Assembly: GCF_026210795.1 (NCBI RefSeq)
Contig: NC_089447.1
Coordinates: 312,501-376,500 of the forward strand
Reading direction: 5' to 3'
Origin: Rhizophagus irregularis
Lineage: Eukaryota > Glomeromycota > Glomeromycetes > Glomerales > Glomeraceae
DNA: 64,000 nt
Of this stretch, positions 1 through 64,000 are shown piece after piece. The notes below the pieces were generated by a model, which was not told where the DNA came from, ran no database searches, and saw nothing but the letters and a program-made list of their open reading frames with translations. Position numbers and translations under genes: made by a program. Numbering within the stretch: the stretch's first letter is position 1; each line of letters begins with the position of its first letter.

Positions 1-482
1 TTCGTAAATAAGTTTAGGGCGGGGTGGAAAAGGTACAAACTTTGTATTTAAAATCAGAACTTCAATATAATTAAGATTTTAAAGAAGCTTTTGAGGAGCA
101 CCATTAATGACAAGAGGACCGGCTATAAGAAATGAAATAATTCCATATCATTTCCTTTAGCTGAAAGTTCACTATGATTATTTAATACTTCATGTCCTTC
201 AGCTTTAGTTACAAGTTCACTATGATCACTTAAAGTATTATATCCTTCAGTAATTAATTTAGTAAAAATTGATTAAGGTAAATTACTAGCCCAAGGAGAA
301 CGAAGTTTCTTTTGAAAGGCACGGATTCTATCCGGAGTGAATTAAAGCGTGGGATCGACCATATTTATATATTACCATTCTGAGGATGACACATCATTTA
401 CGGTCTGTAAGAATAAGTGAAATTGGTGTATCTATAAATTTGAATATTTCACTTCTTATTTTATTAAGTAGAGACTGTATGA
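1..482 (-). pseudogene. Relic of family A (F-box-like, ~600-residue) gene, cut by window edge
   Basis: On the minus strand this stretch matches the first third of the intact family A genes at 17121-18956 and 25515-27317: first the segment coding for their N-terminal MQSL-type start and following F-box-like region, then the segment ending in the conserved KFVPFPP motif at the window edge. The middle is missing: the match jumps from the RIRDF-like region (near 310-330) to the KYGR-like region (near 345). Stops and small indels break the frame. No function is expected. The left part lies outside the window, so total length is unknown. Confidence 0.8.
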
Positions 483-858
483 CAGAAGGAAACATTTCCA
501 ACCGTATCCTGAAAGCTTCTTATTATATAGTTTTTTTTGTGCCGACTGGTGCGACATAATGATCAATCATTTTATGCGTGTACGTAATATGTACAACGCA
601 AAAATGTTGCCCAAATTTTACCCCTGCTTCATCCAAATTTAGTAGTCAACTTCCGCACTGCCTGAATTGAGTGACACTACTCGCCATATTATTATTCTCC
701 GATAGAGAAGTATCATTACCACAAAAAAAAAAAAGCTTTCTAAGTAAATCAAAGCAAAATAATAATTATTCCAAATTTTATTGCATTATTGTATTTGTGA
801 AAGAAAGAAATGAAGATACATTTGAAAATTACTTATTAATATTTTGCGCATATTTAGT

Positions 859-866
859 TATATAAA
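859..866 (+). promoter_or_regulatory. TATA box of a family S relic
   Basis: TATATAAA followed by CCCGAATTTT, 64 nt before the ATG of the S relic at 930. The same TATATAAAC block with a similar 3' flank precedes three other S copies (6291-6298, 16319-16326, 30014-30021), so it looks like the ancestral core promoter of the family. Confidence 0.6.
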
Positions 867-929
867 CCCGAATTTTAACTTTTTTTCGACAATTTTATCA
901 TAATCTTTACTTGTTTCTAAAGAAACAAT

Positions 930-1545
930 ATGTTTACTTCATCAACTACTGCTAACAATCCAGTCGTAACAATTATGCAACGTCAATTACTTACTTTAGG
1001 AAGGTTTTTTTTTCATTGTATATCAAATGATAAAAATTTTATTTAAATAACTTATAATAAAATTATCTGATCTTTTTGATGATAATGATCCTGGTTATAA
1101 AGTATAAACTTGCCATATTATAGGGAGTTGATTGGCGCTTTACCCGGGGTGTACGAAATTTTATATTATAAACGAAGGGTTTTAAAAACTTGCCCTATAA
1201 ATAATTTTATCCGTTATTTCTGTAAAAATTCCGTAAAAATGCGCCTTTCACGGATCCATTCACGGAAAATGTAAATAATTCGATAAATTCCGCGATATAA
1301 GGTTATTAATTCCGGAAATATGAGCCTTTTACAGAAAAAAGATAGAATATAAAAAACGGATTGACTTTTTTTACAGGGTTGTATATACAAAAAATTATTT
1401 GCATGTGTCGCCTGGGTAAATAGTAAAATTAAAAGAAAATGAAGAATTTCTTCAAAATACTATACGATCATGAATTCTTTTATCTACATCATACATCGAA
1501 TTATTATGTAAGGTGTAAATTATTAACTCGTTATATAATTTAAAT
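930..1545 (+). pseudogene. Relic of family S small protein gene, interrupted by an insertion
   Basis: Starts with ATG at 930 and reads like the intact S proteins (5813-6214 and 29506-29916, both minus): a Pro/Val/Ile/Met/Gln-rich start, then GRFFFH and SNDKNF, then an in-frame stop and a frameshift before FDDNDPGYK. The match resumes only near 1465 with YDHEF and NYYVRCKLLT. The roughly 350 nt between (about 1107-1465) are foreign and carry CCGTAAAAA/CACGGA motifs seen in other short elements of this window (24914-25034, 37742-37940). The C-terminal third of the gene is lost. Confidence 0.8.
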
Positions 1546-1747
1546 TTGTTGAATCAAATACCATTACCTTTTTTTTTGTTATAGGGATGCTTAATTTCGG
1601 GTAATTTTTTAATTTATTGTTTAAACTATTGTACATCAAGATACATGTAATAACGATTCCGATGATTTTTTGAATGATCAGCTTGTACAAGTAGATATGA
1701 TCAATATTCTTGATAAAGAATAGTTTAGTAAATCACGTAGTATTTAA

Positions 1748-1860
1748 ATAGGACCCAGAAATATATAAACAGGGATAGGGTACACAAATGCGTCGCCATT
1801 ATAGTGGAATTAGATGGAGTAAAGTTTTGATTTGCGTACAATCTAAGAATTTTTCATCCT
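1748..1860. repeat. Dispersed repeat, second copy at about 51142-51390
   Basis: The segment with AATAGGACCCAGAAATA and, about 30 nt later, GCGTCGCCATTATAGT is found again near 51142-51390 (AATAGGACCCAGAAATAC, then CGTCGCCATCATAGT), where a short TIR element (51178-51304) splits it. The rest of 1546-2580 shows no convincing gene; an open frame at 1788 begins with ATG but is rich in Lys, Arg and Glu and resembles nothing I recognise. Confidence 0.5.
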
Positions 1861-2582
1861 TCAAAAAAAGACTAAAGGACGAAAATCGAAAGACAGACGA
1901 AAAAGAAATTGGGGAGAAACGACCGATTTTGGAGTCGCCACCACCGAGAGAATCGAAGAAGAAGTTACAAAGAAAGTGAGGAAAGAGAATAAATAGAGAC
2001 GAGGAGGAGTAAATAGATGGTCTTTTGCGTCTTAAATATCGAAGTCACGTGATCTCACGTTAAAAATTTTCCGATAAAAAATGAAAAAAAAGATGCAAGT
2101 AGATATTACTATTTGTTTTTTTTTTTTATAGGGCGAATTTGTTGGAGGTAAATAGTTGGGATATTTGTAACTGGGACGTGGGGCTGCTGGGCGCTATCTG
2201 AATATTCAGCATTAGTTTCAGTCATTATAACAAATTTTATTTCCTAAATTTTTTCCCTGCAAAATATGTACAGTACGGGTACTACAAGTAATGCAATCAT
2301 ACAAAGCAATAATTTTTGGGTAGACTTGTTTGTTAATTTGTTAATTTTTTTACGAGTTTGTTTATTTTCTATTTATTTTTTATTTTTTGCGTTTATAGAC
2401 TAAATCGGTTAGTTATAGAGGGTAGTATGATTTATTCATATTATTTTCTAGGTGTTTGTATAATTATATATGGTTATAATTAATAAACGCGTTACTTACT
2501 AAAAAAATAAAAAAAAAAAAGAATTTTTCATCCACATCCATAGTCTCTGCGTACAGCTTATAGTAAAAAAATTTTTCGCCAC

Positions 2583-3262
2583 CTGACCTCATAAAATTAA
2601 CTAACATAAAATTACCGACACCATCTTGCTGACTTCCATTTTACCGACATGAAAAATTATCTAATTTCATTTCATTAAAATACCATTTTACCGACATGAA
2701 AATTACTCGACTTGAAATTTCATTGAAAATCGTTTAAATAAATTCATCAGTTAGGTACGCCTCGCTCCTTACTACGTCTTAATTTTAAATTATAAGTTTA
2801 CTGCTGTTAAAACAGATTATATATAGACTTATTTATTTTCAAATTGCAACAATAAAATTATTAAATAAACATTATCCAATTTTCAGTAGCTCCAAAATTT
2901 GTAAAAGAAAAAATTAGTAATCTGGCTTCACATGATAAATAATTATTACTTATTCGATGAACGTTCTTTAGTGATTAGAATTTAGAAAGCGATAAATATA
3001 AAATAAAATATTTTTTTAAATTATATATATATCGATACTACGTTGATCATGTTGGCAAGTACTTTTTTCCGACGATCTTTGCGATCAAAAATTCTTTGGT
3101 CAGAAAGGAAAATATTGAAATACTAAACGAAAATCATTCACGTAAATTTAATTTTGAGTCCATTATATTTCTATTTTGATGCTCAAAAGGCAAAATGGTG
3201 ATTCGCTGGATGAAATGGCAAGTCGGCAAAGTGAAGTCAGTTAATTTTATGTCGGTAAAATA
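2583..3262. mobile_element. Inverted-repeat element with TTACCGACAT motifs (candidate)
   Basis: The left end carries CATAAAATTAACTAACAT and several TTACCGACATGA motifs; the right end carries the inverse (AAGTCAGTTAATTTTATGTC, then GGTAAAATAGG). Both ends therefore read as 'accgacataaaattaact' inward, with internal copies of TTTTACCGACATGAAAA. There is no coding capacity. Target-site duplication is not clear, so limits are approximate. Confidence 0.45.
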
Positions 3263-4122
3263 GGTGCATACCTCTACATTTGTAGGTGAATTAGAACTTT
3301 AGACAAATTTTGATTCAATTACTAAAAAATTAACATTTACATTAATCTAAGAAATTTCTTTAAATGAAAAGATAAATACACAACAGCTAGTTTCTGGTTT
3401 GTTTAACAGTTAAGAGGGTTTTTGTTTTTCAGTTTCAACAACAGCTTCAACAAAAGATGTATGTATTTTAATTTATTTTGCGTTAAAACATCAATTCCTA
3501 CTAAATTAGTTTTGACTCTAACGCTGACTAATATTTCGTAATTGCACGTTACAATCGGTAAATTTTTATAATATTTATTTCAAAAAAATATATATTACAT
3601 TTTATAATTTTTTATTTATAATTTTCTTATAAATGATTGTATGATATATATTTATTCTGCTTAGCCAATTCATTCCGATCTGAATGATAAACCATTACTA
3701 GGAAACAGAAACCGGTATAAGTCCGGAGCGAAAAATTTTATATAAAATTTTTTTTTTTTTTAAACATTATCTTTTGTACTTTTTCCAATTATCTGTATTT
3801 ATGACTAATTTTATTTAAATAAATAAGTTTTAAACCATGTAATTTACAAGTAGCTTAAAAATATTTTATTGATTTATTTAATTGCGCGCATTTTTCTTAT
3901 TACAGTAAATCAAGATTAGCTAAACAAAATAAAAAAATTTTTGTTTTAAACTAACAAATAAAATAAAGTTGAAACATTAGAAATATTTCTTTAAAGTCAA
4001 ACAAATAAAAAAACCGTCCTCTTCCCAATTTATCTTTAAAGTCAGGTATGTACTACAAAGAAATACGGAAACCCTAGAAAAAAATAAGAAATAGATCGTC
4101 AGAAACATTTCTTTGAAGTCGA
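3263..4122. other. No gene seen
   Basis: A+T-rich DNA with short poly-A and poly-T runs and many stops in all frames. No recognisable protein or element. Confidence 0.5.
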
Positions 4123-4661
4123 AAATAGGTTAGGACGGAGCGGGAAAGGTACAAACTTTTTTTTAAAATCAAATCTTCAATATGGTTAAGATTTAGAAGA
4201 AGTTTCGAGGAACATCATTAATGACAAGAGGACCAGCTGATAGAAAATGAAATATTTCCATATCATTTATATTTATATCCTTCAGTGATTAATTTTGTAA
4301 AAATCGGTAAAGTAAATTACTAACCCAAGGACAACGTAACTTTCTTTGAAAGCCCGAATTCTATCAAAATCAATTTGATTTACATTATGTTGGATCTTAA
4401 GTAATGCATTAATAGACGCTGTACAAAATATCTAGAAATTAAGGCATTTCTTGCGAGCAATGCCTGAACAACGTCAAGCGTTAAAAAATCATTTTCAAGC
4501 CTAACGCCATGAAACAAACGACCATATTTTTATATTAACCATTCCCCACAAACATGAGGATCTTGCGAGACAGCATACCATTTGCGATCTGTAAGAATAA
4601 GTGAAATAGTGTATCTATAAATTTAAATATTTCACTTATAACTTCATAAAGTAGAGACTGC
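4123..4661 (-). pseudogene. Relic of family A gene (N-terminal part)
   Basis: Minus-strand sequence collinear with codons 1 to about 200 of the intact family A genes: a CAT (start codon) at the upper end, then matches to the ILTDRKWYA, QDPHVRGEWLI, RLGNDF and ISRYFIQR blocks, and finally the VPFPP region. Many small deletions (for example the PYDE segment) and stops disrupt it, and nothing downstream of the KFVPFPP block is present. The segment from 4662 to 5812 holds no gene that I can support, only an A+T-rich stretch with an AAATA microsatellite near 4880. Confidence 0.8.
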
Positions 4662-5812
4662 ATGGCAAAAAAGGGAAAACATTCCCCTAAAAGTATTAGT
4701 ATATATTGGAATTCATTATGTCACACACAAAGTTTTTGTGCGGCTGTGCAAACTTGAACCTGACCTTTTTATATATATTTCGGGGTCCTGGTGCATGGTA
4801 TGCGCCGAACGCGATGGTTTATTTTTTGTCTGTTTGTATGTACCATATGAATAATGAAGATATTCTTTTTACCCCCAAAAAAATAAAATAAAATAAAATA
4901 ATCACTGAATCGTAGGCCATTAGAAGCAAATAAAATAATTTCTAGGTTTCTATTTTTAATATTATGCGTTTATTTTTCATATAAAAAAAACTTTTTTATT
5001 TACTTTGTTTTACAATATAAATATATAAAATAAATATTTTGTTAAATTTCAAAGACTTAGAGTTTATTATTTTTATTTTTACAAGAAAAAAATGCGGTTA
5101 ACGCACACAACTTCTATTGAGGTGATGGAAAATTGGTAAACTATTTTTATCACGGTACGGAATTACTGTTGGTTTAAATCGTATAGACTGCTTGAAAATG
5201 AGTTGTATATGAGTGGAACGTAAAGATATTGCAAAGGTGAATTTGAAATTACAAGGTTTGTAAACTTTTTAATTTATTGCTATGCTAATTTTGTCGGTAT
5301 TCATTTGTGGGTTTTGCGTTATATGTGATGTCATAATGAATAAAAACTCTTTGACCCAAACAATCATGGTAAATTCAGTTTTAATAACCATAAAATGTAT
5401 GTAAAAACGAAATCTTAAATTTAGGAATTTTATTTTTATATCATAATATACTTAAAGTATATTCTTATGATTATATATATTTTCCTATATATTAATTGCT
5501 CTTAAAAGTCTTAAAAGATTTCGAATCTAGTAAAGTTAGTAAAGTAAATCTAAAATTTAAATACTACGTGATTTATCATATTAGGCGAAGTTTCAAATAA
5601 TTGTTTCCTACTAAGTGGATGATATGGGGAGAAAATAAAAGTAAAGATGTTGTAAAAGGTATGAAATATTAAAATTCTTACAAGAGTATAATTTGTTACG
5701 TGAAATCTATTTAGTAAGTTTGATATAATGGCTAAGTAAACGGTCTGGAACTAAAAATCAAATGGACAATAAAAGGGTAATAACGCACGCACTTTTCTCA
5801 AAATTTGCTAAT

Positions 5813-6214
5813 CTAAATTATAATTTCATCGGTTCCTCGTGAAACGCGTAAATAAAGCTTTACAAGCAAGCTTTCTTCAAGACTTAATTTTTGTTGTGGA
5901 GATAATGGTATTTCATTATTTTGTGTGTTCATATCAAACTCTTCATGATTCAATAAATCTTCAATTATTGAATGAGTTAACAACTTACATCTGACATAAT
6001 AATTCGCTGTATGATATGAATAAATAAATTCGTGGTCGTAGATAAGTTTATAGTCAGGATCATTGTCATCAAAAAAATTAGAATTTTCTTGAATAATTTT
6101 ATAAGTTATTAAGAAATGATTTTTATCGTTTGGTGTAATATGAAAAAACCTTCCTTTAATAAATAGCTGACTTTGCATAATTGCTGCGGCTGGTTTATTA
6201 ACAGAAGCAGACAT
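5813..6214 (-). CDS. Family S small protein (133 aa), function unknown
   Basis: Complete 133-codon frame from ATG at 6214. I do not recognise a named domain. Visible blocks: N terminus with a Pro/Ala run and MQSQL; GRFFHITPNDKNHFLITYKI; an acidic FFDDNDPDYK; YDHEFIYSYHT; NYYVRCKLLTHSIIEDLLN; and a C-terminal LSPQQKLSLEESLLVKLYL segment ending in a charged tail. No signal peptide or membrane segment. The paralogue at 29506-29916 is about two thirds identical by eye; relics lie at 930 and 16411, and diverged relatives at 58871-60312 and 61345-61614. Conservation of all blocks in the intact copies suggests a folded, selected protein. TATA box 77 nt upstream. Probably lineage-specific; function not inferable. 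Confidence 0.8.
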   Translation of the reverse strand: MSASVNKPAAAIMQSQLFIKGRFFHITPNDKNHFLITYKIIQENSNFFDDNDPDYKLIYDHEFIYSYHTANYYVRCKLLTHSIIEDLLNHEEFDMNTQNNEIPLSPQQKLSLEESLLVKLYLRVSRGTDEIII

Positions 6215-6290
6215 GTTTTTTTAGAAGAAAATTATTTTGTAATTTAAATAAATGAAAAGATTATGATATAATTGAAGTCAAAATTCGGAG

Positions 6291-6298
6291 TTTATATA
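6291..6298 (-). promoter_or_regulatory. TATA box of family S gene
   Basis: On the minus strand TATATAAA followed by CTCCGAATTTTGAC, 77 nt upstream of the ATG at 6214. It matches the TATATAAAC-type block in front of the other S copies. Confidence 0.65.
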
Positions 6299-6569
6299 TC
6301 ATCCGCCTCTGCGTCAGTTCTTGTCAGTTCTTAAGCAGCGTTGTACAATGTACATAAAATCGTGCAGCAATTTGGCGTGCACATCATGAAAATCTTTCCT
6401 TATTATTAATCTTTTGCTGTTTTTATGCAGTTCTATGATTATTTTATTGTGAGCAATTACTGTATGTCTATTTTTAACTTGTCCAATTTTTATTGGTCAT
6501 AAATGCAGCAAATTTGGTTGAAAGGTATTACCTTTTTTGGATGCTGACCGAAATTATCATAATTCCGAC

Positions 6570-7427
6570 TAGTGCTCCTACCGGGTCAGATTCGGTCGGG
6601 TTTGGAGAATATATCCGACTCGACCCAGCAAAAATAGAAATGATCCGATTTTAACCCGACCCGAGTATATTTAATTCGAATAACCCGGGTTAGACCCAAA
6701 ATTTTCATTGGATAATATACTGTATGCTTAGTAATATATCAAAAATATTTTTTCAAATATAATTTTTTCAATAACGCAAGGTAATTGATCTACAAGATGA
6801 TCATATAGGTCACACAACTTTTTGTTATTAAAACTAAAGCTAAGCACGAATTTAAAGATATCTTAAATTTTTGTTTATTTATTGCTTTATATTTGAACTA
6901 TAAAATCGAAATTATATCACTTGTTTTAACAGAAATTTGACTATACTTTACGTCTGCCAGGACTTTAAACACATGCATGCTATAATTGTATCTGCTTTAA
7001 GATTACATCTTTTTGCAGCTATCAAATCGGTTCCACCAGAAACTACTGGAATGCTGGTTGCTTTATTAATCATCAAAATCAACTTATTAGTTAATGTAAT
7101 GTTAATAATTAAAATAATAATTCATACACATACCCGTAATTGCAAGGTGTCTCTAGCAATTTTCGCTAAGTGAGCATATACTACCTCATTCATCTAACAA
7201 AATTATATAAACATAATCAATATTAACGCGTAATTGATATGTGATTAGTGATTTTAATGATCATCCGGGTCTAATTCGGGTCAAAACTCGAGTCAAGGAA
7301 ATGAATGACCCGACCCGACGGGTCGGGTCATGCGGGTCACAGGTTATTAAAATTGTTAATACCGACCCGATTTAAAATTCACTCGGGTTGAATTATCCAG
7401 GTTAGACCCGAATTTTGCGGAGCACTA
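6570..7427. mobile_element. hAT-like non-autonomous element, GACCCG-rich ends
   Basis: Begins TAGTGCTCC and ends GGAGCACTA (inverted termini), flanked by ATTCCGAC (6562-6569) and ATTCTGAC (7428-7435), an 8-bp target-site duplication with one mismatch. Both subterminal regions are packed with inverted and direct GACCCG/CGGGTC motifs. Eight-bp duplications and TAG..CTA termini fit the hAT superfamily. A 78-codon frame inside (6937-7173) starts at TTG and looks like chance, so the element is probably non-autonomous. A shorter relative lies at 33146-33469. Confidence 0.7.
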
Positions 7428-7673
7428 ATTCTGACCCTAAAAAAAATGCGTACAGCTAATAGTAATTTTTTTGGCCGCCACCTTACCTCTGTGCCAGATT
7501 ACTCCTTATGTCCAGTATCGATCTTTTCATACACTCTTTGGCGCCTTTAGTAACCACCCTACCGAACGAAGACACTGACTGTAGATAAATCCCTCCAGAT
7601 AGATCTTTTTCCCCGTAGTTTGTATCCGCTTACAGTTTCAGGTTCACCACCGATAAGGCGATAAGGCCGGGTA

Positions 7674-7873
7674 AAAAAATTTTTAGATTCTCATGACATA
7701 AAATTTTAAAAATGACCGGCATTTTTTTTTATATATGTAAAATTTTTTTACGCACATTGGCCAAAAACAAAATCACGTGATAAAAAATTTTTTACTATAA
7801 AAAAAAAATTTCTATTTTTCGAAAAACTGACCTGGCCGGGTCACAAGAATCTAAATTTTATTTTGCCTGGCCT
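7674..7873. mobile_element. MITE-like element, AGGCCRGG termini
   Basis: Left end AGGCCGGGTAAAAAAATTTT then TAGATTCTCATGAC; the reverse complement of the right end reads AGGCCAGGCAAAATAAAATT then TAGATTCTTGTGAC. These are imperfect inverted repeats of about 35 bp around an A+T-rich core with CACGTGA. No coding capacity; target-site duplication unclear. Confidence 0.6.
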
Positions 7874-8269
7874 AACCTATATTATCCCCATTTACACGAT
7901 TATGCAAATGTAGTTATACCTACTGGGTAGCAAATTTGAAAATTTGTATAATTGAGAAAAAAATTCTTTTTATTTATATGTAATCTCAATATTATTTTTC
8001 AAGTGTAATAGTAATAATTCCGAAGCTTTTTAAAAATTTATTTTTTAAAATCTTTTAAAATGAAAAAAACTAAGCGAAAGAAAATAAGATTCAACAATAA
8101 AAATACTATATTATACTCACGATATATTATAAAACACTTACTATTGTGTAAATGGCAGGGGATAAATCAATTATCTTCTGGTTAATTGGAATAGTAAAAT
8201 TTTACTTATTCCTAATTAGCCAGGAGATAAGTAATACATACAACCCTTTTTGCTTTACAAATAAATAAA

Positions 8270-8870
8270 ATGAATATTACTAAATTGAATAAAATGAATA
8301 AACCGGCTAAACTGGATAAAAAGAAAATGAATGGTATAAACAAAACAAAACTAATGAATAATGTAAACAAGAAAATAATGTGTATAAGCATTCTTATCGT
8401 TGTCATTGTACTTTTAATGACATTTTTTGTGGTAAATTCAAAAAAGTCATATGTGCATCTTTTTTGCAATCGGTTCAGTTTATATATGTAATACGTTTTG
8501 TTTATTCTTATGTGGGCTCAATTAGCAAGATGAAGCTAAATGGAACTCCCTAAATCGTCTGGTTGTAAAAATGTCATTATCGTTAATTGATTTTATTAAA
8601 ATTATTATTAATTCGTATATTATTTGAACAGCTTAAAATACTCATTCCCAATATGCCATATGTAAATAATAGAATATTTCTTTTAGTTTTCCTCAAATTT
8701 TTTTTTTTTTTTGAGATATTTTTCAAATTTAGTTACCTCATAATCCAGTTCATAACCCAGTTCATAATCCAGTTCATAATTCAGTTCATAATTCGATTCA
8801 TAATCCAGTTGAACAATTTACAAATAGTACAACTAACTTTTTCAGGGATATAAGTTTAGCAGAAATTCCT
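8270..8870 (+). CDS. Possible small spliced gene: single-pass protein with HNPV repeats (weak)
   Basis: From ATG at 8270 a 73-codon frame has a Lys/Asn/Met-rich start and a hydrophobic segment (about residues 38-56, CISILIVVIVLLMTFFVV). After a non-coding gap, a frame that would start at an acceptor-like AATTTAG (near 8732) encodes six near-identical tetrapeptides of the type HNPV, then EQFTNSTTNFF and EIPD before a stop at about 8870. Joining the two is my guess, since I could not fix the intron. The frames could equally be chance; the opposite strand is also open over part of it. Treat as a candidate only. Confidence 0.2.
8739..8810. repeat. 12-bp minisatellite, six copies
   Basis: Six consecutive 12-bp units of the type CATAATCCAGTT with one to three substitutions and no indels. 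In one frame each unit reads His-Asn-Pro/Ser-Val. A length divisible by three and no indels would fit past coding use. Confidence 0.85.
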
Positions 8871-8959
8871 GATTAGAAAAAAATTTTTTTCTTTTCTTTG
8901 CTTATCATATTTGCATACTGATTTGTTATTTTGAGAAAATAGCATCAGGGGACCAGCTC

Positions 8960-9605
8960 ACAAGATCACTAGAAAAGTAGCTGCAAATCACCTTTTGAAT
9001 TACTCCGAATTACTTTACGATGCTGGAGACACTTTACGTGAAATGTTTGTCGGTAGAAAGTAAAACGGTTCATAACACTTTCGAAATTGAAGTCAAATCC
9101 ATGATCAGATCTTATCATATTTTTATGAATTTCAATTTCTTCAAACTACATATATTAAAATTGGAGAAGGCCGATTCCTTCAAAATACGTATATTAAAAT
9201 TGGAGAATGCCATAATGAAATTTAGAACTATTGTCGATAATGCTATGCAGCTGATCATTGAGAAACCACTTTAGATTTCTGTTGAACCTCTAAGTCTTTT
9301 AGAAGCTCAAGTAGAAGCCAGTGATTACAATACCGGTAAAAGGAATTTTGATTTAACTGCTGAAGTTATCAATAGTATAAAGGATATGAGAGAATATCTT
9401 AATGAGACGGCAGAATGTTTGAGAAAAGTTCGCAGCAAATTAAAAGATTATGAATTAAACATGAATAAAGTTAAAGCAAATCTAGGTAAAGCCGAATACG
9501 AGATAACCAATGAATCACTCCAACATTTAAAGCTGCTGTAGATCTTTGGAGAGATAGTCAGACTAAATTTTTTAATAAACAAAAGAAGCGTGTTATTGAT
9601 GGTTA
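8960..9605 (+). pseudogene. Frameshifted coiled-coil protein gene
   Basis: Coding-like sequence is spread over several frames: LLYDAGDTLREMFVGRK near 9010-9060, then from about 9275 a run rich in Leu, Glu, Lys with heptad character (IKDMREYLNETAECLRKV, DYELNMNKVKANLGKAE). A single-base shift in the A-run just before a Leu-Leu-TAG near 9540 would continue as AAVDLWRDSQTKFFNKQKKR to a stop at about 9605. At least two frameshifts and several stops make it a pseudogene. Family not recognised; a cytosolic coiled-coil protein is the best description. Confidence 0.5.
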
Positions 9606-11980
9606 AATTTGAATCATATATTTAGTTTGTGATACGTATCTCTTTTGTGATGCGTATTTCTTTTTTTTTATTTGTAGTTTTATACTTTTATTCGTAAGAA
9701 TACTTTTTCTATAACAAATGATAGAAATAGGATTATGAAAGTTAAGAATTTTACTAGATATTTCTCTTTTGTCTTTCGATTATGTAATTTTGAAATAAAG
9801 CGAGTATTGAGTAATTATATTTAAGAAAATTTTCTCTTGGATAAAATAAATCACTGCTACATATCGTTTATTACGTGTAATAAAAATTTCGTCGTTACCC
9901 TACCAATAAGAAAAGAGAGGGAAAAAAATGAGAAATATATGTATATTTCAATAACAAATAAAAATATTTGATGTCTCGATCAGGACCTCCATATAAAATA
10001 CCCATCCAATATATTAAATATGTAGTATATGAATTTTATTTAACATCATATTCAACAACTATTATAAATAAATTAAAATTTTTCATTTATTAATTCTTTT
10101 AGAAATGAGTTATATCCCGAGACTAAATCAGTTTTAAATCGGTATGAGTTTGAACGGATATTAATAATTTGGATCATTCATATGGTATTTAGCCAATGAT
10201 CTATAATGATAAAGTTTAATAATTTACTTTCATGATGTTGCAAGTATCGATCATTAAGTTGCAAATTTTTGATGTAATTATATTTTTGTATTACATCATA
10301 TGGCTGATTCATTTGTACGAATGGTAAAATGCTGAAATTCCCGATTTCTTTTTCGTATTTGTAGTATTAAGTAATGTGGTACTGTATGTCCGGTCTTATG
10401 GTAGTACGTAAAAAAATTAAAACTTGAAACGCACAAGCGCATGTATACCAAGTCTATAATTATAAAGTATGTAAAAAGTTTAAATGTCTAAGGCATTATT
10501 ACATAAAGAGTTTTGAGACTAGTACGGGAAAAAGTCATTTACAAAGTCACGTTAATCACGTGGCAATGTGACGCCACTGATGTTGCCGCCAAATGCGCAC
10601 CTAAATTCTAGTTATTATAAGAAAGTGAGTTTATTGATTTTGTGAGATTGAGGTTGCGGTTTGCCAAAGAAATTGTTAATTCATAGATCTTCCCGATAAA
10701 AATATACCCACGTAGTCACGTACAATATATTATAATACTACATTGCTTTATATAGTACTTCATGACTAATTTTGTATTTGTAATTTTTCCTTGTGATAAA
10801 TCACAGTGAATAAAAGCCTCAAATATAAATAATAAGGTTCAATTGCGTGAAATAAATAAAACATAATCTCGAATCCCCAGTAAATAGTTTTTGTATAAAT
10901 TTGTACCAAATGCAATCATCCATATATAATTGGCTCTAGATTGGCTTAAATTTGGCTTTTTTTTTTGCATAAATTTGAGCTAATTTCGAGCCAATGAGCC
11001 CGTTTGGTATAAATTTATACATAAACTATTTGCTGGGATCAAAATATTGTGTTTTGAGTTTGCTTTCCATTAAAGACAGTTTTTGGAATTGATCTGCCAA
11101 ATAAGTAGTAGCTCCTTAAATATCATATGAAAAATCAATCACTTTTACAAAACCTAAACGTGTTTTTATGTAAAATTGTAAATATTCGTTCGACATAAAT
11201 TATTTTTAGAAACAAAACATGTGAAATATTTTTTTGAAAAGTTCTTATTATATGATTATGTTATATTCTCATTATTAGACCATTAATACCTAATCGATAA
11301 TTAAATTTGAATATATAATTAATATATTTTGCAATATCTTCACGTTTATTATCTATTGGTACTCTCTCATATACAACTAACTCATCCTCAGGCAGCTTAT
11401 ACCATTTAAATTAAGTAATATGGTAAATTTTTTTGAAATTATCTTATTTATCTCGAATGGCCTATAATTTATGTGGCAAAGCATATTAATATTATGCATC
11501 ACAGATCGTCACCTTATTTAGAGTATGATTTTGCTTTAGTCAAAAAAAAAAAAAATCTTTAAACATTGGGCATGTAGTAAAAATATCCTACATACTGTAT
11601 AATATAAATAATCGCTCTAATAATACTGAAAACTATTTATAATTAGCAGGTGAGAAATGGGTTTTTGTTAGAAAATGGGTTTTTTGCGTCTTTTTCAAGT
11701 TTCGCAAATATCTGATATGGATTTCACTCAACATGTGATAGTCTATCAGGTGATTTTTTGATATTTACAAGACAGTTTTGATTATGGAAAATCAAATCCG
11801 AAATCCGCTGATATGTGAAAACAAATAAAGTTAGTCTTGCAGATCAACTTCATTACAAATATGCATCTGCCCTTCGATGAAGTACTTCCAAATAAAACCG
11901 AATTTTCCGTAGTTCCATAGCGAATTCACCGATAGAATATTCCATATTTTTTTAAGGATTCATTATAAGAATTTGAAAAC
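9606..11980. other. No gene seen
   Basis: A+T-rich intergenic DNA. A short quasi-repeat GAGCCAAT/ATTGGCTC occurs near 10930-11000. No open frame or repeat with clear ends. Confidence 0.5.
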
Positions 11981-11988
11981 TATAAATA
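11981..11988 (+). promoter_or_regulatory. TATA box of kinase gene
   Basis: TATAAATA 42 nt upstream of the ATG at 12030, the only clear TATA-type sequence close to this start. Confidence 0.45.
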
Positions 11989-12029
11989 TGTCGAGTCATC
12001 TATACTTGCTTATACTGTAATATTATAAG

Positions 12030-14323
12030 ATGGAACTTATAAAATTAAATGATGAAAATTCTTTTGATCCAACACCAAAATTAAAATCTAGTCCCGTACC
12101 GATTTTTTTTGTTTCATTTAATTGTAATGATAAAAATTGTTTTCATTGTGGAGAAGAATATACAGAAATGACTATTTACGATCAAAGATATTGCAAAAAA
12201 TGTTTATCGTATTATTTAACCGATATAACCGATACTAATAATATATGCTTGGACGTACATTTATTCACAAAGGAACTGGAATGTAATAAACATGAAATAA
12301 GTAGCACAAAAGTACCACAAAATATCCAAGAATGCTGTAGAAATTGTTTGACAATATTATGCTTTAAACAAATATCTGATTATCACTTTGACCGGGATGT
12401 GAATAGTGATTCATACATTTTATACAAAAATTTAATTGAAAGCGTAAAATATTGTAAACTATGTGGAAAATTATTATATAAAGAAACAGACACAAAGAAG
12501 ATAATATTGTGTTCGGGTTGTTATCTAATATCTTCTGGATGTATCGAATCAACCTTTACTAAAAAGTTTATTTCAATTATTTATTTACCATGGTGGGATG
12601 ATGTGTCTCAGTGTTATTATTGTGATGAAGAATTAGTATTTACATCAAACTGTCAAAAGTATTGTATGTATTGTATTGTATTTTTTATTGGGTGTAGATA
12701 CTGTTTAACAACAAATATTATTTTTGGATATACAAATCAATCGCAATGTAAAAAGTGCAAGAGAATATCAACTATTACTATTGATATTAGAAAGATTATT
12801 ATAAGTGGGAATAGCGTTTTAGATGATTTTCTTCTTAGTACAAGATCATGTCAATCAGCAATAACTAAATTTGCTAATAAAATAAAAAATATTGATAAAC
12901 TGTACGACTCGTTAGAAATGCATTATATTTTAAGTTATGATATTGAAACATATAAATTTATGAATTATATACCATATTCTCAATTTACAAATGTAAAAGA
13001 ATTAGCAGAAGGAGGATTTAGTATTGTGTATCAAGCAACTTGGTTAGATGGTCCAAAATATACTAGTGATATAATTGCTATTTTAAAAAGATTTAAAAAT
13101 TCTCAGGACACTGACAAATATTTTGTAAATGAGGTAAATATTTTAGGTTAAAAAATTCGTATTTGTTATATGAAATTTAAATTTAATCTTTAAATTTATA
13201 GTTAAAGTCGAATTATCATTGTTATAATTATGCTGCGTTGATTAAAACTTATGGTTTTACAAAAGATCCTCAATTAGATATATATATATTAGTTATGCAA
13301 TATGCTCCAGAAGGAGATTTACATAAGTAATTACAAAAGAACTTTACAAAAATTAAATGGAAAAATAAATTACAAATCCTATATTGTATTGCAGATGGGT
13401 ATTTATATTTTAAATATATTGGTAAATGATTAATTTATGATACAAATTTATTAATTACTTTTACTTTTTAGACTTCGTGAAATTCATAATGCAAATTTCA
13501 TACATCGAGATATCCACAGTGGAAATGTATTGGTAAGTTCGCTTACAGATTGTAAAGTCGGAGATCTAGGATTATCACGACCTACGAATGATATCTCACC
13601 GGATAATGAAATATATGGAGTGATACCTTATATTGCACCAGAAATATTTAAAGGGTCTGCATTTTCTAAAGAATCTGATATTTATAGCCTGGGTATGATT
13701 ATGTGGGAACTGACAACAGGTTGTAAGCCTTTTGCTAATTTTGAACATGATCATAGTCTTATTTATAAAATTATTGATGGTGTACGACCTGAAATTACAA
13801 AAGACACACCAGAATTCTATGCTAATTTAATGAAAAGATGTTGGGATCCTGATCCCAAAAAAAGACCTTCTATAAATGATATTTATGATATTAGTAGCAA
13901 ATGTGTTATATTAATTGATCAATCATTCAATAAACAATTTGATCAAGCTGAATTAATAAGGGAAGAGTTAATAGATTCAAAGAAGCTTGGTCCTGAGTTC
14001 AGTGAAAAGCCTCATCCAAAAGCTATTTATACAAGCAGATCATTAAACTCATACATTTCCAAATGTTCATCTATATTTTCTAAATGTTCATCAATAAGTT
14101 TTACATCAAATGGTATGTATATATAATGCTATTTAATAAAAGTATTCTTTGGATAGATAAATTAATTTTCTTTTTTTTTTTATAGATTACACTTCGGAAG
14201 AATTAAAATTAGATATAGATATTGAAAGGTATTATAAATTAAAAATATTTGTCATTTATAATCTAATCAAACACCGAAAGTCTTCAACAAATACAATTTT
14301 ATATTAATAGTGGACTCAATTAA
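12030..14323 (+). CDS. TKL-type protein kinase with Cys-rich N terminus; one in-frame stop
   Basis: Five exons by splice signals and frame: 12030-13133, 13202-13398, 13472-14114, 14186-14228, 14311-14323 (the last two less sure). The first ~300 residues hold repeated CxxC pairs (FHCGEEY..YCKKC, KLCGKL..LCSGC, YYCDEEL..YCMYC), probably zinc-binding. The kinase domain follows: Gly loop AEGGFSIVY, lysine in IAILKRF, catalytic HRDIHSGNV, GDLGLSRP in place of DFG, APEIF, DIYSLGMIMWEL, and CWDPDPKKRPS. This layout is typical of the expanded kinases of Rhizophagus; a role as Ser/Thr or Tyr kinase is inferred. In exon 2 the codon at 13328-13330 is TAA inside ..GDLHK*LQKNF.., where the family has Tyr. 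All other frames and splice sites are intact, so this may be a recent null allele, a read-through codon or a base error. Confidence 0.8.
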
Positions 14324-16318
14324 GAGAAATATTGAAGAATTAAATATTAATTCTTGTGAATATAATGGTAAATATTTTATTTGATTTAAAATATTATTAA
14401 AATTTGTTGCTTATATTATTTATTTATTTTTCCATTTTTAAAAATAGGAAAACGCATTAAAAATTTATTTTCAGTTATTTATGAACTCCTCTCAGCAACT
14501 TATTCATGAAAAAAAATGTAGGATTTTGTAGTCAACATATTTTTTATTTAATTGTCTATTATAAAAATTTTTATTTATATTTAATTATTTATATTATATT
14601 ATATATTGCGTCAACGAATTTTTTATTTATATTATTTATTATAAAAATTTTTTATTTATGTTAATTTCTGGTTATTATTAAAAAATGGTCGCGCATTTTG
14701 CAAATTTTTCCAATAGTTTTGGATGTACATTTTGATTAAATTTAAGTAAATATTAAACATATGTCGTAAAATACTAAATTACTAATGTCTTACGCTTCTG
14801 CTGTATACTTTGGCAATTTCTCAGATAGAGTCACCGTACAAAAATTTTCATATCTTTATATTCTTTTTTTAAAAATAATTTGGCAAGGAATTTCCATAAT
14901 TGATATACTAAGTTTGTTAGTAATAAAGTAATATACGTCATTTACTACTTTTTTTAAAGATTTTACGTAAGTGATAATCGTGTATGATTGGGCGTTAACT
15001 TTTTATAATATATTATAGCTTATCAGTAAAATCTATTTAAACTTTCATTTATTTCTCTGTTCTTGAAAATGCCACGTCAAAAAAAAGGTGTTTTCTTTAT
15101 TTATAGTTTATTTGATACTATAAATAAACTCAACATAAATCAATATAGTTTTTTGATACTATGAATAAACTTTAGTCAATATACTATAAAAAATATCTAA
15201 AATTAAAACATGTTATGGTCATATATAACTGTACGATAATATTTAATAAAAAGCGGGAAAATCGAGTTTTTTCTATGATCATTTAATATCTTTTAAGTTC
15301 ACAAGAATCAAATAATTCGTGACAGGTACTGCTTTTGCTTTTTGGACTTGAATCTACTATCTAGATCAGTGATGGGATTGATACTGTGGTATTATGATCA
15401 GCTTTTTTTCGATTCTTATTTTTAATAATTATTTTTTGCTAATTTTTTTTTGTTCTTTCACCCTTTAGATTTGGGATCAGTGATTGGATCGATACTGCGG
15501 TGCTATGTAAACGCCTTTTTTTCCGATTTTTATTTTTAATATTTTTTTTTTTCATATGCTAATTACTTTTTACTAATCTTTTTTCATCATATTTTTTTTT
15601 CGTTATTTCATCTTTTTAATAGGTTTGAATAAAGGTCAGTGCTGCGATATAATTGAAATAAACATATTTTTTTTTATTTGAATAGTAAACATGTTTTGTA
15701 TGATTTTTTTTTTTTATGTATTTTTCTACTTACTTTAACAATCTTTAATGTATAAGGACTATAAATTTGAGGTTTAATTACGACTGAAGATTGGTGTTAA
15801 AAATGAGAGTTTTTGAAAAAATTCAAAATATTTTACTCAATATATTTTAAATCTCTATAAAAATTTCAAGATAGTACAGAGGTAAAAAAAATAACGAGGA
15901 AGTCGAGGAACGGACATTTGTCGATCAGTCACATGATTTCTGATATTTTTGAGATTGACTTAATGCGCAGTAACTGCTTGTGGCGACAGTGGCGTAATTT
16001 ATTCGTATTTGAGTCGTTCTGAAAAGCAACACAATAAGCGGGTAAAAGCCTGTGCAGTATACAGAATAAAGATATTTGCAAGACAATCCAGTTCCAAAAA
16101 TTATTATTTTATTTATTTTATGTGAAGTTGGCAAGGACATCAAAGGAGTATGATTGACCCCGAAGGGAAAGGAATTCCAAAAATTATTAAATTGTAGGCA
16201 ACGAAATTATAGTTAAAAGTTACACTATCACGTTACCATTTTGTTACTACTTTGTCACCAAAATAGCTTTTCAGCAAAGCATATTAAGTGCTATAGCACT
16301 TAGATGAGAGCGTTCATT
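14324..16318. other. No gene seen; two-copy direct repeat at about 15363-15620
   Basis: A+T-rich DNA. Within it two diverged direct copies (15363-15475 and 15476-15620) share GATCAGTGATgGGATtGATACTG-type sequence followed by a T-rich stretch. An open frame on the minus strand (15925-16143) resembles nothing I know. Confidence 0.45.
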
Positions 16319-16326
16319 TATATAAA
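16319..16326 (+). promoter_or_regulatory. TATA box of family S relic
   Basis: TATATAAA followed by CTCCGATTTTGTCA, 85 nt before the ATG at 16411, matching the core promoter of the other S copies. Confidence 0.6.
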
Positions 16327-16410
16327 CTCCGATTTTGTCATAATCATTTCGTTCATTTAAATTATTTAAATAACAAAAAAAAAACCTTCACTTGTTACTA
16401 AAAGAGCAAG

Positions 16411-16800
16411 ATGCTTACTTTACCAGTTAATATTAATCCAGTCGCAATAATTATGCAATCTGATTAATTATTAAAGGAAGGTTTTTCATAGTACATCGAA
16501 TGACAAAATTTTTTAAAATTATTCAGAAAATTCCGATTTTTTTTTAATTTAATGATTTTGATTATAAACTTGGAATTTTTCTAACTATCATCGGGGTGAT
16601 GATCACCTGTGACTGAAATTATGATGATTACCAGCATTAAAAAAATATAGTGCCATTAAAAATTGATAATTCTGGCCAACGGTGATGATCACCCCGGTGA
16701 TTTGAAGTAAAAAGCATAAACTTAATTACGATCATAAATTTTTTATCTACATCATACAACGAGTTATGATTTAATAAAGAGGACATATAATTCTTACTGT
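16411..16800 (+). pseudogene. Relic of family S gene with a short transposon inside
   Basis: ATG at 16411, then LPVNINPVAIIMQSD and a stop where the intact proteins continue QLFIKGRFF. GRFFIVHRMTK-like remnants follow, then FDYKL. The coding match breaks at an ATAAACTT (16564-16571) and resumes after a second ATAAACTT (16716-16723) with NYDHKF. Further stops and a lost C terminus make it non-functional. Confidence 0.8.
16572..16715. mobile_element. MITE with GGGGTGATGATCACC inverted repeats in a family S relic
   Basis: About 144 bp between two copies of ATAAACTT, which looks like an 8-bp target-site duplication. The arms carry ATCATCGGGGTGATGATCACC-like and GGTGATGATCACCCCGGTGA-like inverted repeats, with a further ~15 bp of weaker terminal similarity. 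Removing the insert and one ATAAACTT restores collinearity with the intact S genes. Confidence 0.7.
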
Positions 16801-17120
16801 AGTTTCATTTATTTGTTAATTAGCAACAATAAAAAAAAAATTATGAAGTATTATTATTCTGAAGTCTTATTAAGAGGGAAAGTATATACTCGGTGATATT
16901 TAAATTAAATGACTAATCAGTTTATATGTATCTCATATATAATAAGTACTATTTATTTATTACAAAATTTACATACTAATTTTAATTAAAAGAATTAGTT
17001 AATGGTTCCTTCTCAATATTAATATTGAGAGGATGATAGAAAATAATTAGACTAGACTACTGTAATTAATTTATTATTATTTTTATGAATTGTAAATAGG
17101 TTAATAATATATTAATATAA

Positions 17121-18956
17121 TTAAATTTCATGCCTAGGTTTTTTTGATGCAAGGGATTCAGATGACGATCCAGGTTGTTCAAAATCAGAATCATTCAATT
17201 CCTTCTCAGAGTACCTACACATAAATTCTTCATGATAAATTTTATATGCTTTAGTACCATTATAATTATCTTTTAATTCATCAAACAATTTAGCCAATTC
17301 ATTCTGATCTGAATAACAATCCATCTCGTTAAACTTTCTTTTATTATTATTTTTATAATAATAATTAACTTTGGGTCTGTCATACTCATGATTTATATCA
17401 TATGGTAAATTGCGTTGTAATTTTAGACCAAACAAAATTGGCAAGCTTATTTTAAAAAATGGTTTGATAATTTCTTCATCTTTCGCCATCATTAAATATG
17501 GTAAATAATTTCTTTTAAATGGAAACTTTTCTTTGCAAAATTCTAGATAAATGGAGCAAATGGAATTAAAAGCTTGTTTAGTAAGATGTTCTGGAACATC
17601 TAATTCAGGATTTTCTTGTAATTTTAAATCTATCCAAATTCTTGATTCTAAAATATCATCAAAACATTGATGTGTAATTTTATAATTTGGACCATATTTC
17701 TTAAGTATCCAATAATAAATATTTGAATGAACTGATAATGATCTCATTTCTACAGATTTTATTGAATCAATATCATATTTAAAACCAACATTATAATGTT
17801 TTAATGCTTTTTCCCAAGCTTTTTCAGGTTGATCATCAATATATTTAATTAAAAATTCCAATAAATCAAATTTTTTATGTTTTCTCTCAGGTTTTGCTGT
17901 TTGAATAAGACAGGAGCAAGCAATTACTGATTTTGGTTCTTTACGAATATTTTGAAACGAATCCATCAAAAGATCCCCAATCTCATCTAATCTATGTTCA
18001 AATAATTGAAATGCTGCTTCCATAACAGTTTCGGTTAATTGAAATCCAACAGCAAGTAGTTGTCTTAAACGGGTTACAACGGAATCAATGTCAGGAATTA
18101 TCCAATTAGTGGGTGGAGTAGGAGGAAATAAAATTAAAAAGGCGCCTTGCATCACGAGATCGTTGACATCACTGCAAATTCTATGGTATCCAATTTCTTT
18201 CCATAAATTTATTAAATCAGGATGTATCAATATCGCTCTAGCCACGACATTAAGTTGACGACTATTTTCATAGCCATCCTTCGGAGGATAATCTTCATGA
18301 GCTCTCGCTTGCATTAATTGAATATATTCTATGGTATCTTCGAAAATAGGTTTAGGACGAGGGGGAAAAGGCACAAACTTTTTATTTAAAATCAAATCTT
18401 CAATTTCACTAAGATTTTGATGAAGTTTTTGAGGAGCATCATTAATGACAAGAGGACCGGCTGATAAGAAATGAAATAATTCCATATCATTTCCTTTCGT
18501 CTCAAGACCATGATCACTTAAAGTATTATATCCTTCAGTGATTAGTTTAGTAAAAATTGGTAAAGGTAAATTACTAGCCCAAGGAGAACGAAGTTTCTTT
18601 TTAAAGTCACGAATTCTATCAAAATCAATTTGATTTGCATTATGTTGGATCTTTTGTTCTATAAGTTTTTCATCATAAGGCCCAAATTGCATTATTAGAC
18701 GTTGTATAAAATATCTAGAAATTAAGGCTTTTCGTGTGAGCAAAACCTGAACAACGTCAAGCGTTAAAAAATCGTTTCCAAGCCTAACGCCATGAAATAA
18801 AGCGTGGGAACGACCATATTTATATATTAGCCATTCCCCGCGAACATGAGGATCTTGCGAGACAGCATACCATTTGCGATCTGTAAGTATAAGTGAAATA
18901 GGTGTTTCTATAAATTTGAATATTTCACTTCTTATTTCATGAAGTAGAGACTGCAT
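17121..18956 (-). CDS. Family A protein (611 aa), F-box-like N terminus
   Basis: Single-exon frame of 611 codons from ATG at 18956. The N terminus (MQSLLHEIRSEIFKFI.., residues 1-45) has the spacing of an F-box (hydrophobic helix, then LILTDRKWYAVSQ), and I infer, not see, a role in SCF-type ubiquitin ligases. Further conserved blocks shared with the copy at 25515: HALFHGVRLGNDF, ISRYFIQRL, SPWASNLPLPIF, GNDMELFHFLSAGP, KKFVPFPPRPKP, YPPKDGYENSRQLNV and VMQGAFLILFPPTPPTNW (about residues 75-300), a helical C-terminal half, and a basic tail (KKPRHE). No signal peptide or membrane segment. It belongs to a large family I associate with Glomeromycotina; biochemical role unknown. First member of a tandem triplet with 21585-23225 and 25515-27317. 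Confidence 0.85.
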   Translation of the reverse strand: MQSLLHEIRSEIFKFIETPISLILTDRKWYAVSQDPHVRGEWLIYKYGRSHALFHGVRLGNDFLTLDVVQVLLTRKALISRYFIQRLIMQFGPYDEKLIEQKIQHNANQIDFDRIRDFKKKLRSPWASNLPLPIFTKLITEGYNTLSDHGLETKGNDMELFHFLSAGPLVINDAPQKLHQNLSEIEDLILNKKFVPFPPRPKPIFEDTIEYIQLMQARAHEDYPPKDGYENSRQLNVVARAILIHPDLINLWKEIGYHRICSDVNDLVMQGAFLILFPPTPPTNWIIPDIDSVVTRLRQLLAVGFQLTETVMEAAFQLFEHRLDEIGDLLMDSFQNIRKEPKSVIACSCLIQTAKPERKHKKFDLLEFLIKYIDDQPEKAWEKALKHYNVGFKYDIDSIKSVEMRSLSVHSNIYYWILKKYGPNYKITHQCFDDILESRIWIDLKLQENPELDVPEHLTKQAFNSICSIYLEFCKEKFPFKRNYLPYLMMAKDEEIIKPFFKISLPILFGLKLQRNLPYDINHEYDRPKVNYYYKNNNKRKFNEMDCYSDQNELAKLFDELKDNYNGTKAYKIYHEEFMCRYSEKELNDSDFEQPGSSSESLASKKPRHEI

Positions 18957-21584
18957 TTTTTGATCTTTTTTGTGGAGTATTTTTTTTTTTTTTTTGTGAA
19001 AGTATTTTTTTTTTAATGATCAAGTTCTTATAAATATTTTGTAAATTGATAATCATAGCCATTGTTTATTAAAATCCCGGTTCGATAATTTAAATTAAAT
19101 GAACTAAATGATCATTTGCAAATCTTTTAATAAACATAATAATGTTTATTCATACCTTTTTTTGTACATAATTCAGCTCTTTCATTCCATTTTCATTGAC
19201 TATGGCATTATGATTTTGGGTAACGTTACAGTGAAATAGACTGAATCGTTTATTTTGATTAGATCTTTGCATATTAAAGATAATAATTGATTTGTTTTAT
19301 ATTGTCGATTTTATCTTATTATTTTTTTAATGACCAATTTTTAAACAAATTATATTGAAATTTTTAATTAATTATTATAAAGTATTAATTAATAATTATT
19401 ACGCTGTGCTCAACGTATACTATATAATTTCTCATCAACATTTGGCAATAATTTCTAATAATATTTTTTAACTTTTAATTCTCAGTGGAGAAACACATTT
19501 CTTTTTAAAAATCTAAGAATATTTTTAAATAAGCACGATTAAGACGAAAGAACCAGTTTTTATAATATCAAACTTATCATGTTCAATTATAATAAAACTT
19601 AAAAACTGTTTGACAAATCAAAATTAAGTTTTATTCGGACTTTGAATAAATTTAAACATTTTATTTACTTTTTTGTTTAGAACAAAGAGAAAGAGAATAA
19701 GCATATTCATAGTAAAAAACTTAAATTTTAGAAACTGTTTTCATTTTATAAAAGTAATATATTTATTTTATATAATATAATAAATGCTTTATAGTCAAAT
19801 ATATAACATATTAAATAATTGTACTGCGAGTTCATTTAAATTTTCGCCTTAAAAATTATTTCATTTTTCATTTTTTTCAAAAAAAAATATGCATTTACTT
19901 TAATCTTACATTTATTGACCAATAATTTAGGTAAATACAAATTTGTTGTGTAATCAGGGACTCAGGGTTCAATCTTTTTTTAATGTTTCACAAAGACATT
20001 GGCTTTTATATTAAACGAGTTTATTACTGTAAATTTATTTACTTAATTTGTTCTTATAAGTACAATTAAATAATCTAATGTGTAAATAAAAGTTAAAAAT
20101 AAATAAATAGTACCCATTTTTCTATAATTTCTTTAATATGTAGAACTTATTCAATAAGACAGTAAAAAATTGGACTAATCCTTTTTATTCTATGTTTGAA
20201 TGTAATATATGACATCAACATTTGTTATAGAAGTTCATAAAAAGTAATTTAACAATGGGATATACATTTTGCATTCATTAGCTGGATGTGTAACAAATAT
20301 TTCATTGAAAATGACTAAATGCTTGAATGATCAGATTTAACATTTCAATGTTACAAAGACTTTGTGATACCCATCGTTATAATTTTGAAAATTTTATCAA
20401 TAAACTTATAATCACTTTACAAATTATGGAAATTATGACAAAAATTAGGAGTTCATTTATTGTAAAATTACTCATAAAAAAAATTTATCATCAAAAAAAA
20501 AGTACTATTTGTTATCGAAAGAAAACAAATAAATTACTAGTAAACTTTACAGGGGGTGGTTGTAGCGATGGTTCCGTTGTTGAAAAAATCACTGATTCGT
20601 TTGTCAGCGATACTTGTTAATTGTTTTAATAATTTTAACTATCCCTTTTTAAAAAAGTTGTTCTTCTGTAACTAAAACCACTAATAAAAATGAATTAATC
20701 AATGTCATTTTCATATAACATTTTAGCATACTAACAGTATTCCCATTGTATTGACGGTAAAAAATTAACACGACCGAATATGGTAATAAAATTTGGGGTG
20801 TTTAAGCAGGAATACTTTCTTCAAAAAAAATAAAAATTACCATCACTTCTGAAGCTTTCAAATTTAGATACTGTCTATCCAGAAGGTATCGGGACATTCC
20901 GCTGAAAGCCATTTCGCTTAAAGGACGCTTCACCGAAAAATAGGGCCAACATTATGTAGCATTATTATGAATAACTCAGGCCAGAGCTTATTTGGCAAAA
21001 TGACTTTCGGCGAAATATCCTCGATACCATCCTAAATGATATATTATTTGACACCATTTCTTTGGTAATCAAAATAAATCCGATATCCAATCAGAGGGCA
21101 AATGTCTAATTAGTAGGTAATTGATTCAACATTTTAATACGATAAAATCTGGTGAAAAAAAATGTGTTAGACGCAACAAATATGAGTTTACAAAGGCTTT
21201 TTTTTTTTTATCTAATTTCTCTATTTTTATATATAATTTCTTTGAATTTTGTATTTTAAGACTTCAAACAACTATGCTTTTCTTCTTTTAAATTTTTAAA
21301 TTTTTACAATTTATATCAATAAATGATCTGCGCCAAGCGAACCGACGCCTAGTGGTAAAGTTGTTGTAAGTGCTTAAATCTAATAAAAATAATGTTTTAT
21401 AAATAATATCGAGTTCATAGTTTATTATTCACTTTTTTTCCTTTGAAGTTGCTAAAACATATAATAAAGTTAAAATATCATGAAGAAGTTACGGATTTTA
21501 AAGTTTAATAATGATAAAGTTGGTAGTTCAAATGATCTAAATAAGAATTTTAATCACTATATAATTTTTTTTCTTTAAATTAAT
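18957..21584. other. Intergenic spacer, paralogous to 23226-25514
   Basis: The spacer between the first two tandem family A copies. Its parts at about 19130-19900 and 20150-20480 match, with many changes, 23280-24060 and 24520-24790, so the duplicated unit of about 4 kb includes non-coding flank. An open frame at 20327-20620 lies in the duplicated flank, is not preserved in the second copy and is probably chance. A MITE (20885-21028) is present here and absent at the matching place in the second spacer. Confidence 0.6.
20885..21028. mobile_element. MITE, GCCGAAAGCC family, copy 1
   Basis: Starts GGTATCGGGACATTCCGC and ends, as reverse complement, GGTATCGAGGATATTTCGCC. The ~33-bp inverted repeats carry CTGAAAGCCATTTCGC. 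The core AATAGGGCCAACATTATG and AACTCAGGCCAGAG is shared with 51178-51304 and 61749-61882. This copy is the most diverged of the three. No coding capacity. Confidence 0.75.
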
Positions 21585-23225
21585 TTAGTTAGTCATTATT
21601 TGATTATTATTAACTTCTGATCTGTTATATTCGTAATTTATATCATACGGTAATTTTATATTTAATTCTAAACCTGATAAAATTTTCGAGAACCGCCCGA
21701 TGATTTCTTCATTTTTGACCAATTTTAAATATGGAAAATAATTTGCTTTAAACGGGACTTTATCGTTACAATATTTTTGATAAATGGAGCAAATGGAATT
21801 AAAAGCTTGTAAAGTAAGATGTTCTGGAATATCTCTTTCAGGATTTTCTTGTAATTTTAAATCTATCCAAATTCTTGATTCTAAAATATCATCAAAACAT
21901 TGTTGCGTAATTCTAGAGTTTGGACCATATTCTTTAAGTACCCAATCATAAAAGCTTGAATTAACTGATAATGATCTCATTTTTGATAGTTTAATCGAAT
22001 TAGCATCATATTTAAACGCAACGTTATAATGATTAAGTACGTATTTTAGAGCTGTTTCTGCTGGTTGATCAATTTCATTAATTAAGAATTCCAATAAATT
22101 AAAATTTTCATGATCTCTTTCGGGTTTTAAGGTTTTAATTAGACAAGAACGAACAATAGCGAATTTTGATTCATTACGAATTACTTGAAACGAACTTATC
22201 AAAAGATCTCCAATTTCATTTAATCTAAGTTTAAATAAATGAAACGTTTCTTCCATAACAACTCTTGTTAATTGAAATCCAACAGCAAGTAGTTGTCTTA
22301 AACGGGTTACAACGAAATCAATGTCAGGAATTATCCAATTAGTGGGTGGAGTAGGAGGAAATAAAGTTAAAAAAGCGCCTTGCATCACGAGATCGTTAAC
22401 ATCACTGCAAATTTCGTAATACCCAATTTCTTTCCACATATAAACTAAATCAGGATAAATTAATATTGCTCTAGCAATAACATTTAGTTGACGACTATTT
22501 TCGTAACCATCTTTTGGTGGGTAATCGTCTTGAGATCTGTCTTGTATTAATTGAATATGATATTCTATGGTATCTTCGTAAATAAATTTAGGACGGGTGG
22601 AAAAGGTACAAACTTTTTGTTTAAAATCAAATCTTTAATATCACTAAGATTTTGGAAAAGTTTTTGAGGATCATCATTAATGCTGGTAAGAGTGTCGGCA
22701 GGGTCAGATAAGTAATGAAATAATTCCATATCATTTCCCTTAACCACAAGATCACGATTATATCCTTCAATAATTAATTGAGTAAAAATTGGTGAAGGTA
22801 AATTACTAGTCCAAGAACCTAATTTTTTTTTGAAGAGACCAAGTACTGTTGTCAAAATCAACTTGATTTGCGTTATGTTTATTTCTAATTTCTATAAGCT
22901 TCTTACCTTCAGATCCGATACTCATTAATAAACGTTGTATGAAATATCTAGAAATTATTGCATTTCTTACAAGTAAATTTCGAACAAGGCCGACTGTTAT
23001 GAAGTCGCTCCCAAGTCTCACCGCGTGAAATATGGCGTGGGTTTTACCATACTTATAAATTAACCATTCTGCACGAGCATAAGGATCTTGCGTTATGGCA
23101 TACCATTTGCGATCTGTTAGAATAAGTGAAATAGGTGTGTCTACATATTTAAATATGATAATTCTCAGTTCATAATATAGGGACTGCATTTTGTGTTCTT
23201 TTTTATGAAGTATTTCTTTTTTCAT
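21585..23225 (-). pseudogene. Family A gene copy with two frameshifts and a shortened C terminus
   Basis: Collinear with 17121-18956 and 25515-27317. Two ATG codons are possible (23225, or 23189 matching the MQSL start of the paralogues). The first frame runs to about 22810 (..NQVDFDNSTW..); a shift there moves to a second frame (KKKLGSWTSNLPSP.. to KKFVPFPP). A one-base deletion just after VPFPP, near 22595, moves to the third frame (RPKFIYEDTIEY, DGYENSRQLNV, MWKEIGYYEICSDVNDLV) that ends at 21585. The last ~70 residues of the paralogues are missing. Two shifts argue for a pseudogene unless they are assembly errors in A or C runs. Confidence 0.8.
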
Positions 23226-24078
23226 GGCCTCCGAGAAGCTTTGTTTATATAATATTTAAGTTATAGGTAAATTATCATCATTATTGCATTCATGTTAATC
23301 ATTGCACTAAAAATCATTGCACTACGCATCATTGCTTATAAATTTAATTACTCTTTCATTGATTATTGGAATTTGATCTTGTGATTTTTGGTAACGTTAC
23401 AACGAAATATGTGAACGAATCGCTCATAATAATTAAAGATAATTCATTTTTTGATTTGCTTGTTCTTATTCTTTTATAATAACCAATACTACCTAGATTA
23501 AAAAAATTATGACGAAATATATCGATTATTAATTTGCAATTAATATTATAAAGTATCAATATTTAGAGTACCAGTTTTAATAATATTTTTAATCTTGATA
23601 AGAGACACATTTCTTTTTAAGAATTTAAGAATATTTAAATTTGATACTGAATAGGCACGAAAAAGACGATAAAAAGAAGGGAAAGAAAGATTTTTATAAT
23701 ATTGGTATCAAATTATGTTAAATTAGCTAGATAACTCCGGTCTTATTACCAAAATGTTATTGATCAAAATTAGTACTATACGGTGATTACAGGTACAAAG
23801 GGAATGAGAATATTTATACTAAATACTGCCAAATTTAAAAAATTATATTAAAGCAATTCAATTATGTCATTTGATAATTACCATAAATACTATAATATAC
23901 AGTATCTTATATAGTCAAAATTTAAATTCATTTCAAATTATTTATGAATAACAAAAATTTTTAAAAATCATTCAATGCATAATAAATTATTAACAATTTC
24001 TGTGTTTGCAACTACGAGTTCGTTTAAATATTATTTTTAAAATTTATTCTTTTATTCATATTTTTCGGAGAAATCTGT

Positions 24079-24187
24079 CCCTATAAAAAATTTTTCAAAA
24101 AAATGGTCACGTGCCTGAGTTTCTGCGGAATAAAAACTAAAAAAATGATCATTTATCGGAGTTTTTTCCAGAATTTTTTTTATAGGT
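24079..24187. mobile_element. MITE, CCCTATAAAAAATT termini
   Basis: Left end CCCTATAAAAAATTTTTC; reverse complement of right end CCTATAAAAAAAATTC. About 109 bp with CACGTG inside. Relatives with similar ends are at 37742-37940 and, more distantly, 24914-25034. Confidence 0.5.
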
Positions 24188-24913
24188 GTGGTGTATATAC
24201 TTGTACCTTAACTATGAAATACACTGACCAATTTAGTTAAATTCTTGTATTTTTAAAATCAGATTGATTTAATCTTTATAGCTGGCGTTTCACAAAGATA
24301 ATACATCTCAGCTTTCAAGCTTTCATATGACTATTTTTACTGGAGATTTATATATTTACTTAATTTGCTCTTATAAATATATCTAAATGGTTATTTAATA
24401 GGTAAATGCAAGCTAAAATTAAATAAAAATAGCGCACAATTAGCTTTACTTATTATTCTTTTAATAGACATTTACAAGATCAATGAAGACAGTAAAAATT
24501 AAAAAATCGGAAAAACACACTAATACTTTTTTGTTATATGTTTGAATGTAAATAGGGTCATATGGAAAGTCATTATGACATCAAATATTGTTGTATTAGT
24601 ACATAAAAAGCAATTGAACAATGAAAGCATATCATTTGCATGTGCGACAAACAATCATTGGGAATGCTTAAACGCTTTGACCAATAATCCAATATAAATT
24701 AAAAGATTTTGTGATACAATATTATAATTTTAAATTTTATTATCAACCAAATTTGTAATTGTGTTTGCGAATTACGTAATAAAATTCAGGAGCCCACTTA
24801 TTGATTATGATTAGTCGATAAAAATCAATTATTATCTGAAAAAAAAAAATACCATTTACAATCGAAAGAAAAAAATAACCGGTTTGATTGGATTAGTATA
24901 TATATCACCAAAG

Positions 24914-25034
24914 TCCATCTGTAAAAATTCCGTGAAATTTCCATGTTTTGAAGTAATAAATTCCGTGAGTATGATAGTACATTTACGGAAATAACATGGA
25001 ATAAAAGAAAACACGGAATAAATTTTTTATGGAG
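24914..25034. mobile_element. MITE with CCGTG/CACGG inverted repeats
   Basis: Left end TCCATCTGTAAAAATTCCGTG-like; reverse complement of the right end TCTCCATAAAAAATTTATTC, then CGTG. It lies in the second tandem family A spacer. The matching part of the first spacer (near 20540) lacks it, so it arrived after that duplication. Confidence 0.55.
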
Positions 25035-25514
25035 ATAGTACAACGTCTTTTAATATCCACATTTATACGGCAAAAAATTGACACATTAGAAAGTAGTAAC
25101 AAATATTTGATGGTGCGCGTGTTTATGCAGCGATCGCTTTCTTAAAAGGCACTTTTTCTGAAGCTTACTAATTGGCGTACTACCTATCAATATGTGATGA
25201 TCGAAAATACATTCAATGTCCAATCAGAGACAAATACCTAATTGAGTATGGTATATCCATACAAACGTGCGGATAAACAAAATGTATCATTTGTTTAGTA
25301 TGATAATATCCGATCAAAAAAAAAAAATGTTAGACGCAGCAATACGAGCTTATGAAGACTTTTATACTCTTTATATGTATATTCATTGAATTTTACATTT
25401 AAATTATTACACACTTTACATGATTAAAGTTGGAAATTTTTTATTCTATTTTACATAAATATCTTGGTAAGTGCTGAGATCTAAAAAAGAACTCATACAT
25501 GTTTGTTAACTAAT

Positions 25515-27317
25515 TTATTGTTTAGACCTTTTTGAACTAATTTCATCATTATTAATTTCCAAAATTCGTGATGATTTAATTCTTTCCCAAAATATTTTAA
25601 AATTATTTTTAAAAGATGATGTAATAACTATACTATTTACAGTAATTTGATTATTATATAATTCTAATGATTTAATCCATTCGTTCCTATCTAGTTGTTC
25701 GTCCATATCATTATACTTTCTCTTACTATTATTATTTTGATAATTATTAATATCTGGTCTGTTACACTCGTAATTTATATCATATGGTAGTTTAGAATTT
25801 AATTCTAGCCCGAACAAAATTGGCAAGCTTAATTCAAAACATGGTTTAATAATTTCTTCATTTTCAACCAATTTTAAATATGATAAATGATTTGCTTTAA
25901 ATGGAATTCTTTCATTACAAAATTCGAGGTAAATAGAACAAATGCTATTAAATGCGCATTTAGTAAGATGATCTGGTATCTCTATTCCAGGAGTTTCTTG
26001 TAATTTTAAATCTATCCAAATTCTTGATTCTAGAATATCTTCAAAACATTTTTGTGTAATTTCAGAATTTGATCCATATTTTTTAAGTATCCAATAATAA
26101 ACATTTGAATGAACGGATGATGATCTCATTTTTACTGATTTTATTGAATTATTATCATAATTAAATCCAACATTATAATGTTCTAATGCATCATTAAGAG
26201 CTTTTTCAGGTTGTTCATCGATTTTACTGATTAAAAATTCTAATAAATCTGTTTTTCTATGATTTCTCTCAGGTTTTATTGCTTGAGTAATACAAGAACT
26301 TGCAATAGATGATATTGATCTTTTATGAATTCTATGAAATGAATCCATTAAAATGTCCCCAAATCTATCTAACCTATGTTCAAATATGTGTAATGCATCT
26401 TCCATTACGATATCATTTAATTGAAATCCGAGATCAATAAGTTGTTTTAAACGTTTAATAACAGTATCTACATTAGGACATACCCAATTAATTGGCGGAG
26501 TAGGAGGGAATAAAATTAATAAAGCTCCTTGCATCACGAGTTCATTCAAGTCACTACAAATTTCGTAATACCCAATTTCTTTCCACATGATAACTAAATC
26601 AGGATAAATTAATATTGCTCTAGCAATAACGTTTAGTTGACGACTATTTTCATAACCATCTTTTGGTGGATAATCTTCTTGAGCCCTGTCTTGTATCAAT
26701 TGGATAAATTCTATTGTATCTTCATAAATAGGTTTTTTACGAGGTGGAAAAGGTACAAATTTTCTATTTAAGATTAAATCTTTAATATCAACAAGATTTT
26801 GATAAAGCCTTTGAGGAGCATGATATATAGTAAGTGGACCAGCTGATAAAAAATGGAATAATTCCATATCATTGCCTTTTGCAGCAAGTTCATTATCATT
26901 TAAAATTTCATAACATTTAGTAATTAAATTAGTAAAAACTGGTATAGTTAAATTACTCGCCCAAGATTTCTTCCAAGGGGAACGATTATTTACATTATGT
27001 ACATTATATTCGATTTTTTGCTTGGTAAGTTTTTCATCGATAGTTCCAAAATGCATTAATAAGCGTTGCACAAAATACCTAGATATTATGGCATCTCTTG
27101 CTATTAAAGCTTGTACAACATTGTCCGTCATAAAGTTTCTGAGCCTTACTGCATGAAATAAGGCATGAGCCTTACCATATTTATTAATCAACCATTCTGC
27201 TTTAGCGTGAGGATCTTGAGAAATAGCGAACCATTCCCTGTTGGTAACTACAAGTGAACTTGGTGTAATTACGTATTTAAATATGTTAATTCTCAATTCA
27301 TCATATAACGATTGCAT
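25515..27317 (-). CDS. Family A protein (600 aa), F-box-like N terminus
   Basis: Single-exon frame. The open frame extends three codons further to a TTG at 27326, but the ATG at 27317 matches the MQSL start of the paralogues and is chosen. Same block order as 17121-18956: F-box-like MQSLYDELRINIFKYV, HALFHAVRLRNF, ISRYFVQRLL, PWKKSWASNL, GNDMELFHFLSAGP, KFVPFPPRKKP, YPPKDGYENSRQLNV and LLILFPPTPPINW. It is 11 residues shorter, with a deletion after NVHNVN in the region that is RIRDFKKKLR in the first copy. The C-terminal tail differs most (basic ISSKRSKQ end). Both intact copies keep all core blocks, suggesting purifying selection. Function unknown beyond the F-box-like resemblance. Confidence 0.85.
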   Translation of the reverse strand: MQSLYDELRINIFKYVITPSSLVVTNREWFAISQDPHAKAEWLINKYGKAHALFHAVRLRNFMTDNVVQALIARDAIISRYFVQRLLMHFGTIDEKLTKQKIEYNVHNVNNRSPWKKSWASNLTIPVFTNLITKCYEILNDNELAAKGNDMELFHFLSAGPLTIYHAPQRLYQNLVDIKDLILNRKFVPFPPRKKPIYEDTIEFIQLIQDRAQEDYPPKDGYENSRQLNVIARAILIYPDLVIMWKEIGYYEICSDLNELVMQGALLILFPPTPPINWVCPNVDTVIKRLKQLIDLGFQLNDIVMEDALHIFEHRLDRFGDILMDSFHRIHKRSISSIASSCITQAIKPERNHRKTDLLEFLISKIDEQPEKALNDALEHYNVGFNYDNNSIKSVKMRSSSVHSNVYYWILKKYGSNSEITQKCFEDILESRIWIDLKLQETPGIEIPDHLTKCAFNSICSIYLEFCNERIPFKANHLSYLKLVENEEIIKPCFELSLPILFGLELNSKLPYDINYECNRPDINNYQNNNSKRKYNDMDEQLDRNEWIKSLELYNNQITVNSIVITSSFKNNFKIFWERIKSSRILEINNDEISSKRSKQ

Positions 27318-27329
27318 TTTATGCAAAAA

Positions 27330-29505
27330 ATCTTTTTTTTAAATTTTTTTAAAAAATTTTAAACGAAAGATTTAAAATTTTTTAAAAAAATTTGACATTT
27401 TATTATTATGCAAATTATTGTGTGACTTACATTTCTTTGTTAAAATTTCTAAATGAGGCAAACCGATTGCAGCATTTTTTGTTACACATTGATTATCAAT
27501 CTAAATAATCTCATTATTAATGGTATTTTTAAGTTTGTGTGATACATAAATAAAAACTAAGGACAGTAATCGATACTGGAAGTCTAAAAATAAAAAATAT
27601 AAAAAAATTTATTTTTATTATCTGGTTATTATTATTTATTAAAATAATAATCAAATAAAATTACGTACTTTCAATAGAATATTAGCCAGTTATACTCTGT
27701 AGGACTTATTATTTATTTATTAACTGGTCTCCACCGCCATTGCTCAAGACAATATCATTTGTCATTTGAATAAAACAGATAATCATTACCATTGTCCCTT
27801 TGTTAAGTTACCATATTTGTAAATTCATTTTTTTTTATGTGGCATTTTTTAACAATGAAGTGAATGAATTTTTTTCGGGGATTTGATTGACATTTCTGCA
27901 TTACATGTTACATTTATGTCATCATAATATATTAAGTAATATTAAACATTTTAATAAATAAACAAATAAAAAATGAAATAAAATTTCGAAAGCTTACGTA
28001 AATTTTTAATAATCAATAATCTAGAATTTTTTAGAAAAATTTTTGAATTTTTACTTATTAGTAAAAATCAAAGGAAACAATAAAAATTACATTTTTTTTT
28101 TTTTTTTTTTGTCGAAAAAATTATTATTATTTATTTAATTTTTAGTATTGTCCTTTCTAATAAATTAAAAAAAATTGTTCACCATTATTAAACTCCAATG
28201 AATGAGGGAAAAAACGTTTCTAAAATACTTAATAAAATGAAAGGCTTTTGAAAACACATGATGAAAAATGCCAAGCAAAATGAAAATCACCTGTAATACT
28301 GCGACCTGCAGTGCTACAGTTATTTTATAGAAATAAACAAATTAATTCAATTATTGTGATAAATTAAATAAATTAAAAATTAATTAGGTTTTTATTATGA
28401 AATTTGCAATAAACGATTCCGTCTTATATCCTTTATTAGATTGTTATAAAATTTAATAGTCTAATGGAAAGATATAAATAAAAATTAGTCATTTATGCGA
28501 TGCTATGTCCTTCCTTTGTTTTTTTTTTGATACATACTTTCTTTATCTAAACTGTGACGTTCACGAAAGATCACATGCTACAAAGGAATCTTACAAGTGA
28601 TTATGCATGTTTGATAAACAAATTGTTTGAAACTGTTAGGTTGCATTGTAGATCAAATCAAATTGAATTTCGATTTGGCGTGATTGATGCCCAAATTGCA
28701 TATTCATGAGACGCCTCTTCGAAAGATCGTTATGTCCTATGTTCAAATTGGCTTAGTTAAAATTTGGGGCAAAAACTATGGTGAATTTGGTGGTACTAGT
28801 GTTTTCAGTATTCCCGGAATACTGGAATAGTTTGGAATACTCCAAAAACATTTTAATTATTAGTTTTTGACTTTAAATTTATAAAATTAAATTTTATTAA
28901 ATCTAAAATTCATCGGAAATCATCACTGGGTGGCGCATGACTAAAATATAATCGTTCAGCAGTTAATATATCAATACGAGAGGCTTAAAAAAATATATAT
29001 ATATTTTCTTGTCCGGTGTAAAGTGTTTTATTTATAACGGAATGTTTCAGCCAGATGATTTCATTTAATGACCGACCGAAACGAGTATTTTATTTTAAAA
29101 AGCATTTTTAAATTTATTTTTTTCGTCTCGAATAACAATTACAAATAATTGAAGTAATTAATTTGTTTCTTATACTGTCCAATAGTGGTAATAATCTCTT
29201 ATCGCTTTATTAAGATTTTCAACACATTTGGTTTTTTTCGGACTGATTTTTCCAGGAAAGTTTATAAAATTTAAAATCTAATAATAATCATAAAAATATA
29301 AAAATGTTAATTAATAAAAGAGTGGATTGTCATTAACCGTAATAAACGTTTAAAAAATTTATTTTTCTTATAGTGTACATAATATTGTCAAGAAATATCA
29401 ATATAAGTAAAAATATTCTATCTTTAAAAGCTTTTAAATCTAAAGAGCATAATTTTTTATACGAGAAATAAAATAATAATTTATCAATAATGCATATAAT
29501 ATTAT
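27330..29505. other. No gene seen
   Basis: A+T-rich DNA with long poly-T/poly-A runs (for example 28091-28110). No frame with family similarity, and no clear inverted-repeat element. Confidence 0.45.
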
Positions 29506-29916
29506 TTAAATTACAATCTCATCCATTCCTTTTGAAACGCGTAAATAAAGTTTTACAAACAAGCTTTCTTCAAGACTTAATTTTTGATGTGGTGATAATG
29601 TCGCCTCGTTGTTTCGTGTATTTATATCAAATTCCTCATTATTCAATAAATCTTCGATTATTGAATGAGGTAACAATTTACACCTGACATAATAATTTAT
29701 TGTATGATATTGATAAATAAATTCATGATCGTAATTTAGATTATTATCAGGGTCATTATCATTAAAAAAATCAAAATTTTCTTGAATTATTTTGTAAGTT
29801 ATTAAGAAAAAATTTTTATCGGTTAGTGTACTATGAAAAAACCTCCCCTTAGTAATTAACTGACGTTGCATAATTATTGCGACTGGGTTTACAACAGTAG
29901 CAGGTGGAGTTACCAT
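29506..29916 (-). CDS. Family S small protein (136 aa), function unknown
   Basis: Complete frame from ATG at 29916. Shares with the copy at 5813-6214 the blocks GRFFHSTLTDKNFFLITYKI, FFNDNDPDNN, YDHEFIYQYHT, NYYVRCKLLPHSIIEDLLNN, and LSPHQKLSLEESLFVKLYL ending in MDEIVI. The N terminus (MVTPPATVVNPVAIIMQRQL) is closer to the two relics than to the 5813 copy. No signal peptide or membrane segment. It lies 2.2 kb beyond family A gene 25515-27317, in the same orientation. TATA box 98 nt upstream. Confidence 0.8.
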   Translation of the reverse strand: MVTPPATVVNPVAIIMQRQLITKGRFFHSTLTDKNFFLITYKIIQENFDFFNDNDPDNNLNYDHEFIYQYHTINYYVRCKLLPHSIIEDLLNNEEFDINTRNNEATLSPHQKLSLEESLFVKLYLRVSKGMDEIVI

Positions 29917-30013
29917 TTTGCTTATCTGTTGTATTATTGAAAGGCAATGAAAATTTATTTCAATAGTTTAAATAAAAAAAAAATGATACGGAAAGGTGAC
30001 AAGGAATTAGAGG

Positions 30014-30021
30014 TTTATATA
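30014..30021 (-). promoter_or_regulatory. TATA box of family S gene
   Basis: Minus-strand TATATAAA followed by CCTCTAATTCC, 98 nt upstream of the ATG at 29916; the fourth instance of the S family core promoter. Confidence 0.6.
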
Positions 30022-31480
30022 GCTTTTTGTAAAATTGGAGTATATTGGTATATAGTTAGTTTCATCTTTTAATATCAATAATAATTCTTTTTTGCATTTT
30101 GTTTATTTGTTTGTTCCAAATTAATAAAGCCGACCCCAATTTTTGTCGAAAACTCCGTAATACACATTGATCGTTTTTGTGAATTATTTTTATTTTACCG
30201 ATATAGTTTAGATTGCATTTCAATCTCCCACGTGATCTGATGTCGCACTTGGATAATTTCAACCGTATCTCGTTTAGCCCCCTTTTTTTAGAATGGATAG
30301 TCCCATTGGAGCCTTCCTCACGGAGCCAGGCCAGCTTATAGCAGATTAGGAACCCGTCGCTGCTCGTTTGACCCTACTGCGATAACAATGACGCTCATTA
30401 CCGTGACTTTTTTTGCAAGCTACACAAAAACTTTTTTGGATCAAGAAATAAGTAGATTAGGTAATCAACACTGTTTCAAAAAAATGCCTATCCTCTAAGA
30501 GAAAATTATGAATTAGTAAAATTTTACTAGAATCGGATAAATGATCGGCCGATCATGTTCCTGTTCCAATTAGCCAGAATATTCACTGATCGACACAATT
30601 TTATTATACCTACTGGTAACAAATTTTATATGTATTTATTTATCCATTCCTAAGAGCCTAGGAGATTTTGCAGTAAAAATCAACTATTGATTATACTATA
30701 ATAGATTGATTTGAAAATTTGAGTAATTCTTTAGAAAGATTTGTATTTTCCAAATGAGAAAAACTTTCTTTTAATTTATTCGTAATCTCAATATTATTTT
30801 TCAAGTGTAATAATAGTAATAGTTCCGAAGTTTTTAAAATTTAATCATTTTTTTAAAAATCTTAAAATGAAAAACAGAAAAAAACCAAGTGAAAGAAAAT
30901 AAGATTCAACAATAAAATATACTATATTTATACTCACGATATACTACATGTAAATGGCAGGGGATAAATCAATTTTATTCTTTTTATTATAGTGGCTCTA
31001 AATAATCACAAGCATAAAGGCATGCTAGTAGTAGTCGTTATTCTCTTCACCAACCTTTACACCTGAACTTATTCAACCTCAAACGTCTTTAAAAAATTTA
31101 AAATTATAATCAAGTTATACTATGTCCTAGCCGTCTCTTTCTAAACCAAATCATAAATATTAATTCTAGAGGTCTTAACAAATAAAAATATCTTATAAAT
31201 AATACGTTCGAGCATTACATCAATCAATATTGTTAAAATTTCCCAAATGATAATAACAAGGTCAGTTAGATCATTTTCATTTACGAAATAATATGTTTTG
31301 AATGACCAAAATGATAATGATAAAAGGTTATTTGAGAATCATTTCAAAAATGGTCAAATTAATGATTTTGTATTTTTTTCCAGATAGACTTCATTTTTTT
31401 ACACAAGATAATCATATTTGAAAATGTAAAATTCTTTCTTTGATTAATAAAAATTGGTTATTAGTCTAATAATATGTATT
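30022..31480. other. No gene seen; local G+C-richer stretch
   Basis: 30275-30420 is unusually G+C-rich for this window (GGAGCCTTCCTCACGGAGCC, then AACCCGTCGCTGCTCG), but I found neither an RNA fold nor a protein. 30720-30960 resembles 7930-8160 (AATCTCAATATTATTTTTCA, TTCAACAATAAAA, ACTCACGATATA), a dispersed duplication. Confidence 0.4.
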
Positions 31481-31482
31481 TA

Positions 31483-32369
31483 CAGAGCCCACCAATAAGT
31501 CGTCGGTCACCTTTAAATTCGTACAACTATTGCGCAAATATGATCATATGTAAACTTTTTTTTAAAATAATAAACCTGCCTTTTATCATATAATTAAAGT
31601 TAATCATCAAATTGAATTACGTTTACTCTAAAAATTATATGTAATTTTAAAAAGAATTGGCCATTATATTCTAAATTTTATTAAAAAATTGAAGATTTCA
31701 ATTGAGATCTTTAGGTATTAATAAAAAATTAAATAATTTGTTCATCGATGCTTTAATTTTTTAATAAAATTGTTTGCTATAATTTATGGCACATAATTGT
31801 TAAAATATCATCAAAATTAATGAAATGATTAGAAAGTTATGCAACATTTAGCCGGCATTTGCTGATCATTTGTAGATCATCACCAAATTATTTACCTAAT
31901 TTTAGCGTTAACTAACGCATTGAATTTGGCCAAATTTTTTTTCCAAGAATATTTGGTTACAGCTATTTATCCTTAAATTTTTTATCATAATAAAATTCAA
32001 GATTATAATTTATTCTTAACTTGATAATTTATTAATAATAGATAGATGTAAAATATGTTTGTAAAATATATGTAACTTATCAATTATTTTATTGATTTTA
32101 ATAATACTTTATAATAATGTATTAAAAATCATGGTAGACGATTTTATTCAAAAAAAAAAACCCATTATAAAACAAATTATTTTATTGAAATCTTAAATTT
32201 TCTGATAAAATTTATAATTTTTAGAGTAAATGTAATTCAACTTGATGACCAACTTTACTTTTATGATAAAAGGCAGGTTCATTATTAAAAAAAAAAAGTT
32301 TACATATGATCATATTTGCGTAATAGTTGTACGAATTTAAGGTGACCAGTGACTTATTGGTGGGCACTG
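31483..32369. mobile_element. Tc1/mariner-like non-autonomous element with long TIRs
   Basis: Flanked by TA on both sides; left end CAGAGCCCACCAATAAGTC, right end the inverse of CAGTGCCCACCAATAAGTC. The inverted similarity runs about 165 bp into each arm (GGTCACC, TTAAATTCGTACAACTATT, CATATGTAAACTTTTTTT, GGCAGGTT). CAGT-type termini between TA dinucleotides are typical of Tc1/mariner. The core has no transposase frame, so it depends on another copy. Confidence 0.7.
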
Positions 32370-33145
32370 TACATGATTTATCATACGTCTTTATTAAAGA
32401 CATAAGTGTAAATTACATCATATTTATGTAAATACTAATCAATTGTATCTAAATTTCTCCAGATAGCCAACGAAAAAAACGTTGCGAAACGTTTTTCAAA
32501 GTAATTTTAATTAAAAAAACGTTTTCGCAGCGATTTTTAATTAATTTAACAAAAAAAGACGTTGTTGCGAAACGTTTATTAAAAGTAATTTTAATTAAAT
32601 ATTTTTGTTATAATATTCAGATTTTATTTTTTTTAATAATAATAATTTTTTTTTTTTTGATCTTTTTCAAACTGATTTTTTTTTAAATTTTTTTCCCTTC
32701 ATAATCTATTTAATGATAATTTTTTCTCATTCTTTGGCGTGTATTAAAGATAATAAATTATTGTAAATTTTCCAATTATCAATTTATAAATTTATAAATT
32801 TATTAACTCAATTATGGTTAAAAAAGATTTATTATAAATTCGTTTTATTAGAAATGAACAAGTTCAAAATAAATCACATTTCATATATTTTACATTTTAT
32901 AGTCCTAACTCCCCTTTAAGCATGAACTCATACTGTATATTAAAACTAGTAAAATTATTTTTTATAATTTAATAATGACATCATTTTCTTCATATGAATT
33001 CATCATTTAAATTTCCATTTACAAGAGAAGATGTAATATTTTTTTGCCAAGCCGTTCGGCATTTTCAATTTCTTTTGTGTAAGTTTTTATTTTCTAAACA
33101 ACTTTTCAATGCGAAAATAATGATAACTTTATTCTGATTCACAGT

Positions 33146-33469
33146 TAGTGTTCCGAAAGGGTCAGGGTTATTGTCCCGACTCTTATTTAGGGGTCGGGTT
33201 GGGGTCGCATGATTTGATGACTCGTAACCCGCATGAACTCGACCCGACCCGTCGAGTCGGGTTATACCTTTACTTTGACCTGGCGACCCGAATTTTTTTA
33301 TTATAATTTAACCAAAAATTTCAATTTTACTATATTAAATACAACTTGACGGGTCGAACCCGGGTTATCCGAGTCAGACTATAATCAGGTCAAGTCGAAT
33401 CCGAGTTGTTACTTTTACACTCGGATCAAGTTCGAATACACCTCGACTCGATTCCTTCGGACACTATTA
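33146..33469. mobile_element. hAT-like short element with GACCCG motifs
   Basis: Starts TAGTGTTCCGAAAGGGTC; the right end is the inverse of ATAGTGTCCGAAGGAATC plus two or three extra bases. Flanked by ATTCACAGT at 33137-33145 and 33469-33477, an 8- to 9-bp target-site duplication. The interior is full of GACCCG/CGGGTC motifs like those of 6570-7427. About 324 bp, no coding capacity. Confidence 0.7.
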
Positions 33470-33922
33470 TTCACAGTTTAATATAAAAAAGATAAATAAT
33501 GCATTCTTTTAGATATACAAATATATACAAATAGTGTATTAATATTGACATAACAAAAAAAAATTTATTATAGGACCTTCAAAAAAATAGATAGTGTTTC
33601 TGCTAATTTGGATGTGGTTTAATAAGAATTTGCACAGAATAATAGCATAATCAATAAGAATCATGCACTCACACTTCCTATGAAAATTACTGACCTATTG
33701 TTTAAACATTTGATTTAAAATCTTCTAAATTTATCCAACAATACTTTGAATTTATAAATCTTTATTTTTAATTATTTTTTTAAAATTATAATTTATTTGT
33801 TGATTAAAATAGTAAATAATTAGGACAATACATATATTGAGATCTTATACATACATAATATAAAAAATTTTAAGTCACTATTAATATACAATATTTACAA
33901 AAAGTCTATTATTCAGTATTAA

Positions 33923-35232
33923 TTAATGGAAAATGATTTCCATATTTGAAGATTCTTTCAATGTGTCATTAATTTTTTGATCATCATCTTTACTCTCATC
34001 ATCATCTTTAATCTCGTCATCATCTTTAATCTCATCATCCCCATGGTTCTCATCATTCTCATCCTCATTTTTTAATATAGTGCTTGTACATTCGAAGAAT
34101 GTTAATTTTTTCATTGACACAACTATTATTTTATCATTATCAATAATTTGGCTGTGAGTTTGATCATCAGTATTTGTTGACGATCCATTCTGTTGACCTT
34201 TACCCTTAATGGCTTGAACAATTTCAGCATCGATTGTGATTACGTAAGATAGCAAAATGTGTATTAAGCATTTTACAGTCATTGATGGACCTTCTTGTAC
34301 AAGATTAAATATATCCAAAACAGCATTAAGATGAAAGATGAGAGATATTATTAATCGTAAAAAATTCCAGTACGTAACAGCTGTGAATAATGTTCTCTTG
34401 CTTCTAATATTTAAAGACAATTGAGAAGCATTTTTATTGGCATTTTGTAAAATAAGGACTAAACGTGAGGTCACATATATATCAACTATAAAGTCCGTGA
34501 CAATTCCTCCAGTACCGTAAGGGGCAATATCAAGAAAATCGTAATAACAAATATATGTATCACTTTCGGATATATACATGGTAGATATTCGTTGGAAAAT
34601 TAGGTATGGGATCTATAAAATTAAATTATTGATGTCAATATTATTTTTTTAAAAGAAAAAGGAAGAAAAATATCATATTTTAACAGAAAATTTACCGTAA
34701 ATGCAGCTCTAATTACAAATAATAAAATGCATATTCGTTTATCCCAGACTTTACTTTCCGTATCTATTTGCCTTATCCTCCATAATAAGAAAGCTGTTAA
34801 TGATAATCTCGATACGATGTTTCCAATATACGTAATGTATAAAGGGACAGTACATTGAAGGATTGTAGGGAATTTTGGAGTTATATAAGAGCCAACAGAT
34901 CCAGAATTGCGCATAATTTGACCAAAATTGAAAATAATTTTAAGAATACTTGAAGCGTGTGTTTTACGTGTTCTACGTGTTTTATATGAAATTATCGCTA
35001 CGACCATGTTGTGAATGCATATCTATAAAAAGGGATAAAAGTAGTAAATCATTAATTAATATTTAACACCAGAGAGTTCTCCTACTTTAGACTCAAGATT
35101 GTTGTTGTTTGGAACTTTTCTGCTTAGTCTTTAATTAATTAAAATTTTATTTTAAAATTAATATCTTACCATAATAGATGCTCCCAACCAAAAGCAAACA
35201 TATGCTTGCGTTTGAATAAAATTGATTTCCAT
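33923..35232 (-). CDS. Multi-pass membrane protein, three exons (359 aa)
   Basis: Exons on the minus strand: 35232-35170 (ATG), 35022-34696, 34612-33923; introns 147 and 83 nt, both with gtaag/gtaaa donors and TTTTATAG acceptors, all phase 0. The mature frame has about six or seven hydrophobic segments: CFWLGASIMICIHNMVVAII across the first junction, TVPLYITYIGNIVSRL, ICILLFVIRAAFTIPYLIF across the second, FIVDIYVTSRLVLIL, WNFLRLIISLIFHLNAVL and LIHILLSYVITI. The C-terminal ~80 residues are hydrophilic and end with acidic repeats of the type DDEIKDDDE. This layout fits a seven-helix membrane protein of the kind multiplied in Rhizophagus; receptor function is only a possibility. No signal peptide before the first helix. 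Confidence 0.7.
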
Positions 35233-37741
35233 TTTTATGCTTTGAATAAAAAAAAATAATTATGGGAGAAGGTGGAAGCGTATCTTTTTAAATTCTAAAA
35301 ATTTTTTATTCATTCATTTCTAAAAAGGAAACCACAGTAAACTTTTGATTAAATATCCAGAAAAGTTGTCACAATCTAAGAATTTTATTCATTCATTCTA
35401 GAAAGGAAATTTATTAAACTTTGAATTAAATATCCAGCAAAGTTGTGTCACGTAATCTGGAAGTATATTGTGCCGATCCCAATTTAATATTGCTTTAGCC
35501 TCAAAAATCAAAAAATTTAAATGGAAATGATAAATTTTGATGATCATTTACGTTCCGTTATTTTAAATTTACCATCATTTGTACGATAAACAAATGTAAC
35601 ATGGTTGCGGTACAGTATTTCTAGTTAAGTTGAACAGCTTCTCTAAAAGGAAAAATAATTAACTTCGGGATAAACCAATAAAAATAGATAAATGGGCTTT
35701 TTTCTTACCGAAAATTAGCCAAAATGTCAAATTAAGATTGTTTAACATACCTTAATATTGTATTAAACCTAAATTATATTTATTAAAAGAAAAATAATCT
35801 AATCTAAAACTCTGTTTTGCCGACGCCAAGGGTATTTAAGATTTCTCAAGTTGCGCAAGTGCGTTTATAATTATCCATCACATAACTTCTTTCCGCATAT
35901 GGACATTATCGTCTATTTAATAGAAAACAGGTTCTAATGCCAACTAGCAACCGAAACCATAATTTTATGTTTTGTGAGAACGTAATGAGAACCGAAATGG
36001 TTGAATTCCTGTTTCTATTCCGCATTTATACTAAACATTGTTAGTTATTGAGGCTAATTTTTTTTTTCGGCAATAACCGGACCGATTTCTGAAATCAATT
36101 TCCTATTTCAAAGTAGTAGTATTGTCTGTCCGGTCGATCAACGAAAAAAATTAATTCTTAGAATATCTTTTTTCTAAATAAAACGTCAACTCAATAATCT
36201 TAAAATACTTTTTCTTGAAAACTACTCATTTTATTTTCGGGCAAACTGTATATATATACAATTATACTGTCTATCATACTTCTTCACGCTTCGTTTATTT
36301 TCTATTATTACATTTTATCCTATAATTCTTATATATCTTTTTATCGAAGCATGCTTCCAAAATTTGCGGAGTTTATTATTTCCATGGTATGCAGCATATA
36401 GTAGAGATAGCAATTCTAAATCCGTCCATTCGGATAGTCCGCTTTAAATCCGATCCGAAACCAGATAACGGGATACATAATCCGTTATCTGTTATTTATA
36501 AATTGATATATATAGTAAGAGGGACAATCTTGTACACATCGTGTGCACAATGCTAACTATAAAATTGAAATTATGGTACAATGGTAATTTCTGCTCAAAA
36601 AATTGTAAAGAAACTTTGCAATTGCTTTATAGGAAATAAATAAACAATTTATATCTTATTATTTTATTATTTTTTTTTCTTTCTTTCCCTCACTTTCTTA
36701 GTTAATAGTTCTTTTTTTTTTAAAAAAAAAATTTTAGCACGTATAAATATAATGAATTTAACTTACCCGAATCCATTATTTTGTTATTAAACTTGTACAT
36801 AGTTTATTGAAAGCGAAAATAAAAAAAAAGCAACCCATTTGATTGGTCAAATTTTATATGATTGCCAATGTTTTTTCGATTATATCACGAATGTTTAATG
36901 TTTTTCAATTTTATTTTTCTTTTGTGCCAACTAGTAAAACCTATTAAATCTATTGTAATTCCATCCCAATATCAATTGAAAATTTTTTTTTTATACTGGA
37001 ACCATTTTAATAAGCTTTACATAAAGCCAATCATTAAATGACTCTTTAGTTATAATAAATCAATTAACATACCTCGGTATAAACTAATTTTTGATCTAGG
37101 TTATAGACAGAGTAATAAGTAGACAGAGCTATAATTCTACCAATGATTTTTTGTTTTACTATTGATAAAAATATATATATTATATTACTGCTAACGGTCA
37201 GTTCTGGTTTCAAAAACCACGGTTTTCAACTAAAGTAAAACCGACCGAAAAAACTGAGCTGCAAAACTGATTGTAAAAATATTGCAAACTGAATAAAACA
37301 ATATTAAAAAGTATTAATTATAATTTCATTTTTAAATCTAAATAGTTTTTTTTATAATAATAATGCCGATTTTGTGATTTTTCGACGAAATGAAAATCAC
37401 GTGATCAACGCGCAAAGTTAAATTTTACCGATAATTTCAAAAATGAGAATATTATACATAAATCATAATTTTTAATGGTACTCTCAATAAGAAAAATTCT
37501 TTTTTTTTTTGGAATATATTAAAATTTACAAGGTTTTTTTATCGTTTTTTTTTAACATAAAACCGACAGTCAACCGGTCGGACTTGGAGTCTTGGAACCA
37601 ATAACCGAACCGGTAAAAACCGGTTATTGATCGATTATAAAATTTACTATGTATGGCTATGGTGACGTAGTTTTCAAAAAAAATTATCAGATATCATGGG
37701 TCCCCGTGGTTAGAATTACATAATACCGTCTGTACTTATCT
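35233..37741. other. No gene seen; decayed repeats
   Basis: A+T-rich. 36415-36490 (ATCCGATCCGAAACC, CCGTTATCTG) and 37195-37640 (CGGTCAGTTCTGGTTTC, ACCGACCGAAAA, AACCGAACCGGTAAAAACCG) look like decayed TIR elements with internal inverse motifs, but I could not set their ends. Confidence 0.4.
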
Positions 37742-37940
37742 CCCTGTAAAAAATCTGATCCGTGTTTTATCTTTCCATGCTTTTTCCGTGAATGTATCAT
37801 TTTCATGGAATTAATAGCCTCAAATCATGGAAATTTTCATCTCGCTAACACGGATATCCGTGAATGTATCATTTTCACGGAATTTTTACGGAAGACACGG
37901 ATAAATAATGGAAATATTCGGATAAAAATTTTTTATAGGG
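37742..37940. mobile_element. MITE next to an F-box relic, CCCTRTAAAAAAT termini
   Basis: Left end CCCTGTAAAAAATCTGATCC, reverse complement of right end CCCTATAAAAAATTTTTATCC-like. The interior repeats TCCGTGAATGTATCATTTTC twice and holds further CCGTG/CACGG inverse motifs. It ends 36 nt before the F-box relic start at 37977, so it sits in its former promoter. Confidence 0.65.
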
Positions 37941-37976
37941 TCTGAAAAAAGAAAAAATGATTTTTCTTTTTTAAAA

Positions 37977-38930
37977 ATGACCGACTTGAACAATGATGTT
38001 CTTAATTTAATATTCGAACAACTACAAGATGATAAAAATACATTTTATCCCTGTCTTTTGGTTAATAAAAATTGGTGTGTAATGATTATTCCAATTTTAT
38101 GGAGAATCCTTGGAAATTCTTAAAAAGAGAATGAAGGATTATTATTAAATGTAATCATCTTATCAAGTATATCAAGGAATCAAATAAGGGAACATGAGTC
38201 ATTGACAAATTCTTATCAAAGACCTTCATTTAATTATATTAGTTTCTGTAGACATTTAAATTTAAATGAAATACATAGAATAATTAATGAATTATATAAT
38301 AAATCTTTCTTAACAGTTCTATAAAATGAAATATTAAGTCTTTTTATTAACGAAAATATGAAATTTACTCACCTTTATATGAATCAAAAATTCGACAAAA
38401 TACACTCCATTCATGGAGCTGTAAGGCATTAAATTCCTTAGTTGTGGTTACTGATTTAAATAATAATATTTTATCTAAAATAATAGAAACATGTAAATCA
38501 ATTAAGAAATTGGAGATTTTTATTAAAAAAAAAAGACATAATAATTGTGAAATTATTAAATTGATCGAAGCTCAAAAGAAATTACTTAGTATTACTAGCT
38601 TAGTTCCTTCGCACACAAATCATCCATTTTATAAAATTCTTGAAGATTCGTTGGTTAAACATGCAAATACCGTACAATATTTTAAGTTACCAGATCAACT
38701 CACCGCAAAAATTTTCTCATCTTTTGCATTGTAAATTTAAAAGGATTAAAATTAGTTAATGGTAATCTCAATCTGGAATGGAATTGTTTAAAAATTTATC
38801 TTTATCTTTCTTACAAATTTTAAGAACTAGCCTAGTTCCAGATTTAGCTTTTACAGATTTAATTGAAAATACAAATGGTTCTCTTATTCTGATTATTGGC
38901 AGATCTTGTTTCTTCAATAGACAGATTTAT
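37977..38930 (+). pseudogene. F-box/LRR-like gene relic
   Basis: ATG at 37977 opens MTDLNNDVLNLIFEQLQDD.., an F-box closely like the intact gene at 52422-53825, followed by PCLLVNKNWC and IIPILW; then stops. At 38444-38734 an open stretch still reads like the paralogue (IIETCKSIKKLEIFIK, FYKILEDSLVKHANTV, AKIFSSFA), and 38778-38900 keeps WNCLK-like and LIENTNGSLI-like remnants in shifted frames. Broken by several stops and cut near 38930, where a large repeat element begins. Confidence 0.8.
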
Positions 38931-39180
38931 ATTTTTTATTATCCCCCTTTTTCATTAGCAGATCTTTTTTCTTTACCAGACAGACTTATATTTTTTTATT
39001 ATTACTGACAATCATTTTTATTTATTAGCAGATCTGCTAAATCTCACCGCAGGTGATTTCACCATAATTCGAATATATAGAAAGTAAGTAACGGAAATTG
39101 GTTAAGTAAGTAACGTAAAGTCACATGATCTATTACGTTACTTCTCTTATATAAGGTACGGAACGTAAATTTTTTTGGTA

Positions 39181-39354
39181 TCCTGTTCTTCTTTCGGTAG
39201 TGGAGGGGGATCAGGCTGGTTCCAACGTCTTTAAAGAAGTTCGGGTCCGTCCTGGTGATGGATGATAGCTAGAAGTAGGATAACTCTCCCTTTCGAGGGA
39301 ATATGTTCTGTTGAATAGTCTGTCTGGCTTCACATAAAATAAATAAATAAAAAT
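39181..39354 (+). mobile_element. SINE with pol III A and B boxes and 14-bp target-site duplication
   Basis: Flanked by identical AAATTTTTTTGGTA at 39167-39180 and 39355-39368. Inside, TAGTGGAGGGG at 39198-39208 fits the A box (TRGYNNAGNGG), and AGTTCGGGTCC at 39238-39248 fits the B box (GGTTCRANTCC) with tRNA-like spacing. The element ends in an A-rich tail of AAATA repeats. These are the hallmarks of a tRNA-related SINE moved by a LINE machinery. Body of ~150 bp, far richer in G+C than its surroundings. Confidence 0.75.
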
Positions 39355-39504
39355 AAATTTTTTTGGTAAATACTTTACGTTACTCTTATTGCTAGGGTCT
39401 TCGATCACGTGACGGATTTAATATTTTTGATTGGTCAAATTGGCCACATAATCACGTCATGTTTATTTGTTTATTGAATCTCGTTTTCAGTATAGGTTCG
39501 TTTC

Positions 39505-40370
39505 TCAGTTCTTTCGGTCTCAAGGTATTTTTCTTTTCTTTTATTTTCATTTCTAACTTACATTCTGCTTACACTTTATTTCTTACTAACTCTATTTCAT
39601 CATTTTAGGTCCTTTATTCCTTCCAGTTCTGCAATTAAGGTTCAGTTGTTTTTCACTTTACGTTTCGTTTCTTTCTTACTTTTTTATTTTTTTTATTTTG
39701 TTTCTGTTTCATATTTCGTTTTCACTATTTTATTTTATTTTTTTTTTAGATATTTTAGTTCTTTCAGTTCTACAATTAATAAAGGTATGCTTTTTTATTT
39801 TTATTTATTTTTTTTATTTCATTTTTATCTTATATTTGGTTTCTTACTAACTTCATTTTTTTTTACTTTATGGTTTATTTTTTACTTGGTTTCCTATCAT
39901 TACCCGACCTTTTATCATGATCGTTTTTTTATTTTTTGTCTCCCATCATTTTTCACCTCATATTACTTCTCATTATTCGTCTCCCATTATTTTCTATTAC
40001 ATCATTTCATTTTCCATTATTTCTTTTTCTCTCCTGTTTACTTCCCATCATTTCTTTTTATCTCTCATCGCTTCTTTTTGTCTCCCATCACTTCTATTCG
40101 TTTTCCATCACTCCTTTTTGTCTCCCATCACTCCTCTTCATCTTCCCATCACTTCTTTTCATCTCCCATCACTCTTTTTCATCATCCATCATATGTCCTA
40201 TTTGTTCCCTATCACTTCTCATTACTCTTTTTTACTTCCTTTCTTCTTCTATTACTTTCCATTACCCCATTGTTATTTCATTTTTTTTATTAGCTTCTTT
40301 CTCCTTGATCATTGTAATTTCCTTATCTTTTTTATTTATTGTTATTGTTATTGTTTTTTTATTTGCATCA
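39505..40370. repeat. Pyrimidine-rich low-complexity tract
   Basis: The plus strand is almost all C and T, with TCTCCCATCACTTC-type and TTTCATTTC-type quasi-repeats of 15-25 bp. All three plus frames are open for long stretches only because stop codons need A or G. The encoded Phe/Ser/Leu/His strings have no domain character. A CATTTTAG/GTCC junction near 39605 resembles a splice acceptor. Confidence 0.7.
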
Positions 40371-40727
40371 CTTCATTAAAAATAAATACAGTGAAATTTT
40401 TCTTTAAAATCGAAAATGTGGAATTAAATTTTAATATTTGCAAATAAAATTTCATTAAATAAGATTATTTTGAATAAATATGTTTGTAAAAAAAATTTTA
40501 AAAAATATCTTCAAATAAAATTTTAAGTTTAACCGATCAACAGATGATGTTTAGTACCTTATATAAGAGGAGTAACATAAAGTAAATATAATTGACTTTA
40601 CGTTCCGTGCCTTATATATATAAGGGGAGTAACGTAAATTGACCTAAAATAGTAATTTTACGTTACTTACTTAGCCAATTTCCATTACTTACCTGCTACC
40701 TACCGTTATAATTCCAGCCAAATTCAA

Positions 40728-41245
40728 TTGTGTAACCTAATAAAAGTTTTTGGCTTTTTTTAGTTACAATGTGGTATAAATATTGCACCAATGGATCCGG
40801 AAGATACCCATTTATAAGTGAATATGCAGTTAAATTTTGTGTCACCTCACTGCATAAATCACTTTACTTAAGAAATCTATTTCGTAATGGTCAAAAGTGG
40901 TCTATTTGGCCTTAAAAGTGGTCAAACTTGCCTATCAGCTACCTTAATTGATGGTCAAAAGTGGTCTATTTGACCCTTTGACCATCAATTAAGGCAACTG
41001 ATGGTAATTTGACCACTTTAACCATCAATAAGGTAGCTGATGGTTAAGTTTGACCACTTTTAAGGTCAAATAGACCACTTTTGACCATGATTAATTACTA
41101 AGTAAAAGAGATTTATGCAGTGAGGCTACATAAAATTTAACTGCATATTTGATATAAACGGGCATCTTCCGAATTCATTGGTACAATTTTCATACTACAC
41201 TGTTACTAAAAAGTCAAAAAACTTTTTTATTAGGTTACACAATTA
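40728..41245. mobile_element. Fold-back (palindromic) element
   Basis: Two arms of more than 200 bp are near-perfect inverse copies: from GTGTAACCTAATAAAAG on the left to CTTTTTTATTAGGTTACAC on the right, and near the centre ATGGTCAAAAGTGGTCTATT against AATAGACCACTTTTGACCAT. The short loop itself contains a smaller inverse TTGATGGTCAAA/TTTGACCATCAA. It would form a long hairpin as DNA or RNA. No coding capacity. Confidence 0.75.
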
Positions 41246-41853
41246 ACTCCAGCTAGAATTATAATTTGGCCGGAATAAAATCACCTGCGGTAAGGATCAC
41301 CTGTGGTGAAAACTTAGCGAATAAAAATGATTATCAGAGCTAATAATAAAAAAATACAAATCTGTCTATTAAAGAAAAAAGAACTGTAATTTTAAAATTA
41401 CAAGAGTTGGTAATATTTAAATTAAATAAATACAAATCTTTCTAATAATATAAAAGGAATTGCCATTTTAGGAAAAATCAGTAATTTAAAAATACAAGAG
41501 TCAGTATTATTTAAATAGTAGGAGTTGGTAATAACAAAATACCAATCTGTCCACATCAGCACGCCATAAAATCATAAATAAAAAAATAATAATAAATCTC
41601 ATAATTTCAACATTAGCTACAATTGATTTTAAACAAGAGGAGATTATTTTTAGGGAATTGGAATTTGAAGAAAAGAATTAAAACTTATTAAGTGAATTAG
41701 AGTTTACAGAATGGTTATGCATGATAATACATACTACTAGTATAGGCTTAAATGCAATAATGTGATAGATACTTTAAAATTGACCTGACAAATTGATTTC
41801 TTTGTAACTAATAAAATGGCCACATTTTTAAGAGAAATAAATGATATATAGGT

Positions 41854-42194
41854 TAGAGGTCTGACCCCCTATTTTACAATCCAGCCCGGCTCACACTTGG
41901 AAATTAACATAAAGTGCCCGGCCCGGCCCAGACTTAATATATTAAAAACTGGAGCCACACTATTATTGTATCATTTTGTTGTAAAAAACAAAAAAATCGG
42001 CCAACTTAATTTTGGCCAGTTTAATTTCGGCCAGAATTAAGACGATTTTGGCCAGAATTACGAAAATCCAGATTTAACGAAAAATCATGTGCCGGCCCGG
42101 ACCTGGCCCGGGTGAATTTTGACAACCCAAACCTGGATCCGGGTCTGGACCAGGTTAGGGTTTCTGGGTTCTGAGTCCCGTTTGCAGATCTCTA
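41854..42194. mobile_element. hAT-like MITE with perfect 8-bp target-site duplication
   Basis: Flanked by ATATAGGT at 41846-41853 and 42195-42202. Termini TAGAGGTCTG and CAGATCTCTA are inverted repeats with one mismatch. The interior has GGCCCGG-type and TTGGCCAGAATTA-type motifs. 341 bp with no transposase. The 8-bp duplication and TAGAG..CTCTA ends fit hAT. Confidence 0.8.
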
Positions 42195-42947
42195 ATATAG
42201 GTGTATATATGCACATATGCATAAAATTTTTATTGGCCTGTGAACCAATAACAATAGTGATTATAGTGATTATCCAGACTTTTATAGATTTTGGCTCCTT
42301 TGGTATGGAATTCTACTTCTTAAAATATTGAGTATGGTTAATTATACTATATAATATGACATGATATTCAGTTTTCTGAGTATTCAAAAAATTTTATAGT
42401 TCATGTATTATAAAATTAATTACTTGTAAAAGTATCAGGTAAAAGCTGTATTTCTTTTAATTCACTTTTTATTGCCTAGCCAAGTGTTATAATATTAAAG
42501 CCTTTTAATTCAAATATATTGTAAATAAAATAAACTTGGATAATTTATATTTAATAATTGATAAGTTACAAAAAAAAGATTTATTTAAATTACAAACTAA
42601 GAAATTTATAAAATATTTACTACTCTAGTTCTAGTGTTTAAATAATTCTAAGTAAAATAAAAAAAAAAGAGAATGTAAATATTTAATATTTGGATAAGCT
42701 ATAGAAAAAAGGAATTACTTAAATTGCAAACTAGGAAACTTGTAAATATTTTACTACTCTAGCCTTAGTGTTTAAATAAATCTGCAAAAAATAAAATAAA
42801 AGATAACTCTTCTGTTGAACACATCATGTCAAATATCATTTAATTTCATCTGTTTTTAATATATAAATAAAATTAGTTTCACATAATTAATTAGCAAATT
42901 AGTTTTTCTTTATAAACTATATATTACATACCTAATTGTTAATAACT

Positions 42948-44138
42948 TTAAATTATACAATCATTCAAATCTTCAGTTATGCCGGTAGAAGAATAACTTC
43001 CACTTTCAAGAATTTCATTCAATTTTTCACTAGTAAAATTAAGTAGACGACTTGTATAACATGCTTGTGGATGAGGTTCAGCAGTATTAAGATTGTTATG
43101 CCCAATTTGTGCATTTATAAATTCCATTTTGTTATTTTCTAATTCTTCATTAATTTCATTACTAGTAGGCTGGAAAATCCAATTTCCAATAACATATTTC
43201 ACTTCTGATACAGATGGCCTTTTTAATGGATCTTCATTCCAACATTTTTTCATTAACTCCATATAACATTTTGGAGTATTTTCAATAATTTTAGGACGTT
43301 CGCCTTTACAAATACTTAAACTAAGCTGAAGATCATGTGTTCTATCATTAAATGGTGGAACTCCAGATGTAAATTCCCACATAATCATAGAAAAACTATA
43401 AATATCACTAGCTGGAGTATAAGGTTTGCCTCTTAAAACTTCAGGTGCCATAAATGGTATAACTCCATAAATTTCACCTTTTTTTAAAGATGATTTTACA
43501 GGTTGACATAATCCTAAATCACTAATAAAAACTAAATTATTATCAACTTCATTTTCTTCCTCCTCTTCATCCTTTTTATTGCTGTGATTTAAAATATTGC
43601 CATCATGTAAATCACAATGAATAAAATCTTGTTTATGTATTTCATAAAGCCCAGAAATAATTTTATACAACATATTTAACTTTTGTTTCCAATTATATTT
43701 AATTACTTTAGTTAAATTTCCTCTTAAATTACCTTTATTTGCATAATCCATTACTACCATATAATACGAAGTATCTGAACTTTTTGTGAATCCATATAAA
43801 TTAATAATTTCATATGAATCTGAACAACTTTGATGATATTTCCACTATAAAAATGAAATAAGAAATGTACAATTAGTACAAGTAAAAATCAAATTAAAAA
43901 AATTAATATTGGTTATCATACTTCATTTAAAAATTCATCTAAATTTTCATTCAAATTATTGAAGCATTTAAGAACTACTTCTCTATTTTGATTTATATCT
44001 AACCAAATAGCTTTATATACAGTACTAATCCCTCCTTTATCAAGGTATACAACATTTGTAAATTTATCATAAGGAATCCATTTTAATCTTCTTTCAGAAA
44101 TAAATTTATCTAAAATTATATTTCCACTCTTTCCAAAT
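42948..44138 (-). CDS. TKL-type protein kinase, kinase-domain exons
   Basis: Two exons: 44138-43922 (N-lobe) and 43844-42948, with a 77-nt intron (donor GAA/gtatg, acceptor TTTATAG), phase 0. N-lobe: Gly loop LDKGGISTVYKAIW and lysine in EVVLKCF. Second exon: MVVMDYANKGNLRG hinge, catalytic HCDLHDGNIL, an acidic insert (EEEEENE), SDLGLCQP in place of DFG, PFMAPEVLRG, DIYSFSMIMWEF, and CWNEDPLKRPS, then a ~90-residue tail with CYTSRLLNFTS as in kinase 12030-14323. All core residues are present, so it could be active. The N-lobe exon begins at an acceptor with one base finishing a split codon and has no ATG before the kinase domain, so at least one upstream exon is needed. Upstream lies the microexon-like array (44213-48553). 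Confidence 0.85.
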
Positions 44139-47100
44139 CTATAATATAAATAATTAAAATTATAATAAAATTATCCTAAACTTTAGAATTAAAAAAACAA
44201 TTTAATACTTACCCTAAATTTAATTAGAAATACAATAACAAAAAATCTTAGTAATTATATAAATATATATATAAACTTATAATTTATAACTCACCCGCTA
44301 AAGTATCAAATATATATTAAAAAAAGAAGTATTTAGTTAATTTAAGTCAAATTCTATATAGATGTAATAATAAAAAAACAACTTACAAGAATCTAAAGTA
44401 AATTACAATTTTTAAAATAAAGAATTTAGTTAGTTAGTTCAAGTTATATATAAAGTTATAAATATGTAATAATAAAACTAAATAAATAACTTACTATCTG
44501 AAATAAAACACCAAAATAAAGAATTTAGATACTAGTTAGTTTAATTTATATGCAAATATCATATAAAATAATAAAATTAAATAAATAATTTACCACCTAT
44601 ATTTTAAACAATTTTTTAAATAAAGAATTTAGTTAGTTTAAATCATAAAATTGCTATGAGATTTCGCCGGCGTCACATGATTTTTAATAATATAAAATTT
44701 GTCACCCCGCGTCACACCCTCCTTGTTTCCGCTTTTACTATGTATTCTAGGGACAGAATTTGCTAATTCCGGCCAAATTTTATAATTCCGGCCAAAATTA
44801 AAAAATCACGTGATACCGGCGATAAATAGACTCCTTTAAATTATATGCAATAATGTAATAATAGAATTAAAAAATAACTTACGTGCTATATTATGAAATA
44901 ATTTTTTTAATGAAGAATTTAGTTAGTTAAATTATTATGCGATTATGTAATAATAGAATTAAAAAAATATCTTATAACTTACGAACTAAACGAAATAAAT
45001 GAAATTACAAAATAATTTTTTAAATAAAGAATTTAGATAGTTTAATGATGCAATAATAGAATATAATTAAATAACTTACTCCCTATATTACAAAATTATT
45101 TTTTAAATAAAGAATTTAGTTAGTTTAAATTATGTGCAAATATTATACAATTATGTAATGATACTTACGACCTAAAATAAATTACAAAATAATTTTTTAA
45201 ATAAAGAATTTAGTTAGTTTAAATTATATGCAAATATTATACAATTATGTAATGATACTTACGACCTAAATAAATTACAAAATAATTTTTTAAATAAAGA
45301 ATTTAGTTAGTTTAAATCATATGCAAATATTATACAATTATGTAATGATACTTACGACCTAAAATAAATTACAAAATAATTTTTTAAATAAAGAATTTAG
45401 TTAGTTTAGATTATATGCAAATATTATACAATTATGTAATGATACTTACAACCTAAAAGAAATTACAAAATAAGAATTTAGTTAGTTTAAATCATATGCA
45501 AATATTATACAATTATGTAATGATACTTACAATCTAAAAGAAATTACAAAATAATTTTAAATAAAGAATTTAGTTAGTTTAAATTATATGCAAATATTAT
45601 ACAATTATGCAATAATAGAATAGAATTAAATAACTTACTCCCTATATTACAAAATTATTTTTTAAATAAAGAATTTAGTTAGTTTAAATTATATGCAAAT
45701 ATTATACAATTATGTAATGATACTTACAACCTAAAAGAAATTACAAAATAATTTTTAAATAAAGAATTTAGTTAGTTTAAATTATATGCAAATATTATAC
45801 AATTATGCAATAATAGAATAGAATTAAATAACTTACTCCCTATATTACAAAATTATTTTTTAAATAAAGAATTTAGTTAGTTTAAATTATGTGCAAATAT
45901 TATATAATTATGTAATAATAGAATCAAAAAATAACTTACTTGCTATATTATGAAATAAATTTTAATAAAGAATTTAGTTAGTAGTTTAAATTATATGCAA
46001 ATATTATACAATTATGTAATGATACTTACGACCTAAATAAATTACAAAATAATTTTTTAAATAAAGAATTTAGTTAGTTTAAATTATATGCAGATATTAT
46101 ACAATTATGTAATAATAGAATTAAAAAATAACTTATAACTTACTTGCTATATTATGAAATAAGTTTTAATAAAGAATTTAGTTAGTTTAAATTATATGCA
46201 AATATTATACAATTATGTAATAATAGAATCAAAAAATAACTTATAACTTACCACCTAAAAGAAATTACAAAATAATTTTTTTTAAAAAAAAATTTAGAAA
46301 TATTATACAATTATGTAATAATAGAATTAAAAAATAACTTATAACTTACTTGCTATATTATGAAATAGTTTTAATAAAGAATTTAGTTAGTTTAAATTAT
46401 ATGCAAATATTATACAATTATGTAATACTAGAACAAAAAATAACTTATAACTTACAAACTAAAAGAAATTACAAAATAATTTTTAAAAAAAGAATTTAAT
46501 TAGTTTAAATTATATGCAAATATTATATAAATATGTAAAAATAGAATTAAAAATAACTTACAATCTATATTATGAATAAGTTTTAATAAAAATTTAGTTA
46601 GTTTATTTATATGCAAATATTATATAAAAATATGTAATAATAGAATTAAAAAATAACTAATAACTTATCACCTAAAAGAAATTACAAAATAATATTTTAA
46701 ATAAAGAATTTAGTGCAAATATTACACAATTATATAATAATAGAATTAAAAATGACTTTTAACTTACCATCTAAAAGAAATTACAAAACAATTGTTTAAA
46801 TAAAGAATTTAGTTAGTTTAAATTAGTTGCAAATATTATACAATTATGTCAAAAAATAACTTACAACCTACATTATGAAATAAGTTTTTAATAAAGAATT
46901 TAGTTAGTTTAAATTATTTGTAAAAATTAATTATACAATAATAGAAATAACTTATAACTTACAAACTAAAAGAAATTGCAAAAAAAATTTTAAATAAAGA
47001 ATTTAGTTAGTTTAAATTATATGTAAATATTATAACAATAAGTAATAATAGAATTAGGTAAATAATTTATAACTTACAAACTAAAAGAAATTGCAAGATA

Positions 47101-48543
47101 ATTTTAAATAAAGAATTTAGTTAGTTTAAATTATATGCAAATATTATACAATTATGTAATGATACTTACAACCTAAAAGAAATTACAAAATAATTTTTTA
47201 AATAAAGAATTTAGTTAGTTTAAATTATATGCAAATATTATACAATTATGTGATGATACTTACAACCTAAAAGAAATTACAAAATAATTTTTTAAATAAA
47301 GAATTTAGTTAGTTTAGATTATATGCAAATATTATATAATTATGTAATGATACTTACAACCTAAAAGAAATTACAAAATAATTTTTAAATAAAGAATTTG
47401 GTTAGTTTAAATTATATGCAAATATTATATGATTATACAATAATAATAGAATTAAACTTACAAACTATATTATGAAATAAGTTTTAATAAAGAATTTAGT
47501 TAGTTTAAATTATATGCAAATATTATACAATTATACAATAATAGAAATAACTTGTAACTTACAAACTAAAAGAAATTGCAAAATAATTTTTAAATAAAGA
47601 ATTTAGTTAGTTTAAATTGTATGCAAATATTATATAATTATGTAATGATACTTACGACCTAAAATAAATTACAAAATAATTTTTTAAATAAAGAATTTAG
47701 TTAGTTTAAATATATGCAAATATTATATGATTATACAATAATAATAGAATTAAACTTACAAACTATATTATGAAATAAGTTTTAATAAAGAATTTAGTTA
47801 GTTTAAATTATATGCAAATATTATACAATTATACAATAATAGAAATAACTTATACTTACAAACTAAAAGAAATTGCAAAATAATTTTTAAATAAAGAATT
47901 TAGTTAGTTTAAATTATATGCAAATATTATACAATTATGTAATAATAGAATAGAATTAAATAACTTACTCCCTATATATATTACAAAATTATTTTTTAAA
48001 TAAAGAATTTGGTTAGTAGTTTAAATTATATGCAAATATTATACAATTATGTAATGATACTTACAACCTAAATAAATTACAAAATAATTTTTTAAATAAA
48101 GAATTTAGTTAGTTTAAATTATATGCAAATATTATACAATTATGTAATGATACTTACAACCTAAAAGAAATTACAAATAATTTTTTAAATAAAGAATTTA
48201 GTTAGTTTAAATTATATGCAAATATTATACAATTATGTAATGATACTTACAATCTAAAAGAAATTACAAAATAATTTTTTAAATAAAGAATTTAGTTAGT
48301 TTAGATTATATGCAAATCTTATATGATTATACAATAATAGAATTAAACTTACTTGCTATATTATGAAATAAGGTTTAATAAAGAATTTAGTTAGTTTAAA
48401 TTATATATACAATTATGTAATAATAGAATTAAAAAATAACTTACGTGCTATATTATGAAATAAGTTTTAATAAAAAATTTAGTTAGTTTAAATTGCATGC
48501 AAATATTATACAATTATGTAATAATAGGATTAATAAACAATAC
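44139..48543 (-). repeat. Tandem array of ~42 intron-like units separated by 3-nt microexon candidates
   Basis: On the minus strand each 81-115 nt unit reads: donor GTAAGT, then a part ending ATTGTATAATATTTGC, a branch-site-like TTTAAACTAACTAAATTC, an A/T-rich run and an acceptor TTTTAG or ATATAG; then three bases and the next GTAAGT. Central triplets in transcript order include CAC 48445, CAA 48353, ATT 48251, GTT 48158, GTT 48065, GGA 47969, TTT 47860, TTT 47760, GTC 47656 and so on to GTG 44594, ATA 44495, ATTCTT 44387, CGG 44295, G 44213 (lower coordinate given). By my count 39 of 42 donors are exact GTAAGT; 44594 has GTAAAT, 44295 GTGAGT, 46669 ATAAGT. Spacing matches the 68-77 nt introns of the kinase genes only roughly. 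Whether these triplets are spliced into mRNA is not known from sequence. Confidence 0.8.
44647..44834. mobile_element. MITE inserted in one array unit
   Basis: About 188 bp between TTTAAATCAT (44637-44646) and TTTAAATTAT (44835-44844). Arms: CGCCGGCGTCACATGATTTT against the complement of AAAATCACGTGATACCGGCG. The core has two ATTCCGGCCAAA motifs. It enlarges one intron-like unit to ~286 nt without touching its donor, branch-like site or acceptor. Confidence 0.65.
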
Positions 48544-48553
48544 CCCGAGCCAT
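48544..48553 (-). CDS. Candidate first coding exon of the array kinase (ATGGCTCGGG)
   Basis: The last array unit, read upstream, is homologous to the others up to GTATTG at 48543, which replaces the GTAAGT donor. Directly before it is ATGGCTCGGG with an in-frame TAA just upstream. Ten coding bases (phase 1), then 3-nt multiples, then the single G at 44213, then the A that opens the N-lobe exon, restore the kinase frame exactly. The assignment is an inference from frame and position. Confidence 0.5.
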
Positions 48554-48633
48554 TATTTATAATTGTATCAAAGTCTTCTCTAAAAGATAGTGTAAATATT
48601 TTTTAATTTGTTAAACGCTTTTATTATGTAGTG

Positions 48634-48641
48634 TATATATA
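48634..48641 (-). promoter_or_regulatory. TATA-like box upstream of the array start exon
   Basis: ATATATAC-type run on the minus strand about 82 nt before the ATG at 48553, at the same distance as the TATA boxes of the family S genes (64-98 nt). It marks a plausible transcription start just before the array. Confidence 0.4.
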
Positions 48642-48659
48642 ATTGTTTAGGTAATACAA

Positions 48660-51140
48660 AATGCATGTAGATCACAACCAGCCTAATTATGGCGCAGCAA
48701 AAAATCACAAACAGAGAAAATTTTCATAATATAATTAACATATAATTATTAAAAGTCATTATTAATAAGTAAATTTGGCTGCTCTGCAAGTTGACATTAG
48801 TTTTTATATTCCAAAGTCAAAACCAGAATTAAAATTTCCTTATTAATTAATTCTAAGCCAGCTTTTAGAGCAATTAAAGATATAAGCGCCTTAAAAGCTT
48901 TGTTTTAGTTAATTTTTTTTTGAAGTGTTACGCGACAAGGAACCTTAACCTCATGCTATTTATAAACATCATGATAAATACCAGCAGTAAATTACAAATA
49001 CTTTTTAGTTAACAAAAAGTAAATTATAGATACTTTAATGATACGTTAGTTGAGTTATATACAGGACTCCGAGCAATATATACTGTAAATAGGTAGCAAC
49101 TCATTTATTATCATCTCTTCATCAACATAATACGTCTGGCATTATCAAAAAAGGATGGGACTACACGTTATTTTGGTGCATTATATCATAGCAAACTTCA
49201 TATTATTACCTTTTTGTGTATTGCTCAGGTCCTTTATATATACATATAATCATTTATTTTTGCTCTTAATTCATTTTTTGTTTAAGTTGTTCCGACATTT
49301 TTCATTAATATCAACACTCTTTTATTTTTACAAGGTCTAGTTTGTGTTAATAGTAGGATTGATGTATGAAATTTATTAGTAGGTAATATCATGTGTGTTT
49401 ATAAGAGAAGAGATTTATAATAAATTGATAATATAAATTAAATACAGTATACAAAATCATGAGTGCGTTCATTCGCCTATAGAGAAATTTCATGGAGCTA
49501 GATTGATTTGCGTATAATTTGTGTTTTTAAAAGTTGTTACATTTTGTATTCTATACATTGATATAGTTCACTCATCCTAAACGGGTCACTCCTAAACATG
49601 TTGGAAATGTTTTCTGAAAGGCTTCCAAGCTTAAATATATTGATTATATCATACTGTAATAATCTAAAAAAAGTAATATGTATCTATATAAAATAAATAA
49701 AACTGTGAGAGAAAGATTATCTTATCCGCCATTTTTATTCTGAATATATAGCAAGGGAAGGATAAATGTCAATTTATAATTATTTTAATTAAAGCATTCT
49801 GAGCAAGTTGAGGAATAGAAGAATAGAATTCTGATAATATGGACGATGATGATCTAATACAAGTTGATGAAGTGACAACACCTAGTAGTCAACCTAGTCA
49901 ATGATAGATAATAAGTACGTACGCAGGATAGTTAACCAAAATTATTGTATAATAAAAATGAAGAAGGCATGTATAAGCGTGTTAAGGCCCAGTAGCTTCT
50001 AAAGAACAAAAAAAATTTTGGTAGCAACTAGAAAACAAATAAATTTATTTTAACTTGTGATCCTTGCCTACCTTAATAGTTTGTATACTCATGTTGCCAC
50101 CTTTGGATGCTACCTGAACGTTTCAAGGATATTCCAAGCATGCCTCAAGGATATATAGTAAGATGTGATTAAATTTCGCTGTTAAATGCTCACCACTTAT
50201 CTAATCAAAAGAAATATCAAATTAAAAATGTCAAAATAATCAAAAAATTCGGATCTGACCGTAGGGATACGCGGTAACACTAACATGCTAATCACCTTGT
50301 GGTTCACATCTGTGAGCTATGGGGAAGCGCCGAAGCGATCAAAATTCTTAGTATTATTTTGAAATATATTAAAATTACCTATTGTAAAGGCCACCTGGAT
50401 TTTAAAAAAATATGTACGGTTTTAAATGCTGTATTATTTTATTTGTGATCTACAAATGATCTACAATAACGAGTAGCGCATAATGCGGATTAAAAAAAAA
50501 TCATTTATTTATTAAAACAATGTTTTGTCAAAACTGACATAATAGTTTTTTATTTTTATTTTTTATTATTTTTTATTTTTTATTATTTTTTATTTTTTAA
50601 AAAAAAATCTTTTAAACTAAATTTAAAAACTCAATAACAATGCTAAAAAAAACAATTAATTCGTGATCCGTTAGTCAACTGCAAAAAATTCATATATTTC
50701 GGTGCAAATTTATATCGATCATTAGTAATTTTTTCTGATACCCGATTTTCATTTCTTAAATAATGCTCTTTATGTAAACCCATCTAACACCAACATATTC
50801 TAATACATAATATTTATCTCAAAGTTTCAAATAGTTTGTTTTTTACAATAATTTTTTATAATTTTTTACTTTTATTTGACGCCTCCCATTTTCTGCAGAT
50901 CGTTTGCAGTTGACTCGTGGAGACCAATATTAAACATAATTTTGGCCATACTTAATTCTGGCCAAAATATAATTCGACCAGAATTAAGAAAAACGAAGTA
51001 AACGTAATATTTACTGTACTTAGATTAGGGTCGCATTTCTGGATCTCAAATCAATAAAAAAGTGTTACCTACGGGTATTACCGTACGTTTATATAGTGTT
51101 TATATCCGTTTATCTTTTTCATCCGAGTATTACCAAATAA
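48660..51140. other. No gene seen
   Basis: A+T-rich. 50540-50600 is a TATTTTTTATT microsatellite. 50935-50995 holds GGCCAGAATTAAG-type motifs shared with 41995-42060 and 44770-44800, a widespread short repeat. An open frame at 49155-49340 is Phe/Leu-rich and probably chance. Confidence 0.4.
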
Positions 51141-51177
51141 AAATAGGACCCAGAAATACTATATATATATATGGGAT

Positions 51178-51304
51178 GGTATCAGGACATTTTGCCGAAA
51201 GCCATTTCGCCGAAAAATAATCTCTGGCCTGAGTTATTTATAATTCTGCATAATGTTGCCCTATTTTTCGGCGAAACGTCCTTTCGGCAAAATGTACCGT
51301 AACC
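51178..51304. mobile_element. MITE, GCCGAAAGCC family, copy 2
   Basis: Starts GGTATCAGGACATTTTGCCG and ends as the inverse of GGTTACGGTACATTTTGCCG. Flanked by ATATGGGA on the left (ending 51177) and ATATGGGA on the right (51305 on), a 7- to 8-bp target-site duplication. Core nearly identical to 61749-61882 in reverse orientation. It splits a dispersed repeat whose unsplit copy is near 1748-1860. Confidence 0.8.
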
Positions 51305-52421
51305 ATATGGGAAGAGTAGTAGATAGAGTCCAATGATACGTCGCCATCATAGTATAGTCAGGCAATGTTTGCATACAGTTTACTATAGGAATTTTCTGCT
51401 TAATGTCAGGATTATCATTTTTTATTAAAAATTTAGAAATTTAGTTTGCTGTTATATAATATTCTGTATTTATTATAATAACTGATACAAGAAAAAAAAT
51501 TTTTTTTTTTTTGATTATTCCTTAAAGAGTAAACATATTTGTATAACCTTGATATGACATTTTTCATACAGATCATTATGTCTCTTTGTAATAAATTATA
51601 GGAGTACAAATATATAATAAATATAAATTCTTCGATTGGATTGGTTGGCGGTCATACCCGGGCATATCATGTATCAATATAATAAAAACGGATACAATCT
51701 GATATTACTCATTTTTTTATTTCAATAATCCGGATACTCATAAATATCCGAGTATCCCCGATTATATCCGGGTAAATGGGTAACAGGCCGTAGCTCTAAC
51801 TTGAAAAAAAAAAAGTTCATAAATTCATTAACCTTCGTATTAGCAGCTGTCGTAACCCTGTTTTTGTAAGAAATTAATACTATAATGTAGAATGTTGCAA
51901 AATTTATTTTGTGAAAAATTGCGGATTTTCCGTAAAAAAGTTGGAAACCCTAACTCGCAACGGAATAAATAAGACCCGAAATATACATAAACAAGTCAGT
52001 TTCAGGTTTGAGTACAAGCTGAAAATCATTCCATACATATATTTTGGGATTATATAACGGTAGGAGTTAATAATACTTTACAATATTCTGTTTAATAATA
52101 CTTTTTTTTTTTAATTTAAGGGATTCCTTGTAGCTGATTTTCATAATATTAAGCCAACTTTAACACTGCCTAAAATCATTATGATGCTTGAATCATCATT
52201 GGTGACGAGTGACGATCAATCTATTGCTAACGATGGTATAACGATTAAAAACACAATTTACGTAATTTCTAAATATTATATTAATAATTTAAAACCGATT
52301 TTTTTTACAACAATAAATATAATTTAATTATTTTTTAGTCGTTTGGTTAACAAATCACGTTCGGTTATTAATAATTACTAAGTTTTTTTTTAAAAAAATA
52401 GAATAATAATAATTTTAAAAA
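51305..52421. other. No gene seen; dispersed-repeat remnants
   Basis: Continues the dispersed repeat to about 51390, then A+T-rich DNA with ATCCGAGTATCC/GGATAC motifs near 51660-51780. No supported gene. Confidence 0.4.
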
Positions 52422-53825
52422 TTAAATCCATTCAAAATCTCCACCACATAATTCATTACATTTTTTAATTATTCCATCCGCTTTATATTTTTCTATTAAA
52501 TCACCTATATTACCTATATTATCTAATCGACTGAGTTGTAATACTAAAGAATGTCGATCTTTCCAATTATCAAAGAAAAATTTCAAAAATTCTAATTTAA
52601 TTGGTTTATAACAAAAACTAAATTTAAATCTAAACAAACTAGTTGGTGATGTTTCAGTTAATATTTCAAATAAATTATCCCAACCAAATGTATCTACCAT
52701 ATTACTAATAATAAATAAACCACTTAAATTTTGACAATTAACTAATAAATTTCTTAATTCAAGAATATTCTTATTTCTTAACATTAATTTAAGATATTTA
52801 AGATTAGGACATTTCTGATAAATTGCTTGAATAATTCTCTTATTATCAATCTCTTCATGAGGTATATGATCGATTTTTATTTCAATAAGTTGTCCGCTTG
52901 TACTTGCAATTAAACTTGTTAAAGCACAAATTGGAACGCCCTTAGCATATAAAAATTGTAAACAAGGTAAAGATGAATAATTTAAACAATTCCAAGGAAG
53001 ATTTTCGTATGAATTATCTAATTCTAATCTTTTTAAATTAGCAAAAGATGAAAGAACTTTTGTGACAAGTGGTTTAGTTGATATCTTAAAATTTTCTATA
53101 GTATTTGCGTGTCTTATTAATGAATTTTCAAGAATTTTACAAAATGATTCATTGACATACAAACACTTATTTATGAAACTAATTTTAAATAAATTTCCTG
53201 CAGATTCGATTAATTTAACAATTTCGTAGTTATTATCATTCCCTTCAATAATAAGTTCTAATTGTTTAATTGATTTGCAAGTTTCTATTAATCCAAATAA
53301 AATATTATTATTTATGTTAGTATGACAACTAAGGAATTCAATTTCTGAAAAACAACTTTCAGTTCCAGGAATGAGACGTATTTGACAATCAAGTTGTTGA
53401 GGTATATAAAGGGTTTTATAACTTACGTTTCCGTTAATAAAAAGTTTGATTATTTCACTTTTAATAATTAATATTGAAGATTTTTCTTGTACAAGTTCAA
53501 CGTCAATTATCCTTTGGATTTCATTTAAATTTAAATGTCTACAGAAACTAATATAGTCAAATATAGAATTTTGATATGAATCTATCAAAAAATCAAAATG
53601 TTGACCTAAATTATTTCTGGATTCTTTTGATAAATGAGAAATAATTACGTTTAATAAGGATCTTTCCTTTCCATTCTTTAAACGTTTCCAAGGATCTTTC
53701 CATAAAGTTGGAACGATTGTTTCACACCAAGTTTTATTGACTAAAAGACATGAATAAAGAGTATTATCATCATCTTGTAACTCTTCGAATATTAAATAAA
53801 GAATATCTTTATTTAGGTTTGACAT
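52422..53825 (-). CDS. F-box/LRR-like protein (467 aa)
   Basis: Single exon from ATG at 53825. Residues 1-50 are an F-box: NLNKDILYLIFEELQDDDNT, then CLLVNKTWCETIVPTLWKDP. The rest is Leu-rich with irregular repeats (FGLIETCKSIKQLELII, LSSFANLKRLELDN, CLQFLYAKGVP, CPNLKYLKLMLRNKNIL) as in the leucine-rich-repeat substrate arms of this family. In this setting F-box proteins pair with Skp1 and bring substrates to an SCF ubiquitin ligase; that role is inferred. No membrane segment. Relics of the same family lie at 37977 and 54700, both on the opposite strand. Confidence 0.85.
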   Translation of the reverse strand: MSNLNKDILYLIFEELQDDDNTLYSCLLVNKTWCETIVPTLWKDPWKRLKNGKERSLLNVIISHLSKESRNNLGQHFDFLIDSYQNSIFDYISFCRHLNLNEIQRIIDVELVQEKSSILIIKSEIIKLFINGNVSYKTLYIPQQLDCQIRLIPGTESCFSEIEFLSCHTNINNNILFGLIETCKSIKQLELIIEGNDNNYEIVKLIESAGNLFKISFINKCLYVNESFCKILENSLIRHANTIENFKISTKPLVTKVLSSFANLKRLELDNSYENLPWNCLNYSSLPCLQFLYAKGVPICALTSLIASTSGQLIEIKIDHIPHEEIDNKRIIQAIYQKCPNLKYLKLMLRNKNILELRNLLVNCQNLSGLFIISNMVDTFGWDNLFEILTETSPTSLFRFKFSFCYKPIKLEFLKFFFDNWKDRHSLVLQLSRLDNIGNIGDLIEKYKADGIIKKCNELCGGDFEWI

Positions 53826-54699
53826 TTTTTATTAAAAAAAAAAAAATTATTTTATCGTTATTTATTTAATTATTTTTTTGTTTTTATTTTTATTTTTTAT
53901 TTTTTTATTTTTTTGATGCATGATATTAATTACATCGTGATTATGCAGGGCCTTTTTTGTTTACGTACCACATTATATTTATTTATGATACCAATGTTGT
54001 TTTGAATTTAAACGTCAATAAACATGTATAATATAATATCAGATATCACTGATCATAATAATAAATAATTTTTTTTTTTTAGTCCGGAAATTTCCGAATG
54101 AGGTCTCCTCATAATTCCGGCTAAAAGATCTGCACGGCTTTTTTTTCGGTGAAACAGTATCCGGCATTAAAGAATTATGTAACGGGTAATATATATTGTA
54201 AATTGTGTAACGCGGAAGATCCACCTAGACTGGGTCTAGAATGTCTAAAATGAATTAAAAATATATACATATCTGTGAAACTATTAATTGTGTAACATGA
54301 ATGGTCTAGTAATCAACGGAAGAAAATTTAGGATATTATGGATTAATGGATATTAAGGGACTTTTTATTCGGATCAATCGGACTTTTGCTAAAAAAATCT
54401 TTTTAACATGGATCGATCCGTCAAAGAAAAAAGAAAAAAATTAAATAATAAAATTTTTTTTTATTGTATATGTATAATATAATTTGTATATATATATATA
54501 TATTGTTTTTTTGGTAAAAATTTTACTGTTTATGTTCGCTGTATATAATTTGAATCAATTGATTTGATTGGGCATTATAATTTGACGATTATTCTGTTTC
54601 CATTTTTATTTATGTCACAATGTCGCATCAAATATGCTTGTATAACTAATATCATGTTACAAATAATTATTAGGTTTTCTTTAAAAAAGAAAAAAAAAA

Positions 54700-55020
54700 A
54701 TGTTTAGAATAAACAGAGACGTACTTCATTTAATATTTCAAGAAATTAAAGATGATAAAAAAACACTTTATTCATGCCTTTCAGTTAATAAAACATGGTG
54801 TGAAATGATCATGCCAATTTTATGGAATAATCCTTGGAAATATATAAATGAAAATTGTGAACATCGAAAATAAAAATTATTATTAAATATAATTATTTCA
54901 CATTTATCAAATGAAAATAAAAAAAATTTAAACAATCAAGGTATTGATTTTTTAACAAAAACCTTTATTATTTAATTATATTAATTTATGTAGACATTAA
55001 GACATTAATCAAATTCAATA
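54700..55020 (+). pseudogene. F-box gene relic (N-terminal part)
   Basis: ATG at 54700, then RDVLHLIFQEIKDDKKTLYS, CLSVNKTWCEMIMPILWNNP and a stop at the codon after CEHRK. Downstream, NIIISHLSNENKKNLN and FLTKTFII remnants still follow the intact gene. The remainder is missing. It is 900 nt from the start of the intact F-box gene and diverges from it head to head. Confidence 0.8.
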
Positions 55021-55254
55021 AAGCTTATCTGTTATGTTTTTATTTGTTTTTATTTTTATTAATAAATTATAAATAAATAATTTTGTTTTAAAATAAATAA
55101 TTTTTATAATTTTAAAAGTATAAAATCAATTTTCTTTATATTTAAAGGCATAAGAAAATCAACTCTAATAGTATGAAAAATTCTTTTTTAAAATAAATTT
55201 TTTACTAAGATAAATATGCAAAAATAGATAATATAAATCACGTGGCTAGATATG

Positions 55255-55380
55255 GTGAGTTAACGTAAGGTAAAAAAATTTTATCTTACGTTCCGTGCCT
55301 TAATTAAGGGAGTAACCTAAATTAGTAATTTTACGTTGCTCACTTAGCCAATTTCCGTTACTTACTTACCTACCTACCGG
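55255..55380. repeat. Copy of the arm of the 38960-41385 element
   Basis: TTACGTTCCGTGCCTTA, GGGAGTAACCTAAATTAGTA and CACTTAGCCAATTTCCGTTA match the arms at 39075-39170 and 40580-40700. It stands alone here, so it may be a solo terminus or decayed copy. Confidence 0.6.
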
Positions 55381-56658
55381 ATTAAATGGACATTGATGTC
55401 CGAAACTCCGAATAAACCCTATGGTTAAAACGTATTATTTAGATCGTTATGGTATGATATAGTGTAACAGTTATGGCATGGTTGTTTACTTACATACAGT
55501 TGTGATATCAATAGGTACTAGTATGATAACCCATTTACTAATCATATTATGCCTGCTGTTTTGCCATATGTACTGTATACATTACTACTACTAAAGTTAC
55601 AGATATTGTATGAAATTAAATATATAAAGATCATACTTGTAATAATACAAGGTTGATTGTTAAAAAAGTGTTTAAATTGTGTCCAGCTGATAATTAAAGA
55701 TAAAGAACTTGAAATTGCTCAACTAAAAGCAAAAATAAGCGGTTTATAAAAATATTATTAATTTACCAAAATTTTTTATGTCTCTAAAAAATGATTGAAA
55801 TTTCAAAAAATAATGATTCAATTTACACATTACGTACTATATGATAAAATTGTCAAAACTATTTTCTTTATTTACTGTATAAAAATTTATTTGATATCAT
55901 GCATTTATATATATATATACACATATATATATTTTAATATGTGCAAAAAGTTGCTATATAAATTTATGAAGTAATTTCCTGAAACTTGATAATTATAGAA
56001 CCCTCCTTTTACAATAATAAAGTCATTCTTCACAATTATTTAAATTTTTTTACAAATGGATCAAATTCTAATGGTTCATTCAATTGAATTCAACTAATTT
56101 AAATCAAAATAAATCAATCGTAACATCAATATTAACTCAATAACAACATGAATTAGATCATATCCATTCGTACCTGTACATTATTGATTGTACAGTACCT
56201 TTCACTCCATATCATACCGTAATGTACCATATACTCTTAATCATACTCAAAGGATTATTTTATGTGCTATTGTGATTTCTCAGTATTTCGGTACGACATC
56301 ATACTTATATATGATTAGTAATACCATATCATATCGTACTGTACTACTTTACTATATACTTATGGTTAAATGGACATTGTCCAAAATAAACACATGTAAT
56401 CACTACTTATTCTATCACTATTTACGATCTGCATCAAGTCATTTGATCAACCGTACCGCACTTGTTTGTCAAATTTGCACTAGTACTGAATTATCTCTTA
56501 TCTACGATATCTATGATACGCCTAATTGTGAAAACAATGACCAATCAGTGAATTCGAATTTTACACGTTGTTTACTTGTGAATAACCTGGATAAATAAAA
56601 CAAATAAATTAACCCTTATTAAAATAAGTCATTCCGGAAAAACATTAATAATATAATC

Positions 56659-57438
56659 ATGGCTTATAAACTGTCCCTAATCTTTGTCAATATTATTATT
56701 CTGGTTCTCCTATCAACTTTTGCTTATTCCGCACCATATAATAATACAACTGAACATAATGAAAATGATATAATTAAAGAACAAGATGATAACTTCATTT
56801 GTCTAAGTGGGTCAAACATAGCTTGTTGTCCTCAATTGGCGCACCATGTTGCTTCTAAATATCATTCACGATGTGCATCAATTGTTCTAATTAATAAGAG
56901 TGGTTATAATATGGTTTTGGACATTATCAATCTTGAAGATGGTCGCTGGGTTACATCGGATGATTATGATGATATTGATATAAATTGTGAACCACACTCT
57001 CTTCTAAATGATGAATCTGAAGCTATATCTAGTGTTACAAGTCATTTTCTTGGTGGAATATCGAGTGTTGTTATTTTCACCATAGATGATGATATTTCAA
57101 GCAGTTTTTTTATCTCTTGGAATGTTCCAACTATTGGTTCCCCTAAATATTTAATTGAGTTCTTTGATAAATCATCAAAAGATAAATACAGTATTATAAC
57201 TCAAAAAACCTTTAGAAACACAGTTTTTCGAATTGAAATTCATAAAAGAATTCCTTGGACTTGGTCTATTCTTCCATTGCTTGTGTTTTTTATCGCTATA
57301 CCTTGCTGTTACATTCCAATGATTATGAAAGAATCAGAATTCAGAGAACGACTGCTTAATTCTACTAGTTGGCAACAAAAATCTTATAATTCTAACGGAC
57401 AAAGCAATCAATCTTCTAATTCCAACGGACAGGGTTAA
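56659..57438 (+). CDS. Secreted or type I membrane protein with beta-rich ectodomain (259 aa)
   Basis: ATG at 56659 opens an N-terminal signal peptide (LSLIFVNIIILVLLSTFAYS, cleavage likely near residue 24). The ectodomain (about 25-195) has N-glycosylation motifs, a Cys group (CLSGSNIACCPQ..SRC) and beta-rich blocks: IVLINKSGYNMVLDIINLED, GRWVT, then SSFFISWNVPTIGSPKYLIE. The 'NxSGY..GxW..WxxPxxGxxxY' pattern recalls aegerolysin- or actinoporin-like beta-sandwich folds, but I cannot confirm this. A membrane helix (WSILPLLVFFIAIPCCYIPM, about 203-222) precedes a short tail with SNGQ repeats. The tail ends at TAA, but repeat remnants continue in another frame to about 57500, so the gene was once longer. 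Confidence 0.7.
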   Translation: MAYKLSLIFVNIIILVLLSTFAYSAPYNNTTEHNENDIIKEQDDNFICLSGSNIACCPQLAHHVASKYHSRCASIVLINKSGYNMVLDIINLEDGRWVTSDDYDDIDINCEPHSLLNDESEAISSVTSHFLGGISSVVIFTIDDDISSSFFISWNVPTIGSPKYLIEFFDKSSKDKYSIITQKTFRNTVFRIEIHKRIPWTWSILPLLVFFIAIPCCYIPMIMKESEFRERLLNSTSWQQKSYNSNGQSNQSSNSNGQG

Positions 57439-58870
57439 TAAACAAACTTATAATTCCAACGGACAAGGTAAACAATTTTATAATTCCAACAGAAAAGGCA
57501 AGCAATCTCTGATAAAATACATAATCTTCTAATTCCATCATTCAAAATAATCAATATCCTAACACTATCGGTCAAAATAATCAATCTTATAAGTTTTTTT
57601 GGAACTGGAATTATCATTATTTTAATTTTATGTTATAAAAAGATTTTTTCAGAAAAAAATATATTGCAGTAACAAGTAGAATCAAATCTTTTGATGAATT
57701 TTTTTCAAATTCAAGCCTGACTCCGAACATTGGAAATTGTAGCTATGATCTCAATGATTATATTTAGTAAATTTTAAAGACCAAAATTGTAATAAAATTT
57801 GCAAATACTTTTAAAGTAATGAATATCAGACAAGGGTCATTGATAAAAAAAAGTGAAATAATAAAAAAAAATATAAAAAAATATCCTTTGTTCAAATCTT
57901 GATTAGATAAATAATGTAATTGTATAGTATAGTATAACATGTATAATATACTGTAATAATACTATTTATTTCTCTTAAATATGAAAATAATTTTGTATGT
58001 GAATAAGACATTTTAACTTTAATTTTGGATTGGACATTTTTTCGTCTGACCGCTTAATTGTAATATCGTTAATTTAAAATAAATGATAATAATAAAAAAA
58101 TAACAAAAATATTAATAAAAAATGCACAAACATTTTTATTCATTTTTATTTTGATCTTTCGTCAGACATATAAGTTTCCGGTTCCTTGTTCCTTATACTA
58201 ATTATATTTGTATACTTAGGGGCGCCTATCCTGATCAATACCCGAACGGTACGCTCTTTCCGTCGTTCTTTCCCTTCTTTGCCTAGAGTTGAAAAAATTT
58301 TTGATTTTATTCTCAGAACGAAGCATGCCAAATTTTATTACTAATCCATCAACTATATATTTCCGATGAATGATACTAGATCGCATTTGGTATTTACGGA
58401 CTCGTCCAATAATAAAATTTTTCTCATTAATACTTAAAGGATCGTGACATACTAATTATTAAAGAAAATTAAACATATGATATGTAATATATTATAGCAT
58501 TGGTTTAATGGATAATAAATTAAAAATCATAGAATCAAAGAAAAAAAAATAAAAAGTCTTAATTTAATCATAATTAATAATTTAAAAACTTAAATAATCT
58601 GTTATATACATGTATATTTTTTTCTTCCAAACATCCTTAATTGAACTATAATTGATTTAATTGATTAATACTCAATAATTTAAAAACTATATAATCTATC
58701 GTATAAATATTACTTTTTTTCTCCAAAACATAACTTAAAATAATATATTTATTAATTTTAACGTAGATTAGCACTTTATAAATTCGTCAATTTTGATTAG
58801 CGTAAACGAGAAATAAAAAATTAAACCATATCGAAACGGGTTTCATTGCTAATGTTGGATATGATGGGAA
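57439..58870. other. Tail remnant (to ~57600), then no gene seen
   Basis: 57440-57500 still encodes TYNSNGQGKQFYNSN in a shifted frame, continuing the SNGQ repeats of the preceding gene. The rest is A+T-rich without supported genes. A Gly-, Arg- and Lys-rich minus-strand frame at 58146-58331 looks like chance. Confidence 0.5.
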
Positions 58871-60312
58871 TCAACATCTTGTAACTTGATGAATATCACT
58901 TACATTTTGGCGATCACATGCCAAGTCATTGGTTTGCGTTGTTATTACATTGTTATCGACATTACTATTATGCGAATCTATGTCCTCATAATTATTGTTG
59001 ATATGATTAACTTGATGAATATCATTTATATCTTGGTGATCGCATGTCAAGTCATTAGCTTGTGTTGTCGTTACATTGTTTTCAATATTTTCATTATGCG
59101 AATCTGTACCTCTATAATTGTTGTTGATATGATTAACTTGATGAATATCATTTGTATTTTGGTGATCGCATGTCAAGCCATTAGCTTGCGAAGTCGTTAC
59201 ATTGTTTTCAATATTTTCATTATACGAGTTCCCATAATTATTATTAAAGTCAACTTGTTGCTGTGATTGGTGAATATCATTTATGTCTTGGTAATCGTAC
59301 GTCAAGCCGTTAGCTTGTGTTGTCATCACATTATTTCTGATATTTCCACCATACAAATCTGTGTCTCTACAATTATTGTTGAGATCAACTTGTTGCCATG
59401 TGTAGGCAAAATTTCTTGTTCTATTTACGTTTTGGCTATCATTACCATGATTAATATCTGTTGTCAAAACAGATTGTGTTACGGGTGTATTATTTACAAT
59501 ACTTCATGAAACGATCCCATTTCTCTATCAGTAATGTGTAGTGAAATATTATTGAAATCAATTTGTTGTTGTGAATTAGTAGTGACATTATGAATAACTC
59601 TATTTTGTGGTGCCGCAGATGTTGAAAAAGGATTGATGGATTGAAGGAAACCATTGCCTTGGCTATTGGTGATCGAAACTGCTTGTGTTGTTATTACATT
59701 ATTTCCGATATTTCCACAAAATGAATTTGCATTTCCATTATTACCTGGTCTTTTGGGAATTTGTTGCGGTATACTATTGAAATTACCTTGTTGTGAACTG
59801 GTAACATTATTTGTATAATATCCAACTTCAATTGGTTTAGAGAAATTATTATCAAAATTAGTTTGACTATCCCCTATTGAAATTGTTTGAGTATTATATC
59901 CGTAAGGAGAATTTAGGTTTCGATTAGAATTCATTCTTAATTCTCTATTAGAAGTATGATGTTGTGTAAGATGAAAAGGAAGGATTCGTTCCAAATCTTG
60001 TTCCAAATTCAATTTTTGATGCAAAGATACTACTTCTTTTCGTTCCGAATTATTTATACCAATATCTATTCCGTATGTTTTTCTGTTCAACATGTTTGCG
60101 ATCAAAGAATGTGGTAGTATCTCACATGTGATATAATAATTTTCTGTATGATTAATATTATAAAAAAATCCATGATCATAATTGTGGTCATCAAAGAAGT
60201 CAGAACCTTGTAAAATAATTTGGCAAGTTATATGATAAAACTTATCATAATTTGGTGCATAATGAAAAAATTTATGTTCATTAATTTGTAACTTTGCGTA
60301 ATGGATTGAATA
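58871..60312 (-). pseudogene. Family S-type domain followed by Asn/Gln-rich 42-residue repeats, frameshifted
   Basis: Open from after a TGA at 60313. The first ~75 codons are a diverged family S domain: KFFHYAPNYDKFYHITCQII, FFDDHNYDHGFFYNIN, ENYYITCEILPHSLIANMLN and SLHQKLNLEQDL. No ATG precedes the domain in frame, so the start is lost or in an unseen exon. The Asn/Gln/Ser-rich tail ends at 59494; a second frame (from about 59505 to 58871) continues with at least four 42-residue repeats of the type NNVTTTQANDLTCDHQ, then DINDIHQVNHINNNY. The two frames overlap out of phase, implying one frameshift near 59490. It could be an active gene if that shift is an assembly error and an upstream exon exists. 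Confidence 0.6.
58880..59400. repeat. 126-bp coding tandem repeat, about four copies
   Basis: CTTGATGAATATCA recurs at 58885, 59011 and 59137, with a variant near 59265, so the period is 126, 126 and about 129 bp, each a multiple of three. Each unit encodes ~42 Asn/Asp/Gln/Thr-rich residues on the minus strand. Confidence 0.8.
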
Positions 60313-61344
60313 TCAAAGTTGAATGAAGTGTAACGATAGAGTTACTGAAAGGAGGATAGTAACCGTTGGTTATAATAAAGAATTGTGTTAAATAACAATA
60401 AATGTAAAAAATAATTATAAAATAATCTCTTTATTTTTTTAATTTTTTTTTCTTCATAAAAATTTTGCGAATAAAATAGAAAGATAATTTGTAATCTTAA
60501 TTTAAATAAATTAAATTTTTTATTTTTTTGAAAGATACTGGAAAGGGGAATAGAAGGCTGTTTCTGAAAATATTACGGGAACGAATGGGTACCCTTAGAT
60601 AATAATATCCTAATATTGATTCATATAAAAAAAGCACAAAAAAATTTTTTTTTATTTCATAAGAATATATTTTAATTTTATCGTTAAAAAAAGTTTTTTA
60701 AATTATTTTATGTGGTATTGGAATAAAAAATAAATAATGAAATTAAAATTTTTATGAATTTATAGAAGAATTTTTAAATGTAATTTAACCAATCAACATA
60801 AAGTAGCTGCATGATGATCAACAAAAAAGAATTACCAAACCGACTTTTGCTTTGGATAATCATTGATTTGCTAAGAGTTTTTTGTCAATGATGTGTTACA
60901 GGGCTGTGTGTGTATTTATAAAAACATTAGCTTGAGCTATACCAAAATCAGCTGAATTCGGCGAAAACTGATGCAGTTGCGTTAGACAACCATTTGAATA
61001 GCAAATTTTCTAATAACAAAGGAGTTTCTTTTTTATTTTTTTTAGGAAGCATAACAAAGGAGTTTTTTTTTTTTTAGGAAGCATAATAAAGATTTTTAGA
61101 ATAGTTTTTCTCTATTTAAACCATTTGTTTATTTTATTATACATTATTATCTTACTCTTGATTGTCATTATCGGTCATATTCATGGTCATAAGATCGATT
61201 ATTTGGTTGACTGTAATAATAATGTAAAATTATATAATATTACTAAAATAAATCCAACACACGATCAAGAAGTTGTTTATGCAAAAGGCTGTACTAATAT
61301 TGAACAGTTAAATCAATTGACCAGCTCGTAAAACCGTCTTTAAA

Positions 61345-61614
61345 ATGGCATTCTTTTATAATCCACCAGACGATTATCAAATTTATCATATTACTTGTGA
61401 ATTTTTGAACGGTATCAACAATAATGAATCTCTTTCTGATCATACATTCTATTATAAACTGGACGATAAAAACCTTTATAAGATAACTTGTATTTTGATT
61501 TCACACTCATTAATTGTTCAATTTTTGAACAAAAAGATGTATGGAATTGAACTTAAACAAGGCGATGAACAACAACAAGAATTTTTGACTTTTAGTAATT
61601 ATGAACGTAATTAA
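61345..61614 (+). CDS. Diverged family S protein (89 aa)
   Basis: ATG at 61345. Blocks line up with the S domain: FFYNPPDDYQIYHITCEFLN, SDHTFYYKLDDKNLYKITC and ISHSLIVQFLNKKMYGIELK. It is closest to the S-type domain at 58871-60312 (shared YHITC, CxILxHSLI, KxYGI), 1.2 kb away and divergent from it. It lacks the usual N-terminal stretch and most of the QKLSLEESL region, so it is short: either a truncated copy or a two-exon gene. An upstream frame at 61125 has a strongly hydrophobic start but only a TTG initiator and is not accepted on its own. Confidence 0.55.
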   Translation: MAFFYNPPDDYQIYHITCEFLNGINNNESLSDHTFYYKLDDKNLYKITCILISHSLIVQFLNKKMYGIELKQGDEQQQEFLTFSNYERN

Positions 61615-61748
61615 TTTAGAATCTAATTTGAAGGAGTATTTATTAGCGTCGAAACAAATTAAGAAATCGAATATAACTATAATATATTGTATAAGGTAAC
61701 CTTTATTCTTCTAGGAAAATATATCTTTTTACCTTTATGGGTTACGCC

Positions 61749-61882
61749 GTTACGGTACATTTTGCCGAAAGCCATTTCGCCGAAAAGGACGTTTCGCCGA
61801 AAAATAGGGCCAACATTATGCAGAATTATAAATAACTCAGGCCAGAGATTATTTATGGCTTTCGGCAAAATGTCCTGATACC
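61749..61882. mobile_element. MITE, GCCGAAAGCC family, copy 3
   Basis: Left GTTACGGTACATTTTGCCG, then AAAGCCATTTCGCCGAAAAG; right end CGGCAAAATGTCCTGATACC. Same element as 51178-51304 in the opposite orientation. It lies 145 nt beyond the point where kinase 62027-64000 is truncated. Confidence 0.75.
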
Positions 61883-62026
61883 CTTTTTATGGAATTATTA
61901 TGTCAAATATTATAGTATACAGCAATTAAACAAAGAGTTTATGCAGTGTGATGCAGTGTGAGTTTCTTACATAAACAAATAAGTATATATTGTTACTCTG
62001 CAGATCATATGAATAAGTCTACTTGT

Positions 62027-64000
62027 TTATATATAATATAATACATTTATGTAATGAATATTAATTTGCCAATTCTCATTATATAGTTGCAAAACGTATG
62101 CAAATGTAGGATCAATAAAAATATTTCCTGGATGAAGATCTTTATGAATTAACCCATGAACATGAATATTATTAAGTGCAAGACAAATATCATATATTTT
62201 ATTTAATCTTTGATCCCATGTAATATTATTAGCAGTTCGTTCAAGATATTTTCGTAAATCGCCATTTTCCATATATTGTAATACTAACGCATAATTGTTA
62301 GTAATAGGATCTTGAGTAATTCCAAAACATTTTACTATACACATATAACCACTAACTTCGTTAAGAAAGTTTATCTATAAATATATAATTAAATATTAAT
62401 TTGTAAATTAAAAAGTAATTTATTTTACTATTTTACGTACCTCATTTAGAAAATCTCCACTTATATTTTTTGAATTATTCAATACTTTTAAAGCGATTTT
62501 TATTGTTTCATTTCTTTTCCAATTATTAGAAAATTGACTCCACTTTTCAATTGGTCCATCTTTCCATATAGCTGAATATACTTTTGCAAAACCTCCTTTA
62601 GCAATGTAATTAATATTCGTAAATTTATCAGATGAAATCCATTCTAATAATCCGTACTTTCTGCCTATATTTTGATTGTATTGTATCAACTTATCAATAA
62701 CCTCATTCCTACTGGTCCGCTTATCAAAATCTCTTTGAAAATGTTTAGGATTGCAGGATAAACAACCATCCAAATCCTCATGTATCTTTAGACATTCTTT
62801 ACATTTTCCAAAATCCATACGTTTTTTTCAATAATATCAATTTCTTTATCATAACAATCACAGCAATAAGAACGAAGTTTACGCCAACAATTATGTACTC
62901 TATTATATCTTATATTATTTATAAGAATTTTCTTATTATCTACATAATTTTTCGTGTTTTCAAATTGTTGTATTATTTGTTTAAATATTCCTAAATTACT
63001 ATTTAATTTAAAATAAACGTTTTTGTAATCTATTAAAATAGATTGTAATTCTTTTAATTCTCTTAATTCTTTCGTTTCTTTTTTGTATACTTTAAAATAA
63101 AAATTTTCATAATCTTGTAATTTAGAGGATAATTCTCTCATTTCTTTATCAAAGCACTCATAACAATAATTATAATGATACTTTCTATCACACTTCTCAC
63201 ATAAAATATAATCGAAGTTCTTGTATTTTACTCGTCTATCATCTTCATCTAAATCATAATCTGAAATTCCAATTTTTGATTCTATAAATACATTATTTTC
63301 ATTAATCCATTTACTAAAATTTTCCAAAAATTGCTTAAATTCATAAAATGAACAACAATCATCATTATTTCCTATAAAACATACTTTACATCTATTAATT
63401 ATTATTTGATTATTATGATAACAATAATTACAATTATAATATTGCTTTTTTATTTCATTGTTACATTTTTCACATACAATATGACCATAATTTTTATATT
63501 TTACTTTTCTTTCTTCTAAATTTAAATTATAATCGAATGTCTCAAAAATTCTAAAATTTGGTCCAAATTTCATATGACTCTTTACAATAACATCAGTTTC
63601 TTTATCATGACAATACGCACAATAATAATAGTGTTTATTAATTTCTTGATTACATTTTTCACATAAAATACCATCAAGATTCATATATTTTGCTCTTCTT
63701 TCTTTTAAATTTAAGTTATAATCTAAAATTCCAAAATTTGATCCAAATGTCATATGCCTTTTTTTATTAGTATCAGTTTCTCTATCATAACAATAAGTGC
63801 AATAATAGTGATGTTTTTTAATTTCTTTATTGCACTCTTCACATAAAATGCCATCAAATTTCCCATATTTTGCTCTTCTTCCTTCCAAATCTAAATTATA
63901 ATATGATGTCTTAAATATTCCAAAATTTGATTCAAATTTCATATGCCCTTTTTTATTAGTATCGGTTTCTTTATCATAGCAATAAGTGCAATAAATATAG
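62027..64000 (-). pseudogene. Protein kinase gene with zinc-finger-like repeats; frameshifted, truncated, runs off window
   Basis: The frame is open to the window edge, so the start is outside. The N-terminal part (64000-62820) holds at least four ~61-residue repeats with CEEC/CEKC..YYCTYCYDxETD, i.e. CxxC pairs spaced like zinc ribbons. In a 7-base A run (62822-62828 on the plus strand as T) the frame slips; the next frame continues MDFGKCKECLKIHEDLDGC, then Gly loop IAKGGFAKVYSAIW and ALKVL. A 3' part after an intron (donor GAG/gtacg near 62439, acceptor near 62384) gives IVKCFGITQDP, MENGDLRKYLE and HKDLHPGNIF. It then leaves the kinase pattern before DFG and stops at 62027. The activation loop and C-lobe are missing, so it is inactive as a kinase. 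Confidence 0.75.

Follow-up and report, generated by a model that had tools for sequence, protein, structure and literature searches.

The micro-exon genes (MEGs) of schistosomes contain series of consecutive, frame-keeping microexons of 6-36 nt and encode short secreted proteins without an enzyme domain. They are described as named for their tiny exons and as highly variable, and alternatively spliced isoforms are reported for one of them, MEG-2.1 (PMC10399815). Exons of three bases and of one base are known as single cases: homothorax of Drosophila is reported to carry an alternatively spliced 3-bp micro-exon (PMC7392893), a single-nucleotide exon needed for the reading frame is described in Arabidopsis (PMC4674806), and another 1-nt exon, likewise needed for the frame, is described in Fusarium CYP621A by a paper that counts it as the second such case and the first for a fungal gene (PMC12940212). 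Recursive splicing is presented as stepwise removal at internal splice sites in very long introns (PMC13149111), and fungal introner-like elements and stwintrons are presented as families of sequence-similar introns (PMC4457414, PMC9024468).

The locus considered here lies in a window of 64,000 nt (the whole stretch of DNA that was analysed) from the arbuscular mycorrhizal fungus Rhizophagus irregularis, which lives in soil with plant roots, and consists of an array of short introns separated by minute exons at the front end of a kinase gene. Together with 18 further loci it makes up a set of 19 parsed arrays containing 790 units after cleaning, of which 764 have a microexon of 3 nt and seven one of 6 nt. 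Like the MEGs, these arrays are consecutive series of microexons that keep the frame; unlike the MEGs, their exons are one codon each and precede a kinase, a protein kinase domain lies downstream, and skipping appears to be absent, as judged by the stop-codon test at lag +2 and beyond. The 3-nt exon length is shared with homothorax, where the exon is single whereas here it stands in a series. In place of the one 1-nt exon of the Arabidopsis and Fusarium cases, a 1-nt microexon is predicted to close each of the 17 arrays with a located 3' end (A in 16 of them, G in the window), beside 3-nt exons by the dozen in a row and in many paralogues. At classical recursive splice sites, the acceptor runs straight into the donor and no bases are retained, whereas the kinase arrays have a 3-nt spacer and triplets that behave as codons. 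Introner-like elements, near-identical introns found at numerous distinct sites in genes, and stwintrons have multiplied at separate positions or nested, whereas the kinase arrays are tandem, with a codon between copies. A description of such one-codon exon arrays was not found in the open-licence PMC literature, among the matches listed. We propose, with a probability of roughly 0.92, that the array is the coding start of the kinase gene, laid out in one-codon exons that would be spliced to one another consecutively and read in phase 1. Computation showed the layout itself, its repeated occurrence in a family of kinases, the closure of the frame, and an avoidance of stop codons that is confined to direct, ordered neighbours and to the right phase.

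Results

On the minus strand, a dynamic-programming parse resolved positions 48543-44139 into 42 microexons (3 nt long in 40 cases, 6 nt in one and 1 nt in one) and 43 introns, which confirms the array of 42 intron-like units, with GTAAGT at 39 of 42 donors, that the initial annotation had described. The deviant donors are ATAAGT (unit at 46671, with the +1 base changed), GTAAAT (44596) and GTGAGT (44297); between 43900 and 48600, GTAAGT occurs 39 times on the minus strand and 0 times on the plus strand. The unit length of 81-115 nt given in that annotation holds for the acceptor-to-acceptor spacing of all units but one, the exception being a spacing of 289 nt that had been missed. This spacing reflects an insertion-like foreign sequence of ~190 nt (44640..44830, boundaries approximate) inside one intron, the donor and acceptor of which are intact; no terminal inverted repeats of the insertion were found. 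The parser penalises microexon lengths other than 3 nt by 4 bits; in a penalty-free count of the nearest-AG spacer before GTAAGT, 3 nt was obtained in 440 of 478 cases at 14 other loci, themselves chosen for likeness to a unit.

The remaining parts of the predicted gene all lie on the minus strand. The first coding exon, ATGGCTCGGG (48544..48553, 10 nt), ends in phase 1 before the donor GTATTG, and its start, ATGG(C/G)TC, is also found in the related loci L053, L054 and L056. Parse, stop test and frame place the microexons in phase 1, a codon of the array being the last base of one microexon and the first two of the next. The parse includes the 6-nt microexon ATTCTT (44387..44392), a unit also present near the 3' end of L039, L049 and L050, and the terminal 1-nt microexon G (44213), which according to parse and frame brings the chain into the kinase frame. 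The kinase N-lobe exon (43922..44138, 217 nt) opens with A, the split base of a GGA codon, and continues with TTTGGAAAGAGTGG..., and the last coding exon (42948..43844, 897 nt) holds the remainder of the kinase domain and ends in TAA. The predicted protein is 416 aa long, and its kinase matches PF07714 (PK_Tyr_Ser-Thr) at 141.1 bits (E 5.1e-41) and Pkinase PF00069 at 134 bits (E 8.4e-39), above the curated cut-offs of 23.1 and 31.7.

The window array had been treated as one gene; instead, such arrays characterise a family of kinase genes spread over many chromosomes. Genome-wide, TTTTAG and GTAAGT are separated by three bases at 1153 sites (96 for a reversed-pattern control), by one or two bases at 233 (control 211) and by four or five at 84 (control 271), so that among spacers of 1-5 the enrichment is at 3 only. 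Within the sequence taken per locus, a kinase was found downstream in 17 of the 19 parsed arrays, and a shortened pattern of the kinase exon motif occurs at 132 genome sites, with 0 for its control. GTAAGT is the donor in 680 of 788 cases across the arrays, and CTAAC lies 10-70 nt ahead of the acceptor in 480 of 757 units (control 51 of 1827). Omitted from the array counts were L052, which is the same place as L057, and path elements beyond the first 1-nt unit. A second AG or GT led to seven 6-nt units being taken as 3 nt. The 6-nt unit TACATA of L051 sits in inserted sequence and may be false. The pattern TTTTAG-A-GTAAGT was considered as a marker of array-less family members and rejected after sampling the C5 cluster (~3.58-3.83 Mb), where at one sampled place it is ordinary coding sequence plus a donor in a gene that by eye is BTB-like; its count therefore does not give the number of 1-nt exons.

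Changes are several times more frequent in the triplet than in its flanks, in support of the triplet's earlier description as the most variable part of the unit. Held-out parsimony on 763 units of the 19 arrays gave about 290, 205 and 330 changes at triplet positions 1, 2 and 3, compared with a median of 36 and a maximum of 137 in 63 flank columns, which are those with >90% occupancy, so that the test rests on the more conserved part of the introns. Triplets that change far faster than the surrounding introns point to a rapidly diversifying region. Among 86 unit pairs with 110 identical flank bases the triplet differs in 74%, a figure over-counted because one 12-unit group (L041 and L044) supplies 66 of the pairs; these pairs were rejected as proof of hypermutation, and the held-out tree test was used instead. 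The same poor tie between triplets and flanks is what favors an origin by introners, in which copies of one intron would have inserted themselves every three bases into a coding exon that was already there, as opposed to tandem duplication of an intron-plus-codon unit. However, in two-member groups with identical flanks the triplet is shared in 16 of 17, as duplication predicts, and of 28 places (grouped by hand) among the matches listed, from at least 166 unit matches in the genome, 25 are followed, on the same strand, by a listed kinase exon, although dispersed copies may also exist. Introner invasion appears unlikely; it concerns origin and is compatible with the one-codon-exon explanation.

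If neighbouring microexons are joined in the frame of the flanking exons, one ending in T must not precede one starting with AA, AG or GA. In the 19 arrays, such a start follows a T-ending neighbour in 0 of 196 cases and a neighbour ending in A, C or G in 123 of 536 (p=3e-19), counted without pairs that involve the one 0-nt or the one 2-nt unit and without pairs across gaps >140 nt (19 gaps, by eye ~13 with insertions and the others with decayed or altered units). With the long-gap pairs included the counts are 1 of 198 and 124 of 552 (p=2e-17), and the single stop-making pair, in L050, spans a decayed acceptor. The avoidance is likewise seen among the 359 distinct ordered pairs (0/96 vs 60/263, p=1e-9), among strict TAG-NNN-GTAAGT units (0/130 vs 87/358, p=8e-14) and without loci L040, L041, L042 and L044 (0/162 vs 66/388), while 2000 shuffles of the order gave a mean of 26.5 stop-making pairs (sd 4.0, minimum 14; observed 0). 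The same junctions often carry TGG (51) and TAT (40). In L032, an array outside the 19, none of five T-ending pairs makes a stop, and four of the ten other pairs have a second member starting with AA, AG or GA. The window array alone is uninformative here, as triplets with these starts are not present in it (0/19 and 0/20).

When the order is reversed (lag -1) the avoidance is gone (38/188 vs 85/544); a slight depletion at lag -2 (23/182 vs 97/514, p=0.034) and lag -3 (p=0.057) suggests that a little structure is present besides coding. It is also gone when one unit is skipped (lag +2, 31/177 after T vs 90/519), and at lag +3 stop-making joins after T (34/169) show no depletion. This loss on skipping or reversing indicates that neighbouring one-codon exons are probably spliced together in genomic order and translated. 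It also disfavors the combinatorial N terminus that had been suggested, in which units would be skipped or included in many functional combinations; almost every unit is 3 nt, and the frame would therefore survive any skip, but stops are undepleted in exactly those joins that skip one or more units, which leaves this arrangement most improbable.

The frame closes as one-codon exons joined in order would predict. Upstream exon(s), all parsed microexons and the kinase exon form an open reading with 0 stops in seven of seven cases, namely the window and the six loci with an upstream exon that could be named by eye, and an ATG starts the reading in three of the seven. In 16 of 17 arrays the kinase acceptor directly precedes the split base, and sequence and frame fit a terminal 1-nt exon in 16 of 17. 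Taken together with the stop test in 19 arrays, this closure strongly supports the initial annotation's suggestion that the array may be spliced as ~40 microexons. Reading back from the kinase gives 15 stops in 777 codons, 13 of them in L041 and one each in L050 and L056. The frame of L041 is broken by a 2-nt microexon, and the 3' end of L056 is disturbed.

A phase-0 reading, in which the triplets themselves serve as codons and the array closes with a 5-nt microexon (AGTAA), would also be almost free of stops, with 1 in 764 (4.4 would be expected from dinucleotides and 38 with an independent first base). Because phases 0 and 1 are alike in this respect, stop counts are not decisive; choosing the phase by them alone was rejected, and the neighbour-dependence test decided instead. 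Further in favor of phase 0, triplet position 3 is the most variable, and the public models P0042, P0025, P0070 and P0041, which seem to chain one-codon exons in this phase, show such residue strings, ending in SK before (F/S)GKS. However, the neighbour-only stop avoidance seen in phase 1 has no explanation under phase 0, the upstream exons read here end in phase 1, and a 5-nt last microexon would have to rely on weak donors such as GTATTA and GTAATA, as against GTAAGT at 15 of 17 terminal microexons; on these grounds phase 0 is held to be very doubtful. Amino-acid use is most even in phase 1 (4.15 bits), followed by phase 2 (3.78) and phase 0 (3.30).

The proposal that recursive splice points form a ladder for removing one long intron, with the triplets as by-products that are not kept, draws on the AG-NNN-GT layout, the strong donors and the step of ~95 nt. 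It is disfavored because the triplets behave as translated codons: neighbours avoid stops, the frame closes with a 1-nt last exon, and the spacer is 3 nt and not 0, so that such a ladder is scarcely credible. A minisatellite or pseudogene region that merely resembles introns would account for the tandem arrays, the broken frame of L041 and the decayed units, but it can be dismissed almost outright, as neutral repeats would not yield order- and phase-specific stop avoidance across introns, and the splice signals persist while the triplets change.

Discussion

The one-codon-exon explanation allows the construction of a model in which the pre-mRNA would lose ~43 short introns with near-perfect splice signals and the 42 microexons would be spliced together in their genomic order, with skipping at most exceptional; the complete chain would contribute 127 nt. 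With translation in phase 1, each amino acid of the array part would be encoded across an exon-exon junction, and the 1-nt last microexon would set the frame of the kinase exon. Since two splice-site complexes can hardly occupy a 3-nt exon together, splicing may proceed stepwise from 5' to 3', with three bases left behind per step; removal of this kind, leaving one codon each time, is plausible. The strong GTAAGT donor may let the exon bases vary freely, and intron-plus-codon units may multiply by tandem or segmental duplication. The outcome would be a fast-changing N-terminal segment, which could serve recognition or kinase regulation. More tentatively, it is possible that the arrays form a codon-per-exon diversity system, in which duplicable intron-plus-codon cassettes in a large kinase family keep creating N termini; expansion, contraction and fast codon change would then go together with strongly constrained splice signals and near-even amino-acid use, and the new N termini might function in self/non-self or partner recognition.

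Because 3-nt exons tend to be skipped by read mappers and gene finders, the one-codon-exon explanation, if true, means that in a model mycorrhizal fungus the annotated N termini of a large kinase family have been missed or wrongly read. Further, a protein segment built codon by codon in exons would challenge views on how small an exon the spliceosome can define, and stepwise splicing could naturally be studied in such arrays. Short (Illumina) and long (Nanopore) RNA reads of R. irregularis DAOM197198 are described as published (PMC10234402); the long ones were mapped there with minimap2 map-ont, which would be expected to miss 3-nt exons. The joined phase-1 peptides of 12 arrays, compared with public proteins, gave no match at E<=10 among 3699 candidates. 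The public model P0001, the kinase exon of which is nearly that of L039, omits the array. The close paralogues L041 and L042, with kinase exons identical at 210 of 216 positions, carry 74 and 34 3-nt units, respectively.

Stop codon avoidance between neighboring microexons

If neighboring microexons are spliced together, the reading frame is fixed by the phase-1 exon before the array and by the one split-codon base of the kinase exon, such that each predicted codon comprises the last base of a microexon and the first two bases of the following one, and a stop is made where a T-ending microexon is followed by one starting with AA, AG or GA. Across 19 arrays, such starts were found in 0 of 196 pairs whose first member ends in T, versus 123 of 536 with any other final base (Fisher p=3e-19), leaving out pairs across gaps >140 nt; with these gap pairs included, the counts were 1/198 and 124/552. 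Within-array shuffling of units (2000 shuffles) yielded a mean of 26.5 stop-making pairs (sd 4.0, minimum 14). The avoidance was gone when one unit was skipped (31/177 vs. 90/519) or the order was reversed (38/188 vs. 85/544), with slight depletion at the control lags of -2 (23/182, p=0.034) and -3 (22/170, p=0.057), in which reversed units lie two and three apart. It persisted among distinct pairs only (0/96 vs. 60/263, p=1e-9), among strict units only (0/130 vs. 87/358, p=8e-14) and upon removal of loci L040, L041, L042 and L044 (0/162 vs. 66/388), and sense codons are frequent at T-ending junctions (TGG 51, TAT 40). The array of locus L032, outside the test set, contained 0 stops in 5 T-ending pairs, and the window array alone is uninformative because it lacks triplets starting with AA, AG or GA. 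This neighbor-dependent avoidance argues, at the level of sequence, that exons ~95 nt apart would meet in mRNA and be translated in phase 1, and no other way to produce it was seen.

The window array and frame closure

The window array lies on the minus strand, bounded upstream by an ATG exon (48553-48544) and downstream by the kinase N-lobe exon (44138-43922), and parsing recovered the 42 microexons of the initial annotation (40 triplets, one 6-nt and one 1-nt exon), with exact GTAAGT at 39 of the 42 donors, as had been counted. The unit spacing of 81-115 nt reported there held for window units generally and failed for one, which spans 289 nt and carries foreign sequence within its intron. 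The predicted joined protein is 416 aa long with an open frame and a kinase domain (PF07714, E 5.1e-41), and a TAA at 42948 closes the last exon. The unit at 46671 reads TTTTAG-GTG-ATAAGT, the first donor base being altered; splicing may omit this codon or use a junction of zero length (AG|GTGATA), and the frame is preserved under either outcome.

Upstream exon or exons, parsed microexons and kinase exon together gave an uninterrupted reading frame in all 7 cases (the window and six loci), these being the loci whose upstream exon could be named by eye. Reading begins at an ATG in three (window, L053 and L054) and was begun inside the upstream exon in the other four. In 16 arrays of 17, all but L056, the kinase acceptor lies immediately upstream of the split base.

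Occurrence within the kinase family

In Rhizophagus irregularis, an arbuscular mycorrhizal symbiont, the microexon array is a trait of the kinase family that extends beyond the window gene. Genome counts cover 146.7 Mb in 32 contigs; PMC10234402 gives 32 chromosomes and 146.77 Mb for strain DAOM197198. The pattern TTTTAG-N3-GTAAGT occurs at 1153 genome sites versus 96 for the reversed pattern, whereas spacers of 4-5 nt fall under control (84 vs. 271) and those of 1-2 nt are at about control level (233 vs. 211). Among the matches listed for one unit, hand grouping gave 28 places, 25 of which sit 5' of a listed kinase exon. The kinase exon motif has 132 genome sites (<=3 mismatches; control 0), and a strict 1-nt junction lies <=160 nt upstream in 27 of the 40 kinase exons listed on contigs C1-C9.

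Nineteen arrays were read, whole or partially (18 loci and the window), and a kinase follows in 17 within the sequence covered. The L047 array reaches the locus edge, with a listed kinase exon ~2.8 kb past its last parsed unit. In L057 (G000:C24:2838000-2846999) the parse stops after 11 units, from 5013 on, with 4 kb of locus remaining and a listed kinase exon ~6.4 kb past the last parsed unit; the array may have lost its 3' part or taken up a large insertion. The 794 parsed units comprise 757 of 3 nt, 14 of 6 nt, 17 of 1 nt and 6 others, and a terminal 1-nt microexon is predicted in 17 of 17 arrays with a 3' end found (A in 16, G in the window). Many paralogues, though not all, share the 5' units CTC/CTT-TTG-ATG/AAA-ATT-GGT and, likewise, the 3' units CTT-TTG-A.

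Splice signals, triplet variability and array size

Across arrays, GTAAGT forms 680 of 788 donors, and 480 of 757 units have CTAAC 10-70 nt upstream of the acceptor, versus 51 of 1827 control windows. The triplet is indeed the most variable part of the unit, as initially noticed: on trees built without the counted sites, positions 1, 2 and 3 require ~290, 205 and 330 changes, compared with 36 (median) and at most 137 in 63 flank columns. The middle base, which is the third codon position in phase 1, is the slowest of the three, opposite to ordinary coding sequence. This pattern is consistent with selected amino-acid change, although a composition bias could also produce it. Of the phases, phase 1 spreads usage most evenly over the amino acids (4.15 bits), and recent unit copies mostly keep the same triplet (16 of 17 two-member groups). 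The close paralogues L041 and L042 differ in size (74 vs. 34 units), which suggests rapid expansion or contraction of arrays.

Disrupted arrays and public gene models

Kinase-anchored reading of all arrays met 15 stops in 777 codons. Thirteen fall in L041 (G000:C16:1442500-1452499), the longest array seen with 74 three-nt units, which includes decayed units and one of 2 nt; a broken frame in the gene or a misassembly is likely, whereas L042 reads open. Single stops lie in L050, at a decayed acceptor, and in L056, where the 3' end is disturbed; some arrays are thus probably broken.

The best listed kinase matches with an organism name are Rhizophagus proteins, and P0040 is identical to L048 (C22) across the aligned parts. 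The N termini given for this family in public models disagree: the model for P0001 leaves the array out, while among R. irregularis and R. diaphanus models, P0042, P0025, P0070 and P0041 seemingly chain one-codon exons in phase 0, the triplet itself being the codon, and P0088 has a string resembling phase 1. For 12 arrays, the joined phase-1 peptides had no match among public proteins, which could be explained by gene-finder blindness to 3-nt exons and lends the phase-1 reading no support.

A proposed model for array splicing

The proposed model is that each short intron would be removed by intron definition, via its near-perfect donor and branch motif. A 3-nt exon leaves little room for two splice complexes, so removal may proceed stepwise from the 5' end, with the growing exon gaining three bases per step. 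Strong intronic signals would free the exon bases to vary, in agreement with the even use of the base adjoining the donor (T 194, A 202, C 166, G 202). Duplication would multiply units whose codons then diverge fast, providing each kinase with its own N-terminal segment, whose role, speculatively, would be in recognition or in regulation of the kinase. Published work reports 1-nt exons from Arabidopsis (PMC4674806) and Fusarium (PMC12940212) and a 3-bp exon from Drosophila (PMC7392893), and schistosomes are reported to have variable micro-exon genes (PMC10399815). Among the papers listed from open-licence PMC literature on 3-nt exon arrays and on microexons of Rhizophagus, there was no case of this kind, and the codon-per-exon, expandable layout is rated as new in kind, its elements being known singly.

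Inserts and other repeats

The intron of the 289-nt window unit carries an unrelated, GC-richer insert of ~190 nt (44640-44830) with splice ends intact, and resembling inserts, judged by eye, occur in array introns of L040, L041, L043, L044, L045, L047, L051, L055 and L056. Second kinase-like matches lie 3' of the array kinase in L043 (9688) and L054 (6716). A cluster of about twenty TTTTAGAGTAAGT sites occupies C5:3.58-3.83 Mb; the single site sampled (L058) falls, judged by eye, within a BTB-like gene and is unrelated to the kinase arrays. Elsewhere in the window, tandem repeats of 126 bp x 4.0 and 189 bp x 3.1 occupy 58882-59382 and 63413-63994, respectively.
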